A stretch of DNA of 64,000 nucleotides from Chloroflexota bacterium. Its GTDB lineage: Bacteria; Chloroflexota; Anaerolineae; Anaerolineales; VGOW01. Below, one piece after another: positions 1 through 64,000 of the stretch. Position numbers and translations under genes: made by a program. Where the stretch lies: NCBI GenBank assembly GCA_016197225.1, contig JACPWC010000066.1, forward strand, positions 1 to 64,000. Direction: 5' to 3'. How positions within the stretch are numbered: position 1 is the first letter of the stretch; each line of letters starts with the position of its first letter. The notes beneath the pieces are model-generated. The model worked only from the letters and a program-made list of their open reading frames with translations, had not been told where the DNA came from and ran no database searches.

Positions 1-139
1 CGAGGAAGTCGGGGGTGACGGGTTCCATCGTGCCGGGGTGCAGGACGGGTTGGGGCGGAACCGGCAGGTCGGCGTTGATGTTGTACCACGCTTTCGGTAG
101 CTTGCTCTCGTCGAGAATATATTTGTATTGGTCGCTCAT
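1..139 (-). CDS. trpB2: Tryptophan synthase beta chain type 2, N-terminal part only
   Basis: Only the first 46 codons lie in the window and the gene continues past the left edge. The visible peptide begins MSDQYKYILDESKLPKAWYN and continues with a run of prolines (DLPVPPQPVLHPG). This is the characteristic N-terminus of the TrpB2 subgroup, which is longer than TrpB1 and is usually linked to indole salvage. A good ribosome-binding site (AGGAG about 9 nt upstream) supports the start. It is the last visible gene of the minus-strand run after paaX and the small conserved protein. PLP-binding residues are outside the window, so catalysis cannot be checked. Confidence 0.8.
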   Translation of the reverse strand, partial: MSDQYKYILDESKLPKAWYNINADLPVPPQPVLHPGTMEPVTPDFL

Positions 140-252
140 GGTGATCTTTTCTCCTGCAAAACTATAGGGCCGATACGACAGTAATGAAGTGACAGTGGCA
201 GTGAAATCGTCTCGATGGGGCTGGCCTCCTTCTAATCAATAAGCGCATGGCG

Positions 253-537
253 TCATTTCACCTGCTTGCGAGTGTAGACGGTGGAAAACTGCAACAAGGC
301 GATCAAGCGGCAGTCGGCGCAGTCTGGGCCGACCTCGGCAGACTGAAGCGGTTCAATGTGCACTTCATAGCCAAGCGCGGTGTATAGCGTGGTGTACTCT
401 TTCAGCCGCCTCCCATCCACCGTAAAGCGGCGCTCCCAGCCTTCGGCCACCAGGGCAGGATTCGGCGGCGACTCAAAACTTGAGAGCCGGGGCGTTTCTT
501 TGCGCGGCAACGCGGTGTCAAGAAGGAAATCGCTCAT
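253..537 (-). CDS. Small conserved protein of unknown function (94 aa)
   Basis: A 94-residue acidic protein without a signal peptide or membrane segment. It contains a WERRF motif, a stretch resembling 'YTALGYEVHIEP', and a CxxC pair (DCADC) near residue 75, so it could bind a metal. I chose the ATG at 537 rather than the GTG at 549 because GGAG lies 6 nt before this ATG and overlaps the GTG codon. I recognise the general look of a conserved hypothetical family but cannot name a function. It lies between the paaX terminator and trpB2 on the same strand, so it may be co-transcribed with trpB2. Confidence 0.65.
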   Translation of the reverse strand: MSDFLLDTALPRKETPRLSSFESPPNPALVAEGWERRFTVDGRRLKEYTTLYTALGYEVHIEPLQSAEVGPDCADCRLIALLQFSTVYTRKQVK

Positions 538-611
538 CGTATTCTCCACAGAATCGAGTCATCCAAACCTGACAAAAGTCAGATAATTCAGAGGATAATA
601 CTCATAAATAA

Positions 612-641
612 AAGAGCCAGTCCGCTTTCAGACCAGCTCTT
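612..641 (-). terminator. Intrinsic terminator after paaX
   Basis: An inverted repeat (AAGAGC and GTC paired with GAC and GCTCTT, with a CA/CA internal mismatch) is followed on the minus strand by the T-rich run TTTTATTT. It lies about 55 bp past the paaX stop codon. A perfect-stem relative of this terminator lies at 31770-31801, ahead of the benzoyl-CoA operon. Confidence 0.75.
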
Positions 642-695
642 GATATTTGCCTGCACATTTTTCAATTGCAAGTTTTGTTGACTCATTCCTTGATC

Positions 696-1556
696 TCACT
701 TGCCATCAATCTTCCGGCCGTTTGGGCTTTGCAAAGTCTCAGCGATGAACTCATCCGAGCGTTTGTTCAACAGGCTTCGGTATCCATAAAAAATTTCGGC
801 GGCCTTGTCGCCCAACCATCCATCCGGCAACAAAGCTGACGGCAAATTCGGATCGAGCCGAGGGAAAGGGCTGTATTCATGGGTAACCCAAAACCGCTGG
901 GCGAAGCATTGTGCCGGCGACAATTCATTTCCACGGGTAAGGGCCTCGGTACATTTTTCGTATTCCGGCCCCCACTGGCCGATGAACCGGCTATACAGAT
1001 AGTTAAGGCCTTTCATATCCCAACAACGTTCCACAAGTTCGCGGTTGTCACCATTGGTCAAACGCAATCCTGAAAAACACCCTACAAACTGCCCTGCCCC
1101 AAGATCGTCAATCACCACTTCCACCTCGGCCAAGCGATTATGAGGCGATATCCACGTGCCCGGGGCCAGCCGCCCAAAGCCCAGCCAGGTCAGCCGCTTG
1201 CGTAAGTCGTTGCGGAGATTGCGTTTGTTCTCCGGAAGTGAATACACCACCTGGTGCCATTGACCATCCCACTCCAGTTTGCGCGGCTCAAAAATGCGCT
1301 GGCCGCCTTCTTCTATAATTCGGCGGCCCCTGGCGGTGAGGGTGTAAAGGCTGTGACGGCCATCCCGTTCCGGTTTGAGCCAGCCCTTGCGCCTCATGCG
1401 CGAAATGGTCGAACGGACCGCCCGTTCACTTACGCCCAGCACCTCCAGCATCTGCAATAAGCTGGACGTCCACACTCGATCTGCTCTGGGAATAATCACG
1501 TCGCCAAATAGAACAAAAATAACGAACTGCGTCTGAAGTTGAGGTCGCTTCGACAT
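696..1556 (-). CDS. paaX: PaaX family transcriptional regulator
   Basis: A 286-residue cytosolic regulator of PaaX length. The N-terminal winged helix is visible at about residues 20-100 (LGVSERAVRSTISRMRRKGW followed by a basic wing), and the C-terminal PaaX domain contains APGTWISP and related signature stretches. PaaX proteins repress phenylacetate genes and are relieved by phenylacetyl-CoA; that ligand is family knowledge and not proven here. The ATG at 1556 sits about 37 nt after a predicted start site and lacks a Shine-Dalgarno. Its promoter region is duplicated at 31856-31945 in front of the benzoyl-CoA operon, which makes it the best candidate regulator of that operon. Its own promoter carries the same AGAC-N7-GTCT dyad, so autoregulation is likely. 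Confidence 0.88.
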   Translation of the reverse strand: MSKRPQLQTQFVIFVLFGDVIIPRADRVWTSSLLQMLEVLGVSERAVRSTISRMRRKGWLKPERDGRHSLYTLTARGRRIIEEGGQRIFEPRKLEWDGQWHQVVYSLPENKRNLRNDLRKRLTWLGFGRLAPGTWISPHNRLAEVEVVIDDLGAGQFVGCFSGLRLTNGDNRELVERCWDMKGLNYLYSRFIGQWGPEYEKCTEALTRGNELSPAQCFAQRFWVTHEYSPFPRLDPNLPSALLPDGWLGDKAAEIFYGYRSLLNKRSDEFIAETLQSPNGRKIDGK

Positions 1557-1592
1557 ATGTCAGTTTGTAATCATTCCGTCAAACAAGTGAGA

Positions 1593-1627
1593 CATTTTTA
1601 GTCTAGCATGAAAACGGACTTTGTCAA
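1593..1627 (-). promoter_or_regulatory. paaX promoter with operator-like dyad
   Basis: On the minus strand the -35 box TTGACA (1627-1622) and extended -10 box TGCTAGACT (TAGACT at 1605-1600) are separated by 16 bp. The dyad AGAC-TAAAAAT-GTCT covers the -10 box and likely start site. Its position and its conservation at 31897-31911 suggest a repressor site, with PaaX the obvious candidate. Confidence 0.65.
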
Positions 1628-1694
1628 TTTAGTGATATTGTTCACAAGACACGGGGTTTGTCGAAGCGGGTTATCAATGAGGGGAGCGCGCGGT

Positions 1695-2747
1695 TTACTG
1701 TTCTGCCATCTCTCTTACCGCCATGTCGCCGATCTGAATTGTGCTCAGGCCGCTTTTGGCATCCACCGAAGGGAGACGGTGTGAGGTGAGCAGGGCCGCC
1801 ACTGCCCGTTCCACCTTTTCAGCGGCGCGCTTCTCGCCGAGGAAGTCCAGCATCATTCCCACCGACAGAATCGCGCCAATGGGGTTGGCGACGCCCTGCC
1901 CGGCAATGTCGGGCGCGGAGCCGTGAATCGGCTCGAACATTCCATTCCGGCTGGGGTGAATGTTGCCCGAAGCGGCAGTGCCCATCCCGCCCTGAATCAT
2001 CGCGCCCAGATCGGTGATGATGTCGCCAAACAGATTCGTCGTCACCACCACGTCAAAGGCCTCAGGACTTTTCACCATCAACATGCAACAGGCATCCACG
2101 TACAAGTGATTCTGCTCTACGTCGGGATACTCTTTGCCCACTTCGGCAAACGTCCGTGTCCACAGGTCCTGGGCGCGGATGGCGTTGGCTTTGTCCACCA
2201 TTGTGAGTTTGCGGCGCGGGCGTGAGCGCGCCAACTCGAACGCATATCGAATAACTCGCTCAGTGCCTTTGCGCGTGAAGATCATCTCGGCAATCGCCAC
2301 TTCGTCCGGCGTGCCTTTGCGGAAGATGCCGCCGGCGCCGGCGTAAGCGTCTTCGGTATTTTCGCGGATGACTACAAAGTCAATGTCGGCTGGTGTCTTA
2401 CCTTTGAGCGGGCACAGATGCTCGGCGAAGAGCTTGACCGGGCGCAGGTTGACGTACAGATCGAGACCCATCCGCAAGCCCATGATGACCGACCGCTCGA
2501 CCAGGCCTGGCTCAACACCCGGATGACCAATCGCACCCAGGAACACGGCATCCAGCGCCCGCCACTCGTTGATAACGCGATCCGGCACAAGCTCTTTGGT
2601 TTTCAGATAATAGGCGCCGCTGTAAGGATACTCGACGAGATTGACATCGAAGCCGTCTTTGACGGCGCGCAGAACTTTGAGTCCCTCGGCCACCACTTCC
2701 GGGCCGATGCCGTCTCCCGGAATGACGCCGATGTTGTAAGTCTTCAT
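1695..2747 (-). CDS. Isopropylmalate/isocitrate dehydrogenase family protein (LeuB/tartrate dehydrogenase-like)
   Basis: A 350-residue NAD(P)-dependent beta-decarboxylating dehydrogenase. The N-terminus IGVIPGDGIGPEVV, the substrate loop LRMGLDLYVNLRPVKL, the motif IRENTEDAYAG and the cofactor region EPIHGSAPDIAGQGVANP all fit the LeuB/IDH/tartrate dehydrogenase family at its usual length. The start overlaps the acyl-CoA dehydrogenase stop as ATGA. Substrate cannot be read with confidence. LeuA-, LeuC- and LeuD-like proteins in the same operon suggest it completes a 2-oxoacid chain-extension or citrate-type sequence. It is the last gene of the long catabolic operon; paaX has its own promoter just downstream. 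Confidence 0.85.
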   Translation of the reverse strand: MKTYNIGVIPGDGIGPEVVAEGLKVLRAVKDGFDVNLVEYPYSGAYYLKTKELVPDRVINEWRALDAVFLGAIGHPGVEPGLVERSVIMGLRMGLDLYVNLRPVKLFAEHLCPLKGKTPADIDFVVIRENTEDAYAGAGGIFRKGTPDEVAIAEMIFTRKGTERVIRYAFELARSRPRRKLTMVDKANAIRAQDLWTRTFAEVGKEYPDVEQNHLYVDACCMLMVKSPEAFDVVVTTNLFGDIITDLGAMIQGGMGTAASGNIHPSRNGMFEPIHGSAPDIAGQGVANPIGAILSVGMMLDFLGEKRAAEKVERAVAALLTSHRLPSVDAKSGLSTIQIGDMAVREMAEQ

Positions 2748-3901
2748 GCCTTTAACCGCCTTGAAATCACCAGCCGTTGAATCTGGGCCGTGCCTTCGTA
2801 GATTTGCATGATCTTGGCGTCGCGCATCCACTTCTCCACCGGATATTCGCGCATGTAGCCATAGCCGCCGAGAATCTGCACCGCGTCGGTGGTCACTTTC
2901 ATGGCCGCGTCGGCGGCGTAAGCTTTAGCCATGCTGGCTTCGGTCGTGCAGGGCAGGCCGTTGTCGTAGAGCCACGCCGCCCGCCACGTCAGTAAACGGG
3001 CCGCATCAATGTTCATCGCCATCTCGGCCAGCATGAAGGCAATAGATTGGAAGGAAAAGATCGGCTTGCCAAACTGCTTGCGCTCGTGGGCGTAAGCCAG
3101 AGCGTATTCGAAAGCGGCGCGCGCCACCCCGACAGCCCCGGCGGCAATGTGCGTCCGCGTGATGTCGAACGTGCGCATGGCGATCTTGAACCCCTCGCCT
3201 TCCTCGCCCAGCCGATTCTCCACCGGCACTTCCACGTCCACAAACGAGATGGCCGCTGTGTGCGAGGCGCGGATGCCCATCTTCTTTTCTTTCTTGCCCG
3301 GCATCACGCCTTTCCAATCCTTCTCGACGATGAAAGTTGTGATGCCGTCGGCACCACGCGAGAGATCGACGGTGGCGAAGACGACATACACGTCGGCCAA
3401 GCCGGCGTTGGTGATGAAGACCTTTTGGCCGTTGAGAATGTAACGGTCGCCTTTGCGGTGGGCGACGGTGGTCATGCCTGCCGGGTCGGAGCCGGCCCCC
3501 GGCTCGGTGAGGGCGTACGCGCCGAGGGCCGGGCGACCGCCGGGGCTGCCCCGGCAAAGCCACGATATGTATTTTTCCTTTTGCGCTTCGGTTCCGCCGA
3601 TCAAAATGGGCGTGGCCGCCAGCGCCGCGCCGCCGATGATCGTCGCGATCCCGGCGCAGCCCCAGAATATTTCTTCGTCCACGAGGGCTTTGGTCAGCAC
3701 ACTGTCCACGCCGCCGCCGCCATACTTTTCGGGAAAGGAATAGGTGATCAAACCCGCCTGGTGCGCCTTTTCCAGAACGTCCCACGGCACTTCTTCTTTT
3801 TCGTCGGCCTCAGCCGCAACCGGGCGGATAGTTTTCTCCGCGAACTTGTGAGCCATGTCGCGGAACTCGCGTTGTTCGTCAGTGAGCGTAAAGCCTATCA
3901 T
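2744..3901 (-). CDS. Acyl-CoA dehydrogenase
   Basis: A 385-residue FAD flavoenzyme of standard length. The motif YALTEPGAGSDPAG (FAD/substrate contact), the middle beta-domain with GQKVFITNAG, and the C-terminal QIYEGTAQIQR with the catalytic glutamate near residue 369 are all present. The gene overlaps the hemerythrin stop by ATGA and is itself overlapped by the dehydrogenase that follows. In a benzoyl-CoA operon it could act on pimeloyl-, glutaryl- or phenylpropionyl-CoA. The glutaryl-CoA dehydrogenase subgroup is possible but not demonstrable from the sequence alone. Confidence 0.92.
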   Translation of the reverse strand: MIGFTLTDEQREFRDMAHKFAEKTIRPVAAEADEKEEVPWDVLEKAHQAGLITYSFPEKYGGGGVDSVLTKALVDEEIFWGCAGIATIIGGAALAATPILIGGTEAQKEKYISWLCRGSPGGRPALGAYALTEPGAGSDPAGMTTVAHRKGDRYILNGQKVFITNAGLADVYVVFATVDLSRGADGITTFIVEKDWKGVMPGKKEKKMGIRASHTAAISFVDVEVPVENRLGEEGEGFKIAMRTFDITRTHIAAGAVGVARAAFEYALAYAHERKQFGKPIFSFQSIAFMLAEMAMNIDAARLLTWRAAWLYDNGLPCTTEASMAKAYAADAAMKVTTDAVQILGGYGYMREYPVEKWMRDAKIMQIYEGTAQIQRLVISRRLKA

Positions 3902-4437
3902 GCCAGCATCGCCTCTATTTTCTGGCCGACTTCCGCCAGCCCTTCGTCGTCAAGCATATTCAGAGCCATAGGAAACAGGATGTCCTCTTCCTTGCCAAAG
4001 TGCATGTCGAGCAGGCGGATGATCTCTTCGGCGTTGACCTTCAACATGTCAGCACTGCCGCCCGTGACCGCCAACGCTTTCAACTTCTCCGCCCCGGCTT
4101 CAATTTGCGGATGCTCAACCTGGTGCAATTCGTGGAGCGTTTTGCGGAGAATCTCGCCCTGGCCGTGAATCTCTTTGTGTTCGATCCGCATCACGCCGGT
4201 TGGGCCGCCTTGTTCGCCAAAGACGGCCTCCAGGGCCGGGAACAGCGCCTCGTCTTCCTTCTTCGCGTGCAGGGCCAACTGCGTTTCCATCATGTGGCCG
4301 ATGCGGCCCAGCACCGGCAGGGCATCGGCCAGGGCGGCCTCGCCGCGCGCGCCCAAATCGGCGGTCGCCCGGCGCAAATCGGCCACCTGGGCCATGATGA
4401 GGCGATGGTCTTCCAAAAGATGTTCGATGGGATTCAC
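3898..4437 (-). CDS. Hemerythrin HHE-domain protein
   Basis: A 179-residue soluble helical protein. It starts with HLLEDHRLIM and contains ALHAKKEDEALFPALE, IEHKEIHGQG and DMHFGKEEDILFPMA. These are the paired H-x3-E and H-HxxxE patterns that hold a di-iron centre. Such proteins bind or sense oxygen or nitric oxide. The setting, inside an operon with oxygen-sensitive benzoyl-CoA reductase and tungsten enzymes, suggests oxygen protection or sensing (inference). The stop overlaps the acyl-CoA dehydrogenase start by 4 bp, so the two are translationally coupled. Confidence 0.88.
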   Translation of the reverse strand: MNPIEHLLEDHRLIMAQVADLRRATADLGARGEAALADALPVLGRIGHMMETQLALHAKKEDEALFPALEAVFGEQGGPTGVMRIEHKEIHGQGEILRKTLHELHQVEHPQIEAGAEKLKALAVTGGSADMLKVNAEEIIRLLDMHFGKEEDILFPMALNMLDDEGLAEVGQKIEAMLA

Positions 4438-4448
4438 AAAGTTTCTCC

Positions 4449-4556
4449 TTAGTTATCCACAGATTACGCAGATGAACGCAGATTTTAATTAAAACATCTG
4501 CGAAAATCTGTGTAATCTGCGGATTAATTCTTTGACAAACCCTTAGTAGAGCAAGG
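4449..4556. repeat. Palindromic intergenic element, GCAGATTACGCAGA type, copy 1
   Basis: Two long inverted arms (around 4455-4485 and 4493-4526) built from ATCCRCAGATTACGCAGAT match in about 28 of 33 positions. The flanks TTAGTTATCC and GGATTAATTCTTTGACAA are also conserved in the copy at 20533-20636, so the whole unit of about 108 bp appears to be mobile or duplicated. It fills the gap between the hemerythrin gene and the ligase-LeuD fusion gene. Confidence 0.75.
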
Positions 4557-4574
4557 TGGAATCTTGCTCTATAA
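4550..4574. repeat. TAGAGCAAG inverted repeat
   Basis: TAGAGCAAG and CTTGCTCTA form a 9-bp stem with a 7-nt loop, just beyond the stop codon of the ligase-LeuD fusion gene. A similar hairpin lies at 23105-23131, and a half-copy lies near 38755. It may act as an RNA-stabilising or weak terminator structure. Confidence 0.55.
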
Positions 4575-6599
4575 TCTTGCCGCCAACCGCTCTTCGACGT
4601 AGGCCAGCAATCCGCCTCGATCAATGATGCGTTGCAGAAAATCAGGGAATGGCTCGGCCCGGTAAGTCTCGCCGCGAGTGAGGTTGCGAATGGCGCCCGT
4701 GGCCGGTTCCACTTCCACCTCATCGCCTTGCTCGATGGCATCCACTGCCGCCGGACATTCCAGAATCGGCAAGCCGATATTGATCGAGTTGCGGAAGAAG
4801 ATGCGGGCAAAGGATTTGGCGATGACGGCAGACACTCCGGCGGCCTTGAGGCTGATGGGCGCAACTTCGCGCGATGAGCCGCAACCGAAATTGGTGTCGG
4901 CCACGATCACATCGCCCCGCCGCATCTTGCGGACGAAGTCGGGGTCGGCGTCCTCCATGCAGTGCTGGGCCAACTCGCGCGGGTCGGCGGTGTTGCAGTG
5001 ACGGGCCGGGATGATGGCGTCGGTGTCAATGTTCTTGCCGAACTTCCAGGCGTGGCCGCGTATCCGCACCCGCTCTCGCAAGAGGTCTTTCCGCACCGGG
5101 CCGCTGTCTCGCCGGGGAAGGGCTTCGAAGAACACGACCCGGTCGAGCGCCGCCGAGTCGGCCAGGCGCTCGGCGGCGAAGGCCCGTAGTGAATCAGCGC
5201 CAAAATTTGCGCCCGGCGCGCGCACCACGCAGGCGCAGGTGATCTCGCCGAAAATCGAATCGGGCACGCCGACGACCGCCGCTTCTTTTACGCCAGGGTA
5301 CGAACGCAAGACCATCTCTATAGTTCCGGGATAGATTTTGAAACCGCCCCGGTTGATGATCTCGCCTTTGCGCCCGATGAGGCGCACCGGACCATCGGGA
5401 TCGATCACGGCCAGGTCGCCGGTATGTAACCAGCCATCGGCATCGAGCACCTGAGCCGTAGCTTCCGGGTCATGCCAGTAGCCTTGCATAATGTTGTAAC
5501 CGCGCGCGCATAGTTCGCCTTCCGAGCCCTCGGGCAAGGCGTTTCCGTCGGCATCCACCACCTTCAACGACACGCCGTTCAACGGCCGGCCCACCGTTTG
5601 AGTCGCCGTAATCGGGCCATCATCCAAACGAGTCATCGTGACGGCGGGCGAGGCTTCGGTGAGGCCATAGGCCAGCACCACGTTGCAGTGCATCTGCTCC
5701 CGCACGCGAGTCACCAACTCAGGCGGGCAAGGCGCGCCGGACATAATGCCGGTGCGCAGGCTGGCGCACCTTTCTGCGCGAAAGTCGGGATGATTGAGTT
5801 CAAGCGCAAACATGGTGGGGACGCCGTGATGCACCGTGATCTTCGCTCTCTCGATCAACGCCAGGGCTTCGCCGGGATGATAGATTGACAGGGGCACAAG
5901 TTGCGCGCCCGCAACCGCGCAAGCCAGGATAGTCGGCGCGAGGCCGAATGAATTGGAAAACGGCACCGCCCCGAGGAACACATCGTCGGCGGTGCAGGCC
6001 AGACCGGCGGCGATGGCCGCCGCATTTTGCAATAGTCCGCCGTGCGTGAGCACTGCGCCGCGCGGCTGGCCCGAGTTGCCGAGGGTGTGGATGATCGCCG
6101 CCGGGTCTGTCGGAGCGATTTCCGGCAAGCGGGAGGTGGCGGTGGCCGCCAGAAGACTCTCAAAACCAATTACGCCATCGGCATCCCCTTCCAGTGCAAT
6201 CACGTGTTTCAGTTCAGGCACATCGCGGCGCAGTTCACGCATCATCGGCAAGTGATCGGCATCAGTGATGACGGCCGATGGCTGAGTCTTCGAGAGGCGC
6301 GCCGACACTTCAGCCTTATTGCGCCGGGTGTTGATGGGAACCAGAATCACTCCGGCTTTGGCGGCGGCAAAGATGGCAATCACATATTGCGCGAGATTTG
6401 GCAAAATGATTCCCAGCCGGTCGCCAGGGCGCAATCCCAGCGCGCACAGTCCCCTTGCCAACGCCGCCGCCTGTTGCTCGGCCCGGGCGTAAGTCCAGCG
6501 CTCGTCGCCATTCACCAGGAAAGTGTGGTCGGGCTGGCGGTTAGCCCGTTCGGTAAGCAAGCCGCCAATGGTTGAGGGCAGAGAAGAGGCAGATGTCAT
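4569..6599 (-). CDS. Acyl-CoA synthetase fused to a LeuD-like aconitase small subunit
   Basis: A 676-residue fusion in one uninterrupted frame. Residues 1 to about 508 are an AMP-forming acyl-CoA ligase: AYGLTEASP, HTGDLA, GRKGEIINRGGFKIYPG and a terminal lysine motif PVRKDLL are present. The usual TSGTTGxPKG loop is altered to TLGNSGQPRG. Residues 512-676 are a complete 3-isopropylmalate dehydratase/homoaconitase small subunit: KFGKNIDTDAIIPARHCNT, NFGCGSSREVAPISLKAAG and KSFARIFFRNSINIGLP. There is no linker between the domains. The large subunit is the next gene upstream, 19 bp away. I know of no such fusion. A GTG at residue 511 could allow separate translation of the small subunit, but no strong Shine-Dalgarno is visible there. 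Confidence 0.9.
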   Translation of the reverse strand: MTSASSLPSTIGGLLTERANRQPDHTFLVNGDERWTYARAEQQAAALARGLCALGLRPGDRLGIILPNLAQYVIAIFAAAKAGVILVPINTRRNKAEVSARLSKTQPSAVITDADHLPMMRELRRDVPELKHVIALEGDADGVIGFESLLAATATSRLPEIAPTDPAAIIHTLGNSGQPRGAVLTHGGLLQNAAAIAAGLACTADDVFLGAVPFSNSFGLAPTILACAVAGAQLVPLSIYHPGEALALIERAKITVHHGVPTMFALELNHPDFRAERCASLRTGIMSGAPCPPELVTRVREQMHCNVVLAYGLTEASPAVTMTRLDDGPITATQTVGRPLNGVSLKVVDADGNALPEGSEGELCARGYNIMQGYWHDPEATAQVLDADGWLHTGDLAVIDPDGPVRLIGRKGEIINRGGFKIYPGTIEMVLRSYPGVKEAAVVGVPDSIFGEITCACVVRAPGANFGADSLRAFAAERLADSAALDRVVFFEALPRRDSGPVRKDLLRERVRIRGHAWKFGKNIDTDAIIPARHCNTADPRELAQHCMEDADPDFVRKMRRGDVIVADTNFGCGSSREVAPISLKAAGVSAVIAKSFARIFFRNSINIGLPILECPAAVDAIEQGDEVEVEPATGAIRNLTRGETYRAEPFPDFLQRIIDRGGLLAYVEERLAARL

Positions 6600-6618
6600 G
6601 GATTAACCTGTGTTGCTT

Positions 6619-7881
6619 TCACTTCAAGACTTCAGTCGGCGAGGCGAGGTGGCCTGCCACTGCCGAGGCCGCCGCCACATAAGGATTCACCAGATACACT
6701 TCACTCGTGGCATGGCCCATGCGGCCTTTGAAGTTGCGGTTGCTGGTCGAGACACACCGCTCGCCGGCGGCCAGCACGCCCATGTGCCCGCCGAGGCACG
6801 GGCCGCACGTCGGTGTGCTTACCGAGCAGTCGGCCTCGACGAAGATGTCAATGAGTCCTTCGTGCAATGCGTCGAGATACACTTTCTGGCTGCCGGGGAT
6901 GATGACCGTTCGCACGCGCGGGTGAGTCTTCCGCCCGCGTAAGACTTCGGCGGCGGCGCGCAGGTCTTCGAGATTGCCGTTGGTGCACATGCCGATCACA
7001 ACTTGGTCAATCTCCAATCCGGCCAACTCCGACACCGGCTTGACGTTCTCCGGTAAAAACGGCAGGGCGACGAACGGCTCAAACTTCTCAACGTCGAACT
7101 CGTACACGGCGGCGTACTCTGCGTCAGGATCGCTTCGGTGGCACGCGCCCTCGCGCGCGCCCGCTCTGCGGCAAAACTCGCGCGTCTTCTCGTCGGCGGC
7201 GAACAGGCCCGTCTTGGCCCCGGCCTCAATCGCCATGTTCGCCATTGCGAAACGGTCGGCCAGGCCGAGGTGATCGAGGGCCTCGCCCGTGAATTCCATC
7301 GCCTGATAGCGCGCGCCATCCACGCCAATCTGGCCGATAGTGTGTAATATCAAATCCTTGCCGCCCACCCACCGGGGCGGCTGACCGTGATAGACGAACT
7401 TGGCGCTCTCTGGAACCTTCAACCAGATTTCGCCCAGGACCATGGCCGCCGCCGCGTCGGTGGAACCGATACCCGTGCCGAACGCGCCGAGGAAGCCGTG
7501 GGTACAGGTGTGCGAGTCGGCGCCGGCGATGAGGTCGCCCGGTGAGACCAGGCCTTTCTCCGGCAGAAGGATGTGCTGGATTCCGGCGCGGCCGACCTCG
7601 AAGAAGGTGATGCCGTGTTCGCGGGCAAACTCGCGGCAACGTTTGACGATCTCGGCGCTCTTGATGTCTTTGGCCGGCGTGAAGTGATCCATCACGAACA
7701 CGACTTTCTTCGGGTCGAAGATTCGCGCGCCTTTGATCTTCTCGAACTCTTCAATCGCCACAATGCCCGACAGTTCGGACGCCATCACAATGTCTACCCG
7801 GGCGTTGATGAATTGGCCCGGATGGACTTCTTTTTCGCCGCAGTGGTCGGCGAGTATCTTTTCGGCTAAGGTCATACCCAT
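6619..7881 (-). CDS. Aconitase-family dehydratase large subunit (LeuC/homoaconitase-like)
   Basis: A 420-residue iron-sulfur isomerase, the size of the archaeal/bacterial LeuC-HacA type. The cluster cysteines lie in GMCTNGNLEDLR and STPTCGPCLGGH. GADSHTCTHGFLGAFGTGIGSTD and the end motif SNRNFKGRMG are the substrate and cluster neighbourhood of this family. It would isomerise a 2-alkylmalate or citrate-type acid by dehydration and rehydration. It needs a small subunit, which follows as the C-terminal domain of the ligase fusion. Substrate is unknown; the LeuA-like and LeuB-like genes in the same operon are the likely partners. Confidence 0.9.
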   Translation of the reverse strand: MGMTLAEKILADHCGEKEVHPGQFINARVDIVMASELSGIVAIEEFEKIKGARIFDPKKVVFVMDHFTPAKDIKSAEIVKRCREFAREHGITFFEVGRAGIQHILLPEKGLVSPGDLIAGADSHTCTHGFLGAFGTGIGSTDAAAAMVLGEIWLKVPESAKFVYHGQPPRWVGGKDLILHTIGQIGVDGARYQAMEFTGEALDHLGLADRFAMANMAIEAGAKTGLFAADEKTREFCRRAGAREGACHRSDPDAEYAAVYEFDVEKFEPFVALPFLPENVKPVSELAGLEIDQVVIGMCTNGNLEDLRAAAEVLRGRKTHPRVRTVIIPGSQKVYLDALHEGLIDIFVEADCSVSTPTCGPCLGGHMGVLAAGERCVSTSNRNFKGRMGHATSEVYLVNPYVAAASAVAGHLASPTEVLK

Positions 7882-7937
7882 GTTGACTGCTTCTCCATTC
7901 CGAAAGTGCCACTAATGGCTCCACTGAAAAAAGCCCA

Positions 7938-8014
7938 TTTGAACCGCGAAGACGCCAAGAACGCGAAGGAAAACAAGGGCGAATCCTTTGCGCCCTTCGC
8001 GCCTTCGCAGTGAG
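7938..8014. repeat. Low-complexity inverted-repeat gap filler (GCGAAGG/CGCCAAG words)
   Basis: The gap between the LeuC-like and phenylacetate-CoA ligase genes contains AACCGCGAAGACGCCAAG and, facing it, CTTTGCGCCCTTCGCGCC. These are degenerate short words repeated in inverted orientation, so the transcript can fold back on itself. It resembles in design, but not in sequence, the fillers at 21271, 24003, 28032, 29404 and 61073. Confidence 0.55.
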
Positions 8015-8038
8015 ATCGTGGTTTTTGCAGTAGAGTCA

Positions 8039-9331
8039 CTAATGCTCCACGAAAAAGCGCCGGGCTTTCAACTCGAAGCGGGGCAGCGCGCCGCGCGGGG
8101 CGAGGCAAATGGCCGGGCGGAAAGACAGCGCCGAGTCAATGGTCTGCCCGATGGCATTGACCACGGCCGGGTCGGCGTCTTCGACCAGCTCGACCTCGAC
8201 GCTCATTTCGTCCATCTCGCGCACGGTGCGAACCGTGACCCGAAACTCGTCCACCTCGGCGAAGCGGCGGATGATGTTTTCCACCGCGCCCGGAAACACG
8301 TTGACGCCGCGCACGGTGATCATGTCGTCAACCCGACCCAGCACACCGCCTTCAAAGCGGGCAAAGGTCCGCCCGCACTCGCATGGGGCCGGGTTGAGCA
8401 GCACGATGTCGCCGGTGCGATAACGAATGACGGGAAAGCCCCACCGTCCCAGGTTGGTGATGACCAGTTCGCCCTGCTGGCCGGGCGCCACCGGCCGCAG
8501 GGTATTCGGGTCCAGCACCTCGGCGATGAACTCGCTCTCGATGATGTGCGTCCCGCCAGGTTGGGCTTCGCACTCGAAAGAATGCGCCCCCACTTCCGAA
8601 GCCCCGGCATGGTCGTAACATTTCGCGCCCCAGGCCTGTTCAATCCGCCGCTTGGTGGCGGGAATGTTGGCCCCCGGCTCTCCGGCGTGAATGGTGGCCC
8701 GCACCGCGAGGCGGCTCAGGTCGAAGTTGCTCTCGCGCGCCACCTCAGCCAGCCGCAGAGCATACGTCGGCGTGCAGCACAAGGCCGTTGCGCCGGTGTC
8801 GCGCATCAATTCCAAACGCTGAAGCGAATCGCGCCCGCCGCCGGGGATCATCATAGCCCCCACCTGGCGCGCGCCTTCGACCGCCGCCCAAAAACCGATG
8901 AAGGGGCCGAAAGAGAAAGCCATGAACACGCGATCCCAGGCGTTGAGGCCCGCGCCGCAGAGCACATGGCCCCAGCACCGGCCCCACCAGTGCCAACTGG
9001 CTTCCGTATCCAGAACGCGCAACGGCGCGCCGGTAGTGCCGGACGTTTGATGAATGCGCCCATAAGCCGACAGCGGATAGGTTAGATTGCGGCCAAATGG
9101 CGGGTAGGCGGCCTGGTCGGCCAGCAATTCGGCCTTGGTCGTCACCGGCAGAAGCGACAAGTCCGGCAGCGAACAAAGATCACCCGGCTGGACGCCTGCC
9201 GCTTTCAGCTTGGCGGTGTAAAACGCGTTCCCGCCCCATAGCTCAGCCAACATCGCCCGGAATTTCTGCAATTGCATAGCCGCCAATCGCTCACGCGGCA
9301 AAGTTTCAGTGGCTTGATCGAAGTATGGCAT
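8039..9331 (-). CDS. paaK: Phenylacetate-CoA ligase family protein
   Basis: A 430-residue AMP-forming ligase of the PaaK type. It has the nucleotide loop QTSGTTGAPLRV, the middle motif YDHAGASEVGAHSFEC and the hinge region YRTGDIVLL followed by CECGRTFARFEGG, then VRGVNVFPGAVE in the C-terminal lid. It activates phenylacetate or a related aromatic acid to the CoA thioester. The nearby PaaX-type regulator, aldehyde oxidoreductase and indolepyruvate oxidoreductase fit a phenylacetate/phenylalanine branch. The family also includes 2-aminobenzoate and other aryl ligases, so the acid is not certain. The ribosome-binding site is weak. Confidence 0.9.
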   Translation of the reverse strand: MPYFDQATETLPRERLAAMQLQKFRAMLAELWGGNAFYTAKLKAAGVQPGDLCSLPDLSLLPVTTKAELLADQAAYPPFGRNLTYPLSAYGRIHQTSGTTGAPLRVLDTEASWHWWGRCWGHVLCGAGLNAWDRVFMAFSFGPFIGFWAAVEGARQVGAMMIPGGGRDSLQRLELMRDTGATALCCTPTYALRLAEVARESNFDLSRLAVRATIHAGEPGANIPATKRRIEQAWGAKCYDHAGASEVGAHSFECEAQPGGTHIIESEFIAEVLDPNTLRPVAPGQQGELVITNLGRWGFPVIRYRTGDIVLLNPAPCECGRTFARFEGGVLGRVDDMITVRGVNVFPGAVENIIRRFAEVDEFRVTVRTVREMDEMSVEVELVEDADPAVVNAIGQTIDSALSFRPAICLAPRGALPRFELKARRFFVEH

Positions 9332-9357
9332 GGGTTATTCTACGTAACATTGATTGT

Positions 9358-9390
9358 AGACCGACGCGGTCTTGGAGACCGCGTCGGTCT
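9358..9390. repeat. 33-bp palindrome, 15-bp arms with NGG loop, copy A
   Basis: AGACCGACGCGGTCT and AGACCGCGTCGGTCT are perfect reverse complements separated by TGG. The element lies between the phenylacetate-CoA ligase start and the histidine phosphatase stop. The same design of 15-bp arms and a 3-nt loop occurs at 37937-37969 and, in frame, at 47650-47682; a looser version is at 50936-50971. Confidence 0.85.
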
Positions 9391-9392
9391 GC

Positions 9393-10112
9393 TCAGCATT
9401 CGGCCAGTTCCAGTGGCGTCCTCCGCCCCTGATAAGAAAGCGTGAGCCGGTTGCGCGGGCCGTCCGGTTCGATGACGACGAAGCTACAAAAATCCGGCTC
9501 ACCCGGATCGGCGCCAAAGGCGTGGCGGAGCACCACGCGCAACGCGCCGGAGTGCGTGACGCCGATCCAATGGGTGCGCCTCTCCAGGCCCTGGCCATGT
9601 TCATCCAAAAGACCGCGCACTCGCTCACACACCCGCGCCCAGACAATCTCCAGCGTTTCGGCGGCGCCCGCGCTGTCGCGCGTCAGCCAGTAACCCATGG
9701 GGTCGCGGCTGGCCCAAAAGCCGCGGTAGAAGTCGGCGCGCGCAGGAGACACGCTCTGCAAAAAGGCCGGGCTGTTGGTTTGGGCATGAAGCAAAGACGG
9801 TTCATTCGGCGGTTCACCCGGATTCAAAATAAAGCGGACGTTGCTCAAGGCTTCATCGGGTTGCAGCGGAGAGAAGATGACGCCCCCGGCGGCGGCCAGC
9901 GCAGACGAGAGGCTACCGTGCAACAGCTCCGCCGTCTCCTTCACCCGTGTCACGGGTGAATATCGAATGGCAACCGAGTCGCTGGCGGCGACGCGGGTTG
10001 CGAGCAAGGCTCCGGCGGCCTCGGCTTGCGCCTGCCCGCGCGGTGTGAGGCTCACGTCCGTGCGGTGATGCTCCACTTCGCCATGACGCACAAGGTAGAT
10101 CGCGAGGCTCAT
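9393..10112 (-). CDS. Histidine phosphatase superfamily protein
   Basis: A 239-residue phosphoglycerate-mutase-like phosphatase. The catalytic motif LVRHGE is at the N-terminus, and the second catalytic histidine lies in GVTHSGALRVVL near the C-terminus. I chose the ATG at 10112 (MSLAIYLVRHGE) because the upstream alternative is a TTG. It lies between ubiX and the phenylacetate-CoA ligase. Its substrate is unknown. Since the operon makes an aryl phosphate intermediate and a phosphohistidine enzyme, a role in removing such phosphates is possible but speculative. Confidence 0.85.
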   Translation of the reverse strand: MSLAIYLVRHGEVEHHRTDVSLTPRGQAQAEAAGALLATRVAASDSVAIRYSPVTRVKETAELLHGSLSSALAAAGGVIFSPLQPDEALSNVRFILNPGEPPNEPSLLHAQTNSPAFLQSVSPARADFYRGFWASRDPMGYWLTRDSAGAAETLEIVWARVCERVRGLLDEHGQGLERRTHWIGVTHSGALRVVLRHAFGADPGEPDFCSFVVIEPDGPRNRLTLSYQGRRTPLELAEC

Positions 10113-10188
10113 GTTTCGGGTTTCCAATCGCGCAACTCGGCGTCAATGGCCAGATAGACTAGCCGACTATCCGGGAGACAAGGCGCAA

Positions 10189-10797
10189 TCATGAGTTCGC
10201 GTCCTCCGAGCGCTGTTGCAACGGATAGTGCGGCCCCTGCCACCGCTCGAACAAATCCTGATTGAGCTCAATACCCAGCAAGTCGAGCATGCGGTTGACG
10301 GTCTGGTTGATCACGTCGTCCAGCGTTTGCGGGCGGTGGTAAAACGCGGGCATGGGCGGGACGAGCACCGCGCCGATTTCCGTGATCTGGGTCATCAACC
10401 GCAAGTGCCCCAGGTGCAAAGGCGTTTCGCGCGGGACGAGCACCAGGCGGCGGCGCTCTTTGAGAGTCACGTCGGCGGCGCGAATGAGCAGGTTACTGCT
10501 GGCCGAATGGGCAATAGCTGAGAGCGTTTTCATCGAACAGGGCACGACCACCATCCCCATGGTTTTGAATGAGCCGGAGGAGATGGCGGCCGCAGTATCG
10601 CCAAAGCGGTGCTGCACATCGGCCAGCGCTTCAACGGCCTCCACCGTGTAGTCCGTCTCCAGCAGGACGTTCTGTTTGGCGGCATTGCTCAGGATAAGGT
10701 GCGTTTCCACATCGGCGACGCCGCGCAAGACTTCCAGCAAGCGAATGCCATAGATCGTTCCGCTGGCCCCGGAAATACCGACGACTAATCGCCTCAT
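10189..10797 (-). CDS. ubiX: Flavin prenyltransferase (UbiX/Pad1 family)
   Basis: A 202-residue protein that makes prenylated FMN, the cofactor of UbiD-type (de)carboxylases. The N-terminal GISGASGTIYGIRLLEVL binds flavin. CSMKTLSAIAHSASSNLLIRAADVTLKERRRLVLVPRETPLH is the conserved core, and AFYHRPQTLDDVINQTVNRMLDLLGI closes the domain. I placed the start at 10797, where AGGA lies 5 nt upstream and the length is normal. Longer frames upstream have no homology. It sits in the same operon as the UbiD-like carboxylase at 15447, which it presumably supplies with cofactor. Confidence 0.95.
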   Translation of the reverse strand: MRRLVVGISGASGTIYGIRLLEVLRGVADVETHLILSNAAKQNVLLETDYTVEAVEALADVQHRFGDTAAAISSGSFKTMGMVVVPCSMKTLSAIAHSASSNLLIRAADVTLKERRRLVLVPRETPLHLGHLRLMTQITEIGAVLVPPMPAFYHRPQTLDDVINQTVNRMLDLLGIELNQDLFERWQGPHYPLQQRSEDANS

Positions 10798-10898
10798 GGG
10801 TGTCCTACGTTTCGGCGGCAATTGGACTGCCGCCGCGCCCGCAGTGCAACTGCGGCGCGAACCGTAAATCGATTCGGAATTTTCTCTAATCGCCTCAT
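10794..10898 (-). CDS. Possible 34-residue ORF between Nudix and ubiX (duplicated ubiX start)
   Basis: This frame starts with ATGA overlapping the Nudix stop and ends with TGA overlapping the ubiX ATG, so it is perfectly coupled at both ends. It begins MRRL, as ubiX does. About 18 bp around its start (CTMAT..GAGGCGATTAG context) repeat the ubiX start region. The rest is arginine-rich and unlike any protein I know. It may be only a scar of a short duplication. The interval also holds two small hairpins (GGCGGCA/TGCCGCC and CGCAGT/ACTGCG). Confidence 0.25.
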   Translation of the reverse strand: MRRLEKIPNRFTVRAAVALRARRQSNCRRNVGHP

Positions 10899-11431
10899 AG
10901 GCGTCCCGTCGGGGCCTCGCGCCAGGGCCCGGTGGCCTCCTGAACGACTCCATAAAACCAGCGGTCAAGCGCCGTCGCCTGCGACACATCGGGAGGCGGT
11001 TGAACCGGGATATGGCCGGGGGCAAACAAACCCACCTCGCCGGCGTCATCTCCGGCTCTCGGCTCCCCGCCGGTGGCTCGTGCCCGATAAGCCACAATCA
11101 TCACCTCTGCATCGCCGTGCGAATAGACGTTCACCAATTCACCCAAGATAATTTCCAGACCTGTTTCTTCGCGGGTCTCGCGGATGGTTGCCTCGGTGAC
11201 CGATTCGCCAAGTTCCACATGGCCGGCCGGCGGGGCCCAGTACCCCTGCAAGGGCGGAGCCGTCCGTCGGATAAGCACCAACTGATGGTCGCGCTCTACC
11301 ATCGCCATCCCGATTGGCGCGGGCGTGTGGTAGACAACGACGCCACACGCCGGGCAGTGTTCCCGTTCGCGCCCATGGATCAGGTTCATGGTCAGGCGCG
11401 TGCCGCATTCAGCGCAGAATTGGGCGCGCAT
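10895..11431 (-). CDS. Nudix hydrolase with N-terminal zinc ribbon
   Basis: A 178-residue protein. Residues 5-35 form a zinc ribbon (CAECG and CPACG). The Nudix box GHVELGESVTEATIRETREETG at about residues 70-92 has the G-x5-E-x7-RE-x2-EE-x-G signature. Such proteins hydrolyse nucleoside diphosphates linked to another moiety, such as ADP-ribose, NADH or CoA. It starts 4 bp after the ppsB-like stop. Its role in aromatic metabolism is unknown; CoA or nucleotide housekeeping is a guess. Confidence 0.88.
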   Translation of the reverse strand: MRAQFCAECGTRLTMNLIHGREREHCPACGVVVYHTPAPIGMAMVERDHQLVLIRRTAPPLQGYWAPPAGHVELGESVTEATIRETREETGLEIILGELVNVYSHGDAEVMIVAYRARATGGEPRAGDDAGEVGLFAPGHIPVQPPPDVSQATALDRWFYGVVQEATGPWREAPTGRL

Positions 11432-11435
11432 GACG

Positions 11436-12536
11436 CTAGTCCTCCCGGCTGTGGTTCAGGCCGGTGCGCACGCCGGCCAGCAAATTGGCGACCACAAAAT
11501 CCAGCGGCCCGCTTTTTTGCTTGGCAATGGACTCGCGCGGCTTGCGGCTCCACACCGTTTCCGGGCGGCACTGCAGGGCAACGATGTTGCGGGGAAAAGG
11601 CAAGTCGCGGTCCAGCGCCCATTCGATGTCCTGCGGGTTTCGATAGTAGACGTCGAGGCATTCTCCCAGAATCGCTACTGCCTGGACCTCCTCGTCGGTC
11701 ATGCACAGCGCATTCTGGCGCTCGGGCGGGACATCCATTACTACGGCCTTTTGCCCCTCCGGATCGGGAATGTATTCGATTAGTTTGGGCGAGGCCACCC
11801 GTTTTATCACGTCCTTCGTGATCCGGTTGACGAGGAAGTTGTCGGGCGTAACCATGCCCGAGACGACGCTTTCGCCCAACCCCCAACTGGCGTCAATCGC
11901 AATCGTCGAGCGGTCGCCGTTGGACGGGTTGAGGGTGAACATGACTCCTGCCACGCGAGCGTTGGCCATCTTCTGGACGCCGACGCTGATCAGCACTTTG
12001 TCGTGCGGGAAGCCCATGGCCAGGCGATAGGAGATGGCGCGAGGTGTGAAAAGGCTCGACCAACAAATTGCGGTGCGGATCAAAACGGAGCCGGCCGTGC
12101 GCACCCAGAGCGTCGTGTCCTGCTGCCCGGCAAACGAGGCATTGGGCAGGTCTTCGGCGGTGGCGCTGGAGCGCACGGCCACCGGCAAGTCGGCCACGCC
12201 GCATTCGCCGCACAATTCCTTGTAAGCCCGGTAAATGCTGTCCTCGATCTTCGCCGGAATGGGGGCGGAGCCCATCAGTTGCCGGATGGTGAGGCTGGCC
12301 TTCTCGGCGGCCTCGACATCATCCGGGCGGACTTCCGCCAGAATCTTCTGAATTTCCTGGCCGATGCCAGCCTCCGCGAGAAAATCCCGGTAAGCCGCCG
12401 TCGTCACCGCAAAACCCGGCGGCACGTTGATGTTGGCTTTGATCATGTCGCCCAGACTGGCGCACTTGCCGCCGACCAACGGCACGGATGTGCGATCACA
12501 GTCATCGAGCCAGAGGATGTAGGGTTCGGCGTCCAT
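11436..12536 (-). CDS. ppsB: Phenylphosphate synthase subunit B-like (PEP synthase N-terminal ATP-grasp domain)
   Basis: A 366-residue ATP-grasp protein corresponding to the N-terminal half of PEP synthase. VGGKCASLGDMIKA and VAVRSSATAEDLPNASFAGQQDT are the ATP-binding stretches, and the domain ends with NIVALQCRPETVW. The usual PEP synthase swivelling and PEP-binding parts are absent. I set the start at 12536, with GGGAG 10 nt upstream. In Thauera-type phenol degraders, PpsB stimulates PpsA to phosphorylate phenol with ATP; length and pairing match. The companion PpsA-like gene lies directly upstream in the operon. A PpsC-type CBS-domain protein is not present nearby. Confidence 0.82.
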   Translation of the reverse strand: MDAEPYILWLDDCDRTSVPLVGGKCASLGDMIKANINVPPGFAVTTAAYRDFLAEAGIGQEIQKILAEVRPDDVEAAEKASLTIRQLMGSAPIPAKIEDSIYRAYKELCGECGVADLPVAVRSSATAEDLPNASFAGQQDTTLWVRTAGSVLIRTAICWSSLFTPRAISYRLAMGFPHDKVLISVGVQKMANARVAGVMFTLNPSNGDRSTIAIDASWGLGESVVSGMVTPDNFLVNRITKDVIKRVASPKLIEYIPDPEGQKAVVMDVPPERQNALCMTDEEVQAVAILGECLDVYYRNPQDIEWALDRDLPFPRNIVALQCRPETVWSRKPRESIAKQKSGPLDFVVANLLAGVRTGLNHSRED

Positions 12537-12572
12537 TGAGATCACGCTCCCGCAAGCGAATAAAACGAGGAG

Positions 12573-12606
12573 AGTGAAACGTGAAAACCAAGCCTCACGT
12601 TTCACT
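12573..12606. repeat. 12-bp perfect hairpin between ppsA and ppsB
   Basis: AGTGAAACGTGA and TCACGTTTCACT are perfect complements around a 10-nt loop in the 82-bp gap between the two phenylphosphate synthase genes. There is no T-run on the coding strand, so it is more likely a processing or stability hairpin than a terminator. Confidence 0.7.
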
Positions 12607-12618
12607 CAACACTGACCG

Positions 12619-14445
12619 TCAGCTCAACACAGTCACGGTACCGCTGCTTCCGTCCACGCGCAGCTTCTGCCCGGTCTTGATGTTCTTGGTGCCAAAGCCG
12701 GTGCCGACGACAGCCGGCAGGCCGTACTCGCGGCAAACGATGGCCGCGTGCGACATCATGCCGCCGATGTCGGTGACGGTGGCCTTGATGCGCGGGAACA
12801 CCGGCGCCCAACTCGGCGTGGTGATCGGGCAGACGAGGATTTCGCCGGGCTGCACGTCCTTGAGTTCCTCGACGCTGGTGATGACGCGGGCCGGGCCTTC
12901 GGCCAGGCCGGGTGATCCGGCAAAGCCGGTGAGTTGCTTCGAGTCGCCAGTGCCTTGCGGCTGGAGCCAGCGCTTGATGCTGTCGGTGGTGATGCCCCAG
13001 AGCATGATAGTGAACGGCTCGGTGACCACTTCCGGCGGCTCGCCCAGCGCGGGCGGCGGCGCATACGCCTTAAGTTTCTCGAACAGGGCTTTGCGCTTCT
13101 CAATGATGGCCGGCCAGTAGCGCGGGCCGCGCGCTTCGCCGCCCGACCCCCACGCGCCAATCAAGTCGTAGAGGGCTTCCTGGACTTCGAAGCGGTGCAG
13201 GTAGAACATGTCGTCCACTTCCTTGAAGAAGCCGTGCTTCACCAACACTTTGCCGAACTCGCGCATCTTGTTCCAGAACACAGTGTGATGCCAGTGCTCG
13301 ACGTAGAAATTGTGGTTCTCGACGTAAGGGAACACCGTGCGGGCCAGGCCCAGTTGTTCCTGGAAGGCCTTTTTGTCCTCGTCGGTGGGCATGAGAGCGG
13401 TGTACTCGGCGGCCAGCCGATCGCGTTCTTTCCGTATCTCGGCCGTCGGACGGGACAAGGTCTCGCCTTTCTCGATTTTTTCGATGTAGCCGCGGATGGC
13501 GAGACAGGGCACGGTCAGGTCGTCAATCCACGAGCGGTGCAGGTGATAGAAACCGGTGCCGGTGGAGAAGTAGAACCAGGGGTCTTTCGATTTCTCCAGT
13601 TCGTCGAGCCACTTCTTCCCCGCGTCCGACTTGCCCATCTCGGCGATGACCTCGTCCGGCTGGATGGTCTTCTTGAAGACGCCGGCCACACCGAGATCAA
13701 CGGCGGCCTGCGAGAGGCGCTTGAGTTCTTCGTCTGGGCGGAAGAGGATCACGTCAATGCCGGAGACGAGTTTGGCGACGGTCTGATCGGAGATGTCGGG
13801 GAAGGCGTTCTTGCAGAAACCGTAAAAGGTGAGGTAGGCCGCGTAGCCGAGGTTCAGGAACTCAAAATGGAGCTGCCAGATCTTGTACATGTTCTCGATG
13901 GCCCGGTTGTAGGCCACCACCAGGTCGTAGGCGCTGGTGATACCCCGCCCGGCCCTTACCACCGTCTCCAGGTCTTCCATCTCTGGCAGGTCGGGGACTT
14001 TGATCGCCTTCAACTCGGCGATGGTGTCCTCGGCCTTCTTCACCCACTGCGCGTAGAGCCTGTCCCAGTTCTGAAAGTAGTAGCCGGCGCGCTCCATGAA
14101 GTGGCCCACCCGCGCGGGGATGTCGTCCGGGTTGGCCACCGGCAGGGCGGTGATGTAGAGGTAGCCGTTCAGGACGCGTTGATCAATGCCGAGCGCCGGC
14201 GGCACGATGAAGACGCGCGTGTTGTTTTGGCCGAGCGCGACCCACCACGACTCGCAAGTGATGGTGTCGAACGGGTAGAGCGGCTCCGGATGGTGCATAC
14301 TATCCTGGAACCAGAACCGTTTGTCCTCGAATTCCTTCCGGTCTTCGCTGAACACGTAGTAATAGGGGTAGAGGTCCTTCCACCCCTCGCACCCCTCCGG
14401 AGTCGGGACTTCAAAAGGGCTGGGGAATCGTCCGTTGGTGGTCAT
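12619..14445 (-). CDS. ppsA: Phenylphosphate synthase subunit A-like (PEP-utilising mobile domain)
   Basis: A 608-residue protein whose last 100 or so residues are the PEP-utilising mobile domain: GFAGSPGLAEGPARVI, then TDIGGMMSHAAIVCREYGLP with the phospho-accepting histidine at residue 566. In the Thauera enzyme the phosphohistidine is near residue 569. The long N-terminal part is helical and lacks ATP-grasp motifs, as in PpsA. It would carry a phosphoryl group from ATP to phenol, giving phenylphosphate, the substrate of the UbiD-type carboxylase next door. RBS GAGGAGA is 8 nt upstream. Related proteins act on other hydroxylated aromatics, so phenol is the likely but unproven substrate. Confidence 0.85.
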   Translation of the reverse strand: MTTNGRFPSPFEVPTPEGCEGWKDLYPYYYVFSEDRKEFEDKRFWFQDSMHHPEPLYPFDTITCESWWVALGQNNTRVFIVPPALGIDQRVLNGYLYITALPVANPDDIPARVGHFMERAGYYFQNWDRLYAQWVKKAEDTIAELKAIKVPDLPEMEDLETVVRAGRGITSAYDLVVAYNRAIENMYKIWQLHFEFLNLGYAAYLTFYGFCKNAFPDISDQTVAKLVSGIDVILFRPDEELKRLSQAAVDLGVAGVFKKTIQPDEVIAEMGKSDAGKKWLDELEKSKDPWFYFSTGTGFYHLHRSWIDDLTVPCLAIRGYIEKIEKGETLSRPTAEIRKERDRLAAEYTALMPTDEDKKAFQEQLGLARTVFPYVENHNFYVEHWHHTVFWNKMREFGKVLVKHGFFKEVDDMFYLHRFEVQEALYDLIGAWGSGGEARGPRYWPAIIEKRKALFEKLKAYAPPPALGEPPEVVTEPFTIMLWGITTDSIKRWLQPQGTGDSKQLTGFAGSPGLAEGPARVITSVEELKDVQPGEILVCPITTPSWAPVFPRIKATVTDIGGMMSHAAIVCREYGLPAVVGTGFGTKNIKTGQKLRVDGSSGTVTVLS

Positions 14446-14631
14446 GGTCGTTTTTCTCCTCTGAGAAAATAAATCGGCGCGATGAATGGCCCGCGGTTAT
14501 CCCGCCTGTGGCCGCGTGGGCTTTACAGCGTAAGGCCCCCTTTGGAGTGGGTGAACACATCGAGTAGGGTCGCACCTCCTTTAATGGCAGCCGATGACCG
14601 ATAGACGTTGAGAGAAACACGCCCTGAGCCA

Positions 14632-15444
14632 TCAGTCGGCGCCGTCGAGCCAGGCCGGAAGATGATTCACGTCGGGCAAGACAAGGTCCGGGCGCACAGC
14701 CTCAGCCGCGGCGGCAATAGCTTCTGCCGTTGCTGCACCAGTCAGGACGGCAATGGTGAACAAGCCGGCCTGCTTGCCCATTTTGATGTCCTGTTCCAGT
14801 TGATCGCCAACCACCGCGCTGCGCTCAGGGGCCAGCCCCAAAGCTTTGACGGCCATTTCGCCGGCCCATTGAGATGGCTTGCCGGTCACAAGTGGGTCTT
14901 TGCCGGTGGCGTAAGCCACTGCCTTGATCATCGGCCCGGTGGCCGGGATGAACCCGTTAGCGGCCGGCACTTTGGGGTCGAGATTGGTGGCGATGAAATC
15001 GGCTCCGCGCCAGATGGTCTGACAGACGACATCCAGCATCTTCATGTTGAAGTTTGGATCTTTGCCCATCACCACCACTTCGGCTTCGGCGGCGTGGTCG
15101 GCATCCACCAGTTCCATGCCGCACTGTTGCAGGGCTTCCACCAACCCCGCCGCGCCCACCGCCAGCACCTTCTTCCCCGGATGCAATGCGCGCGTCACTT
15201 CGGCGGCGACGATGGCTGACGTAACCACGTCCTCTACCGTACACGGAATGCCCATGCCATTGAGTTTCTCCACCACCTGCGCCCGCGTCTTCATATTCTC
15301 GTTGGTGAGAAAGGCGCACCGGATGCCGCGCGCTCTCAGCGCCGCCAACGTCTCGGGCACGCCGGGCAGAGCGTGGTTGCCCCGGGCCACGCACCCATCA
15401 ACGTCGAAAATGAAACCGGCAATATCCGTGGGTTGCTTCTTCAT
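14632..15444 (-). CDS. HAD superfamily phosphatase (NagD/IIA type)
   Basis: A 270-residue HAD hydrolase. FIFDVDGCVARG holds the nucleophile aspartate, CAFLTNEN is motif II, GKPSQWA carries the lysine, and AVVGDQLEQDIKMGKQAG binds magnesium. The type-IIA cap lies in the middle. It starts 2 bp from the UbiD-like stop. In phenylphosphate carboxylase systems a HAD-family subunit accompanies the UbiD proteins and removes the phosphate. This protein is larger than the Thauera delta subunit and closer to NagD, so the functional match is an inference from context. Confidence 0.85.
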   Translation of the reverse strand: MKKQPTDIAGFIFDVDGCVARGNHALPGVPETLAALRARGIRCAFLTNENMKTRAQVVEKLNGMGIPCTVEDVVTSAIVAAEVTRALHPGKKVLAVGAAGLVEALQQCGMELVDADHAAEAEVVVMGKDPNFNMKMLDVVCQTIWRGADFIATNLDPKVPAANGFIPATGPMIKAVAYATGKDPLVTGKPSQWAGEMAVKALGLAPERSAVVGDQLEQDIKMGKQAGLFTIAVLTGAATAEAIAAAAEAVRPDLVLPDVNHLPAWLDGAD

Positions 15445-15446
15445 GA

Positions 15447-16940
15447 TTACATCTCGTGATGTGCAACTTCCGGCTCGATGTCCGGGGCCACACGCCCGTT
15501 GCCCTTTCCGCCGCCACTCGCCGCGCTTCGCGTGGCCGGGAAGAGTTCACCCCAGCGCGACTCGACGCGCTTCTGCACGTCCTTGTCCATCTCGATCGGG
15601 ATCGGTTTCTCTTTCCACTCGTACGGGATGGTGGCGTCGAGGATGATGCGCGAGGTGATATCGCGCTGGTCAATCGGTAGAGACGGGTCGAGCGGCGTGG
15701 AGCGCCCGCGCTTGATGAACTCAGCCCGTGAGGGATTGAAACGGAAGCTCAACGCCCACAACACGCGCGGCCAATCCCACGCATCCACATCGTCGTCCAC
15801 CACGATCACGGTCTTGAGGCCGTAGGCGCCCATCTCGGTGGAGATGGCGGCGGTGCCGACCTGCGCCGAGTGACCGGGGTACATCTGTTTGACGGAGATA
15901 ATGGCCAGGAAGCGCCCGGCGCCTTCCGGCGGGCAATAGACCGATTTGATGCCCGGGATGTGCATGGTCTCCAACTCTTGCCACAGCGTCGAGCCGTAAG
16001 TCAAAGCCATCGTCATGTGCGTATCGGTCACGGCCCGGCCCACGGTGGTAGACCAGAAGATCGGGTTGTTGCGATACGTCACGCAATTGACCTTGATGAA
16101 ATTGCGCGGCGTCGTGCCGATGCCCGAATAGTAGCCGGTGTATTCGCCGAAAGGGCCTTCGGGGAGGAAGGCCGCCGGGTCCACTTCGCCTTCCACCACG
16201 ATCTCCGCCGTCGCCGGGATGGGGAGGTCCACCGTCTCGCCTTTCACCACCTCAATCGGCGCGCCGCGGATCGCGCCGGCGAACTCGTATTCGCTGATGT
16301 GGGCCGGCAAGCGGGCCGCGCCCATCAGGAACATCAGCGGATCGCCGCCGATGCAGACCGCGACCGGCATCTTCTCGCCGCGCTCGGCGTATTTCTTGAG
16401 CATCTGGTCGGCGTGCTTGCCCTTGATAAACTGCGTGCCCAGCGTCTGTCCGTCCAGCATTTGCAGGCGGTACGTGCCAATGTTCACCCAGCCGGTGTCG
16501 GGGTCTTTGGTGATGACGTAAACCGCCGTGCCGAAGTATCGCCCGCCATCCTTGGGGTAAACGTGCGGCACGGGGAACTTGAGCAGATTGATTTGATCGC
16601 CCTTATCAATGTTCTGCTTGCAAGGGGCACCGGCAGTATCCACCCACACGGGCGGGACTCGGTTGCGCGTGCGTTTGACCCACTCGCGCATCAGTTCCAC
16701 CAGGCTGGTGTTCCTGGGCATATCCATAATCAGGGCCAACCGGTTCGTGGTGGTGCAGGCGCTGGTGAGCACCGGCGTGTTGTAGCCGGTGACGTTCTCG
16801 AAGAGCAGGGCCGGGCCGCTTTTCTCTTCGTTAAGCTTGGCGACGTGAGAGAGTTCCAGTCGCCAATCCACCGGCACCTTGATGCGCGCCAACTCGCCTT
16901 CCTCTTCACATTTCTGGATAAAGTCTCGCAGGTCCTTCAT
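15447..16940 (-). CDS. UbiD family carboxylase/decarboxylase (phenylphosphate carboxylase-like)
   Basis: A 497-residue prenyl-FMN-dependent enzyme. KFPVPHVYPKDGGRYFGT, NIGTYRLQ (conserved arginine) and LPEGPFGEYTGYYSG (catalytic acid region) mark the UbiD fold, and DDDVDAWDWPRVLWAL is the C-terminal metal/aspartate region. The closest family by look is phenylphosphate carboxylase or aryl carboxylase rather than UbiD of ubiquinone synthesis. Next to the PpsAB-like genes it most likely carboxylates phenylphosphate to 4-hydroxybenzoate. Thauera uses two UbiD-type subunits; only one is present here. UbiX at 10189 would supply its cofactor. Confidence 0.9.
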   Translation of the reverse strand: MKDLRDFIQKCEEEGELARIKVPVDWRLELSHVAKLNEEKSGPALLFENVTGYNTPVLTSACTTTNRLALIMDMPRNTSLVELMREWVKRTRNRVPPVWVDTAGAPCKQNIDKGDQINLLKFPVPHVYPKDGGRYFGTAVYVITKDPDTGWVNIGTYRLQMLDGQTLGTQFIKGKHADQMLKKYAERGEKMPVAVCIGGDPLMFLMGAARLPAHISEYEFAGAIRGAPIEVVKGETVDLPIPATAEIVVEGEVDPAAFLPEGPFGEYTGYYSGIGTTPRNFIKVNCVTYRNNPIFWSTTVGRAVTDTHMTMALTYGSTLWQELETMHIPGIKSVYCPPEGAGRFLAIISVKQMYPGHSAQVGTAAISTEMGAYGLKTVIVVDDDVDAWDWPRVLWALSFRFNPSRAEFIKRGRSTPLDPSLPIDQRDITSRIILDATIPYEWKEKPIPIEMDKDVQKRVESRWGELFPATRSAASGGGKGNGRVAPDIEPEVAHHEM

Positions 16941-17059
16941 GACAGCCTCCTTGCTGGTCTTGGGAATGTGATCAGTGATGCGCTAGTTCAAACCACTTCA
17001 TGTGGCCCCGGACTCCGGAGCCGCTGGATATTTCACACAAGTCTCTGTTTGGCGGTCGG

Positions 17060-18919
17060 TCATCCTCCTGGCGAATCTAATCTGTTTAATTCATTCAATT
17101 CATTCAGCCTGGCTTCCGGCAAATTCCCTTGCTCATCCCATCCCCGCGCCGCGTAATATTCGTCCAGCATGTTCTGGAATTTCTCGCGGTCAATGTGATG
17201 GCCCTTCGTCGCCCGGCCCGGCATCGGATCGTCGAAGTAGCGTTTGGGCAAAGTGTCGTCGGCGCGCGTCCGGCCAAACTCCAGATTGATCTGCCGTTCG
17301 AGATCGATCACCCGCCGCCCCACTTCGCGCAGTTCAGTTTCGGCGAATTCCAGGCCGGTCACGGGGCGAATCAACTCCACGAAATGATCGTAACCCAGCA
17401 ACTTGGGGGAGTTGAAGCCGTGAGTGATGAACTTGCAAACGCCGAGACAGTCAGCTACGGCGTAGATGTCGTCGTGCCAGGCTACCATCCCGGCCTTGCC
17501 TTCGTACGAAGTCGGGTCGGCGCTTGTCTCCACGCCGAAGATTTTCATTCGCACCTCGTCGGGCAGTTTGAGGATGTCGAGCGTCGGGCGGTTGCGAAGA
17601 TGGTCCGCGCCGCGCGAGGCGACGGCAATGCCGAGGGCGAACGATTTGATATAGCGCACGTCGTGCGGATCGGACTGCGGCAGGTCTTTGACGGCGATGA
17701 GGTAGTCGGCGGCTTCGGGCGGAAAGAGGCGCTTGGCTTGGGTGCTTTCAGCCAACACGTCCCCGAAGCCACGCCGGTAAGCAATGTCGTTGATGAGCTC
17801 GGCAACGCGCTCGTAATCCCCCCACTCCAGCGGCCCGCCTGTCATCTCGTCTTTGATGAGGCCGCGTTGATACAACTCCATCGCCCAGGCGATGATCGTG
17901 CCAACCGAGGAGGCATCAAGGCCGAGGTCGTTGACGAGGTTGTTGAGAGTGATGACTTGATCAGTCGGGGCCAAGCCGATGTTTGCGCCGAGCAGGCCGA
18001 TGGTGGAATACTCCGGGCCTTCGCCGCCGAGCGTGTTGCGGTGGCGGCAGTGGACGACGCACGAGGTGCAGGCCAGCATCTTATCCGAAAACTTTTCAAT
18101 CTCAGAGGCGACGAGCGTCTCTTCAAAGAAGTTGTCCTGGCTGTTGCGAGTGCGAATCGCGCCCAGGCGGTTGCTCACTTCGTACAGAAACGGCGTGCCG
18201 AGTTTGCCGAGGACTTGAATAACCTTTGAGTCTTGCAGATACTTCGTCTGCTCTTTGCGAACTGCGCTCAATGCCGCCTTGTCGGCAACGTGGATGGGGT
18301 CGCCGCCTTTCGCGGCGATGGCCTTGAGATTTTTACTACCCATCACCGCGCCCATGCCGCCGCGCCCGGCGGTGTTCTTCAGCCCGGTCATCACCGACGC
18401 CATTCGCACCTTGTTCTCGCCCGCCGGGCCGATGACGGCGCTGACCGTGCCCGGGCCGTGCGCCGCCTTCAACATCTCTTGCGCCTGAGGCGAAGTAGTC
18501 CCCCACAAACCATTGGCTTCACGAACAGAGACGGCTCCACCTTCTAAAAGAAGATAACTCGGTCGCTCCGCCTTGCCGACGATGATCAATCGATCAAACC
18601 CGGCCTTGCGCATGGCCGCCGCGAAGAAGCCGCCGCAATTCGCGTCGCCGAGGCCGAGACTCTCCGGCGACTTGGCGCTGACGTTGAAGCGGGCGGCATT
18701 GGGCGCGATGGTTCCGGTGAGCAAACCTGCGCCGAAGATGAGCGGGTTCTCCGGGCTGAACGGATTGATGAGGCGCGGGTCGCCCGCCTGGCGCAAATAT
18801 TTGCGGAGGTAGTGCATGTTCAGCCCGCGCCCGCCGACGAAGGCTCGCGTGAGCCGTTCCGGCGTGGGCGAGATGTCAATGCGCCCCGAGGTCAGATCAA
18901 TGAAAGCAATATTTGGCAT
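17060..18919 (-). CDS. aor: Aldehyde:ferredoxin oxidoreductase (tungsten AOR family)
   Basis: A 619-residue cytosolic tungsten enzyme. The N-terminal pterin domain runs from the start (IDLTSGRIDI, FVGGRGLNM) to GRGGMGAVMGSKNLKAIA near residue 205. Cluster cysteines are CTSCVVHC near residue 290 and CLGVC near residue 500. It oxidises an aldehyde to the acid with ferredoxin. A MoaD-like protein ends exactly where it starts. Phenylacetaldehyde from phenylalanine, or benzaldehyde, would fit the operon. BamB, the class II benzoyl-CoA reductase subunit, belongs to the same family. The class I reductase here and the absence of BamC-I genes make AOR the better call. Confidence 0.9.
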   Translation of the reverse strand: MPNIAFIDLTSGRIDISPTPERLTRAFVGGRGLNMHYLRKYLRQAGDPRLINPFSPENPLIFGAGLLTGTIAPNAARFNVSAKSPESLGLGDANCGGFFAAAMRKAGFDRLIIVGKAERPSYLLLEGGAVSVREANGLWGTTSPQAQEMLKAAHGPGTVSAVIGPAGENKVRMASVMTGLKNTAGRGGMGAVMGSKNLKAIAAKGGDPIHVADKAALSAVRKEQTKYLQDSKVIQVLGKLGTPFLYEVSNRLGAIRTRNSQDNFFEETLVASEIEKFSDKMLACTSCVVHCRHRNTLGGEGPEYSTIGLLGANIGLAPTDQVITLNNLVNDLGLDASSVGTIIAWAMELYQRGLIKDEMTGGPLEWGDYERVAELINDIAYRRGFGDVLAESTQAKRLFPPEAADYLIAVKDLPQSDPHDVRYIKSFALGIAVASRGADHLRNRPTLDILKLPDEVRMKIFGVETSADPTSYEGKAGMVAWHDDIYAVADCLGVCKFITHGFNSPKLLGYDHFVELIRPVTGLEFAETELREVGRRVIDLERQINLEFGRTRADDTLPKRYFDDPMPGRATKGHHIDREKFQNMLDEYYAARGWDEQGNLPEARLNELNELNRLDSPGG

Positions 18920-19176
18920 CAGCCGCCGCTCGCCGGCCAGACAATGTGCATCGTCGCCTCGTCGGTCAACAAACTCTCGGGGCTGGCCGCCTCGTCGTTG
19001 ATGAACAGCGCCGGTTTGATCTCGCCGTTATTCAGCTCGGCGGCCAGTGACGGATACTGACGCGCCAGCACCTCTAACGCCTGGGCCACGGTTATCGCCG
19101 ACGCGAGAATCAACACCACCTCGCGCTGGCCTGCTGCCCGCCAGAACGGCTCGCCCAGGCGCACCGTCACTTTCAT
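18919..19176 (-). CDS. MoaD/ThiS-like sulfur carrier
   Basis: An 85-residue beta-grasp protein ending in the diglycine WPASGG needed for activation and sulfur transfer. Its start overlaps the LeuA-like stop by 4 bp and its stop overlaps the AOR start. This placement suggests it serves in making the tungsten-bis-pyranopterin cofactor of that enzyme, as MoaD-like genes often do beside AOR genes. Confidence 0.88.
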   Translation of the reverse strand: MKVTVRLGEPFWRAAGQREVVLILASAITVAQALEVLARQYPSLAAELNNGEIKPALFINDEAASPESLLTDEATMHIVWPASGG

Positions 19177-20504
19177 CGCCCCGCTCCGGGCACAGATTGC
19201 GGCTGGAGCGTGTGAGGCAACAAGAACTCCAGATCGCTTTCGCTCACCTCCGTCTGGCCGGCTCCCAAACGGAGTTTCAACACGCGTGTCATCCGGTGAA
19301 TTTCTTCTTCAGTCAGGATGCGGGTGGAACGCTTGGCCGCCGCCAGGATTTTTTCGACGAAGACCGGATGCGGCTCGATGTTATGCTCGCGCAACCAGAA
19401 GCGGACGTTGTGCTCGCCGGACATTGGCCCGATCTCGATGCCCTGTGTCCGGCCGACCATACTCGCCGGGACGCCGCAATACACCCGGTCAGAGAGCCAG
19501 GCGTCGTTCTTGTTGAGGGCTTTGGCGACCGCCGCCGCGTGAACGCCGGTGGCGGTGCGGAACGAGTCTGCGCCGACGATTGGATAGTTGAACGGGATCG
19601 GCACCCCACACGCCTGCGACACCACTTCGCAGTATTCGGGCAGGCCTTGCAAGTCGCGGTTGGCTAACCCCAGCAGATTCAGATTGACGAGCAAAATTTC
19701 CATCGGGGTGTTGCCCGAACGTTCGCCGATGCCCAGGGCGCAGGCATGAACCCGGTCAGCCCCGGCCTCAATGGCGGCCATTGTGTTGGCGATGTCCATC
19801 CCCCGATCACGGTGGCCGTGCCAGTCAATGCCCACTTCGGGATTGACTTCGTCCACCACTTGCCGCAGGAATCGAATCAGGGAGCGCACGCCTTCAGGCG
19901 TGGCGTGACCCACCGTGTCGGCGGCGCAGATGCGGTGAGCGCCGGCGCGGATGGCGCAAGCGTAAATCTCTCGCAGTGTCTCTGGCCGGGCGCGAGTGGT
20001 GTCCTCGGTGACGAACATCACCGGCAGGCCGTGCGTGACCGCAAACGTGACCGACGATTCGGTGAGGCGCAACAATGTGTCCACATCCCAGCCTTCGGCG
20101 TACTGGCGGATGGGGCTGGAGCCGAGGAAGATGCAGGCCTCGATGGCGATCCCGGCTTCCTGCGAGGCGTCGGCAATAGGGGCAATGTCGGATTCCATGG
20201 AACGGGCGGCGCTCTGCGGCACAATGGGCATGTGCTGGTTGGCAATTTCACGCGCCAGCACCGTCACATCTTTCTTGAACCGTTCGCCCGCGCCGCACAA
20301 CCCCAGGTCGGCGGCGTCCACTTCCAGGCAACGCATCAGGTACAGCAGATAGACCTTGTCCTGGATCGAGGGATGAGTGATGGACGGCGACTGCAAGCCG
20401 TCGCGCAGGGTCTCGTCGGTGATCAGCACCCGCTTCGGATAACGAGGCCGGTCGCCTTTCACATTCCAGTCGTAGATCAGTTCAGCGCCAATTGGTTCGC
20501 TCAT
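19173..20504 (-). CDS. HMGL-family condensing enzyme (LeuA/homocitrate/Re-citrate synthase-like)
   Basis: A 443-residue TIM-barrel enzyme with ITDETLRDGLQSP (metal and substrate binding), CAADTVGHATPEGV, DWHGHRDRGMDIANT (metal-binding His-x-His) and GIGERSGNTPMEILLVNL. These are the signatures of 2-isopropylmalate, homocitrate and Re-citrate synthases. It lacks the large C-terminal leucine-regulatory domain. It would condense acetyl-CoA with a 2-oxoacid. Its substrate cannot be read. Oxaloacetate (Re-citrate synthase) and phenylpyruvate (benzylmalate synthase of the HphA type) are the two candidates that make sense with its neighbours. The MoaD-like gene overlaps its end. Confidence 0.85.
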   Translation of the reverse strand: MSEPIGAELIYDWNVKGDRPRYPKRVLITDETLRDGLQSPSITHPSIQDKVYLLYLMRCLEVDAADLGLCGAGERFKKDVTVLAREIANQHMPIVPQSAARSMESDIAPIADASQEAGIAIEACIFLGSSPIRQYAEGWDVDTLLRLTESSVTFAVTHGLPVMFVTEDTTRARPETLREIYACAIRAGAHRICAADTVGHATPEGVRSLIRFLRQVVDEVNPEVGIDWHGHRDRGMDIANTMAAIEAGADRVHACALGIGERSGNTPMEILLVNLNLLGLANRDLQGLPEYCEVVSQACGVPIPFNYPIVGADSFRTATGVHAAAVAKALNKNDAWLSDRVYCGVPASMVGRTQGIEIGPMSGEHNVRFWLREHNIEPHPVFVEKILAAAKRSTRILTEEEIHRMTRVLKLRLGAGQTEVSESDLEFLLPHTLQPQSVPGAGR

Positions 20505-20532
20505 CGGAGTCTCCTTTCTTAGAACTCCGCGG

Positions 20533-20636
20533 TTTAGTTATCCGCAGATTACGCAGATTTTCACAGATGAATTGAACAAATCTGCGCGCGAAGCATCTGC
20601 GAAAATCTGCGGATTAATTCTTTGACAAGTCCTTAG
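20533..20636. repeat. Palindromic intergenic element, GCAGATTACGCAGA type, copy 2
   Basis: This element has the same boundaries as the copy at 4449-4556 (TTAGTTATCC on one side, GGATTAATTCTTTGACAA then CCTTAG on the other), and its arms carry ATCCGCAGATTACGCAGAT. It occupies the iorB to LeuA-like gap and runs into the 3' end of iorB, so the final residues of IorB (DPKDLSKN) are encoded by the repeat. Confidence 0.75.
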
Positions 20637-21258
20637 GGTCTGATCCTGCCTCTGCCGGAAGCGGGCTGGCGAGGGGCGAGGCAAAGCTTCTTCCTGTTTC
20701 AAACGCTTTCAGGTTTAGGGCGCGATATTTCTCCGGGATGCGCTCGGTCAGCGTCGCCAACCACACCTCTTCTGACATCTGCGGCGTGAGCGCCGACATC
20801 GCCCCAAGCATGATCATGTTGGCAACCCGGCCATCGCCGAGGTCTTTGGCCCACCGGGAGGCCGGGATAGCCGTCACTTTCAACCCCTTGCCGCGCAGAA
20901 ACTCAATCGCGTAGTGCGGATATTTCTCCGCCGCGCCCGCCACCGAGCCGGGGATGATCTCGTGGTCATTGACAAGCAGGCTGCCGCATTGCAAATTGAC
21001 AAAATTGGCATATCGCAATCCTTCCAACTTCTCCAGGCCAACCACCACGTCGGCCTGCCCGGCGGTCACCAGCGGCGAGTACACGACAGGGCCGAATCGC
21101 ACGTGGCTCTCGACACTACCGCCGCGTTGTGAGACGCCGTGTACCTCGGTCTGCTTCACGTCGAACCCGGCGCGCACTGCCGCCCGCGCTGTAAGTTCAG
21201 CAATCAACAGAACGCCTTGACCGCCGACGCCGGCGAAGATTAGATTCGTTGTATTCAT
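20614..21258 (-). CDS. iorB: Indolepyruvate:ferredoxin oxidoreductase subunit beta
   Basis: A 214-residue gamma-type domain of 2-oxoacid:ferredoxin oxidoreductases. LIFAGVGGQGVLLIAELTARAA is the nucleotide/CoA-binding start, and EVHGVSQRGGSVESHVRFG is the family signature. With IorA it forms a two-subunit enzyme that turns aryl pyruvates into aryl-acetyl-CoA while reducing ferredoxin. The last 20 or so residues differ from the family and derive partly from an intergenic repeat element, so the original stop was probably earlier. Confidence 0.92.
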   Translation of the reverse strand: MNTTNLIFAGVGGQGVLLIAELTARAAVRAGFDVKQTEVHGVSQRGGSVESHVRFGPVVYSPLVTAGQADVVVGLEKLEGLRYANFVNLQCGSLLVNDHEIIPGSVAGAAEKYPHYAIEFLRGKGLKVTAIPASRWAKDLGDGRVANMIMLGAMSALTPQMSEEVWLATLTERIPEKYRALNLKAFETGRSFASPLASPLPAEAGSDPKDLSKN

Positions 21259-21270
21259 GTCCTTATAACT

Positions 21271-21320
21271 AGAGAATTAGAGAATTGGAGAATTGGCAAT
21301 TCTCCAATTCTCTAATCTCT
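21271..21320. repeat. Low-complexity hairpin of GAGAATT words between iorA and iorB
   Basis: AGAGAATTAGAGAATTGGAG and its continuation face an almost perfect inverted copy ending TAATCTCT, with a 1-nt loop and one unpaired base. It fills nearly all of the 60-bp gap. The same words recur at 24003-24053, inside the kinase gene at 49979-50015, and as a half-copy at 58091. Confidence 0.8.
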
Positions 21321-23088
21321 AACACATCGGCCCAATCGCCTCCACCGGGCACATCTGGGCGCACACGGTGCAGGCCGTACATTCCACCGGATCGATTATT
21401 GGAAAACCTGCTGAGGTGCGGGTGATCGCCGGGCACCACACTTTGAAACAAGCGTCACACTTCGTGCAAAGCGCCTCGTCAATAAAATATGGCCTCTCTC
21501 CTCGTTCCGAAAGTTTCATTTCCGGCAAACGCATACACGGCCCCCGGGTAATCACCACGGCCGGCCCGTCGTGGCCCACCGCCGACCGGACCGCCCGCGC
21601 CACGTCTTTGCGTTGCCAGGTGTCCACTACTTGAACTTGCTTGACTCCGGCGGCGCGAACCAGTCCCTCTAAATCCAATTTGGGCGCGGGCTTGCCTCGC
21701 AGTGTCTTGCCGGCCGAGGGGTGTGGTTGTTGGCCGGTCATGCCGGTGGTCGAGTTGTCGAGGATGATGAGGGTGAGCGAACTGCCGTTGTAGACGGCGT
21801 CAATCAGCGCCGGGATGCCGGCGTGGACAAAGGTCGAGTCGCCAATGATGGCCACTGCCCGCTCGTGCCCGGCCCGCTCCAACCCGAAGGCGGTGCTGAT
21901 GCTGGCCCCCATGCAAAACGTGGTGTGCGAGGCCTCGTAGGGCGGCAATGCGCCCATCGTGTAACAGCCGATGTCGCCCGCCACCGTGACCTTGAGTTGC
22001 TTCAGCGAGTCGAACACGGTGCGATGCCCGCACCCGACGCAGAGCATGGGCGGGCGCGGCAGAACCGTGATCTCTTTGCCGAAATCAGGTTTTTCGGGGA
22101 CGTTCAGCCCTATCGCTTTCGCGAGTCGCTCCGGCGAGTATTCGCCGATGACGCCGAAGATGGACTTGCCGACGAGGTTGGTGATGCCCATCGCCTTGAG
22201 TTGATCTTCGATGAACGGTTCGCCTTCTTCGACGACGTAGACCGTTTCGTGGGCGGCGCAAAATTCTTTGAGGGCGCGCGGCGGCACAGGGTGGGTCAGG
22301 CCGAGCCGGAAGACCGAGGCCTCGGGCATGATTTCGCGCGCGTATTGATAGGCGATGCTACTGGAGACGAATCCAACCGACCCCTGGGTCGGCGGCTCCC
22401 CCGGCTGGCCCGACCGCCACTCGACACGATTGACGGGCGTCGTCTCGGCATAGTCGCGCAAGTTGGCGATCCGTTTCTCGACCCCGGGCCGGAGCAGGGT
22501 GCGATAGATCGGCACCGAGAAGCGTTTGGCATCCGGCGTGAACTTGCGCTGGGGTACTTCGGCTCGCTCACCCAATTCCACCAGCCCTTTGTGATGCGCC
22601 AGCCGCGTCGTCGTCCTCAGCATCACCGGCCCGCTGAACTGCTCCGAAATCTCCAGCCCCAGCTTCACAAAGTCCTTGCACTCCTGCGCGTCCGAAGGTT
22701 CGAGCACCGGCACTTTTGCCATCAGGGCCAGATAGCGGTTGTCCTGCTCGTTCTGCGACGAGTGCATGCCGGGGTCGTCGGCGGAGATGACGACGAAGCC
22801 GCCGTTGGTGCCAGAATACGGGAAGACCATGAACGAGTCGGCGGCCACGTTGAGGCCGACCATCTTCATCGTCACCATCACCCGCAAGCCGCCGATGGCC
22901 GCTCCCATTCCTTCCTCAAACGCCACCTTCTCGTTGGCCGACCACTGCGAGTCTACTTCGGGATAATGCTTCGCCAGGGTTTCGAGAATTTCGGTGCTGG
23001 GCGTGCCGGGGTAGCCGGAGGCAAACTTCACTCCGGCTTCCCACGCGCCGCGCGCGATGGCTTCGTTACCCAGGAGGAGTTCTTTCAT
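21319..23088 (-). CDS. iorA: Indolepyruvate:ferredoxin oxidoreductase subunit alpha
   Basis: A 589-residue TPP enzyme. GNEAIARGAWEAGVKFASGYPGTPSTEI opens the pyrimidine domain. MLCVGCGHRT and GDSTFVHAGIPALIDAVYNG...NSTTGMTGQ are the TPP/magnesium region. Two [4Fe-4S] ferredoxin motifs end the protein (CTKCDACFKVWCP and CTACTVCAQMCPVEAI). I set the start at the ATG 23088, with AAAGG 9 nt upstream. It decarboxylates indole- or phenylpyruvate to the CoA ester and reduces ferredoxin. Low-potential ferredoxin is also what benzoyl-CoA reductase needs, so it could feed the dearomatisation directly. No free ferredoxin gene is in the window. Confidence 0.95.
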   Translation of the reverse strand: MKELLLGNEAIARGAWEAGVKFASGYPGTPSTEILETLAKHYPEVDSQWSANEKVAFEEGMGAAIGGLRVMVTMKMVGLNVAADSFMVFPYSGTNGGFVVISADDPGMHSSQNEQDNRYLALMAKVPVLEPSDAQECKDFVKLGLEISEQFSGPVMLRTTTRLAHHKGLVELGERAEVPQRKFTPDAKRFSVPIYRTLLRPGVEKRIANLRDYAETTPVNRVEWRSGQPGEPPTQGSVGFVSSSIAYQYAREIMPEASVFRLGLTHPVPPRALKEFCAAHETVYVVEEGEPFIEDQLKAMGITNLVGKSIFGVIGEYSPERLAKAIGLNVPEKPDFGKEITVLPRPPMLCVGCGHRTVFDSLKQLKVTVAGDIGCYTMGALPPYEASHTTFCMGASISTAFGLERAGHERAVAIIGDSTFVHAGIPALIDAVYNGSSLTLIILDNSTTGMTGQQPHPSAGKTLRGKPAPKLDLEGLVRAAGVKQVQVVDTWQRKDVARAVRSAVGHDGPAVVITRGPCMRLPEMKLSERGERPYFIDEALCTKCDACFKVWCPAITRTSAGFPIIDPVECTACTVCAQMCPVEAIGPMC

Positions 23089-23104
23089 TCGCAACTGCCT
23101 TTCA

Positions 23105-23131
23105 GTAGAGCAAGATGTTGTTTTGCTCTAC
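23105..23131. repeat. GTAGAGCAAG inverted repeat between amidohydrolase and iorA
   Basis: GTAGAGCAA and TTGCTCTAC form a stem with a short loop in the 39-bp gap. It is the same hairpin type as 4550-4574. The right arm reaches into the 3' end of the amidohydrolase gene. Confidence 0.6.
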
Positions 23132-23994
23132 ATCCGCGCGTCCACTGCCAAAATCCGCGCCGCGTTCTGCCACAAAATCTTTTCCTTCGTCTCACTCTTT
23201 AGCGGCAATGATTCGATGGCTTCAACATTCCGCCGCAGATACGGGTTGCCCGGCCAGTCCGAGCCATACACAACTTTGTCGGCCAACCGTTCGAGTTCGG
23301 GGAAGTAGTCGAGCAATTTCTTGCCGGGCAGGCCGGAGATTTCCATGTAGACGTTCTCGTGCCGCCGGGCCATCCAAAACGCCTGCTCGTACCAGAAGGG
23401 CCGCCCGGAGTGGGCCATCAAAATCGTGAGCTTTGGAAAATCAATTGCCACGTCGTCGAGATGCAGAGGGTCGCCATATTTGATTCTCGCTCCTTTGAAG
23501 ACCGACGAGCCGGTGTGGACGAGCATGGGGATGCCGAGTTCCTGAGCTTTGGCATACAGCGGATACAACCGTGAGTCATTCATGTAGTGATGCTGATAAA
23601 CCGGATAGGCCTTGATGCCGCGAAAGCCCTGCTCTTTGACCAGCCGTTCCAGTTCGGCGGCGAGATCGTTGATGGTGAACGGGTTGAGAGCGGCAAAGGG
23701 AATCAACCGCCCGCGCGGGCCGGTGGGCGGGTCGGGCAAGGCGTTGGCCCGGGCGCACAAGTCGGCCACAAAGTCGTGCGGCGTGACTCCGGTGGTGATC
23801 GGGCAATCTTCGGCGAGAGCCACTGCCCAATCAATTCCGTTCTCTTGCAAAAATGGCCGCAACTTCGTCGGCGTCAAAACCTGCTCGACAACCGTCCACA
23901 AGTCGTCGCCCTGATACTGGCTCTCCATCCATTCCAGCACCCAGGGGCGTTCGTGTTCACTGCGAGAGACGTGGAGGTGGAAGTCAATTAGCAT
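23128..23994 (-). CDS. Amidohydrolase family 2 protein
   Basis: A 288-residue TIM-barrel metalloenzyme. DFHLHVS gives the HxH metal site, MLVHTGSS and LMAHSGRP carry further histidines, and YGSDWPG holds the aspartate typical of the ACMSD/amidohydrolase-2 family. I chose the ATG at 23994 over a TTG two codons upstream. Members are hydrolases or non-oxidative decarboxylases of aromatic acids. In this operon it could hydrolyse a lactone or amide or act as a decarboxylase; the sequence alone does not decide. Confidence 0.82.
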   Translation of the reverse strand: MLIDFHLHVSRSEHERPWVLEWMESQYQGDDLWTVVEQVLTPTKLRPFLQENGIDWAVALAEDCPITTGVTPHDFVADLCARANALPDPPTGPRGRLIPFAALNPFTINDLAAELERLVKEQGFRGIKAYPVYQHHYMNDSRLYPLYAKAQELGIPMLVHTGSSVFKGARIKYGDPLHLDDVAIDFPKLTILMAHSGRPFWYEQAFWMARRHENVYMEISGLPGKKLLDYFPELERLADKVVYGSDWPGNPYLRRNVEAIESLPLKSETKEKILWQNAARILAVDARM

Positions 23995-24002
23995 AAGCAA
24001 TC

Positions 24003-24053
24003 AATTCTCCAATCATCCAATCTCTAGAGATCAGAGAATTAGAGATTGGAGAT
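24003..24053. repeat. Low-complexity hairpin of GAGATT words
   Basis: AATTCTCCAATCATCC and ATCTCT face AGAGATCAGAGAATTAGAG and TTGGAGATT. The gap between the dehydrogenase and amidohydrolase genes is filled by inverted degenerate copies of an ATTGGAGA-like word, as at 21271-21320. Confidence 0.65.
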
Positions 24054-25105
24054 TACGGCACGATGACCGACCGAATCCCCTCGCCGCGCCGCAATGTGTC
24101 GAAGGCGGTGTTGATCTCGTCGAGCGGAAATTTGGCCGTCACCAGTTCAGTCACTTTGATCTTGCCCTGCGCCGCCAAATCCAGCACACGCGGGTAATCC
24201 ACCGTGCGGCAGCCGAGTGAGCAGATGATCTCGATCTCGCGGAACATCACTTTGCCAGTGTTGAGACTCATCGGCTTGTCAGAAGAGCCGACCACTACAA
24301 ACCGACCTCCGGTTCGCACGGCGCCGAAGGCTTGCTCTTGCGTCGCCGGGTTGCCAATGCACTCAAAGGCCACGTCCGCGCCGCCGCCGGTCAACCGGCG
24401 CAGTTCTTTGTCCAACCGCTCGACCGATTTGGGATTGACCGTTGTCTTCGCGCCAAGTTTCTTTGCCCAGTCCAACTTGTGGTCGGCGATGTCCACGGCA
24501 ATCACTTGCCCGCCCACCGCCGCCGCGATCTGCACACAGTTCAAGCCAATGCCGCCGCACCCAAAGACGACGACAGCGTCGCCCGGTTTCACCTGGCCGC
24601 GATTGACGACGGCATGAAATGGAGTCGTCGTCGCGTCGGCGATGATGGCGCCCTCGACGAGCGGGATTTCGGGCGGGAGGGCAATGGCGACATCCGCCGG
24701 CGCCAGCACATATTCGGCGTAAGCGCCGTCAGTGCTGCTGCCGAAGAAGGCCAGGTTTTCGCACACGTTCTCGCGCCCGAGGCGGCACATGCGGCAGTGA
24801 CCGCAGCCGTACACAGCAGGCAAAATTATCTGATCGCCCTCTTTCCACCCCCCCCTTCCCCCCCCGTTAATAACAGGGGGGGTGAGGGGGGGGCCGACTC
24901 GAGCCACTGTGCCTGAAGCCTCGTGGCCCAGCACCAGCGGCGGCTTCTTCATGGTCGGCACACCGTGATCGATGAAGTGCAGGTCAGTGTGACACACGCC
25001 GCACCCGGCCACCTTCACCACGATCTCGCCCGGTTTCGGAGTCGGCGTGGGAATCTCTTCAATCACAAGTGGCTGATGCGCTCCGTGAAAGATGGCGGCT
25101 TTCAT
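24053..25105 (-). CDS. had: 6-hydroxycyclohex-1-ene-1-carbonyl-CoA dehydrogenase-like alcohol dehydrogenase
   Basis: A 350-residue zinc-dependent medium-chain dehydrogenase. Cys38-His39 (GVCHTDL) and GHE at 60-62 bind catalytic zinc. [16 protein letters not shown] holds structural zinc, and [14 protein letters not shown] binds NAD. HTDLHF..GVPT and the operon place fit the Had/BzdX enzyme, which oxidises the hydroxyl made by the dienoyl-CoA hydratase. Residues of about 72-87 ([16 protein letters not shown]) are an in-frame insert encoded by a C/G-rich palindrome. I chose the start at 25105 (GGAG 6 nt upstream), which overlaps the hydratase stop. Other alcohol dehydrogenases are similar, so the assignment leans on context. 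Confidence 0.85.
24846..24893. repeat. Poly-C/poly-G palindrome inserted in frame in the had gene
   Basis: Runs of seven to eight C, then GTTA-A-TAAC, then runs of seven G form an imperfect palindrome of about 48 bp inside coding sequence. The encoded residues interrupt the usual [12 protein letters not shown]...GD stretch of alcohol dehydrogenases. Length is a multiple of three, so the frame survives. Confidence 0.8.
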
Positions 25106-25878
25106 TTGTGTCTCCAAACCGGCGCGCGTTTTTCGATGAACGAGGCCACACCTTCGCCTGCGTCGGCGGTGGACATCAAGTCTTCGAGATACAGCTTTTC
25201 CATCGCCGGTAAACGCTCTGCGGCCCAGCCGTCTGCGCCGAGCCGGGCGGCGCGCTTGCCGGCGCGCAGAGCCGCCGCGCTCAAGCCGCGCAGTTTGCCG
25301 ATGTATTGCTCGGCGACTTGATCGAGCTCACCAGCCGGGACGGCACGGTTGATCAACCCAATTCGGGCCGCCTCTACGGCATTGACCGTGTCTCCAATAA
25401 ACAGCATCTCCGCCGCGCGGCGGTAGCCGACGAGACCAGGGAGGCGCAGGGCCGCAATTGGTGCGATGGTCGCCAATTTGATCTCCGGCTGGCCGAAGTT
25501 TGCGCCATCTGCCGCAATGATGAGGTCGCAACACAAAGCCAATTCGCACCCGCCGCCGAGGGCGTGGCCGTGAACGATAGCAAGAGTTGGAATCGGGAAG
25601 TCGGCCAGGGCAACACAGACCCGGTCGAAGAGCGGAATCATGTCTCCCACTTTGTCGGCGGTATGATCGGCCACGTCCACTCCGGCGGAGAACATGCGTA
25701 GCGTTTTTTCGGCGCACAAGACCAGCAGGCGCAGAGTCGAGTCCTGGGCGGCGGCTTCGAGCGCCGAGTCCATCTCGCGGAGCATGGCGATGTTGACGAC
25801 GTTGAGCGGCGGTCTCTTTAATGTGAGGCGGCCCACCCCGTCGCTTGATTGCCACTCGACAAATTTCAGTTCAGTCAT
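25102..25878 (-). CDS. dch: Cyclohexa-1,5-dienecarbonyl-CoA hydratase (crotonase family)
   Basis: A 258-residue crotonase. [23 protein letters not shown] is the Dch-like N-terminus. SAGVDVADH (oxyanion loop), [22 protein letters not shown] and [24 protein letters not shown] form the active-site region. It adds water to the dienoyl-CoA product of benzoyl-CoA reductase. It overlaps both neighbours by ATGA, which indicates tight coupling with the dehydrogenase that takes its product. Confidence 0.9.
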
Positions 25879-26279
25879 TTTGTGATGTGGGTTGCTTCCT
25901 GAATGGCTCGAACGACTGCCGTCACCGGGAGAACGCCTTTATCGAAGAGCTGGATCGAGCCGTTGTTCTTGATGGTGAGACTCACCCGGTGATCGAACAG
26001 CCCGTCATCCGCCGTCACGCACTCGATCTGTGAAGCAGGAATTGAAACGAGCAGGTGGCTTCCATCGTAAGCCACGTTCGGAGCGTCGAGGTCAAGCGCA
26101 TAGGCCACCGCCTCGCAGTCCACCGGCCCGATGACGACTCGTTCGAACTGACTGCGAGCGACCTCGGCCGCAAACAACACCCGCCGGTCGGTGACGCAAA
26201 GTTGGCCGTGATACCGCCAGCCAGCCGGTGGGATGTAGTCAACAGGCCAATTGCCAAGAACCCGTTCGCCTTCTTCCAT
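25875..26279 (-). CDS. PH/GRAM-like protein of unknown function in the benzoyl-CoA operon
   Basis: A 134-residue soluble protein without membrane segments. WRYHGQLCVTDRRVLFAAEV and the alternating beta pattern that follows resemble bacterial PH or GRAM-like domains. I chose the ATG at 26279 because AAGGAG lies 8 nt upstream; an upstream extension would be basic and unstructured. It sits between the reductase ATPase subunit and the dienoyl-CoA hydratase and overlaps the latter by 4 bp. Operon position suggests an accessory role in dearomatisation. I cannot name a function. Confidence 0.7.
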   Translation of the reverse strand: MEEGERVLGNWPVDYIPPAGWRYHGQLCVTDRRVLFAAEVARSQFERVVIGPVDCEAVAYALDLDAPNVAYDGSHLLVSIPASQIECVTADDGLFDHRVSLTIKNNGSIQLFDKGVLPVTAVVRAIQEATHITK

Positions 26280-26367
26280 CGGGAAACGCTCCTTAGTCGC
26301 CGAGGGCGACTTCGCCTTATGTTGCCGCGATTTCAATCGCCGGAAACCAAAAACTTTGACGGGTACT

Positions 26368-27200
26368 CTACGCTAACTGCTTCTCATCTTCCTCCGCCGC
26401 GCTTTGCTCGTTCAGTTTGTGCAGGCGATGCTTGGCCAGCAGGGCCGCCCCCAGCGCCGCCACGTATTGCACCGAGTCGCCTTCCGGCACGTTTACCTTC
26501 ATCCCCAGTTTGTCCTGCACCACTTTGCCATTGTCTCAAAACGCAGAATGCCGCCCACCAGGGTGAACTCCGGTTCCATTTGCACCCGCTTCATCAACTG
26601 CACCGAGCGATCCACGAGAGAGGCGATGGCCCCTTGCATGATGTCTGCCGGGGCGCTGCCCTGCGAGAGGCAGTTGATTACTTCCGACTCGGCGAACACG
26701 GCGCACACACCGGAGATGGGAACGAGAGCTTTGGAAGTCGCCGCCAGCGGCCCGATCTCTTCGGTGTTGAAGCCCATGTATCGCGCCGTCTTTTCCAAAA
26801 ACGCGCCGGTGCCGGCCGCGCACTTGTCGTTGAGGCGGAACGATTTCACCTTGCCCGACTCGTCGAGGCGGCTGGCCTTCATCGTTTGCCCGCCCACGTC
26901 GAGAATCGTCATCGTGTTCGGAAAGAGGAAGCGCGCGCCGCGCGCCGTCGCCGTTAGGTCAGTGACGTTGACGTTGCGAATGGCAGTTTGAAAACGGCCA
27001 TAGCCGGTGCTGGCGATGTAAGTGATATCGGTTTGTTGAAGCTCGGCCTGGGTCAGCGCCTGTCCCAGCACCCGCTCCCCGGCCTCGTTGAGCTTGAAGC
27101 CGGTCTTCACCAGCCCGCGCCCGACGATTTGATCGTCTTCACTTAGAATGATGGCTTTGGTGTACGTCGAGCCAACGTCAATGCCCGCTGTGTAGTTCAT
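26368..27200 (-). pseudogene. Benzoyl-CoA reductase ASKHA ATPase subunit, frameshifted near the C-terminus
   Basis: Residues 1-235 or so read as a BcrA/BcrD-family activator ATPase: AGIDVGSTYTKAIIL (phosphate loop), [26 protein letters not shown] and ISGVCAVFAESEV (the two cluster cysteines). The frame then breaks at about 26523-26529. As written it ends after a few aberrant residues (...KWCRTNWG). Moving one base back restores VVQDKLGMKVNVPEG and VAALGAALLAKHRL to a stop at 26368, matching the neighbouring paralogue. A lost A in a short A-run, an assembly error, or -1 slippage on AAG would each explain it. The total length of 833 bp is one short of a multiple of three. Confidence 0.88.
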
Positions 27201-27207
27201 TGCTTGC

Positions 27208-28026
27208 CTACGCTTTCTCGGCCACGCCGTCTGCCGGGACGCGGCCAGCCATGATTCGATCCATTGCAAACAGCGCCGCGCCGAGCGCGCCCATGTAATG
27301 CGAGTCCTCGCTGACGTTCACCGGAAAGCCGATCATCTCGTTGAGGACGGTGACGACGCCAATGTTGCGGGTGACGCCGCCGGTAAAAGTCACCTCCGGC
27401 TCGATGCCCACCCGCCGCATCAACCCCAGCGACCGCGAGACGATGGACTGATGGACTCCCAACAGAATGTCCTCAATCTTTTTGCCTTTGCCCAGCCAGG
27501 AGACCACTTCGGACTCGGCGAAGACGGTGCAGGTGGTGCTGATCTTCACCGCCTTCTCCGCCTGCAAAGCCACCACTCCCAACTCGCCCAGCGGAATTTC
27601 CAGGGCCGCCGCCGCCGCGCCCAGAAACCGCCCGGTGCCCGCCGCGCACTTGTCGTTCATACAGAAATCAACAATCTCGCCGGTGGGGCTGACGCGGATG
27701 GCTTTGGTGTCCTGCCCGCCCATGTCCACCACCGTGCGCGTGCGGGGGAACATGTGTACCGCGCCACGCCCGTGACAGGAAATCTCCGTAATCTGCGTGT
27801 CGCCGAACGTCACCTTGTAACGGCCATAGCCTGTGCCGACGACGTACTCCACTTCGCGCTCATCAATACTTTTGCTCTTGAGCGCTTCGGCGTAAGCGTT
27901 CTCGGCGGCCAGCACCACGTTGGCCCCGGTGTCAATCAGCGCCCGGCTCACGATCTCCCGGTTCTCGTTGATGATGACGGCTTTGGTCTGCGTTGAACCT
28001 ACGTCCACACCTGCGGCGTATGCCAT
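27208..28026 (-). CDS. Benzoyl-CoA reductase ASKHA ATPase subunit (Azoarcus BzdP/Q type)
   Basis: A 272-residue activator ATPase. [15 protein letters not shown] and [12 protein letters not shown] are the phosphate motifs, [16 protein letters not shown] and [16 protein letters not shown] hold the cysteines for the inter-subunit [4Fe-4S] cluster, and [10 protein letters not shown] and [10 protein letters not shown] close the fold. It hydrolyses ATP to push electrons from ferredoxin to the BcrB/BcrC module. Both ATPase subunits here are short, as in Azoarcus BzdPQ, unlike Thauera BcrA with about 438 residues. Position suggests the P subunit, but I could not assign P versus Q safely. Confidence 0.93.
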
Positions 28027-28031
28027 GTTCT

Positions 28032-28100
28032 TCTCCCTGGGTTGTTGGGTTGTTAGATGGTTAGGTGGTGGCGAACTACCTAACCACCCAACCACCTAAC
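28032..28100. repeat. Low-complexity hairpin of GGTTAGGTGGTT words
   Basis: GGTTGTTGGGTTGTTAGATG and GTTAGGTGGTGG face CCACCCAACCACCTAACCC. Degenerate copies of a GGTTGGGTGGTTA-like word stand in inverted orientation, filling the gap between the bcrB-like and ATPase genes and reaching the bcrB stop codon. Confidence 0.75.
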
Positions 28101-29385
28101 CCGCTAACTGCTTGCGCGTCGCCAGCCCTTCAAAAAATGCGTCAATCCGATTCTTGAGTTGCGCTTCCGACACAACCCGTTTGTCCATCATGTCCGACTC
28201 GATGAATAAACTGCCTACGTCGGTTGTTTCCAACAGTCGCCGCCGGTTGTCGGCCAGACCGGTGGACACGGTGCGGCAGGATTTGATCGGGTGGTAGACG
28301 ACGCCGTCCACTTTGTACGGCCCGACCATGTCAATCAACGTCTGGTCCTGAAAGAACATGCTGTCCATCGCGTGCCGGACGCTGATGAGCACGCCCTCGG
28401 CCAAACTGTCCAGCGGGCGGCTCAAATCGTATTCGTAGCCCAAATTGGTGCCGCCCGAGGCGAACCAGAGGTAAGTCGAACTGACAAACGCCCCGCCCCA
28501 TTCGGCGAACATCTCGTTGAACCGCCGGAAGATCGGATAGCACGGCACGCCGACGAAGATCAGGCGATACTTTTCATCGTGCAGGGTGCCGAGGCCGTGC
28601 GCCGATTTGTATTCCATCTCTTCAACGACGCGCTTGAAGTAGGCGCTGCCCGCCGCCGTGCCCCGAAAGCCGTTGGACATTCCCAGATACACCGTGCCGT
28701 CGGTGACGGCGTTGAACACAGCCGGCGTGCTCTGGTTCAATTCCAGAACCCGCTTCCAGGCCCGGCTCATGTCGTTGGCGTGGCCTAACACCTCCCGCAA
28801 TTTGTCAATGTCGAACTTTTTGCCCGACACTTCCTCGCACAAAGTGATCAATTCTTTGAGTTGAGCCGCCACGTAGCGTTTGTCATTCTCAAAGTCGGGG
28901 TGGCCGGGCCAGGTTTGCGTGCCAGCCGCCCGGCTTCCCGGCACGTCCAGGGTGAAGATCGGAATGTGGTACATGCGCTCCCAAATCTCCGCCCACTTGA
29001 CGTACGTGTTGCAGGCGTTGGTGTACACGGCCAGCGACGGTTTTGGTATTCGCCCCATCGGGTGCTCGCCGCCGCGAAGTTGCATAGCGACGTCGGCTTT
29101 CACGTAGCCGCAAATGTCGGGCGAGTAGCCATAATCTTCGGCGGTGTTGAGGTATTCGTGGGCCACGCGCCGCACCGCCGTTTGCAAGGCGTTGATCTCC
29201 GGGAAGACGGTGTGAAAGTCAAAGGTGCGAAGCACTTCGGCCATGCTCCCCATCACGAACACATAAGCCGCCTTCTCGCCCCGCTCCGGCGCTTCGGTCA
29301 GCGTTTGAAACCACTCGCGGAACAACTGCGCCCCTTCTTTGGCCCCGCGCCCGACAATGCTTTCTGCGATTTGCCCTTCACTCAT
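28096..29385 (-). CDS. bcrB: Benzoyl-CoA reductase subunit B (BzdO type)
   Basis: A 429-residue member of the 2-hydroxyacyl-CoA dehydratase D-component family. NTAEDYGYSPDICGYVKADV and TNACNTYVKWAE carry cysteines. KVDGVVYHPIKSCRTVSTGLAD holds the C-terminal cysteine typical of BcrB. With BcrC it forms the iron-sulfur module that binds benzoyl-CoA and performs the two-electron ring reduction. Length is normal for BcrB/BzdO. It lies between the C subunit and the two ATPase subunits, the order C-B-ATPase-ATPase of bzdNOPQ. Confidence 0.94.
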   Translation of the reverse strand: MSEGQIAESIVGRGAKEGAQLFREWFQTLTEAPERGEKAAYVFVMGSMAEVLRTFDFHTVFPEINALQTAVRRVAHEYLNTAEDYGYSPDICGYVKADVAMQLRGGEHPMGRIPKPSLAVYTNACNTYVKWAEIWERMYHIPIFTLDVPGSRAAGTQTWPGHPDFENDKRYVAAQLKELITLCEEVSGKKFDIDKLREVLGHANDMSRAWKRVLELNQSTPAVFNAVTDGTVYLGMSNGFRGTAAGSAYFKRVVEEMEYKSAHGLGTLHDEKYRLIFVGVPCYPIFRRFNEMFAEWGGAFVSSTYLWFASGGTNLGYEYDLSRPLDSLAEGVLISVRHAMDSMFFQDQTLIDMVGPYKVDGVVYHPIKSCRTVSTGLADNRRRLLETTDVGSLFIESDMMDKRVVSEAQLKNRIDAFFEGLATRKQLAG

Positions 29386-29403
29386 TGGTCATCTCCTCGC
29401 TGA

Positions 29404-29485
29404 ATGACAAGATGATCGGATGACAAGGTGACAGGATGAATTTCGATTCATCTTGTCATCCCTTCACCATGTCACCTTGTCAGCC
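29404..29485. repeat. Low-complexity hairpin of GACAAGGTGACA words
   Basis: GACAAGATGATCGGATGACA and AGGTGACAGGATGAA face TTCATCTTGTCATCCC and CCATGTCACCTTGTCA across a short loop around 29440. It fills the 101-bp gap between the bcrC-like and bcrB-like genes. Design matches the other word-based hairpins. Confidence 0.8.
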
Positions 29486-29486
29486 C

Positions 29487-30653
29487 TTACGCAAACAGCA
29501 AATTCTCCACAAACGTCTCAAGCTGAATTTGCAGATGATCGAAGCTGGTCATGCTCTCTTCAAATTCGCTGACGAAGTAAGGAATGCCTGCCTCGTCCAA
29601 CGCTTTCGCGTAAGCGACCTGCTCGTCCAGCCCCGGCTCGCACATCTTGGCCGCCGTAATAATGGCCGCGCTGGCGTTTGCTTCTTTCACCCGCTTGAGC
29701 AACATCACTTCTTTCGGCTTCCGCAGGTCGTGTTGCACCGGGCTGTACGACGATTTCTCCAGATAAGCCTCAGCCAGATTGAGAAGCGGGTCGCCCTCCG
29801 TCGGCACATCTTCCAAAATGTAGCGTAAGCCAATCAGCAAATCGTCGTCCACCACGTAACAGGATTGGGCGATGACCCGCAGTAAGTCGAGCGGCGGTTG
29901 CTCGCAGAAGCCGCCCTCGAACACGACTCGAATGCGGTCTTGCGGTTTGGCGGTGCGGGCCTCAATTTGCGGAATGACAGCTCTAAGCAATTCGTTGTGC
30001 TCTTCGCGCGGGATCAGCCCGCCCACCGACATCAACACATAGGCCTCATCCGCCGAAAGTAGCCACGGCGTTTCGCGCTTAATCGCGTAAAGCCGGTGCA
30101 GGAGCCGCCGATTTTCGTTGAAGACGGCGATGGAATTCCGCAAATCGTCATCAGTGACGGCCCGACCGGCGATGGTTTCAATGTCGCGCTTGAGCCGGTT
30201 GTACTCGTCACGCAAATACTGGGCCGAGTGTCTGGAGTTCGCGTTCTGCGGCAGGTAAAGAATCTGGCAAGGGTAAGAGAAGTTGCGGCCCCAAACCGCC
30301 GCCAGGTTGCGGGCGGCGTCGCAAATGGGGTGGGAGACGAACATGTCCAGCTTGACGCGATCACTCAGAGCAAGTTCAAGTGAGGTCTTCAAAATCGAGC
30401 ACAGGTACGAACCGAACCGCGCCTCAGCCTGCCGGGCCTCAATTTGCGCCCCGCGCATTTTGAGCGGCAACATCCCGGCGGCGTGGGCAATCTCTTCCGG
30501 GAAGTACACCTGAAAGTGCCCCACCACTTTTCCGCCCGCCTCCCGCCAGCGCTTCACCGTCGGAAAGTCCGGGTCTTCCACCAACTCCCGGCACATATAA
30601 AGAGCGTCCTCTAAAGAACTGTAAGGTTTGCCGTCCAATACTCGTATAGCCAT
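29487..30653 (-). CDS. bcrC: Benzoyl-CoA reductase subunit C (BzdN type)
   Basis: A 388-residue protein of the same D-component family as Bcr[42 protein letters not shown] and [16 protein letters not shown] are the conserved N-terminal stretches with cluster cysteines. [17 protein letters not shown] and the C-terminal MCEPGLDEQ add further cysteines. It forms the substrate-binding half with BcrB. It is the second gene of the operon, 12 bp below the ring-cleaving hydrolase. Confidence 0.93.
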
Positions 30654-30665
30654 TCGACAGGTCTC

Positions 30666-31715
30666 CTACTCACTGTGGCCGTTTAATGCCGCGCCGCACT
30701 TGCCGCAATACTCGAACTCATCCGGCAAATATTTTGTGCCGCACCTCGCGCACTCCCGCGCAAACGGCCCCCACATAAACTCCGACGACTCGCCCGCCGC
30801 CGCCTTCTGCCGGAGTTTGACGTAGTCAGCCGGACGTTTCTCCACAAAGGCGTTCATCCCCTCCATCGGCTCCCACGAGGTGTAATGGATTGATAGCCAG
30901 TCGCGGGCGTGGCCGATTGTCTGATGCCAGGCGAAGTCCTTCCAGAAGTTGACCTGTTGCTTGGTGTATCGCGTGCACTCCGGGAACTTCTGGATCAATT
31001 CCTCGCACAGGGCATTCACTGCCTCGTCCAACCTGGTGAGATCAATGCTGTAGCCGTCTTGCCCCTTCTGGGCCTTGACGATTTGTTCGGGGGTGGCTCT
31101 GGTGATAAACGTTCCATCTTTCTTCAACGACGGCACAACCTCGTTGACGAGTCCCCACTCCAGTGCTTGATAGGCCGGGACGCGGCGATTGGTCATCAAC
31201 ATATATCGCGCCCGGCGGTCGCCGACGAACATGGGTAGCCACTGCGTGGCCCCACCCGCCGCCACACTGCCAACGCCTGTTCCAACCTGACCCACGTAAG
31301 CGTGCTCGGCGATGATGGACAAATCGCAAGCCAGATGGCTCTCATTGCCGCCGCCCACGGCCATGCCGTTCAGCCGGGCGATCACCGGCTTGCCGGTGTT
31401 TAAGATGCTTTCGATGTAGGCGCTGAACAGGCCCATGTACTTCCAGTAGTCTCGCGGCGAGCGCGTATATTTGGCCGCATACTCTTTTACGTCGCCGCCA
31501 GTGCAAAAGGCCCGGTCGCCCGCGCCGGTATAAACGATGACGGCCACTTCGTCGTCGAACGATGCCTGACGAAAAGCGGCGGCCAGTTCGGCGAGGGTGG
31601 CGGTGCTGTAGGCGTTGTACGCCTGCGGGCGGTTCAACGTGATCCGCGCAACCCAATCACGTTTCTCGTAAAGAATCTCGGCGAAGTCAGTTCGTTCGGC
31701 GATCAACGTATTCAT
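30666..31715 (-). CDS. oah: 6-oxocyclohex-1-ene-1-carbonyl-CoA hydrolase
   Basis: A 349-residue ring-cleaving crotonase of the BamA/BzdY/Oah type. NRPQAYNAYSTATLAELA, CTGGDVKEYAAKYTRSPRDY, NGMAVGGGNESHLACDL and QVGTGVGSVAAGGATQWLP match this family closely. It adds two waters and cleaves the alicyclic ring to 3-hydroxypimelyl-CoA. The C-terminus has a zinc-ribbon-like tail (CARCG and CGKCG). I chose the ATG at 31715 with GGGGAG 3-4 nt upstream over a TTG seven codons earlier. It is the first gene after the operon promoter, 55 bp past the leader terminator. BamA-type genes are used as markers of anaerobic aromatic degradation. Confidence 0.95.
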   Translation of the reverse strand: MNTLIAERTDFAEILYEKRDWVARITLNRPQAYNAYSTATLAELAAAFRQASFDDEVAVIVYTGAGDRAFCTGGDVKEYAAKYTRSPRDYWKYMGLFSAYIESILNTGKPVIARLNGMAVGGGNESHLACDLSIIAEHAYVGQVGTGVGSVAAGGATQWLPMFVGDRRARYMLMTNRRVPAYQALEWGLVNEVVPSLKKDGTFITRATPEQIVKAQKGQDGYSIDLTRLDEAVNALCEELIQKFPECTRYTKQQVNFWKDFAWHQTIGHARDWLSIHYTSWEPMEGMNAFVEKRPADYVKLRQKAAAGESSEFMWGPFARECARCGTKYLPDEFEYCGKCGAALNGHSE

Positions 31716-31769
31716 ATGCTCCCCGGCCTTTAACAAACAAGAGAATATTGATGGTTTTACTCGTAAATA

Positions 31770-31801
31770 AAAGAGCCAGTCTATTTTTAGACTGGCTCTT
31801 T
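31770..31801 (-). terminator. Terminator hairpin in the 5' leader of the benzoyl-CoA operon
   Basis: AAAGAGCCAGTCTA and TAGACTGGCTCTTT form a perfect 14-bp stem with a TTTT loop. On the minus strand the stem is followed by TTTTATTTACG. It lies between the operon promoter and the first gene and is homologous to the terminator after paaX. Either readthrough is constitutive, or it is an attenuator. Confidence 0.75.
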
Positions 31802-31896
31802 AGATTTCTCTGCGGTAGTTTGGGCGACAAATTGACAGGCACAGATGCCTCGTTTGAGAAAATATGTCATTCTTTCATCACTTCGTCAAAAAAGTG

Positions 31897-31934
31897 AGAC
31901 ATATTTAGTCTAACACGAAAAATCGCTTTGTCAA
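31897..31934 (-). promoter_or_regulatory. Promoter and operator-like dyad of the benzoyl-CoA operon
   Basis: On the minus strand TTGACA (31934-31929), a 16-bp spacer, and the extended -10 TGTTAGACT (TAGACT at 31912-31907) match the paaX promoter box for box. The dyad AGAC-TAAATAT-GTCT at 31897-31911 overlaps the -10 and start site. Similarity to the paaX promoter extends over about 95 bp, including TTTGACG and TGACATAT further downstream. Confidence 0.7.
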
Positions 31935-32004
31935 CTTAGTGATTTCAGGCACAAGGACTGGTATTAGGTTGGCGGTGAAGATTAATGGCGGTAGCCAGGC
32001 CGTG

Positions 32005-32607
32005 TTAGCCTGGGAGACAGGCCAGCAATTGGTTGAGGGCTTCGACGTTTTTCTTTTTCTGGCCGTCACGGAGCGAGCGTGCCGCGGCTGTGAAGTAGTG
32101 GTGGTTTTTCAGAAATTTGAGCTGGGTACTAAGCCACTGTCTGTCGGTCGTTATTGAGCCAAAGGCCGCCAGTTCCTCGCGCAAAACCTGGTTGCGGAGC
32201 ATAAAGTCTTCGCGGCCCAGCACGTCAAGGTCGGCATCGGCGATGATCTCTTCCAGCCGGGTGTGCGGCGATTGCGGCAATTTGGTGGCGATGATGATGC
32301 CGCCGATGACGGCAATTTGCGACGGATGATAGCCAAAGCCCGGCAAAACTTCGGCGGCAATTTGCCTGCCGGCTTCTTCATGGCCGGCCCGTCTTACCGT
32401 AAAGCCAACATCATGAAAGAGCGCCGCAGTGCGAAGCAAAAGCAAGTCATCGGCGGCTACAGCCTCCAGCGCGGCCAACTGCTCCGAGGCCGGCAGAACT
32501 TCGTCTTGTGTGTGCCATAGCGAGTGATAGACGAATTTGGGCAAAAGCTCTTGTTGCAAACGCCTCAAAGCATACTGTCTGGCCCCTTCAAAGTTGGCTT
32601 GGGTCAA
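32005..32607 (-). CDS. HD-domain phosphohydrolase
   Basis: A 200-residue soluble protein. YHSLWHTQDEVLPASEQLA followed by RTAALFHDVGFTVRRAGHEEAG and IADADLDVLG give the H...HD...D metal pattern. Small HD proteins hydrolyse phosphomono- or diesters, often nucleotides. I place the start at the TTG 32607, since AGGA lies 7 nt upstream and the only nearby ATG is out of frame. It is separated by 214 bp from the STAS gene upstream and is probably the last gene of that signalling block or an independent unit. Confidence 0.8.
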   Translation of the reverse strand: MTQANFEGARQYALRRLQQELLPKFVYHSLWHTQDEVLPASEQLAALEAVAADDLLLLRTAALFHDVGFTVRRAGHEEAGRQIAAEVLPGFGYHPSQIAVIGGIIIATKLPQSPHTRLEEIIADADLDVLGREDFMLRNQVLREELAAFGSITTDRQWLSTQLKFLKNHHYFTAAARSLRDGQKKKNVEALNQLLACLPG

Positions 32608-32821
32608 AGTCGCATCCTATGAAAAGTATTGTAGGGGGTTTGGCTGGCAAGAATGTGTCGTAGCGCACAATTCACCCAATGCCATAAGGCAGGCATGAAC
32701 AACAACCTCAATTCAGCACCCAGGTCGTCAGTTCAAGCCTGCAAGTTCATCGCCGGCTTGTCGAGAGGGCGGGGCGGCCCCGACGCCGTTCGAGCCGGAA
32801 GCGTCTTGCGATGTTCGTGTC

Positions 32822-33220
32822 TTAAAATGAGGCGATAGCGGCCTGGAGATCATGGTGCGTCTCCAGAAACATATCTACGCCGGCTACGCTTAGCACCCCG
32901 GTTACACGAGAAGTGGGGTTAAGCAGTTTGAGATGAGGCGATTTGAAGGTGCCATCCCGCAAACCTTTTCCTATCGCCTCGTCGCTCTCCTCAGGGGTAT
33001 CTGCCCGCAACAGGTTGAACATATTGTTGAGAGCGCGGATCCCGGCGCTACTGACATAGGGAACTTCCGCCAGGTCGAGCAGGAGGTTGCGCGTGCCAGA
33101 CTCAAATGCTTGCCGGGCCTGGGCCTGCAGTTGCTCATACGTGGTCGTGTCAACGTCGCCCTTAATATGGAAGACGGTGACGGGAACCCGGCCTTGCTTC
33201 TGCGAAACAGTGATCTCCAT
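32822..33220 (-). CDS. STAS-domain anti-sigma factor antagonist
   Basis: A 132-residue STAS protein. IKGDVDTTTYEQLQ and LLLDLAEVPYVSSAGIRALNNM are the SpoIIAA-like core, with the phosphorylatable serine in SSAG. RBS AAGGAG is 7 nt upstream. It starts 27 bp after the SpoIIE-type phosphatase, which would dephosphorylate it in a partner-switching pathway. The anti-sigma kinase is not visible nearby. About 15 residues between the helices are longer than in the shortest STAS proteins. Confidence 0.9.
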   Translation of the reverse strand: MEITVSQKQGRVPVTVFHIKGDVDTTTYEQLQAQARQAFESGTRNLLLDLAEVPYVSSAGIRALNNMFNLLRADTPEESDEAIGKGLRDGTFKSPHLKLLNPTSRVTGVLSVAGVDMFLETHHDLQAAIASF

Positions 33221-33247
33221 GAGTTTTCTCCTTGAGCAATTGAGGGA

Positions 33248-34498
33248 TTAGATGCGTTTTGCGATCACCAGGGTGATGTCGTCGAACAGCGTGTTGCCTT
33301 CTTGAAAGCGGCTGATCGTTTCGTCCAGGGCGGCGATAATTTCTGCGGGAGGTGCGCGACGATGCTCGGTGATGATTTGTAACAATTGCTCTGCGCCAAA
33401 TTTCTCCCCTTCAACGTTGGTGACGTCGGTCAGGCCGTCAGTATACATGAAAATAAAATCGCCGGCATTGAGGCGCAATGTGTTCTGCGTCAGAACGTTC
33501 GCCTTAAACATCCCCAGCGCCATTCCGGTGCGGGTCAATTCGAGCCATTGATCACCTTCAGCGCGATACAGCCAGGGGGGATTGTGGCCGGCATTCACGT
33601 AAGTCAGGTCGCCCGTTGCCGGGTCGAGGCAGGCATAGAAGAGGGTGACGAACATACCCTGGCCAGAGTCAGCGCAGATCAACTGGTTGGCCCGGTTGAT
33701 GCCGTCGGCCGGCAAAGCGGCGCCGACTACGCTGGCGCGGACGATACTGCGCGTCAGGGCCATGAACAAGGCGGCAGGCATGCCCTTGCCAGACACGTCG
33801 GCAATGACGAAGCCCCAGCCCGGCCCGCGCGAGAGCGGAATAAAATCATAGTAATCACCGCTCACATTGCGCGCCGGTTGCCAGCGCGCGGCAAATTCCC
33901 AGCCGGCCAGGCGCGGCGTGGCCCGAGGAAGCAGGGCGGCCTGCACCTCGCGGGCAACATGAAGTTCGTGCTCCAGCTTCTCCTTCTCCACAAGCTGGGC
34001 CTGCGCCGCCTTCAACGACTCGTAAGCCTCGGTGATCTGCCGATTCTTCTCGTGCAAGTCGCGAATGGTCGTGTTGTGCGCCTCGTGCAGACGCATGCTC
34101 AGCACCCGTACCATTTCGTAAGCCAGTGTCGGCTGCCGGTTCAGCAGGGAGTCGAAATCGGCCCGAGTCATTTCCAGCACTTGAGTGGCGGCGCGCGCTC
34201 GGGCGCTGGCGGTGCGCAGGCCGTCGCGATTAAACAGACTCATCTCACCCACGTACTCGCCGGAACCGCGCACGCCCACCAGGCGCTCGTCGGCTGTCCC
34301 CAGAGCCTTGATAATTTCGATCTGGCCGTTGTACACAATGTAGAAACGATCTCCATATTCACCCTCGTGAAAGAGCACTGTGCCCGGCTGAACTTCTGCG
34401 GCCTGTAAAGTCTCGGCCAGATAGCTGATCTCGCTTTGAGGCAACGTTGCGAACAACGGCACCTGGCTGAGGGCCAGTTCTTGAGAACTCTGGCTCAT
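33248..34498 (-). CDS. cNMP-binding SpoIIE-type PP2C phosphatase
   Basis: A 416-residue protein. Residues of about 10-130 form a cyclic-nucleotide-binding domain (FHEGEYGDRFYIVYNGQIEI, GSGEYVGEMSLF). Residues 140-190 are a coiled coil. Residues 195-415 are a PP2C SpoIIE domain with metal aspartates in VSGDYYDF, ADVSGKGMPAALFM, FMYTDGLTD and DDITLV. It should link a cyclic nucleotide signal to dephosphorylation of the STAS antagonist next door. Its start overlaps the end of the small cNMP-binding gene by ATGA. Confidence 0.92.
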   Translation of the reverse strand: MSQSSQELALSQVPLFATLPQSEISYLAETLQAAEVQPGTVLFHEGEYGDRFYIVYNGQIEIIKALGTADERLVGVRGSGEYVGEMSLFNRDGLRTASARARAATQVLEMTRADFDSLLNRQPTLAYEMVRVLSMRLHEAHNTTIRDLHEKNRQITEAYESLKAAQAQLVEKEKLEHELHVAREVQAALLPRATPRLAGWEFAARWQPARNVSGDYYDFIPLSRGPGWGFVIADVSGKGMPAALFMALTRSIVRASVVGAALPADGINRANQLICADSGQGMFVTLFYACLDPATGDLTYVNAGHNPPWLYRAEGDQWLELTRTGMALGMFKANVLTQNTLRLNAGDFIFMYTDGLTDVTNVEGEKFGAEQLLQIITEHRRAPPAEIIAALDETISRFQEGNTLFDDITLVIAKRI

Positions 34499-34953
34499 GC
34501 CTCGCTCCCCGGCCTGGGACTCAACTTTTGCAAGTTTGCCACCGCCTCATCCAACCGTTGTGAGAGCGCCTTGATCACGCCCAGCGCCAGCGGCGGCTTC
34601 TCGGCCAGCAGTTCCCAGAAATCATCCTGATCAATTTTGAGGGCTGTCACCTCCGTCAGAGCCACGCAATCGGCTGTGCGCGGGTTGCGCGAGACGATGC
34701 CCATCTCGCCAATACTGCTTTTGGCCTGCCGCGTTGCCACCGGCCCTACGCCACGAATGTTGATGCTGGCTTCGCCGTCCACAATAATGTAGAGGCAGTC
34801 GCCGGGGTCGCCCTGTTGAATCAGAGTCTCGCCGGCGCTGAAGTGAGCCTCTTGCGCCACCAGCGCCACCGCCGCCAGGTCTTCGCTGGCGATCTGGTTG
34901 AAAAGCTCTGCACTTTTGAGGAAGAGAATGCGTTCAATGGTTGAGAGTGACAT
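34495..34953 (-). CDS. Stand-alone cyclic-nucleotide-binding protein
   Basis: A 152-residue single cNMP-binding domain: AGETLIQQGDPGDCLYIIVDGEASI, then SIGEMGIVSRNPRTADCVA. No DNA-binding helix follows. It is 9 bp from the transporter-HEAT gene and overlaps the SpoIIE phosphatase by 4 bp, so it probably works with them as a sensory subunit. The ligand is unknown, as the phosphate-binding cassette is not a clear CRP match. Confidence 0.87.
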   Translation of the reverse strand: MSLSTIERILFLKSAELFNQIASEDLAAVALVAQEAHFSAGETLIQQGDPGDCLYIIVDGEASINIRGVGPVATRQAKSSIGEMGIVSRNPRTADCVALTEVTALKIDQDDFWELLAEKPPLALGVIKALSQRLDEAVANLQKLSPRPGSEA

Positions 34954-34962
34954 GGCGGGATT

Positions 34963-37851
34963 TTAGGCTTCGAATTTTAGATTTTGGATTTGGGATTGAA
35001 CGTAGCGACTGACGACGGGTGAGCCGTCTTGCGCGTGGGCGGCCAGCAACTCATGGTAACGCCCGGCGTCGAACAGCAACCGGCTGGCGGCCAGAGCCGT
35101 CTCACGCAAAAGCGCATCTTCCGAGGCGAGGGCGGCCAGCACACAACCGGCAAGCTCGGCCTGCTTCAAAACGCCGATGCGAAACACGGCGCAAGCCCGC
35201 AACCACAAATCAGGCCCTTCGGCCAGTTCGCGCAAGCGTTGTAGCGACGGGCGGCGTTCGATTCCAAATCGTTTGCCGGCAATGTCCAGCAATTTTTCGG
35301 CGGGCGCTTCGACCAGCGGCAACAGAAGCTCTTTGACAGGCCCGGCGGCGCTCAGTGTGTCGAGCAGTTCAACCGCCAGCGCCCGGGTGTTGCCCGGCCC
35401 GGCTTCCAGGGCCTGCCGCACACGCTGTATCTGTTGGGTGTAGTTAGGATACAGCAGGTTGAGCAAATAGAAGACACGATCAATGGCGCGGCTCAGGCGG
35501 GTTTGAACGGCCTCGCTCAGCAACAAATCCAGGCCTTCCTGGCCCAGGTCGGCGCGGATCACAACCCACATATAGCCGCCGCGAAGCTCGCCGGCGATGG
35601 CCTCGCGCAAATCCGACTCCGACAAATAAAACTCCAGCCCGTCGGCGCGCAGGCGGGCCAGCGCCCGGTAGACCTCACTCCGCACTGCATCGTCGGCCAC
35701 GTAGAAATGGGTGAGCAAGGCCTCGGCGGCAGAGCGGGTGCGGCGCTCTTGCAAAACGCGCGGCACCTGGCTGGCCGCCTCGGAAGTTGAGCCATCCAGC
35801 ACGGCGCTCAAGTCTGATTCAATTTCATCGCGATACTTCGCCAGCGCTTCAACCGCAGCCGCCGTCGTGGACTTGTCGTTGAGCTTGCGAAGCAGGTGTG
35901 GGAGCAAGTCGCGGTTGTTCAGGGCGCTGGCGGCGCGGATGGCGCTCAGCCGGACTTCGAGGTTGTCGTCGTCAAAAAGCGGGACGAGGAGGGCTTGCAG
36001 TTCGGCGGTTGAGGTCGAGAGGCCGATGACGCGGGCGGCTTCCTGTTTGGCCGTTTTGTCTTCGCTGGCCGCCAGGCGCTTGAGTTCGGCGGCGGCTTTG
36101 TTGGCGCTGTAAGGGTCGCCATATTTAAGAAGGCCGACAATGGCTGTGCTTTTGATACGAGGGTAGGGATCGTTGAGAAACGGGGCAATATAGGAAACGG
36201 TGGCCGAGCCGGTGTCGGGGTCTACCATGATCGTATAAAGCGATTCGATGGCCGCGGCGCGCACATCTTGATCGTCGGTGTTGAGAAGCAAGGTCGAGAT
36301 GGCGTGAGCGTATTCGTCGTTGCCGGGCCGCCCCAAATGCTGAGCGGCTTTGATGCGCACGGCCGGCGAGGGGTGCTGAAGGAGGGGAGCCACGTGGACG
36401 TCCCAGTTCACGGCGGGCGCCCCGGAGATCAACTGCAGGGCGTGAACGACGTAGGATTCGTCCGGATGGCGAAGCGCGTCAATCAACACCCGCACGGTGG
36501 TTTCATCTGAAATGTTAATGGTGGCTCCTTCCAGGTCGAGCACGCGGCGCTTGAGGCTGGCGGCCAGAGCGGCTGTGTAGTGGCGGCGCGCCCAGGGAAG
36601 CAGGGCCAGCCAGGCCAGAGACAGCGCCAGCAGCGGGATCGAATAATAGAGAAAATTCCAGCCGGGGATGTTTTGCAGGAAGAGGGCGACGACGCCCGCC
36701 AGGCCAAAGGCGGCGGCATAGAGGCCCTCGAAAAGTTCTTTGGCTCGCTCACGCAGGCCTTCGGGCGTTGGCAGGTAAAGCACGTTCAGAGCGGCGCTGT
36801 TGATAGTGCGCCGAAAGATGGGATCGGAGATGCGCAGGATGGTCATGGCCCACAACGCGCCGCCGGCGAGCAGACTGAGGCCGCCGCCGAGGGCCATGCT
36901 GACCGGCAGGAAGGCCAGAGCGGCAAAGATGCCGAAGCGATTCATGATCCGCCCGCTGAGGTAAGACTGCACGACGAACCCGGCCAGGCCGCCGATGAAG
37001 TGAAACGCGCCGAGGTAAGTTGCCAACTCCCTGGCCCGCCCGGCAAAGTTGATTTGCAGAGACAACCAGAATTCGTAGCCGCCGATGTTGATCAGCAACG
37101 AGACCAGCAGGGTGAGGCAACCGATGACGACCAGAAGCGGCGTTTGCCGGATGGCCCGCAGGTCTTGCAAAAGACTCTTTTGTTTTTTGTGGGACCGGGC
37201 AGCCGCTTTACTGGCCGGTTGACGCACCCAGCGTTTCAGCCTCCAGACGCAAACGATGCACACCGCCAGCGCCATCACCACCAGCCACAACAAATTTTCG
37301 ACGCCGATGAGATTGACAACCGCCGCGAGCGAAAGTCCGGCGACGATATTGGCGAACGTGCCGCCGGCGGTGATCAGGCCAAAGAGGCGCCTGGCTTCAC
37401 GCGGGTTGAAAACCAGCCCGGCCAGACTCCAGAATTGAAGGATGACCAGGGTGTACGCGACTTCGACAAAAAGGTAGAGCGCGGCCAGCACGGCAAAGCT
37501 CTTGCCGGCCGGGGTCGCCAACAAGAATCGGAAAGCGGCCAGGCCGCCGAGCAACAAAACGTTGGAGACGACGATCACGCGCTCCAGGCGAAAGCGGGCG
37601 GCAATGCGGTTGTAGAGCAGGAGGGCCGGAATGATGGAGATGGCCGGCAGGATGAGCATGTAGGCGAAGGCCGAGGCCGGCAGCGCGCTGATGAACAGCG
37701 TATCCGAAACAGTGGTGCCAACAGTGAGCACGCCGCCGATGGCCGCCGCCGAATAAAGGATCATCACCAGCACTCGCGCACCCTCGCCAGGCTGGACGCT
37801 GAGGAAGGACTGAAGCCGACTGCCGGGACGCAAGGCGGGGGTGTTGATCAT
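34963..37851 (-). CDS. Nucleotide-transporter-like membrane protein with C-terminal HEAT repeats
   Basis: A 962-residue protein. The first 430 residues or so contain roughly a dozen hydrophobic segments in the pattern of the ATP/ADP translocase (NTT)/MFS superfamily. Residues of about 430-940 are HEAT-like helical repeats (SPAVRIKAAQHLGRPGN, DDQDVRAAAIESLYTI, DPYPRIKSTAIVGLLKYG and more). Related NTT-HEAT proteins are known beside cNMP-binding domains. Here it heads the cNMP/SpoIIE/STAS operon. A signalling or sensing role is more likely than energy parasitism (inference). Transport substrate unknown. Confidence 0.85.
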   Translation of the reverse strand: MINTPALRPGSRLQSFLSVQPGEGARVLVMILYSAAAIGGVLTVGTTVSDTLFISALPASAFAYMLILPAISIIPALLLYNRIAARFRLERVIVVSNVLLLGGLAAFRFLLATPAGKSFAVLAALYLFVEVAYTLVILQFWSLAGLVFNPREARRLFGLITAGGTFANIVAGLSLAAVVNLIGVENLLWLVVMALAVCIVCVWRLKRWVRQPASKAAARSHKKQKSLLQDLRAIRQTPLLVVIGCLTLLVSLLINIGGYEFWLSLQINFAGRARELATYLGAFHFIGGLAGFVVQSYLSGRIMNRFGIFAALAFLPVSMALGGGLSLLAGGALWAMTILRISDPIFRRTINSAALNVLYLPTPEGLRERAKELFEGLYAAAFGLAGVVALFLQNIPGWNFLYYSIPLLALSLAWLALLPWARRHYTAALAASLKRRVLDLEGATINISDETTVRVLIDALRHPDESYVVHALQLISGAPAVNWDVHVAPLLQHPSPAVRIKAAQHLGRPGNDEYAHAISTLLLNTDDQDVRAAAIESLYTIMVDPDTGSATVSYIAPFLNDPYPRIKSTAIVGLLKYGDPYSANKAAAELKRLAASEDKTAKQEAARVIGLSTSTAELQALLVPLFDDDNLEVRLSAIRAASALNNRDLLPHLLRKLNDKSTTAAAVEALAKYRDEIESDLSAVLDGSTSEAASQVPRVLQERRTRSAAEALLTHFYVADDAVRSEVYRALARLRADGLEFYLSESDLREAIAGELRGGYMWVVIRADLGQEGLDLLLSEAVQTRLSRAIDRVFYLLNLLYPNYTQQIQRVRQALEAGPGNTRALAVELLDTLSAAGPVKELLLPLVEAPAEKLLDIAGKRFGIERRPSLQRLRELAEGPDLWLRACAVFRIGVLKQAELAGCVLAALASEDALLRETALAASRLLFDAGRYHELLAAHAQDGSPVVSRYVQSQIQNLKFEA

Positions 37852-37936
37852 TCAAGTTGAGCGGCGAGTGATTGCCAGAGGGCGACGGTTGAAAGTATAA
37901 GGGGAATAGCCGAGGCTGACAATGACGAAAATATGG

Positions 37937-37969
37937 AGACCCTAAGGGTTTCGGAAACCCTTAGGGTCT
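37937..37969. repeat. 33-bp palindrome, 15-bp arms with NGG loop, copy B
   Basis: AGACCCTAAGGGTTT and AAACCCTTAGGGTCT are perfect reverse complements around CGG. The right arm overlaps the 3' end of the Crp/Fnr-like gene (stop at 37961), so the last codons (SRP, then stop) come from the element. Confidence 0.85.
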
Positions 37970-38710
37970 GCTGGTGTCCAGGTGGCGGTCACGCTCTTCT
38001 TGGACGCGCGGCATATCGAGAATGGTAAGCTTGCCGGCCCGGTAGTGCAAAAGTTTTCGGCGTTCCCACTCGCGCAAAAGGCGGTTGACCCATTCCCGCC
38101 GCGCGCCCACCAGCGAGGCCAGGTCGGTCTGGTTGAGCGACAGGTCAAGCAGGTAACGCTTCCCGGCTTCCAGTTCTTCGCCAAACTGGGCGTTATACAA
38201 AAGAAGAAGGTGCAAAAGCCGCCCGGCGGCGTCGAACTGGGCGATGGTTTCGGCATAGGCCGCCGTCCAGCGCAACTTTTTAGCCAGCAGGCGGGCCATG
38301 CGCAGAGCCAGGTCTGGCTGGCGGCGGAGGTGATCCAAAAAGGTGTCGCCACCCATTTCCCACACCACGCTTCGCCCCAGGGCAATGGCCGTCGCCGAGC
38401 GCGGTTCGCCATCCAGGCAGGCAAATTCGCCGATGATGTCGCCGCTGGAAAAGATGGCCAGCGAGGTCTCGTGGCCTGCCGGCGAAATCTTGAAGATGCG
38501 GATTTTGCCCTTGAACACCACATACAGATTACGGCTCTCATCACCTTGCCGGAAGATGACATCGCCCCGGGCCAGTTCCCGGCGGCGGAAGTCACTCGTC
38601 AGGGCCGTCAGGCCGGCGTCACCCAACTCGGCAAAGAGAGGCGCCTGCCGGAGGAGGGCAATGGCCTCTGAAGGGGTCAGGCCTAGATGTTGCGCTCTAG
38701 GAATTGGCAT
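37961..38710 (-). CDS. Crp/Fnr family transcriptional regulator
   Basis: A 249-residue regulator. Residues 20-140 form the effector domain (FRQGDESRNLYVVFKGKIRIF, GDIIGEFACLDGEPRSATA). Residues 170-235 form a winged helix (LNQTDLASLVGARREWVNRLLREWERRKLL). It lacks the N-terminal cysteines of FNR, so it is not an oxygen-sensing FNR. I chose the ATG at 38710 for normal length. It is divergent from the MFS-cNMP gene, with a large dyad (38730-38786) between them. Confidence 0.9.
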   Translation of the reverse strand: MPIPRAQHLGLTPSEAIALLRQAPLFAELGDAGLTALTSDFRRRELARGDVIFRQGDESRNLYVVFKGKIRIFKISPAGHETSLAIFSSGDIIGEFACLDGEPRSATAIALGRSVVWEMGGDTFLDHLRRQPDLALRMARLLAKKLRWTAAYAETIAQFDAAGRLLHLLLLYNAQFGEELEAGKRYLLDLSLNQTDLASLVGARREWVNRLLREWERRKLLHYRAGKLTILDMPRVQEERDRHLDTSRP

Positions 38711-38729
38711 ATTGTGTGTTCTGGAATAC

Positions 38730-38786
38730 AGACTTTGCGGCTCAGCAATGCTATTGTAGAGCAAGATTATGCTGAGCGCCAAGTCT
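38730..38786. promoter_or_regulatory. Large dyad in the divergent Crp-like/MFS-cNMP intergenic region
   Basis: AGACTTTGCGGCTCAGCA (38730-38747) and TGCTGAGCGCCAAGTCT (38770-38786) are near-perfect inverted arms around a 22-bp centre that contains GTAGAGCAAG. Position just upstream of the regulator start suggests an operator or a repeat remnant. It is not a consensus CRP or FNR site. Confidence 0.5.
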
Positions 38787-38913
38787 GTCTTTGAATTGCG
38801 CCAGGCAACAGGCAAAGCCTCATATCATTTTGGGCTGTTAGACGGTATATCTTTCATACACCAGGCCGATTGCCAGTCAATTGGCCTGTCTTGATTTCCT
38901 GAAAGGAAACTCG

Positions 38914-40701
38914 ATGACGCAATCCGCCACCGCTCAACCCGGCACGTTCTCCGTCTTTCGCAATCGCTCATTCACCCTGATGTGGACCGGCCAACTGATC
39001 TCCACCGCCGGCAGCGCCCTGACCTCGTTGGCCGCCGGTATCCTGGTGTATCGCCTCACCGGCTCAGCCCTGAGCGTGGGCCTGATGATGATGGCCACCG
39101 CCGTGCCGACTCTGTTTGTCGGCCTCATCGCCGGGGTGTTCGTGGATCGTTATGACCGCAAGCGGATCATGATCGCCGCCGACCTGATCCGCATGGTGCT
39201 GGTCTTTCTGATCCCGTTTCTGATCCCGCGCGGCATCGCCTGGCTTTACATCATCGTCGCCCTGGCCAGCGCCGTCGGGCAATTCTTCGACCCGGCCCAT
39301 TCCAGCCTGCTGTCTGAGGTGGCCTCCGACGAAGAATTGGCCGCCGCCAATTCGATGATGACCATCAGTTCCATCGGCGCGCAAGCCATCGGCTTTGCCG
39401 CCTCCGGTTTCATCGCTTCTCAACTCGACATTGTCTGGGCGTTTTATATTGACGCCATCACTTTCATTTTCTCAGCGGCTTGCATCCTGTTGATTCGCGT
39501 TACGCCAGTCAAAGTGGAAGGCAAGACCACCATCGCCGTCGTGGCTCGCAACCTGGGCGCCGGGTTCAAGGTCATCACCGGCACGCCGAGTCTGCGCTCA
39601 CTCTTTCTTGTCTACCTGCCCGTCTTCATCACCTTTGGCCTGAACAACGCCCTGCTCCTGCCCTTTGCCCGCCGCGCTCTAAACGCCGACGAGTTTGAGT
39701 ACAGCCTCATCGAAGGCCTGTCCACCGTTGGTTTTGTAGTAGGCAGTTTTGTCATGGCCCGCCTGGGCGACCGGTTGCGCGAGGGCCAGTGGATCTCCAT
39801 TAGTTTTCTGGGAATGGCGATCACGGGCATCATCTACTCACAGTTAACCTCAGTGCCGTTGGCAATTGTGGTGGGCGTGATAGCCGCCACTCTTAACGCG
39901 CCCTCGGTGGTCGGGCGGCAATTGATCATCCAGCGGCAAACGCCGCGTGAGGCTCGGGGCCGGGTGTTCAGCGCCTTTTTCGTCATGCGTGATACCATGT
40001 TTATGCTGGGCATGGCCGGCGCCGGGTTGGCCGACGTGATTGAAGTGCGAACGTTATTCTTGATCCAGGCTCTGGCCTTCCTCGTCGTCGGGTCGCTGGC
40101 GATCATCCTTCCAGGGCTGGGCCAGCCCGCCGCCGAGTGGAAGCGAGCCGTCAGCCTCCTGCGCGGGGCGAAAGCCTCGCCCCGGCTGGGGGTGGGCCGG
40201 GCGGCCTCGCTGGCCGATTTTGATCGTCTGGTAACGCACGTCTCCGCCTTGTCAAGCTTAAGCGCCAGGGAACGGGAAAGCCTGGCGGCTCAAACGTTGA
40301 TAGCCGACGCGCCCGGCGGCACGGTCATTGTAGCCAAAGGCGAAACAAGCGACGCCGCCTATTTCATCCTCAGCGGCCAGGCCATTGCCGGTTACATCGA
40401 AGACGGCGACTATCAATTGCTGGAAGTGCTGAACCCGGGCGACTTCTTTGGCGAGATCGCCGCCCTGACCGGCATGTCGCGCACTGCCAACGTCATCACC
40501 GAAGGGGAGGCGACTGTGTTGAAGGTTCCGGCGGAAGCCTTGCGCACGATGACGCGCCACCCGCAGTTAAACCGCCTGTTCATCTCAAAGATGACCGAAC
40601 GCATGGTGCGGATGAAGATGCTCGACCTGCCGCGCGGTGCCGGCCTGGATCAGCAAACCTTGCGCGAACTACGCACACCCGACCCGCAGGTCGTGGCCTG
40701 A
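38914..40701 (+). CDS. MFS transporter fused to a cNMP-binding domain
   Basis: A 595-residue membrane protein. Residues of about 10-415 carry twelve hydrophobic segments of a major facilitator (FRNRSFTLMWTGQLISTAGSALTSLA, DRYDRKRIMIAADLIRMV), of the efflux/enterobactin-exporter look. Residues of about 440-570 are a cyclic-nucleotide-binding domain (VIVAKGETSDAAYFILSGQA, GDFFGEIAALTGMSRTANVI). A ligand-gated or signalling-linked exporter is a reasonable guess. The start at 38914 has GGA 6 nt upstream. Confidence 0.88.
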   Translation: MTQSATAQPGTFSVFRNRSFTLMWTGQLISTAGSALTSLAAGILVYRLTGSALSVGLMMMATAVPTLFVGLIAGVFVDRYDRKRIMIAADLIRMVLVFLIPFLIPRGIAWLYIIVALASAVGQFFDPAHSSLLSEVASDEELAAANSMMTISSIGAQAIGFAASGFIASQLDIVWAFYIDAITFIFSAACILLIRVTPVKVEGKTTIAVVARNLGAGFKVITGTPSLRSLFLVYLPVFITFGLNNALLLPFARRALNADEFEYSLIEGLSTVGFVVGSFVMARLGDRLREGQWISISFLGMAITGIIYSQLTSVPLAIVVGVIAATLNAPSVVGRQLIIQRQTPREARGRVFSAFFVMRDTMFMLGMAGAGLADVIEVRTLFLIQALAFLVVGSLAIILPGLGQPAAEWKRAVSLLRGAKASPRLGVGRAASLADFDRLVTHVSALSSLSARERESLAAQTLIADAPGGTVIVAKGETSDAAYFILSGQAIAGYIEDGDYQLLEVLNPGDFFGEIAALTGMSRTANVITEGEATVLKVPAEALRTMTRHPQLNRLFISKMTERMVRMKMLDLPRGAGLDQQTLRELRTPDPQVVA

Positions 40702-40782
40702 GGCGGTTAAATGTTACGCTCGTTTTTCATTACCTTGAGAGCCTATTTGAAAATTGCTCTTAGCCTGCGTCCTCGCGGGCGT

Positions 40783-40830
40783 TCCCAACCGCGTCCCACC
40801 GGGATGCTTCGCGAAGGACGCGGTTGGGGA
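40783..40830 (+). terminator. Hairpin after the MFS-cNMP gene
   Basis: TCCCAACCGCGTCC and GGACGCGGTTGGGGA form a 14-bp stem around a loop containing TTCGCGAA. It lies in the 265-bp gap between the MFS-cNMP gene and the giant kinase. Only a weak T-run follows (ATTTATTA), so termination is possible but not certain. No gene is supported in this gap. Confidence 0.5.
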
Positions 40831-40966
40831 GCATTTATTAAACAGGCTCTGGGCAAGCCGGCAGTGAGGCATGTTGAAAGAAAAGGCTTGAATTTTGCCG
40901 GGATGTTTCCCGGCGAGACCCGTTTGGATGTACCATACTCGCAAATCATTAAACCGGATTGACGAC

Positions 40967-47839
<6,873 letters not shown>

Positions 47840-47846
47840 ATTCAAC

Positions 47847-50800
47847 ATGCCTGAGTTGACAGTTTCAGAGACAGGGGCCGAAGCCCGTTTGAATCGTTGG
47901 GCGGTGAATATCGTCCGGGTGGTTTGGATCGCGCTGGCGCTTGTCTCCGTTGGCTGGCACATCGTTCGCTGGGGGCTGGCCCACGAGAAATTCACCCAAC
48001 CCTGCCCGCCCGATCAGAGTCAGTGTTTCCCCACTCCGCGCGAAGTGGCGCTGACGGCTGAGATGGGTCTATCACTGGAAGTTTACGCCGCCGAGGACCT
48101 GATTGGCACCGTCGTCTTTTCCTTCGGCATGCTCGCCGTGGCCGCCTTTATCTTTTGGCTGAAGACCGACGATATCTTTGCCGTCATGATCGGCTTGATC
48201 CTATTGGTCTACTCGTTTGCCAATCGCGATGACCTGATCGCTCAAGCCCCGCTCGCATGGAAACTGGCTTTCCAGTTTCTATATGCCCTTGCCAACGGCA
48301 TGTTAGGCGTCTTTCTCTACACCTTTCCCAACGGGCGCTTCAACCCGCGTTGGACGATGTGGGTGGCCTACGGCGGCGCGGTCTGGACGCTCTTCAAAGA
48401 ATTAGTTATCACCTCCTTCCCCGTCACCTTCGGCCAGCCCGGCTTCGTCGGGTTTACCACCCTAATCGAAGGTGGATTGCAAATTTGCGTGGTCGCCGTG
48501 CTGGTGTATCGCTACCGCCGCGTGTTCAACACCGTCCAGCGCCAACAAACCAAATGGCTCATATTGGGCGTGGTCATGTTTGTGTTGATCGCGCTGGTTA
48601 CAAGCCTGCTCGATGGCTTTGTCTTCGCCCAGCCCGGCCCGGAGCGCATCTGGTATCGCTTCCTCAGCGCCATCCCCTTCACCTTGTCCTTCCTTGTTCT
48701 CCCCCTCGCGCTCATGGTATCCATCCTGTTCCACAATTTGTGGGATGTTGATATTCTCATTAACCGCACCCTGGTCTACGGCGCGCTGACCAGCGCCCTG
48801 GGCATCGTTTACTTTGCCAGCGTGTTCGTCCTGCAAAGCGCGTTTCGGGCTTTCACCGGTCAAACGTCGGATGCGGCGATAGTCATTTCGACGCTGGTGA
48901 TTGCCGCCCTATTCACGCCCGCCCGAGGCCGCATTCAAACGTTTATTGACCGCCGCTTTTACCGGGCGCGGGTGGATTTCCGCGAAACCTTCACCACCTT
49001 TGCCCGCGAAGTGCGGACTATCATTGATCTGCAAGAATTGCTCCGCACTCTCGTCACCCGCACCACCGGTTTGTTTCAGATCACTCACGGCGCCGTCTTG
49101 CTTCGCCGCGGCCACGACTATCAGTTGGCCGAGTCGCAAAATCTGCCCGACTCTTCCGAAACACGGCGGGCGCTCTACCTCTTGCAGGTGGCGTTGCATA
49201 AGCCGGAAGTGTCAATTGACCCCGGCTTGCTGGATCGTTTGCAAAGCGGGCTGACGGTTCTGCACCCCAAAGACAAGGAACTTAATCAGGTGTTTCATCT
49301 TCTGGTGCCATTGGTGGCTTCAAAATCTGCGAATGTGCTCGACACGGGGGGCGCGCTGATCGGGGTCTTGGCGCTCGGGTCGCGCCTTTCACATCAGGAC
49401 TACTCCCGCGAGGATGAAACATTGTTGACGTTGCTGGCCGATCAGGCCGGGACGGCGCTTTACGTAGCCCAGTTGATTGACGCCAAGCACCACGAGAGCC
49501 GGGAAAAAGAAAGAGCCGAAGCCGCCAACCTGGCCAAGAGCACCTTTCTGGCTACGATGAGCCACGAGATTCGTACGCCCATGAACGGCATCATCGGCAT
49601 GACCGGCCTTCTGCTCGACACCGAACTCACCGCCGATCAGCACGAGTTCACCGACACCATCCGCAACAGCGGCGAGGCCCTGCTCACCATCATCAACGAC
49701 ATTCTGGATTTCTCCAAGATCGAATCAGGCAAGATGGAATTGGAGAGCCAGCCCTTCGATTTGCGCGATTGCCTGGAGAGCGCCCTGGACCTGGTGGCGA
49801 CCAAAGCGGCGGAGAAGAAGCTCGACCTGGCTTACGTCATCGAAGACAGCGCGCCTTCAACTATCGTCGGCGACGTGACCCGCCTGCGCCAGATTCTGCT
49901 CAACCTGTTGAGCAACGCTTTGAAGTTTACGGAGAAGGGGGAGGTCGTTGTGACGGTCAAGAGATCGGAGGCGAAGCATGGAGAATTAGAGAATTCTCCT
50001 GTCCTCCAATTCTCTATCCACGACACCGGCCTCGGTATTCCGCCCGACCGGCTCAACCGTCTCTTCCAATCGTTCAGCCAGGTGGACGCCTCGACCACGC
50101 GCAAGTACGGCGGCACCGGCCTGGGCCTGGCGATCAGCAAGCGCCTGAGCGAGTTGATGGGCGGCACAATGTGGGTGGAGAGCGCGGGCGTGCCCGGCAA
50201 AGGCTCAACCTTCCACTTTATGATCCGGGCGGAAGCCGCGCCAGAAGTAAAGCAACGCGAACACCTGAGCGGCGAGCAACCCTATCTGCGCGGCAAGCGC
50301 GTCCTCATCGTGGACGACAACGCCACCAACCGGCGTATTCTGACATTGCAAACACAGTCGTGGGGGATGATCCCCCGGGAGGCGGCTTTCCCGGTGGAGG
50401 CTCTGGCCTGGGTCCGGCAGGGTGAGCCGTTCGACATCGCCATTTTGGACATGAGTATGCCAGAGATGGACGGGGTGATGCTGGCCAACGAAATTCGCAA
50501 GCATCGCGACCCCAAAGCTCTGCCGCTCATCCTGTTCTCCTCGCTGGGCCGGCGCGAAGCAGGGGTTGATAGCTCGACATTTGCCGCTTATCTCACCAAA
50601 CCGCTCAAACAATCGCAACTTTTTGATGCGCTGATCGGTGTATTTGTTGAAGGGGAAATAAAGATCAAAACCAAACCGGCAGGGGCGGCTAGCCCGAAGC
50701 CACAGTTGGATCCTGGCATGGCGGCGCGTCTGCCTCTGCGAATCCTGCTGGCCGAAGACAATGCCGTGAATCAGAAATTGGCCCTGCGGCTGTTATCGCA

Positions 50801-51122
50801 AATGGGCTACCGGGCCGACCTGGCCGGGAACGGCCTTGAGGCGATTGAGGCCGTTGAACGCCAGCAGTACGACGTGGTGCTGATGGATGTGCAGATGCCG
50901 GAGATGGACGGGCTGGAGGCGACCCGCAGTATTAGAAACCTGGGAGGCGTTTCGCAAACCCTCGCAGGTTTTAAGCAGCCGCGCATCATCGCCATGACGG
51001 CTAACGCCATGCAAGGCGACCGGGAGATTTGCCTTGAGGCCGGGATGGACGATTACATTACCAAGCCCATTCGCGTGGATGAACTGGTGGGAGCGTTGAG
51101 CCGGCGCCGGGTTTTGGAGTGA
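47847..51122 (+). CDS. Membrane-bound hybrid histidine kinase with two receivers
   Basis: A 1,091-residue protein. Residues of about 18-370 hold around nine to ten hydrophobic segments. [17 protein letters not shown] then leads to a GAF-like domain (to about residue 550). HisKA has [10 protein letters not shown] with His573, followed by HATPase ([25 protein letters not shown]). The receivers carry Asp868 and Asp1014. From HisKA to the end it is clearly paralogous to the preceding giant kinase. The start at 47847 is 8 bp past that gene's stop, with GAGGA 11 nt upstream. In-frame repeat insertions occur at 49979-50015 and 50936-50971. Confidence 0.92.
49979..50015. repeat. GAGAATT-word repeat inserted in frame in the membrane kinase
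   Basis: GGAGAATT-AGAG-AATTCTCC followed by CTCCAATTCTC uses the same words as the intergenic hairpin at 21271-21320. It encodes [12 protein letters not shown] just before DTGLGI. The paralogous kinase has an unrelated sequence at this point. Confidence 0.65.
50936..50971. repeat. Palindrome inside receiver 2 of the membrane kinase, copy D
   Basis: AAACCTGGGAGGCGTTT and AAACCCTCGCAGGTTT are imperfect inverted arms around CGC. It sits at the same point of the receiver as copy C in the paralogous kinase and keeps the frame (12 codons). Confidence 0.7.
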
Positions 51123-51131
51123 GGAAAATTT

Positions 51132-51491
51132 ATGGCGGACGCTGAAGTCATTGATCGCGCGACCCTGAACAACCTGCTGGTTACAGTGGGCGACGACATG
51201 GATTTTTTTGACGACCTGATGAGCACTTTTTTTGACGACGCGCCCAAACTGCTGGGCGACATGCGCCGGGCGACAGAGACCGGCCAGGCCGAAGAACTGC
51301 GCCGGGCGGCCCACAGCCTCAAGTCGAATAGCGCCAACTTTGGCGCGACGGCGCTGACCGGGATGTGCAAAGAACTGGAAGAGCTTGGCAAGGGCGGCGT
51401 GACGGACGTGGACGACCGGCTGGCAAAAGCAGAGACCGAATATCACCGTGTCCGGGATGCTCTACAAACCCTTCGCGCCAGCGGACTGTAA
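51132..51491 (+). CDS. Hpt phosphotransfer protein
   Basis: A 119-residue four-helix protein with RRAAHSLKSNSANFGATAL, whose His61 is the phosphorylatable residue. It starts 10 bp after the membrane kinase, with GAGGA upstream. It would carry phosphate from the kinase receivers to the receiver-cyclase protein encoded next. The negatively charged N-terminus (FFDDLMSTFFDDAP) is typical of single-domain Hpt proteins. Confidence 0.92.
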   Translation: MADAEVIDRATLNNLLVTVGDDMDFFDDLMSTFFDDAPKLLGDMRRATETGQAEELRRAAHSLKSNSANFGATALTGMCKELEELGKGGVTDVDDRLAKAETEYHRVRDALQTLRASGL

Positions 51492-51510
51492 TTTCCTGCG
51501 AGCAGATTAA

Positions 51511-53976
51511 ATGATGGCAACCGATCGCGGTCGTATCCTCGTCGTAGACGACAACAAGATCAATCGCATGTTGCTCACTCGCGCCCTGGCCGAGCAGGGG
51601 CACACCGCCTCCACGGCCGAGAACGGCCAGCAGGCGCTGGCCATGTTGCGGGCCGAACCGTTCGACGTGGTGCTGCTCGACATTTTGATGCCCGAACTGG
51701 ACGGCTACGAGACGCTGGCTCAGATCAAACACGACAACGCCCTGCGGCACATTCCGGTGATCATGATCTCGGCCGTGGACGAACTGGACAGCGTGCTCCG
51801 GTGCATCGAAATGGGGGCCACCGACTATTTGCCCAAGCCGTTCAACGCCGGCCTGCTTCAGGCCCGCATCAATTCATCGCTGGCCGGCAAACGCCTGCGC
51901 GACCTGGAACTCGAATATCTGGAACAGGTGGGCTACGTGGCCGACGCGGCGGCGGCGGTGGAAGCCAGCCAGTTCCAGACCGAGAGCCTGGACAACGTTG
52001 CGGCCCGGTCGGACGCCCTGGGGCGGCTGGCCCGCGTCTTTCAACGCATGGCCGGCGAAGTGTACGCTCGCGAGCAACGGCTTAAACTACAACTGCAACA
52101 ACTGCGGCTGGACATGGAAGAGCACCAGCGGGCGGCCGGGGAAACCGTCTCTGTTTACATTCCGATGGATCGCCGGCACGCGCTGGCGAGCGGCCAGCTC
52201 CTGCCCAACCGCGCTCACGGCGCCACCCTCTTCGCCGACATCTCCGGCTTCACCCCCCTCACCGAATCGCTGGCGCAGGAACTTGGCCTGCAACGCGGCG
52301 TGGAAGAACTGACCCGGCAACTCAACCAGGTCTTTGGCGCGCTGGTGGAAGAAGTGCATCGTTACGGCGGCAGTGTCATCAGCTTCAGCGGCGACGCCAT
52401 TGCCTGCTGGTTCAACGCCGACGACGGGTTGTGCGCCACAGCCTGCGCCCTGGCAATGCAAACGGCCATGCGCCAGTTCGAGACGATCCAGACGCCGGCC
52501 GGAACGTCAATCTCAGTCGTCATCAAAGTGGCAGTGGTGGCCGGCCCGGTGCGGCGCTTTTTGGTGGGCGACCCGCAAATCCGGCAGATGGAAGTGCTGG
52601 CCGGGCAGTTGCTGAATGATCTGGCGCTGGGCGAGCACCAGGCCAAACGCGGTGAAGTGCTGGTGGATGAATCCATCACCACTCGGACGGGCGACAAGAT
52701 GGACGTTGCCGAATGGCGAAAAGATGAAGCGACCGGGAAACGGTTCGCGGTAGTGACCGGCCTGCCCCCGGGGGTGACCGCCGCCCCGTGGCCGGCGCTC
52801 CCACCCGATTCCATCTCCGATTCTCAAGCCCGGCCCTGGTTATTGGCCGCCGTCTACGAAAAAGTGCGCGGCGGCAAGAGCGAATTTTTATCCGAATTAC
52901 GCCCGGCGGTAGCCCTGTTGCTCAAGTACGACGATCTTGACTACGACAACGACGATGAAGCCGGAGACAAGCTGGATGCATTTGTGCGCTGGGCGCAGTC
53001 GGTGGTGGCCCGTTACGACGGCGCGTTTTTGCAGTTGACGATGGGCGACAAAGGCAGTTATCTGTACGTGTCGTTTGGCGCGCCAGTGGCGCATTACGAC
53101 GATGCAGTCCGGGCCGTGAACGCCGCGCAGGAACTTCTATCACCGCCGCCCGAACTCGGCTTCATTCACGGGATTCAAATTGGCCTGGCGCAGGGGCAAA
53201 TGCGGGCCGGCGCTTACGGCGGCGTGGCCCACCGGACTTACGGTGTGCTTGGCGACAAGACCAACCTGGCGGCGCGGCTGATGATGGCGGCGACGGACGG
53301 CATTTTGTGCGACGAGGCGGTTTACCGAGCGGCTCAGGGGCAGGTGGAGTTTGTGGCCTTGCCTCCGATCATTGTCAAAGGCAAGACTCAACCCGTCCCT
53401 GTTTATCGCCCGGTCGGAGAAAAGAAGCGAGTCGAAAGCGCCATTGATCGTTTGTCGCCGGCCCAGCAATTGACTCTCAAAGTTGCCAGCGTGATTGGGC
53501 GACTGGTGAAGCTTGATCTACTGCGCGATATTTACCCGGTTGAGGCCGACAAACCGCAACTGGCCGAGCACCTGCAAGCACTGGAAGGACACAACCTGCT
53601 GGCCCGGCTGTTGTCGGGCGACGCGCTTGAGTTGGCCTATCAATTCCACGATGAGGCCGCTCAGGAGGTTGCTTACAATTTGATGTTGTTTGCCCAGCGC
53701 CGACAACTGCACCGGGCCATCGCCGAATGGCACGAGCAGACCTACGCCGCCGACCTTTCGCCGCACTATCCGCTGTTGGCGCATCACTGGGCCAAAGCCG
53801 AAGACGTGGCCAAAGCCGTTCACTATTTGGAAAAGGCCGGCGAGCAGGCGCGACAGCAGGGCGCTTACCAGGAAGCTCTAGCCTACTTCAACGAGTCGCT
53901 GACGCTCGACAAGCAAGCCTCGGTGATGGGCAATTCGCTCGACCACCCTGCCGACCCGGCCCAAGCCGCCACTTAG
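51511..53976 (+). CDS. Receiver-adenylate/guanylate cyclase with TPR-like tail, AAA domain absent
   Basis: An 821-residue protein. Residues 1-130 are a receiver (ILVVDDNKIN, Asp57, lysine in LPKPF). Two class III cyclase-type domains follow: LFADISGFTPLTESLAQ with FSGDAIACWF (about 235-380), and VALLLKYDDLDYDND...TMGDKGSYLYVSFG (about 465-630). Then RLSPAQQLTLKVASVIGR leads to an all-helical TPR-like tail. In related cyclase-AAA-TPR proteins an ATPase domain with Walker A lies between cyclase and tail; here it is missing, as if deleted. The second cyclase domain lacks a clear FADISGF motif, so only one half may be catalytic. It is the likely output of the upstream kinases. Confidence 0.88.
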   Translation: MMATDRGRILVVDDNKINRMLLTRALAEQGHTASTAENGQQALAMLRAEPFDVVLLDILMPELDGYETLAQIKHDNALRHIPVIMISAVDELDSVLRCIEMGATDYLPKPFNAGLLQARINSSLAGKRLRDLELEYLEQVGYVADAAAAVEASQFQTESLDNVAARSDALGRLARVFQRMAGEVYAREQRLKLQLQQLRLDMEEHQRAAGETVSVYIPMDRRHALASGQLLPNRAHGATLFADISGFTPLTESLAQELGLQRGVEELTRQLNQVFGALVEEVHRYGGSVISFSGDAIACWFNADDGLCATACALAMQTAMRQFETIQTPAGTSISVVIKVAVVAGPVRRFLVGDPQIRQMEVLAGQLLNDLALGEHQAKRGEVLVDESITTRTGDKMDVAEWRKDEATGKRFAVVTGLPPGVTAAPWPALPPDSISDSQARPWLLAAVYEKVRGGKSEFLSELRPAVALLLKYDDLDYDNDDEAGDKLDAFVRWAQSVVARYDGAFLQLTMGDKGSYLYVSFGAPVAHYDDAVRAVNAAQELLSPPPELGFIHGIQIGLAQGQMRAGAYGGVAHRTYGVLGDKTNLAARLMMAATDGILCDEAVYRAAQGQVEFVALPPIIVKGKTQPVPVYRPVGEKKRVESAIDRLSPAQQLTLKVASVIGRLVKLDLLRDIYPVEADKPQLAEHLQALEGHNLLARLLSGDALELAYQFHDEAAQEVAYNLMLFAQRRQLHRAIAEWHEQTYAADLSPHYPLLAHHWAKAEDVAKAVHYLEKAGEQARQQGAYQEALAYFNESLTLDKQASVMGNSLDHPADPAQAAT

Positions 53977-54002
53977 GGCGGTTTCCTAATTGATTCTGCA
54001 TC

Positions 54003-54034
54003 TTGCCTTCCTCCGCAGTTTCGTGTTAAACTGC
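54003..54034 (+). promoter_or_regulatory. Possible promoter and dyad before the leader peptide
   Basis: TTGCCT (54003-54008), a 17-bp spacer and TTAAAC (54026-54031) form a weak sigma-70-like promoter. A perfect 8-bp dyad CGCAGTTT/AAACTGCG (54014-54034) overlaps it and could be an operator or a small terminator of the cyclase gene. Confidence 0.4.
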
Positions 54035-54065
54035 GCCCACATCTTACTGAAAGGAGGCGCGCCAC

Positions 54066-54137
54066 ATGACAAGCAGGTATCTCAACATTAGTTTTGCGGG
54101 TCAACCCACCCATCATCCCGGCGCGCCTGGAGGCTGA
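54066..54137 (+). CDS. 23-codon leader ORF before the ABC exporter
   Basis: A short ORF with a very strong ribosome-binding site (AAAGGAGG, 8 nt spacing), encoding MTSRYLNISFAGQP and ending HHPGAPGG. A 9-bp inverted pair, AGGCGCGCC over the Shine-Dalgarno and GGCGCGCCT at the ORF end, could fold the two together, so translation would change the RNA structure. A strong terminator follows 30 bp later, then the exporter gene. Arrangement is like the BmrB leader of BmrCD. A secreted peptide with a GG end is an alternative, but no peptidase domain is found in the exporters. Confidence 0.6.
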   Translation: MTSRYLNISFAGQPTHHPGAPGG

Positions 54138-54167
54138 GTCTTTCTTGCCTTTGTGTCGTTTGAATTT

Positions 54168-54211
54168 ACGGCCACAGTTGCGCTTCCGCACTGTGGCCGT
54201 TTTATTTTTTT
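54168..54211 (+). terminator. Strong intrinsic terminator (candidate attenuator) before the ABC exporter
   Basis: ACGGCCACAGT and ACTGTGGCCGT pair perfectly, extended by GCG-CTTC-CGC in the loop, followed by TTTATTTTTTT. The exporter ATG is only 13 nt beyond the T-run, and its own RBS is weak. This suits a regulated terminator in a leader transcript. Confidence 0.85.
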
Positions 54212-54223
54212 GGTTTTAGAGCG

Positions 54224-56074
54224 ATGTCAACAAATACCTTCAACTTCAAAATAACCCTCTCCAAGAATCGGTTCGTCGGGCTGTGGCGGGCGCTGGCCGA
54301 GTTCCGCCCGGTGTACGCCGGGGCGGCCCTGTTTCTGGGGCTGTCCACTATTGCCAAGACGGCCACCTTCTTCCTCATCCGCTATCTGGTAGATGATGTC
54401 CTGGCCCGCTCGACGATGATGAGTCTGTTGCCCTGGGTGGCGCTGGGCTTCGTCGGGCTGGCGCTGGCCGAGGGCGTCTTCACCTTCCTCAGCGGGCGGC
54501 TGGCCTCGCGCACGGCGGAAGGCATTGCCCTGCGCCTGCGCAACTACCTGTTCGACCACATCCAGCGGCTCTCGTTCACCTACCACGACCGCACACCCAC
54601 CGGCGACCTGATCCAGCGCGCCACCTCGGACGTGGACGCCGTCCGCCGCTTCTTTGCCGAGCAGGCCGTCGGCGTGGGCCGCATCGTCCTCCTCTTTGCC
54701 ATCAACTGGATCGCCTTGTGGAGCCTCAACGTTCAACTGGCGCTGTTCTCGGTTCTGGTTGTGCCGCTGGTGGTGATCATGTCGGTCTTCTTCTTCAAGC
54801 GCGTGTCGAAAGTTTACGAGGCCTATCAGGAGCAGGATTCCAAACTGTCCACGACGTTGCAGGAAAACCTGACCGGCGTGCGGGTGGTGAAGGCTTTTGC
54901 CCGCCAGGCTTACGAACGCGACAAGTTCGAGCGCGACAACTGGGAGAAGTTCGTGCGCGGCAAACGACTGCTCATCATGCACTCGCTCTTTTGGCCGGTA
55001 GCCGACATTTTGTGCAACGGGCAGATGCTGGCCGGGTTCACCGTCGGCGCGATCATGACCATCAACCGCGCCATCACCCTCGGCGACTACCTGGCCTACA
55101 TGGGCCTGGTGGTGCAGTTGATCTGGCCGATGCGTGAGTTGGGCCGCCTTATCGTGCAGGCTTCCACCGGCCTTGTTTCTTACAACCGCTTGATGGAAGT
55201 CGTGCGTGAGGAGCGCGAGCCGCTGGACCTGGGCGAGCACCGGCCCGTGGCCGGGAGCCGGGTGCGAGGCAAGCTGGAATTTAACGAGGTCGGCTTTGAG
55301 TACGAAGCCGCTCACCGGGTGTTGAAAAATATCTCTTTCACTGTTGAGCCGGGCCGGGTGGTGGCTCTGCTCGGCCCGACCGGCTCCGGGAAAACGTCGC
55401 TCGTCAACCTCCTGCCGCGTTTCTACGATTACAACGCTGGCAGTCTCCGGCTCGACGGCGTGGAACTGAAAGATTATCCGCGCCAGTTTCTGCGCCAGCA
55501 GATCGGCATCGTGGAGCAGGAGCCGTTTCTCTTTTCGCGCACCCTGCGCGAGAACATCACTTACGGCGTGGGCCGCGAAGTGACCGACGCCGAAGTGGAA
55601 GCGGCGGCGCGGGCGGCGGCCATCCATGACGTGATTTTAAGTTTCCCTGCCGGCTACAACACGCTGGTGGGCGAAAAAGGGATCACGCTCTCCGGCGGCC
55701 AGAAGCAGAGGGTGGCGATTGCTCGCACCTTGTTGAAAGACCCGCGCATTCTGATCCTCGACGACTCGACCTCGGCGGTGGATACCGAAACCGAGGCCGC
55801 CATCCGTGAAGCGCTGGAAAGGTTGATGCAGGGCCGCACCACGTTCATCATCGCCCACCGCATCCAGAGCGTGATGAGCGCCGACTTGATCCTGGTGCTG
55901 GAAGGCGGGCGCATCGCCCAGCGCGGCAACCACGAGGAACTACTGGCGCAGGATGGACTCTACCGGCGCATCTACGATTTGCAGGCGCAGATCGAGGTGG
56001 AGGTGCAGAAGGAAGTGGATGTGTTCGCCGAGGCGGCTGAACCGGAGATCGAAGCCGAGGCGGCGCTGGTCTAG
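54224..56074 (+). CDS. ABC exporter half-transporter, degenerate ATPase site subunit
   Basis: A 616-residue type IV ABC exporter. Residues of about 30-320 form a six-helix membrane domain, residues of about 345-580 the nucleotide domain. Walker A is GPTGSGKTS, signature LSGGQKQR, Walker B ILILDDSTSAVD. The catalytic glutamate is replaced by aspartate, typical of the degenerate site in heterodimeric exporters such as BmrCD or TM287/288. The partner gene follows after 178 bp. It probably exports drugs or lipids. The C-terminus is an acidic extension rich in Glu/Ala. Confidence 0.92.
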   Translation: MSTNTFNFKITLSKNRFVGLWRALAEFRPVYAGAALFLGLSTIAKTATFFLIRYLVDDVLARSTMMSLLPWVALGFVGLALAEGVFTFLSGRLASRTAEGIALRLRNYLFDHIQRLSFTYHDRTPTGDLIQRATSDVDAVRRFFAEQAVGVGRIVLLFAINWIALWSLNVQLALFSVLVVPLVVIMSVFFFKRVSKVYEAYQEQDSKLSTTLQENLTGVRVVKAFARQAYERDKFERDNWEKFVRGKRLLIMHSLFWPVADILCNGQMLAGFTVGAIMTINRAITLGDYLAYMGLVVQLIWPMRELGRLIVQASTGLVSYNRLMEVVREEREPLDLGEHRPVAGSRVRGKLEFNEVGFEYEAAHRVLKNISFTVEPGRVVALLGPTGSGKTSLVNLLPRFYDYNAGSLRLDGVELKDYPRQFLRQQIGIVEQEPFLFSRTLRENITYGVGREVTDAEVEAAARAAAIHDVILSFPAGYNTLVGEKGITLSGGQKQRVAIARTLLKDPRILILDDSTSAVDTETEAAIREALERLMQGRTTFIIAHRIQSVMSADLILVLEGGRIAQRGNHEELLAQDGLYRRIYDLQAQIEVEVQKEVDVFAEAAEPEIEAEAALV

Positions 56075-56106
56075 TCATAGTTGAGGTAACTACTCACGAG
56101 GCAGGA

Positions 56107-56218
56107 AATTGGAACGCAGATTACGCAGACGCTTCGCGCGCAGATTGTCGCAGATATTTTTTGAAAAAATCAGCGAAGATCAGCGTTCGTGAAGCATCCA
56201 CGTTTATCTGCGTTCTAT
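56107..56218. repeat. Palindromic intergenic element, GCAGATTACGCAGA type, copy 3 (variant)
   Basis: GAACGCAGATTACGCAGACG on the left and CGTTTATCTGCGTTC on the right are inverted. The middle holds TCAGCGAAGATCAGCGTTC. It shares the core word with 4449 and 20533 but not their flanks. It fills most of the 178-bp gap between the exporter genes. Confidence 0.6.
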
Positions 56219-56252
56219 CAGTGGCCTGTGCGTAGTTGCTGGGGAACAAGAA

Positions 56253-58079
56253 ATGTCTCACCTTGAATTTGAAGAAGAGGATTTTGAAGCCGCCGTCAGT
56301 GGCCGGACGATTCGCCGGATGTTGGGCCTCACCCTGCCGCACTGGCCGTGGCTGGCCGGGTTCGTGGCCCTGGTGGCGCTGGTGGCCGCCCAGGACGGCG
56401 CCTTCAACTTTCTCAAGAAGCAGATTATTGACCGGGGCATCACCCCCGGCGACACTCGCGCTTTGATCACAGTGGTGGCGATTTACGGCGGCATGGCCGT
56501 CGTGCAGGCGGCGGCTGTTTTGGGATTCATCTACCTGGCCGGCATTCTGGCCGAGCGCGTTCAATACGATCTACGCAAACGGATGTTCAACCACTTGCAG
56601 GAGTTGTCGTTCTCGTATTTTGACCGGACGCCGGTCGGCTGGATCATGTCGCGCCTGACCTCGGACACCGGCCACATCGCCGACTTGATCACCTGGGGCC
56701 TGCTCGACGTGGTCTGGGCGATCATGAGCATCACCACCGCCTCGGCCTTCATGATTTACCTGAACTGGAAGCTGGGCCTGATGGTCTTTCTGATCATCCC
56801 GGTGCTGGTTCTGGTGGCGGCCCGATTCCAGACTCTGTTGCGGCACGAGTACCGGGCAGTTCGCAAGATCAACTCGCGCATCACCGGCGCTTACAACGAA
56901 ACCATCTCCGGCATCCGGGTAGTGAAGGCCCTCAACCGCGAAGAAACCAATCTGGACGAGTTCGCCGCCCTCACCGGCCAGATGTATCACGCCTCGTTTC
57001 GCGCCGCCTGGCTGTCGGCGCTCTTTCTGCCGGTGGTGCAGTTCCTCAGCGCCCTGGCCCTGAGCAGTGTGGCCTGGTACGGCGGCTGGCAGGTCTCGCT
57101 CGGCGGGATGACGGTCGGCGACTTGCAGGCCTTCATCGGTTACATCGCCTTCATGCTCTGGCCGGTGCAAGACCTGGCCCGGGTGTACGCCGAACTGCAA
57201 CACGCGGTGGCCTCCGCCGAGCGCAGCTTCTCGCTCATTGACACCCGGCCGGAGGTGGTGGATCGCGACGACGCGCACGATCCGGGAACCTTGCGCGGTG
57301 ACATTGAGTTCGATAACGTGGAGTTTTACTACCAGTCGGGCAAGCCGGTTCTGAAGGATTTCAGCCTCCGGGTGAAACAAGGCGAGACGATTGCCCTGGT
57401 GGGGCCGACCGGCGGCGGCAAGTCCACCATCGTCAACCTGTTGTGCCGGTTCTACGAGCCGAAGCGCGGGACGATTCGCATCGGCGGCCACGACACCACC
57501 GGCTTGTCCCTGCACGCCATCCAATCGCGAATCGGCATGGTGTTACAGACACCGCATTTGTTTTCGGGAACCGCGCGCGAGAACATTCGCTACGGGCGGT
57601 TGGGCGCGAGCGACTCCGAGATCGAAGAGGCGGCCCGCGTCGCCGGCGCGCACGATTTTATCGCCACGCTTGAGAAAGGCTACGAGGCTGAAGTGGGCGA
57701 GGGCGGCAATCTGCTCTCGGTGGGCCAGAAGCAGTTGATCAGCCTGGCGCGGGCGGTGCTGGCCCGGCCCGACATCTTCATCATGGACGAGGCCACCAGT
57801 TCGGTGGACACGCTGACCGAGGCCCTGATTCAACGCGGCATGGAGCGGCTGATGAAAGGCCGCACCAGTTTTGTGATCGCTCATCGTCTCTCGACGATCA
57901 AACGGGCCGACCGGATTCTGGTGATCGAAAACGGCGGCATCTCGGAAGCCGGGTCGCACGCCGAACTGCTTCGCCAGCGCGGCCACTACTATCAACTGTA
58001 CACCCGCCAGTTCCGGCGGGCTTTGGAACGTGAGTATCGGCTGGGAGAGATGACGGGAAGGGTGGAGGTGGGAAGTTAG
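56253..58079 (+). CDS. ABC exporter half-transporter, catalytic site subunit
   Basis: A 608-residue partner of the preceding exporter. It has six membrane helices (about 30-320) and a nucleotide domain with Walker A GPTGGGKST, signature LLSVGQKQ (second glycine of LSGGQ changed to valine) and Walker B IFIMDEATSSVD with an intact catalytic glutamate. The altered signature would face the partner's altered Walker B, giving one degenerate and one canonical site. GGGGA lies 7 nt before the ATG. The N-terminus is an acidic cytosolic tail. Confidence 0.92.
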   Translation: MSHLEFEEEDFEAAVSGRTIRRMLGLTLPHWPWLAGFVALVALVAAQDGAFNFLKKQIIDRGITPGDTRALITVVAIYGGMAVVQAAAVLGFIYLAGILAERVQYDLRKRMFNHLQELSFSYFDRTPVGWIMSRLTSDTGHIADLITWGLLDVVWAIMSITTASAFMIYLNWKLGLMVFLIIPVLVLVAARFQTLLRHEYRAVRKINSRITGAYNETISGIRVVKALNREETNLDEFAALTGQMYHASFRAAWLSALFLPVVQFLSALALSSVAWYGGWQVSLGGMTVGDLQAFIGYIAFMLWPVQDLARVYAELQHAVASAERSFSLIDTRPEVVDRDDAHDPGTLRGDIEFDNVEFYYQSGKPVLKDFSLRVKQGETIALVGPTGGGKSTIVNLLCRFYEPKRGTIRIGGHDTTGLSLHAIQSRIGMVLQTPHLFSGTARENIRYGRLGASDSEIEEAARVAGAHDFIATLEKGYEAEVGEGGNLLSVGQKQLISLARAVLARPDIFIMDEATSSVDTLTEALIQRGMERLMKGRTSFVIAHRLSTIKRADRILVIENGGISEAGSHAELLRQRGHYYQLYTRQFRRALEREYRLGEMTGRVEVGS

Positions 58080-58177
58080 AGGGTGGGGCAGAGGATTAGA
58101 GGATTGGAGAATTGAAGGTCAGCAAGTCAGCAAGTTCACAATTGACGAAGTTACCCACCGTAGTTACAATCTGATAC

Positions 58178-58231
58178 ATGAGATTTGAATGGGATGAAGC
58201 CAAACGACTCGTCAACATCGAGAAGCAATGA
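58178..58231 (+). pseudogene. Truncated brnT toxin remnant
   Basis: A 17-codon frame, MRFEWDEAKRLVNIEKQ, matches the start of BrnT toxins (typically FEWDEAK...N..KHG). It then stops with TGA overlapping the ATG of the brnA-like antitoxin. The rest of the RNase toxin, about 75 residues, is gone. The ATGA junction suggests a clean internal deletion. Confidence 0.7.
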
Positions 58232-58542
58232 AGAAAAACTCTACTTCGAGGAAATCGGGTACTAACCTGAAACGACTGGATGCCATGACGGATTCCGATA
58301 TTGACTTTTCGGATATTCCTGAAGTCACGCCCGAAATGTTTGCCAAGGGCGTTGTCCGGCGTGGTCTCCAGCCAATTACGAAACGGCAACTTACCTTGCG
58401 GCTCGACAGCGATGTGATTGAGTGGTTCAAGAAGCAGGGAAGCGGCTACCAAACCAAGATGAATGCTTTGTTGCGTGCCTATATGAAAGAACACGACAAA
58501 GCCGCCGGTTCGCAACCACGAGCCGTAACACGTCGGGGTTAA
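58228..58542 (+). CDS. brnA: BrnA-family antitoxin
   Basis: A 104-residue protein. The N-terminus has MTDSDIDFSDIPEVTPEMF, the typical BrnA toxin-binding stretch. KRQLTLRLDSDVIEWFKKQG and YQTKMNALLRAYM form the ribbon-helix-helix DNA-binding domain. The toxin gene upstream is reduced to 17 codons, so the antitoxin is an orphan here. It may still repress its own promoter. A second toxin elsewhere in the genome cannot be excluded. Confidence 0.85.
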   Translation: MKKNSTSRKSGTNLKRLDAMTDSDIDFSDIPEVTPEMFAKGVVRRGLQPITKRQLTLRLDSDVIEWFKKQGSGYQTKMNALLRAYMKEHDKAAGSQPRAVTRRG

Positions 58543-58560
58543 TCCACTGCGCCTGGATAG

Positions 58561-58670
58561 CCCGCCCAGCCGGGTAGGCGGGGCGCTTTGCTGCGCCCCA
58601 GCCCTCAGAACCGGGCGTGACGCCAAGCGTCTCGCTTCACCTGCAGTGGCGCTCAAGCCTTGAACACCCT
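58561..58670 (-). mobile_element. Possible 3'-end remnant of a group II intron
   Basis: On the minus strand the sequence reads CAAGGCTTGAGC, later CACGCCCGGTTCTGAGGG, then a GC-rich hairpin (GGGGCGC/GCGCCCC) and CCTACCCGGC. This order resembles domain V/VI and the 3' end of bacterial group II introns. No reverse transcriptase frame or 5' end is present. I rely on memory of the consensus, so treat this as tentative. Confidence 0.35.
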
Positions 58671-58724
58671 AACGCCAGTTGTCTGTCCGAAAGGCCATTT
58701 ATCTTAAAGAATCGGTTTTTCTTC

Positions 58725-58753
58725 TTGACACGTCTGCCAGTATGCCGTATACT
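58725..58753 (+). promoter_or_regulatory. Near-consensus sigma-70 promoter of the Wadjet operon
   Basis: TTGACA (58725-58730), a 17-bp spacer and TATACT (58748-58753). The predicted start site lies about 20 bp before the XRE regulator ATG. Confidence 0.85.
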
Positions 58754-58778
58754 ACGACAAATAGAACAAAAGTTCGAC

Positions 58779-59024
58779 ATGAAAATCTCTACTTCCGGCA
58801 GACTCACCATCCTTCTCGGCAAACAGCAAGCCGCCACCGGCGAGCGGCTCACGCTCCGCAAGTTGGCGCACCAGGCCAATGTCCCCAAAGACTTTGTCTA
58901 CCGGCTGGATTCCGGCGAAGCGCGTTATATTGATCTCGATGCGCTGGGGCGCTTGTGCGCCGCCCTCAACTGCCGCATCGAAGACATTCTTCTCTGGGAC
59001 GCCGATGGCCGCCAACCCGTTTGA
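58779..59024 (+). CDS. XRE-family helix-turn-helix regulator of the Wadjet operon
   Basis: An 81-residue Cro/C1-type DNA-binding protein. LTLRKLAHQANVPKDFVYRL is the helix-turn-helix and DLDALGRLCAALNCRIEDIL the following helices. It starts at 58779, immediately downstream of a near-consensus promoter, with a weak RBS. Its 3' end overlaps jetA by 20 bp. It probably controls the defence operon, by autorepression or by sensing plasmid entry (inference). Confidence 0.88.
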   Translation: MKISTSGRLTILLGKQQAATGERLTLRKLAHQANVPKDFVYRLDSGEARYIDLDALGRLCAALNCRIEDILLWDADGRQPV

Positions 59025-60438
59025 CGTTCTGCCCGTCAACCTCTTCAACCTGTTCAGCACTCAGGGCTATACCACCCTGCAGCGCCATTACATGGCCATC
59101 CTGCTCCGCCTGTATTCGCTGGCCGAGTTCAACCGCTTCGGCCTGACTCGCGAGACGGTCATTGCCGAGATCGTGGATTATTTGAAAACGGCGGGCGCCG
59201 AGGCGGAGATCGCCGCCGAGATGGAAGCCGCCGATTCCGAGACGGACTCCCCCTCCCTCACCGGCCAGAAAACCGAACACGATTACGCGGCCTACCTTCT
59301 TCGTCGCCTGGCCGACACCGGCTGGGTCGAGCGCGAACAACACGCCGACTACACCGAAACCATCACTCTGCCCGACTACGCCTTCACCCTGTTGGAAGCC
59401 TTGCGAGTGGTGCAGGAACAGAAGCCGCGCGAGTTCAGCGGCCAGCTTTACACCGCCCATCAACTGCTGGCCGGTTCGCGCAACAAAGACTTCTCGCCGG
59501 CGCTGGCCCTCACTCAGGCTTACGAAAACGTGCGGCAGGTGGTGCGCGGCCTCAACGAACTCAACCAGAACATCCGCCGCTACATCGAACGGGCCACCCG
59601 CGGGCGCGACCCGGCCGAGCTTCTGCGATTGCAGTTCGACGATTACGCGCAAACGCTTGGCCCGGCCTATCACGCCCTCAAAACTTCCGACCATGTTTCG
59701 CGCTACCGGCGTGACATCGTAGCCAAGCTGGGATCGTGGGCGCGCAACCGCGACTGGCTCGAAAACACCGCCGCCGAGTTGGCCGCCCAGGGACGCTACA
59801 CCCCCGCTCAGGCCGAGCAGGAGATCAGCCACGCCATCCAGTTCATCATCCATCAACTGGAGAGCCTCGACCCTCTGCTCGAAGAAATTGACCGCCGCCA
59901 CGCGCAATACTTGCGAACTTCTCTCCGGCAGATTCGCTATCAACTGATCAGCGCCGACGGCAGTTTCAAGGAGCGGCTGGTTTCGCTGGGGCGCGGGCTG
60001 GCGGCGATGCAGAGCGAGGGCGAATTTTTTTTGCCGGACGAGATGCCGTATCCTCAACTTCATCCGGTGCGCGAGCCGGACCTGCACAGCTTCTACACCC
60101 CGCCTCAGCGCCGCGCGCCGTTCACCCCGGTGGCCCTTGTTTCTCCGGCCCTCACTCCGGGTGAATTGGCCACCTTGCGCGCTGACACTCTGCAAGATGT
60201 AACCCAGGCCCTCACGCCCGACAAGGTCAACCGCTACGTTCTCGGATTCTTCAACGGCCACCGCCACCTGCACGTCTCCGAACTCCCGCCTGAAGTCACC
60301 GCCGACCTGCACTTGCTAACCACCATCATCGCCTACGGCCACCATCCCGAAGTGAGTTACGGAATTGAAGTGGTTGACGGCGACCCCGTCCAACTCGGCC
60401 TCTATCGTGTCGTTCCCTTCCAATTTTCCAAGCTTTAA
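59005..60438 (+). CDS. jetA: Wadjet defence protein JetA (MksF/kleisin-like)
   Basis: A 477-residue cytosolic protein, the usual length of JetA (DUF5716). The N-terminus has winged-helix character (NLFNLFSTQGYTTLQRHYMAIL), and the middle is helical with long charged helices (ELNQNIRRYIERATRGRDPAELLR). I chose the ATG at 59005 (MAANPFDVLP), since an upstream extension would lie inside the regulator gene in another frame. It would act as the kleisin of an SMC-like complex that recognises and cleaves plasmid DNA. Assignment rests on order, lengths and the SMC-like gene that follows. Confidence 0.82.
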   Translation: MAANPFDVLPVNLFNLFSTQGYTTLQRHYMAILLRLYSLAEFNRFGLTRETVIAEIVDYLKTAGAEAEIAAEMEAADSETDSPSLTGQKTEHDYAAYLLRRLADTGWVEREQHADYTETITLPDYAFTLLEALRVVQEQKPREFSGQLYTAHQLLAGSRNKDFSPALALTQAYENVRQVVRGLNELNQNIRRYIERATRGRDPAELLRLQFDDYAQTLGPAYHALKTSDHVSRYRRDIVAKLGSWARNRDWLENTAAELAAQGRYTPAQAEQEISHAIQFIIHQLESLDPLLEEIDRRHAQYLRTSLRQIRYQLISADGSFKERLVSLGRGLAAMQSEGEFFLPDEMPYPQLHPVREPDLHSFYTPPQRRAPFTPVALVSPALTPGELATLRADTLQDVTQALTPDKVNRYVLGFFNGHRHLHVSELPPEVTADLHLLTTIIAYGHHPEVSYGIEVVDGDPVQLGLYRVVPFQFSKL

Positions 60439-60442
60439 CGCC

Positions 60443-61072
60443 ATGGCCCTCGAAACAACCGTCCTGCCCGGCCTCACCGATCTCCCCGACAAAGCCCGCC
60501 GCGACCTGCCGCGGGTGGTCAACCGCCTGTTGGGAGAGACTTTCCTGTATCAGGACGTGGAAGAGGACAAGGACGATTATTATTTTGTCCATCGCTACCG
60601 CCCGGTTGTCGAAAGCGCCGTCAACCTGGCCGGCTTCAATCTTTTGCACGACGACTACCACCGCATCTTTCAGGCCGTCTCCGAGTTCAGTTATTGCCGC
60701 GCACACTACCGGCTGGACGAAACATTGATGATCGTCGTTCTGCGCAAGCTGTACGAGGAACACATGGAACGCCTCAGCCTGGCCAACGATCCAGTGGTCA
60801 CCGTGAGTGAAGTGCGCGAAGAATATCGGGCCATCACCGGCAAGGAACGCGATCTGGGCATCGTCCAGTACGAAACCATCCTGCGCAAGTTGCGGACGAT
60901 GGGATTGGTGGAGGCGCTCGACGGCAAGACGATTGACGTGCGCAACGGAGAGACTCGCCTGCGCTTGCGCGGCTCGGTGAAATTGATCTTGCCGGTGAAA
61001 ACGGCGGGTGAGATGGAAGCCTGGGTGAAGAAGTACCAAAAGGTGGAAAAGGAAGAGGAGGAAGTTGAGTAG
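60443..61072 (+). CDS. jetB: Wadjet defence protein JetB (MksE-like)
   Basis: A 209-residue protein matching JetB/MksE (DUF4194) in length and position. VNRLLGETFLYQDVEEDKDDYYFVHRYRPVVESAVNLAGFNLLHD and RLDETLMIVVLRKLYEEH are the winged-helix segments. It starts 4 bp after jetA. In the complex it binds the kleisin. The C-terminal tail is a charged Lys/Glu stretch. Confidence 0.83.
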   Translation: MALETTVLPGLTDLPDKARRDLPRVVNRLLGETFLYQDVEEDKDDYYFVHRYRPVVESAVNLAGFNLLHDDYHRIFQAVSEFSYCRAHYRLDETLMIVVLRKLYEEHMERLSLANDPVVTVSEVREEYRAITGKERDLGIVQYETILRKLRTMGLVEALDGKTIDVRNGETRLRLRGSVKLILPVKTAGEMEAWVKKYQKVEKEEEEVE

Positions 61073-61168
61073 TCGAGTAGTCAAGCAGTCGGGTGGTCAA
61101 AGGGCATTTTACGACCGCCGGCTTGACCACCGAACTACACGACCACTCGACCACCAGACTAACCGACC
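61073..61168. repeat. Low-complexity hairpin of GAGTAGTCGAG words between jetB and jetC
   Basis: GTAGTCGAGTAGTCAAGCAG and TCGGGTGGTCAA face CTTGACCACCGAACTAC and ACGACCACTCGACCACC. Degenerate copies of a GTGGTCGAGTAGTC-like word are inverted, filling the whole 96-bp gap in an operon whose other genes nearly touch. Confidence 0.75.
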
Positions 61169-64000
61169 ATGAAGACTCTAACCCGCATCCGCCTCGTCAA
61201 CTGGCATCTGTTTGAAAACACAACCGTTACCTGCAACGGCACGACCTATCTCATCGGCGTCAACGGCGTAGGCAAGTCCACGATTCTGGATGCAGTGCAG
61301 TTTGCCCTGGTGGGCGGCCAGCGCGATGTGAAATTCAACCAGGCGGCGCTGGCCGGCGGCAAGCGCTCGCTGGCCGCTTACGTGCGCGGTGAACTTGGCA
61401 CCGAGGGCCAGCGTTACTTGCGCGGCGACACGACGGGCGTGGTCGCCCTCGAATTCCGCAACCCGGACGACACCTTCTTCGTTCACGGGGCCGTCATTGA
61501 CGCTTACGAAGACGGACGCGCTCCCGACGTGCTGTACTTCATTGTTCACAACGCGCAGTTGAACGACGATTGGTTCTTCAAAGCGCCCGGCCTGCTCTTC
61601 GACACTCGCGCTTTCAAACGTCACCTCGAGCACTTTGCCCTGCCGCGCCGGGCCAAGGCCGAAGTCTTTGCCCGCGTCGAAGATTACCGCTTTCACCTGC
61701 TCAACCGCCTCGGCCAGCTTCGCGAAACCTTCCCGTCGCGCATCGTCAAAGGCCTGGCCTTCACCCCGCTCACCGACATCCGCCGGTTTGTGACGGAGTA
61801 TTTGCTGGATGAGAATCTGGTGGATGTGAAGACTCTGCAGGCGCAACTCGAAACGCTCCGCCACTTCGAAGGTCTGGCCGCCGACATCCGCGAGCGCATT
61901 GCCGTTCTCAATCAGATCGGCGAATTTGATCAGGAGCGGCTTGCCAACCGCCGCCGCCGCGTCACCAACGGCTACGTTCAGCGCCGCGCCCAGGCCGACG
62001 CCCACCTGGCCGATCTCAAAATGCGGCGGCTCGAACTCGACGAAGCCCGCCTGGAACTCAGCCGCGCCCGCCTCGGGCGCGATGACCTGGCCGAGCAGAT
62101 CAAACGCGCCCAAACGGCTTCGGTGGAGGCGCAAGTGGCGTTGCAGACCGACACGACCGCCATTCGCGAACGCGACTTGCGAGAGAAGATTGTTACCCTC
62201 GACGCCGAACTCAAGCAGTTGCGTGAGAGCGAATCGCGCCTCACCGCCTCTCTCGCCCGCGAGGTGGACGACGCCAAAAAGTTGCGGAAACTCCTCCTCG
62301 CCGACGGTCTCCCCGTCCCGCCCGCCCTCGACGAATTCATTGCCGACCCTCAGTCCCAAATTTCCACGCGAAGCGTCCAATCCTCCATTGAAGCTCTGGG
62401 CCAGGAGTATGCCAGCCGGGAAGCCATTCTCAAGGAGCAGGTGCGCGCCCTGCGTGAAGAAGGGGAACAGCTTGAGAAAGAGATTCGGCAACTGAAGACG
62501 GGCGACCGCGAGACGAGTTACGAGACCGAAGCGCCCGAAGCCGCCCGCCTGCGCCGCCTGCTCCGCGCCGAGCTTGGGCTGGGGGCCGACGAGGTGCTCT
62601 TCCTTTGCACCGCATTGCAAGTGCCGGATGAAACGTGGCAGGACGCGGTGGAGGGCGTGCTCGGCCACAACCGCTTTACCCTGCTGGTTCCGCCAAGCCG
62701 CTACGACGAGGCTATGCGCCTCTATCGCGAGCGGCGGCACCAAGACAACCTGCACGGCGTGGGCCTGCTCGACTCGGCCCGCATCGTAAGGGCAGTTCAT
62801 GAACTGCCCCAACGTGTCCGCTCCAATTCGCTGGCCGCCGAAGTTCACACCGGCCACCCGGCCGCCCGCGCCTTTGTTGACCTCGTCCTGGGCGGCTACG
62901 TGAAGTGCGACTCGCTGGAAGATTTGCGCGAGCACCGCGCCGCCGTGACTCGCGAGTGTTTCGTGCGCCGCAACTTTACGACCAGCCACCTCAACCCGCG
63001 CATCTATCACCGCTGGTTCATCGGCGAGCGCGCCCTGCCACGCCAGATCGAGCAACGCGAGGCGCGGTTGAAAGAGATCGGCGGCGAGATGGCCGGCCTG
63101 GCCGGGCAGGCGGCGGCCTTGAAGGAAAGACTCGCTCTCACTCGCGACAAGGCCCGGCCCCTGCTCGAACTCGAACACGGCTTGCCGCTTTTGGCTCGCC
63201 TGCCTGAGATCACCCGTCAGGCGCGAACACTGCGCCAAGAACTGGGACGTTTGGATCGGGCTTCGGTGGAGGCGTTGAAGGCTGAGGCGGATCGTTGCCA
63301 GCACGAACTGGACGGATTGCAGAATCAAGCCCGGGAGCTGGACCAGCACGCCGGCGGGCTTGAGGCCAGATCAAGGGCGCTGGAAACAGAGACGGTTCCC
63401 CGGTTGGAAAGTTCGGTGGAGGCGGCGAGTCAAAGCGCAAAACAGTTCCTCGAATCCGAGGCGGCCGATCCAGAAACGATCGAGGAGATCGAAAAAGAGT
63501 ACAGCCGCCGCCGCGAGCGCCAGCCGCTGGAGACGGTGCTGGCCAACGCCACCCGCTACGAGGGCGACTATCAAACCGCCGAGGCCCGGAGCCGCGACCG
63601 GTTGCGCGAAGCCAAGCAGGCTTACAGCCTCAAGTACGATTTCGGCTACGACACCGACGAAGACGCGGCGCGTTACACCGCCGAGCGCGAGAAGTTCGAG
63701 AAGTCGGAACTGCCGCAGTACGAGGCGCGCATTGCCAGCCAGCGCGCCCTGGCCGAGCAGGAGTTGGTGGAGAACTTTATTCACCGCCTGCGCGAGCAGA
63801 TTGACGACGCCCGCCAGCAGTTGGATTACCTGAACGCAACTTTGAAGGATTTGCGTTTCGGCGGCGAGCGGTTCGAGTTTATCACCCGCGCCTCGCCCGC
63901 CCTCAAACAAGTCCACGACATGATCGTGGACAGCCAGCAGGTGTTGGGCGACTCGCTGTTCGAGTCCGACTTCCGGCAGAAGCACCAGCAGGGCTGGGAT
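61169..64000 (+). CDS. jetC: Wadjet SMC-like ATPase JetC (MksB-like), C-terminus outside window
   Basis: 944 codons are open to the right edge without a stop. The N-terminus has Walker A GVNGVGKST (Lys36) after RIRLVNWHLFEN. The following AVQFALVGGQRDVKFNQAA fits MksB/JetC rather than canonical SMC. Two coiled-coil arms rich in Glu/Arg/Leu flank a hinge-like region near residues 475-640. The ABC signature and Walker B lie beyond the window. A palindrome GGGCAGTTCA/TGAACTGCCC (62789-62808) lies in frame in the middle. JetD, the topoisomerase-like nuclease, would be expected next. Confidence 0.9.
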   Translation, partial: MKTLTRIRLVNWHLFENTTVTCNGTTYLIGVNGVGKSTILDAVQFALVGGQRDVKFNQAALAGGKRSLAAYVRGELGTEGQRYLRGDTTGVVALEFRNPDDTFFVHGAVIDAYEDGRAPDVLYFIVHNAQLNDDWFFKAPGLLFDTRAFKRHLEHFALPRRAKAEVFARVEDYRFHLLNRLGQLRETFPSRIVKGLAFTPLTDIRRFVTEYLLDENLVDVKTLQAQLETLRHFEGLAADIRERIAVLNQIGEFDQERLANRRRRVTNGYVQRRAQADAHLADLKMRRLELDEARLELSRARLGRDDLAEQIKRAQTASVEAQVALQTDTTAIRERDLREKIVTLDAELKQLRESESRLTASLAREVDDAKKLRKLLLADGLPVPPALDEFIADPQSQISTRSVQSSIEALGQEYASREAILKEQVRALREEGEQLEKEIRQLKTGDRETSYETEAPEAARLRRLLRAELGLGADEVLFLCTALQVPDETWQDAVEGVLGHNRFTLLVPPSRYDEAMRLYRERRHQDNLHGVGLLDSARIVRAVHELPQRVRSNSLAAEVHTGHPAARAFVDLVLGGYVKCDSLEDLREHRAAVTRECFVRRNFTTSHLNPRIYHRWFIGERALPRQIEQREARLKEIGGEMAGLAGQAAALKERLALTRDKARPLLELEHGLPLLARLPEITRQARTLRQELGRLDRASVEALKAEADRCQHELDGLQNQARELDQHAGGLEARSRALETETVPRLESSVEAASQSAKQFLESEAADPETIEEIEKEYSRRRERQPLETVLANATRYEGDYQTAEARSRDRLREAKQAYSLKYDFGYDTDEDAARYTAEREKFEKSELPQYEARIASQRALAEQELVENFIHRLREQIDDARQQLDYLNATLKDLRFGGERFEFITRASPALKQVHDMIVDSQQVLGDSLFESDFRQKHQQGWD
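62789..62808. repeat. GGGCAGTTCATGAACTGCCC palindrome within jetC
   Basis: A perfect 20-bp palindrome, in frame, encodes RAVHELP. Its unusual symmetry in coding sequence suggests an inserted short repeat. Confidence 0.6.

Follow-up and report, generated by a model that had tools for sequence, protein, structure and literature searches.

The question raised by this locus is whether the gene for the delta ATPase subunit of a benzoyl-CoA reductase, which helps to power anaerobic aromatic-ring breakdown, is truly broken, is rescued during translation or merely appears broken because one base is missing from the assembly. In the window, the whole stretch of 64,000 nucleotides that was analysed, the minus-strand gene starting at 27200 stays open to a TGA at 26501-26499, ending ...GGILRFETMAKWCRTNWG* (...LVGGILRFETMAKWCRTNWG), such that the product runs out of frame immediately after ...FETMAK. 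The features at the break are:

26499..27200, minus strand: MbdP-like (delta) ATPase, present as a truncated 233-aa open frame, PF01869, with residues 1-226 genuine, followed by WCRTNWG and TGA
26520..26531, minus strand: frameshift site ATGGCAAAGTGG, spanning codons 224-227, with its AAA at 26526-26524 and a length one base short of that in all relatives
26368..26523, minus strand: the 51 C-terminal codons that are lost, readable in the -1 frame (VVQDKLGMKVNVPEG...EDEKQLA) and followed by stop TAG 26370-26368, conserved in 80/80 orthologues
26368..26502, minus strand: 44-aa frame that might be re-initiated, with an ATG (26502-26500) overlapping the premature TGA (26501-26499) as ATGA

Taken together, the findings point to a probable consensus or assembly error, or a minor strain variant present in the consensus, with the real population encoding an ordinary 277-residue protein.

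Identity of the broken gene

The truncated protein matches the profile families PF01869 and TIGR00241. The earlier note had named it the second ATPase subunit of benzoyl-CoA reductase, and rightly so, as the best solved match is MbdP and the three partner genes are adjacent. With the intact orthologue from the close genome G004 as query, MbdP was the best match among solved structures (296 bits), ahead of both MbdQ (200) and the free activators HadI (167) and HgdC (164), with residues 1-268 of 277 aligning to residues 1-268 of MbdP, the delta subunit of 3-methylbenzoyl-CoA reductase (PDB 9gai chain C; E 2e-87). The 2-hydroxyacyl-CoA dehydratase activators HgdC (1hux) and HadI (4eht) belong to the same ATPase family (PF01869, TIGR00241) but are far weaker matches (E about 1e-47). 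Activators of the HgdC/HadI type work as separate homodimers, unlike reductase subunits. Here the gene lies beside those for the three remaining subunits (O, N, Q), and the same partners as in the MbdP system, MbdQ, MbdO and MbdN, are the best matches of the adjoining genes:

27208..28026, minus strand: intact first ATPase subunit, MbdQ-like (alpha), 9gai_D MbdQ E 2.5e-125
28096..29385, minus strand: MbdO-like (beta) reductase subunit, 9g87_A MbdO E 4e-160
29487..30653, minus strand: MbdN-like (gamma) reductase subunit, 9g87_B MbdN E 4e-167

The gene differs from MbdP in that its reading frame breaks past residue 226, leaving 233 aa as encoded, the last 7 of them altered, in place of a complete ATPase fold of ~270 residues, while orthologue lengths were 263 aa or longer in 80/80. 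Judged from its sequence, the broken gene is assigned to the delta subunit (MbdP-like) of an Mbd-type class I benzoyl-CoA reductase. As none of the reductase subunits reached the bcr/bzd equivalog cut-offs of NCBIfam, it is from the neighbouring genes that the substrate for ATP-dependent reduction, probably benzoyl-CoA or 3-methylbenzoyl-CoA, is suggested.

The frameshift and the missing base

Picked up at 26523, the -1 frame reads VVQDKLGMKVNVPEGDSVQYVAALGAALLAKHRLHKLNEQSAAEEDEKQLA (VVQDKLGMKVNVPEG...ALGAALLA) and is closed by a stop at 26370-26368. Joined to residues 1-226 it gives a protein of 277 residues, identical in length to the intact G004 orthologue (record VGOW01000004.1) and 88% identical to it end to end. 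This full-length alignment, together with alignment to 80/80 fetched orthologues, indicates that the tail is the true C-terminus rather than a chance open frame and confirms the frameshift reported from the sequence alone. The -1 slip on the AAG codon that had been proposed indeed yields MAKVVQ; the A run, however, had been placed at 26525-26528 and is actually three bases long (26524-26526, plus-strand numbering). Nor is the "one more A" of the earlier note required, since GC+N+AAA+GTG encodes Ala-Lys-Val for any N. The codons at the site are GCG AAA GTG in G004, GCC CGG GTG in G002 and GCG CGC GTG in G006, and across twelve genes of the region just 7.6% of Ala codons are GCA. In keeping with the G004 codons and the rarity of GCA, the lost base may be the wobble base of Ala225, a candidate on a par with an A. 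As any base between GC and AAAG restores Ala-Lys-Val, inspection of the reads should not stop at the A run.

Conservation and selection

The comparison with close relatives that had been suggested as a check was carried out on five close genomes of the same genus or order (G004, G002, G006, G026 and G001, the closest being G004 at 88% amino acid identity) and on 80 named loci from phyla that include Chloroflexi, Acidobacteria, Gemmatimonadetes and Planctomycetes. All of them cross the site intact in one open frame, making the frameshift private to this draft genome. A direct search of viral contigs found neither version of the frameshift site. The lost part carries residues that are invariant in a 27-orthologue alignment (Q245, A249, G251, A252 and R259); of these, G251 and R259 also hold without exception in the 80 loci, and Q245 in 79/80. 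The tail also has Ser243, a residue shared by none of the 80 homologues.

In tail codons 227-265, short stretches for which the numbers are rough, comparison with G004 gave dS 1.26 and dN 0.098 (dN/dS about 0.08) and comparison with G006 dS 0.88 and dN 0.149 (dN/dS 0.17), with dS 0.96 and dN 0.215 (dN/dS 0.22) between intact G004 and intact G006, suggesting that the tail was constrained until very recently. The other pathway genes had dN/dS of 0.05-0.16 against relatives, mostly no higher than between intact relatives. The relaxed selection past the lesion and in partner genes that would mark an established pseudogene was not found, and with the tail and pathway genes still under strong purifying selection the lesion is either an artefact or very recent.

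Frame breaks elsewhere in the assembly

The window and 40 further stretches of the genome were compared with G004 and other relatives, with apparent splits that were overlapping-frame shadows set aside, giving about 132 kb of comparable coding sequence in 133 stretches of 60 aa or more. Four frame-split genes were found in the focal genome, the present site and three others, against about one gene, in a relative, in the reverse comparison (163 stretches, the antisense shadow of the present site excluded), indicating scattered indels in this assembly, be they errors or genuine. L203:17848-18422 has a one-base loss near 17990 (GGCC-CGCC vs GGCCGCGCC in G004) that shifts the last 47 residues. On contig 5, L150:5117-6735 and L150:8717-9464, about 4 kb apart, have out-of-frame deletions of about 200-400 bases relative to G004, which may represent either local misassembly or real decay. 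Nothing distinguishes the delta ATPase indel from the other sporadic indels of the assembly.

Error, loss or rescue

The continuous frame of the tail in all relatives checked, the low dN/dS of the tail and of the other pathway genes, the want of a backup ATPase and the presence in the same assembly of another single-base loss (L203) and two out-of-frame deletions (L150) favour an error or minor variant, such that the one-base deletion in the delta (MbdP-like) ATPase gene would be confined to this assembled genome while the base would be present in most cells and the ordinary protein encoded. Against an error, a run of three A is not a typical homopolymer error site, the much longer C and G runs at 24848-24893 are kept in frame, the remaining comparable genes of the window, about 27 kb, show no second frame break, and real single-base deletions give an identical signature.

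A true and very recent loss-of-function deletion in this lineage is possible but less likely. The truncated delta subunit would retain both conserved cysteines and most nucleotide motifs while lacking the C-terminal 51 residues, the reductase would not be energised and the aromatic pathway would be dead or dying. The lesion is present in the sequence as given, the missing residues include the five that are invariant in the family, further genes are disrupted in the same genome, the tail carries the unique Ser243 and the genome holds no spare ATPase paralogue, just the two window genes. A search for a backup ATPase elsewhere in the genome gave nothing else above the cut-off, a further candidate on contig 65 being one weak N-terminal match below it, and the idea of a backup was rejected. 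In the absence of a backup a true old loss should have relaxed selection on the pathway, but strong purifying selection persists on the tail and all pathway genes, and the frame is unbroken in the remaining reductase genes and in the genes downstream. The lesion would disable dearomatisation only if living cells really lack the base.

IS3-family transposases are known for programmed -1 frameshifting at A-AAG, and this tetramer is likewise found at the break. Two routes by which a real deletion could be rescued have been considered. A -1 slip on A-AAG, where the Lys tRNA could re-pair on AAA, would give MAKVVQ, and coupled re-initiation at the ATGA overlap would give a 44-residue piece that complements the truncated subunit. 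The conservation of the tail would accord with either route. Such rescue is nevertheless very improbable, as no relative checked has a frameshift at the site, a heptameric slippery site is absent, the downstream RNA is less structured than shuffled sequences in pseudoknot-free folding (z +1.30 and +0.65) and the ATG is a plain internal Met codon shared by G004 and G002, whose frame is intact. Unlike the IS3-family sites, there is no conserved shift, no stimulatory structure was found and the relatives need none, and with intact relatives and RNA folding against it a programmed frameshift was rejected. A search of the literature on this reductase type and on A-AAG frameshifting found nothing bearing on the site. 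The least probable proposal is that the deletion is both real and fixed, with the delta ATPase made by an inefficient -1 slip or as a two-piece subunit by coupled re-initiation, in which case the activity of an oxygen-sensitive, ATP-costly reductase would be set by translational rescue.

The causes listed in the earlier note (error, recoding, rescue) were the right ones to consider but are not equally probable: recoding is very unlikely given the intact relatives, the lack of unusual RNA structure past the site, the purifying selection and the confinement of the frameshift to this draft genome, leaving an error or a very recent mutation. This is an ordinary private one-base deletion and not a new decoding mechanism. 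While of little significance alone, it illustrates how one base of a draft assembly can give a complete pathway for aromatic degradation the look of a dead one, and as such reads would be needed before the pathway is called absent or recoded here. A real loss would capture a pathway newly switched off in one population. Peptides from the tail such as VNVPEGDSVQYVAALGAALLAK would be a mark of its translation, with MAKVV-spanning peptides indicating an intact or slipped frame.

Gene neighbourhood

Three further genes of the pathway lie on either side of the reductase genes:

30666..31736, minus strand: 6-oxocyclohex-1-ene-1-carbonyl-CoA hydrolase-like (Oah), best match TIGR03200, under the curated cut-off
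25102..25878, minus strand: cyclohexa-1,5-dienecarbonyl-CoA hydratase-like (Dch), best match TIGR03189, under the curated cut-off
24053..25117, minus strand: 6-hydroxycyclohex-1-ene-1-carbonyl-CoA dehydrogenase-like (Had), best match TIGR03201, under the curated cut-off

A 153-aa open frame (25875-26336, minus strand), situated between the Dch-like gene and the broken ATPase gene, is seen in this genome only and has no Pfam or NCBIfam match and no homologue in 40 relatives or 300 genomes of the phylum. The Had-like gene contains, in frame, a C/G-run palindrome at 24847-24896 (CCCCCCC..CCCCCCCC GTTAATAACA GGGGGGG..GGGGGGGG), which sits in a loop that varies in length and sequence among relatives and whose core has one weak second copy in the genome.

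Mbd-type class I gene sets (Q, O, N and P together; L053-L132) occur widely among uncultured members of Chloroflexi, Acidobacteria, Gemmatimonadetes, Planctomycetes and further groups. Q, O and N are kept in 73-80 of the 80 homologous loci, and Oah-, Dch- or Had-like genes were present within the fetched flanks of 24-37/80.
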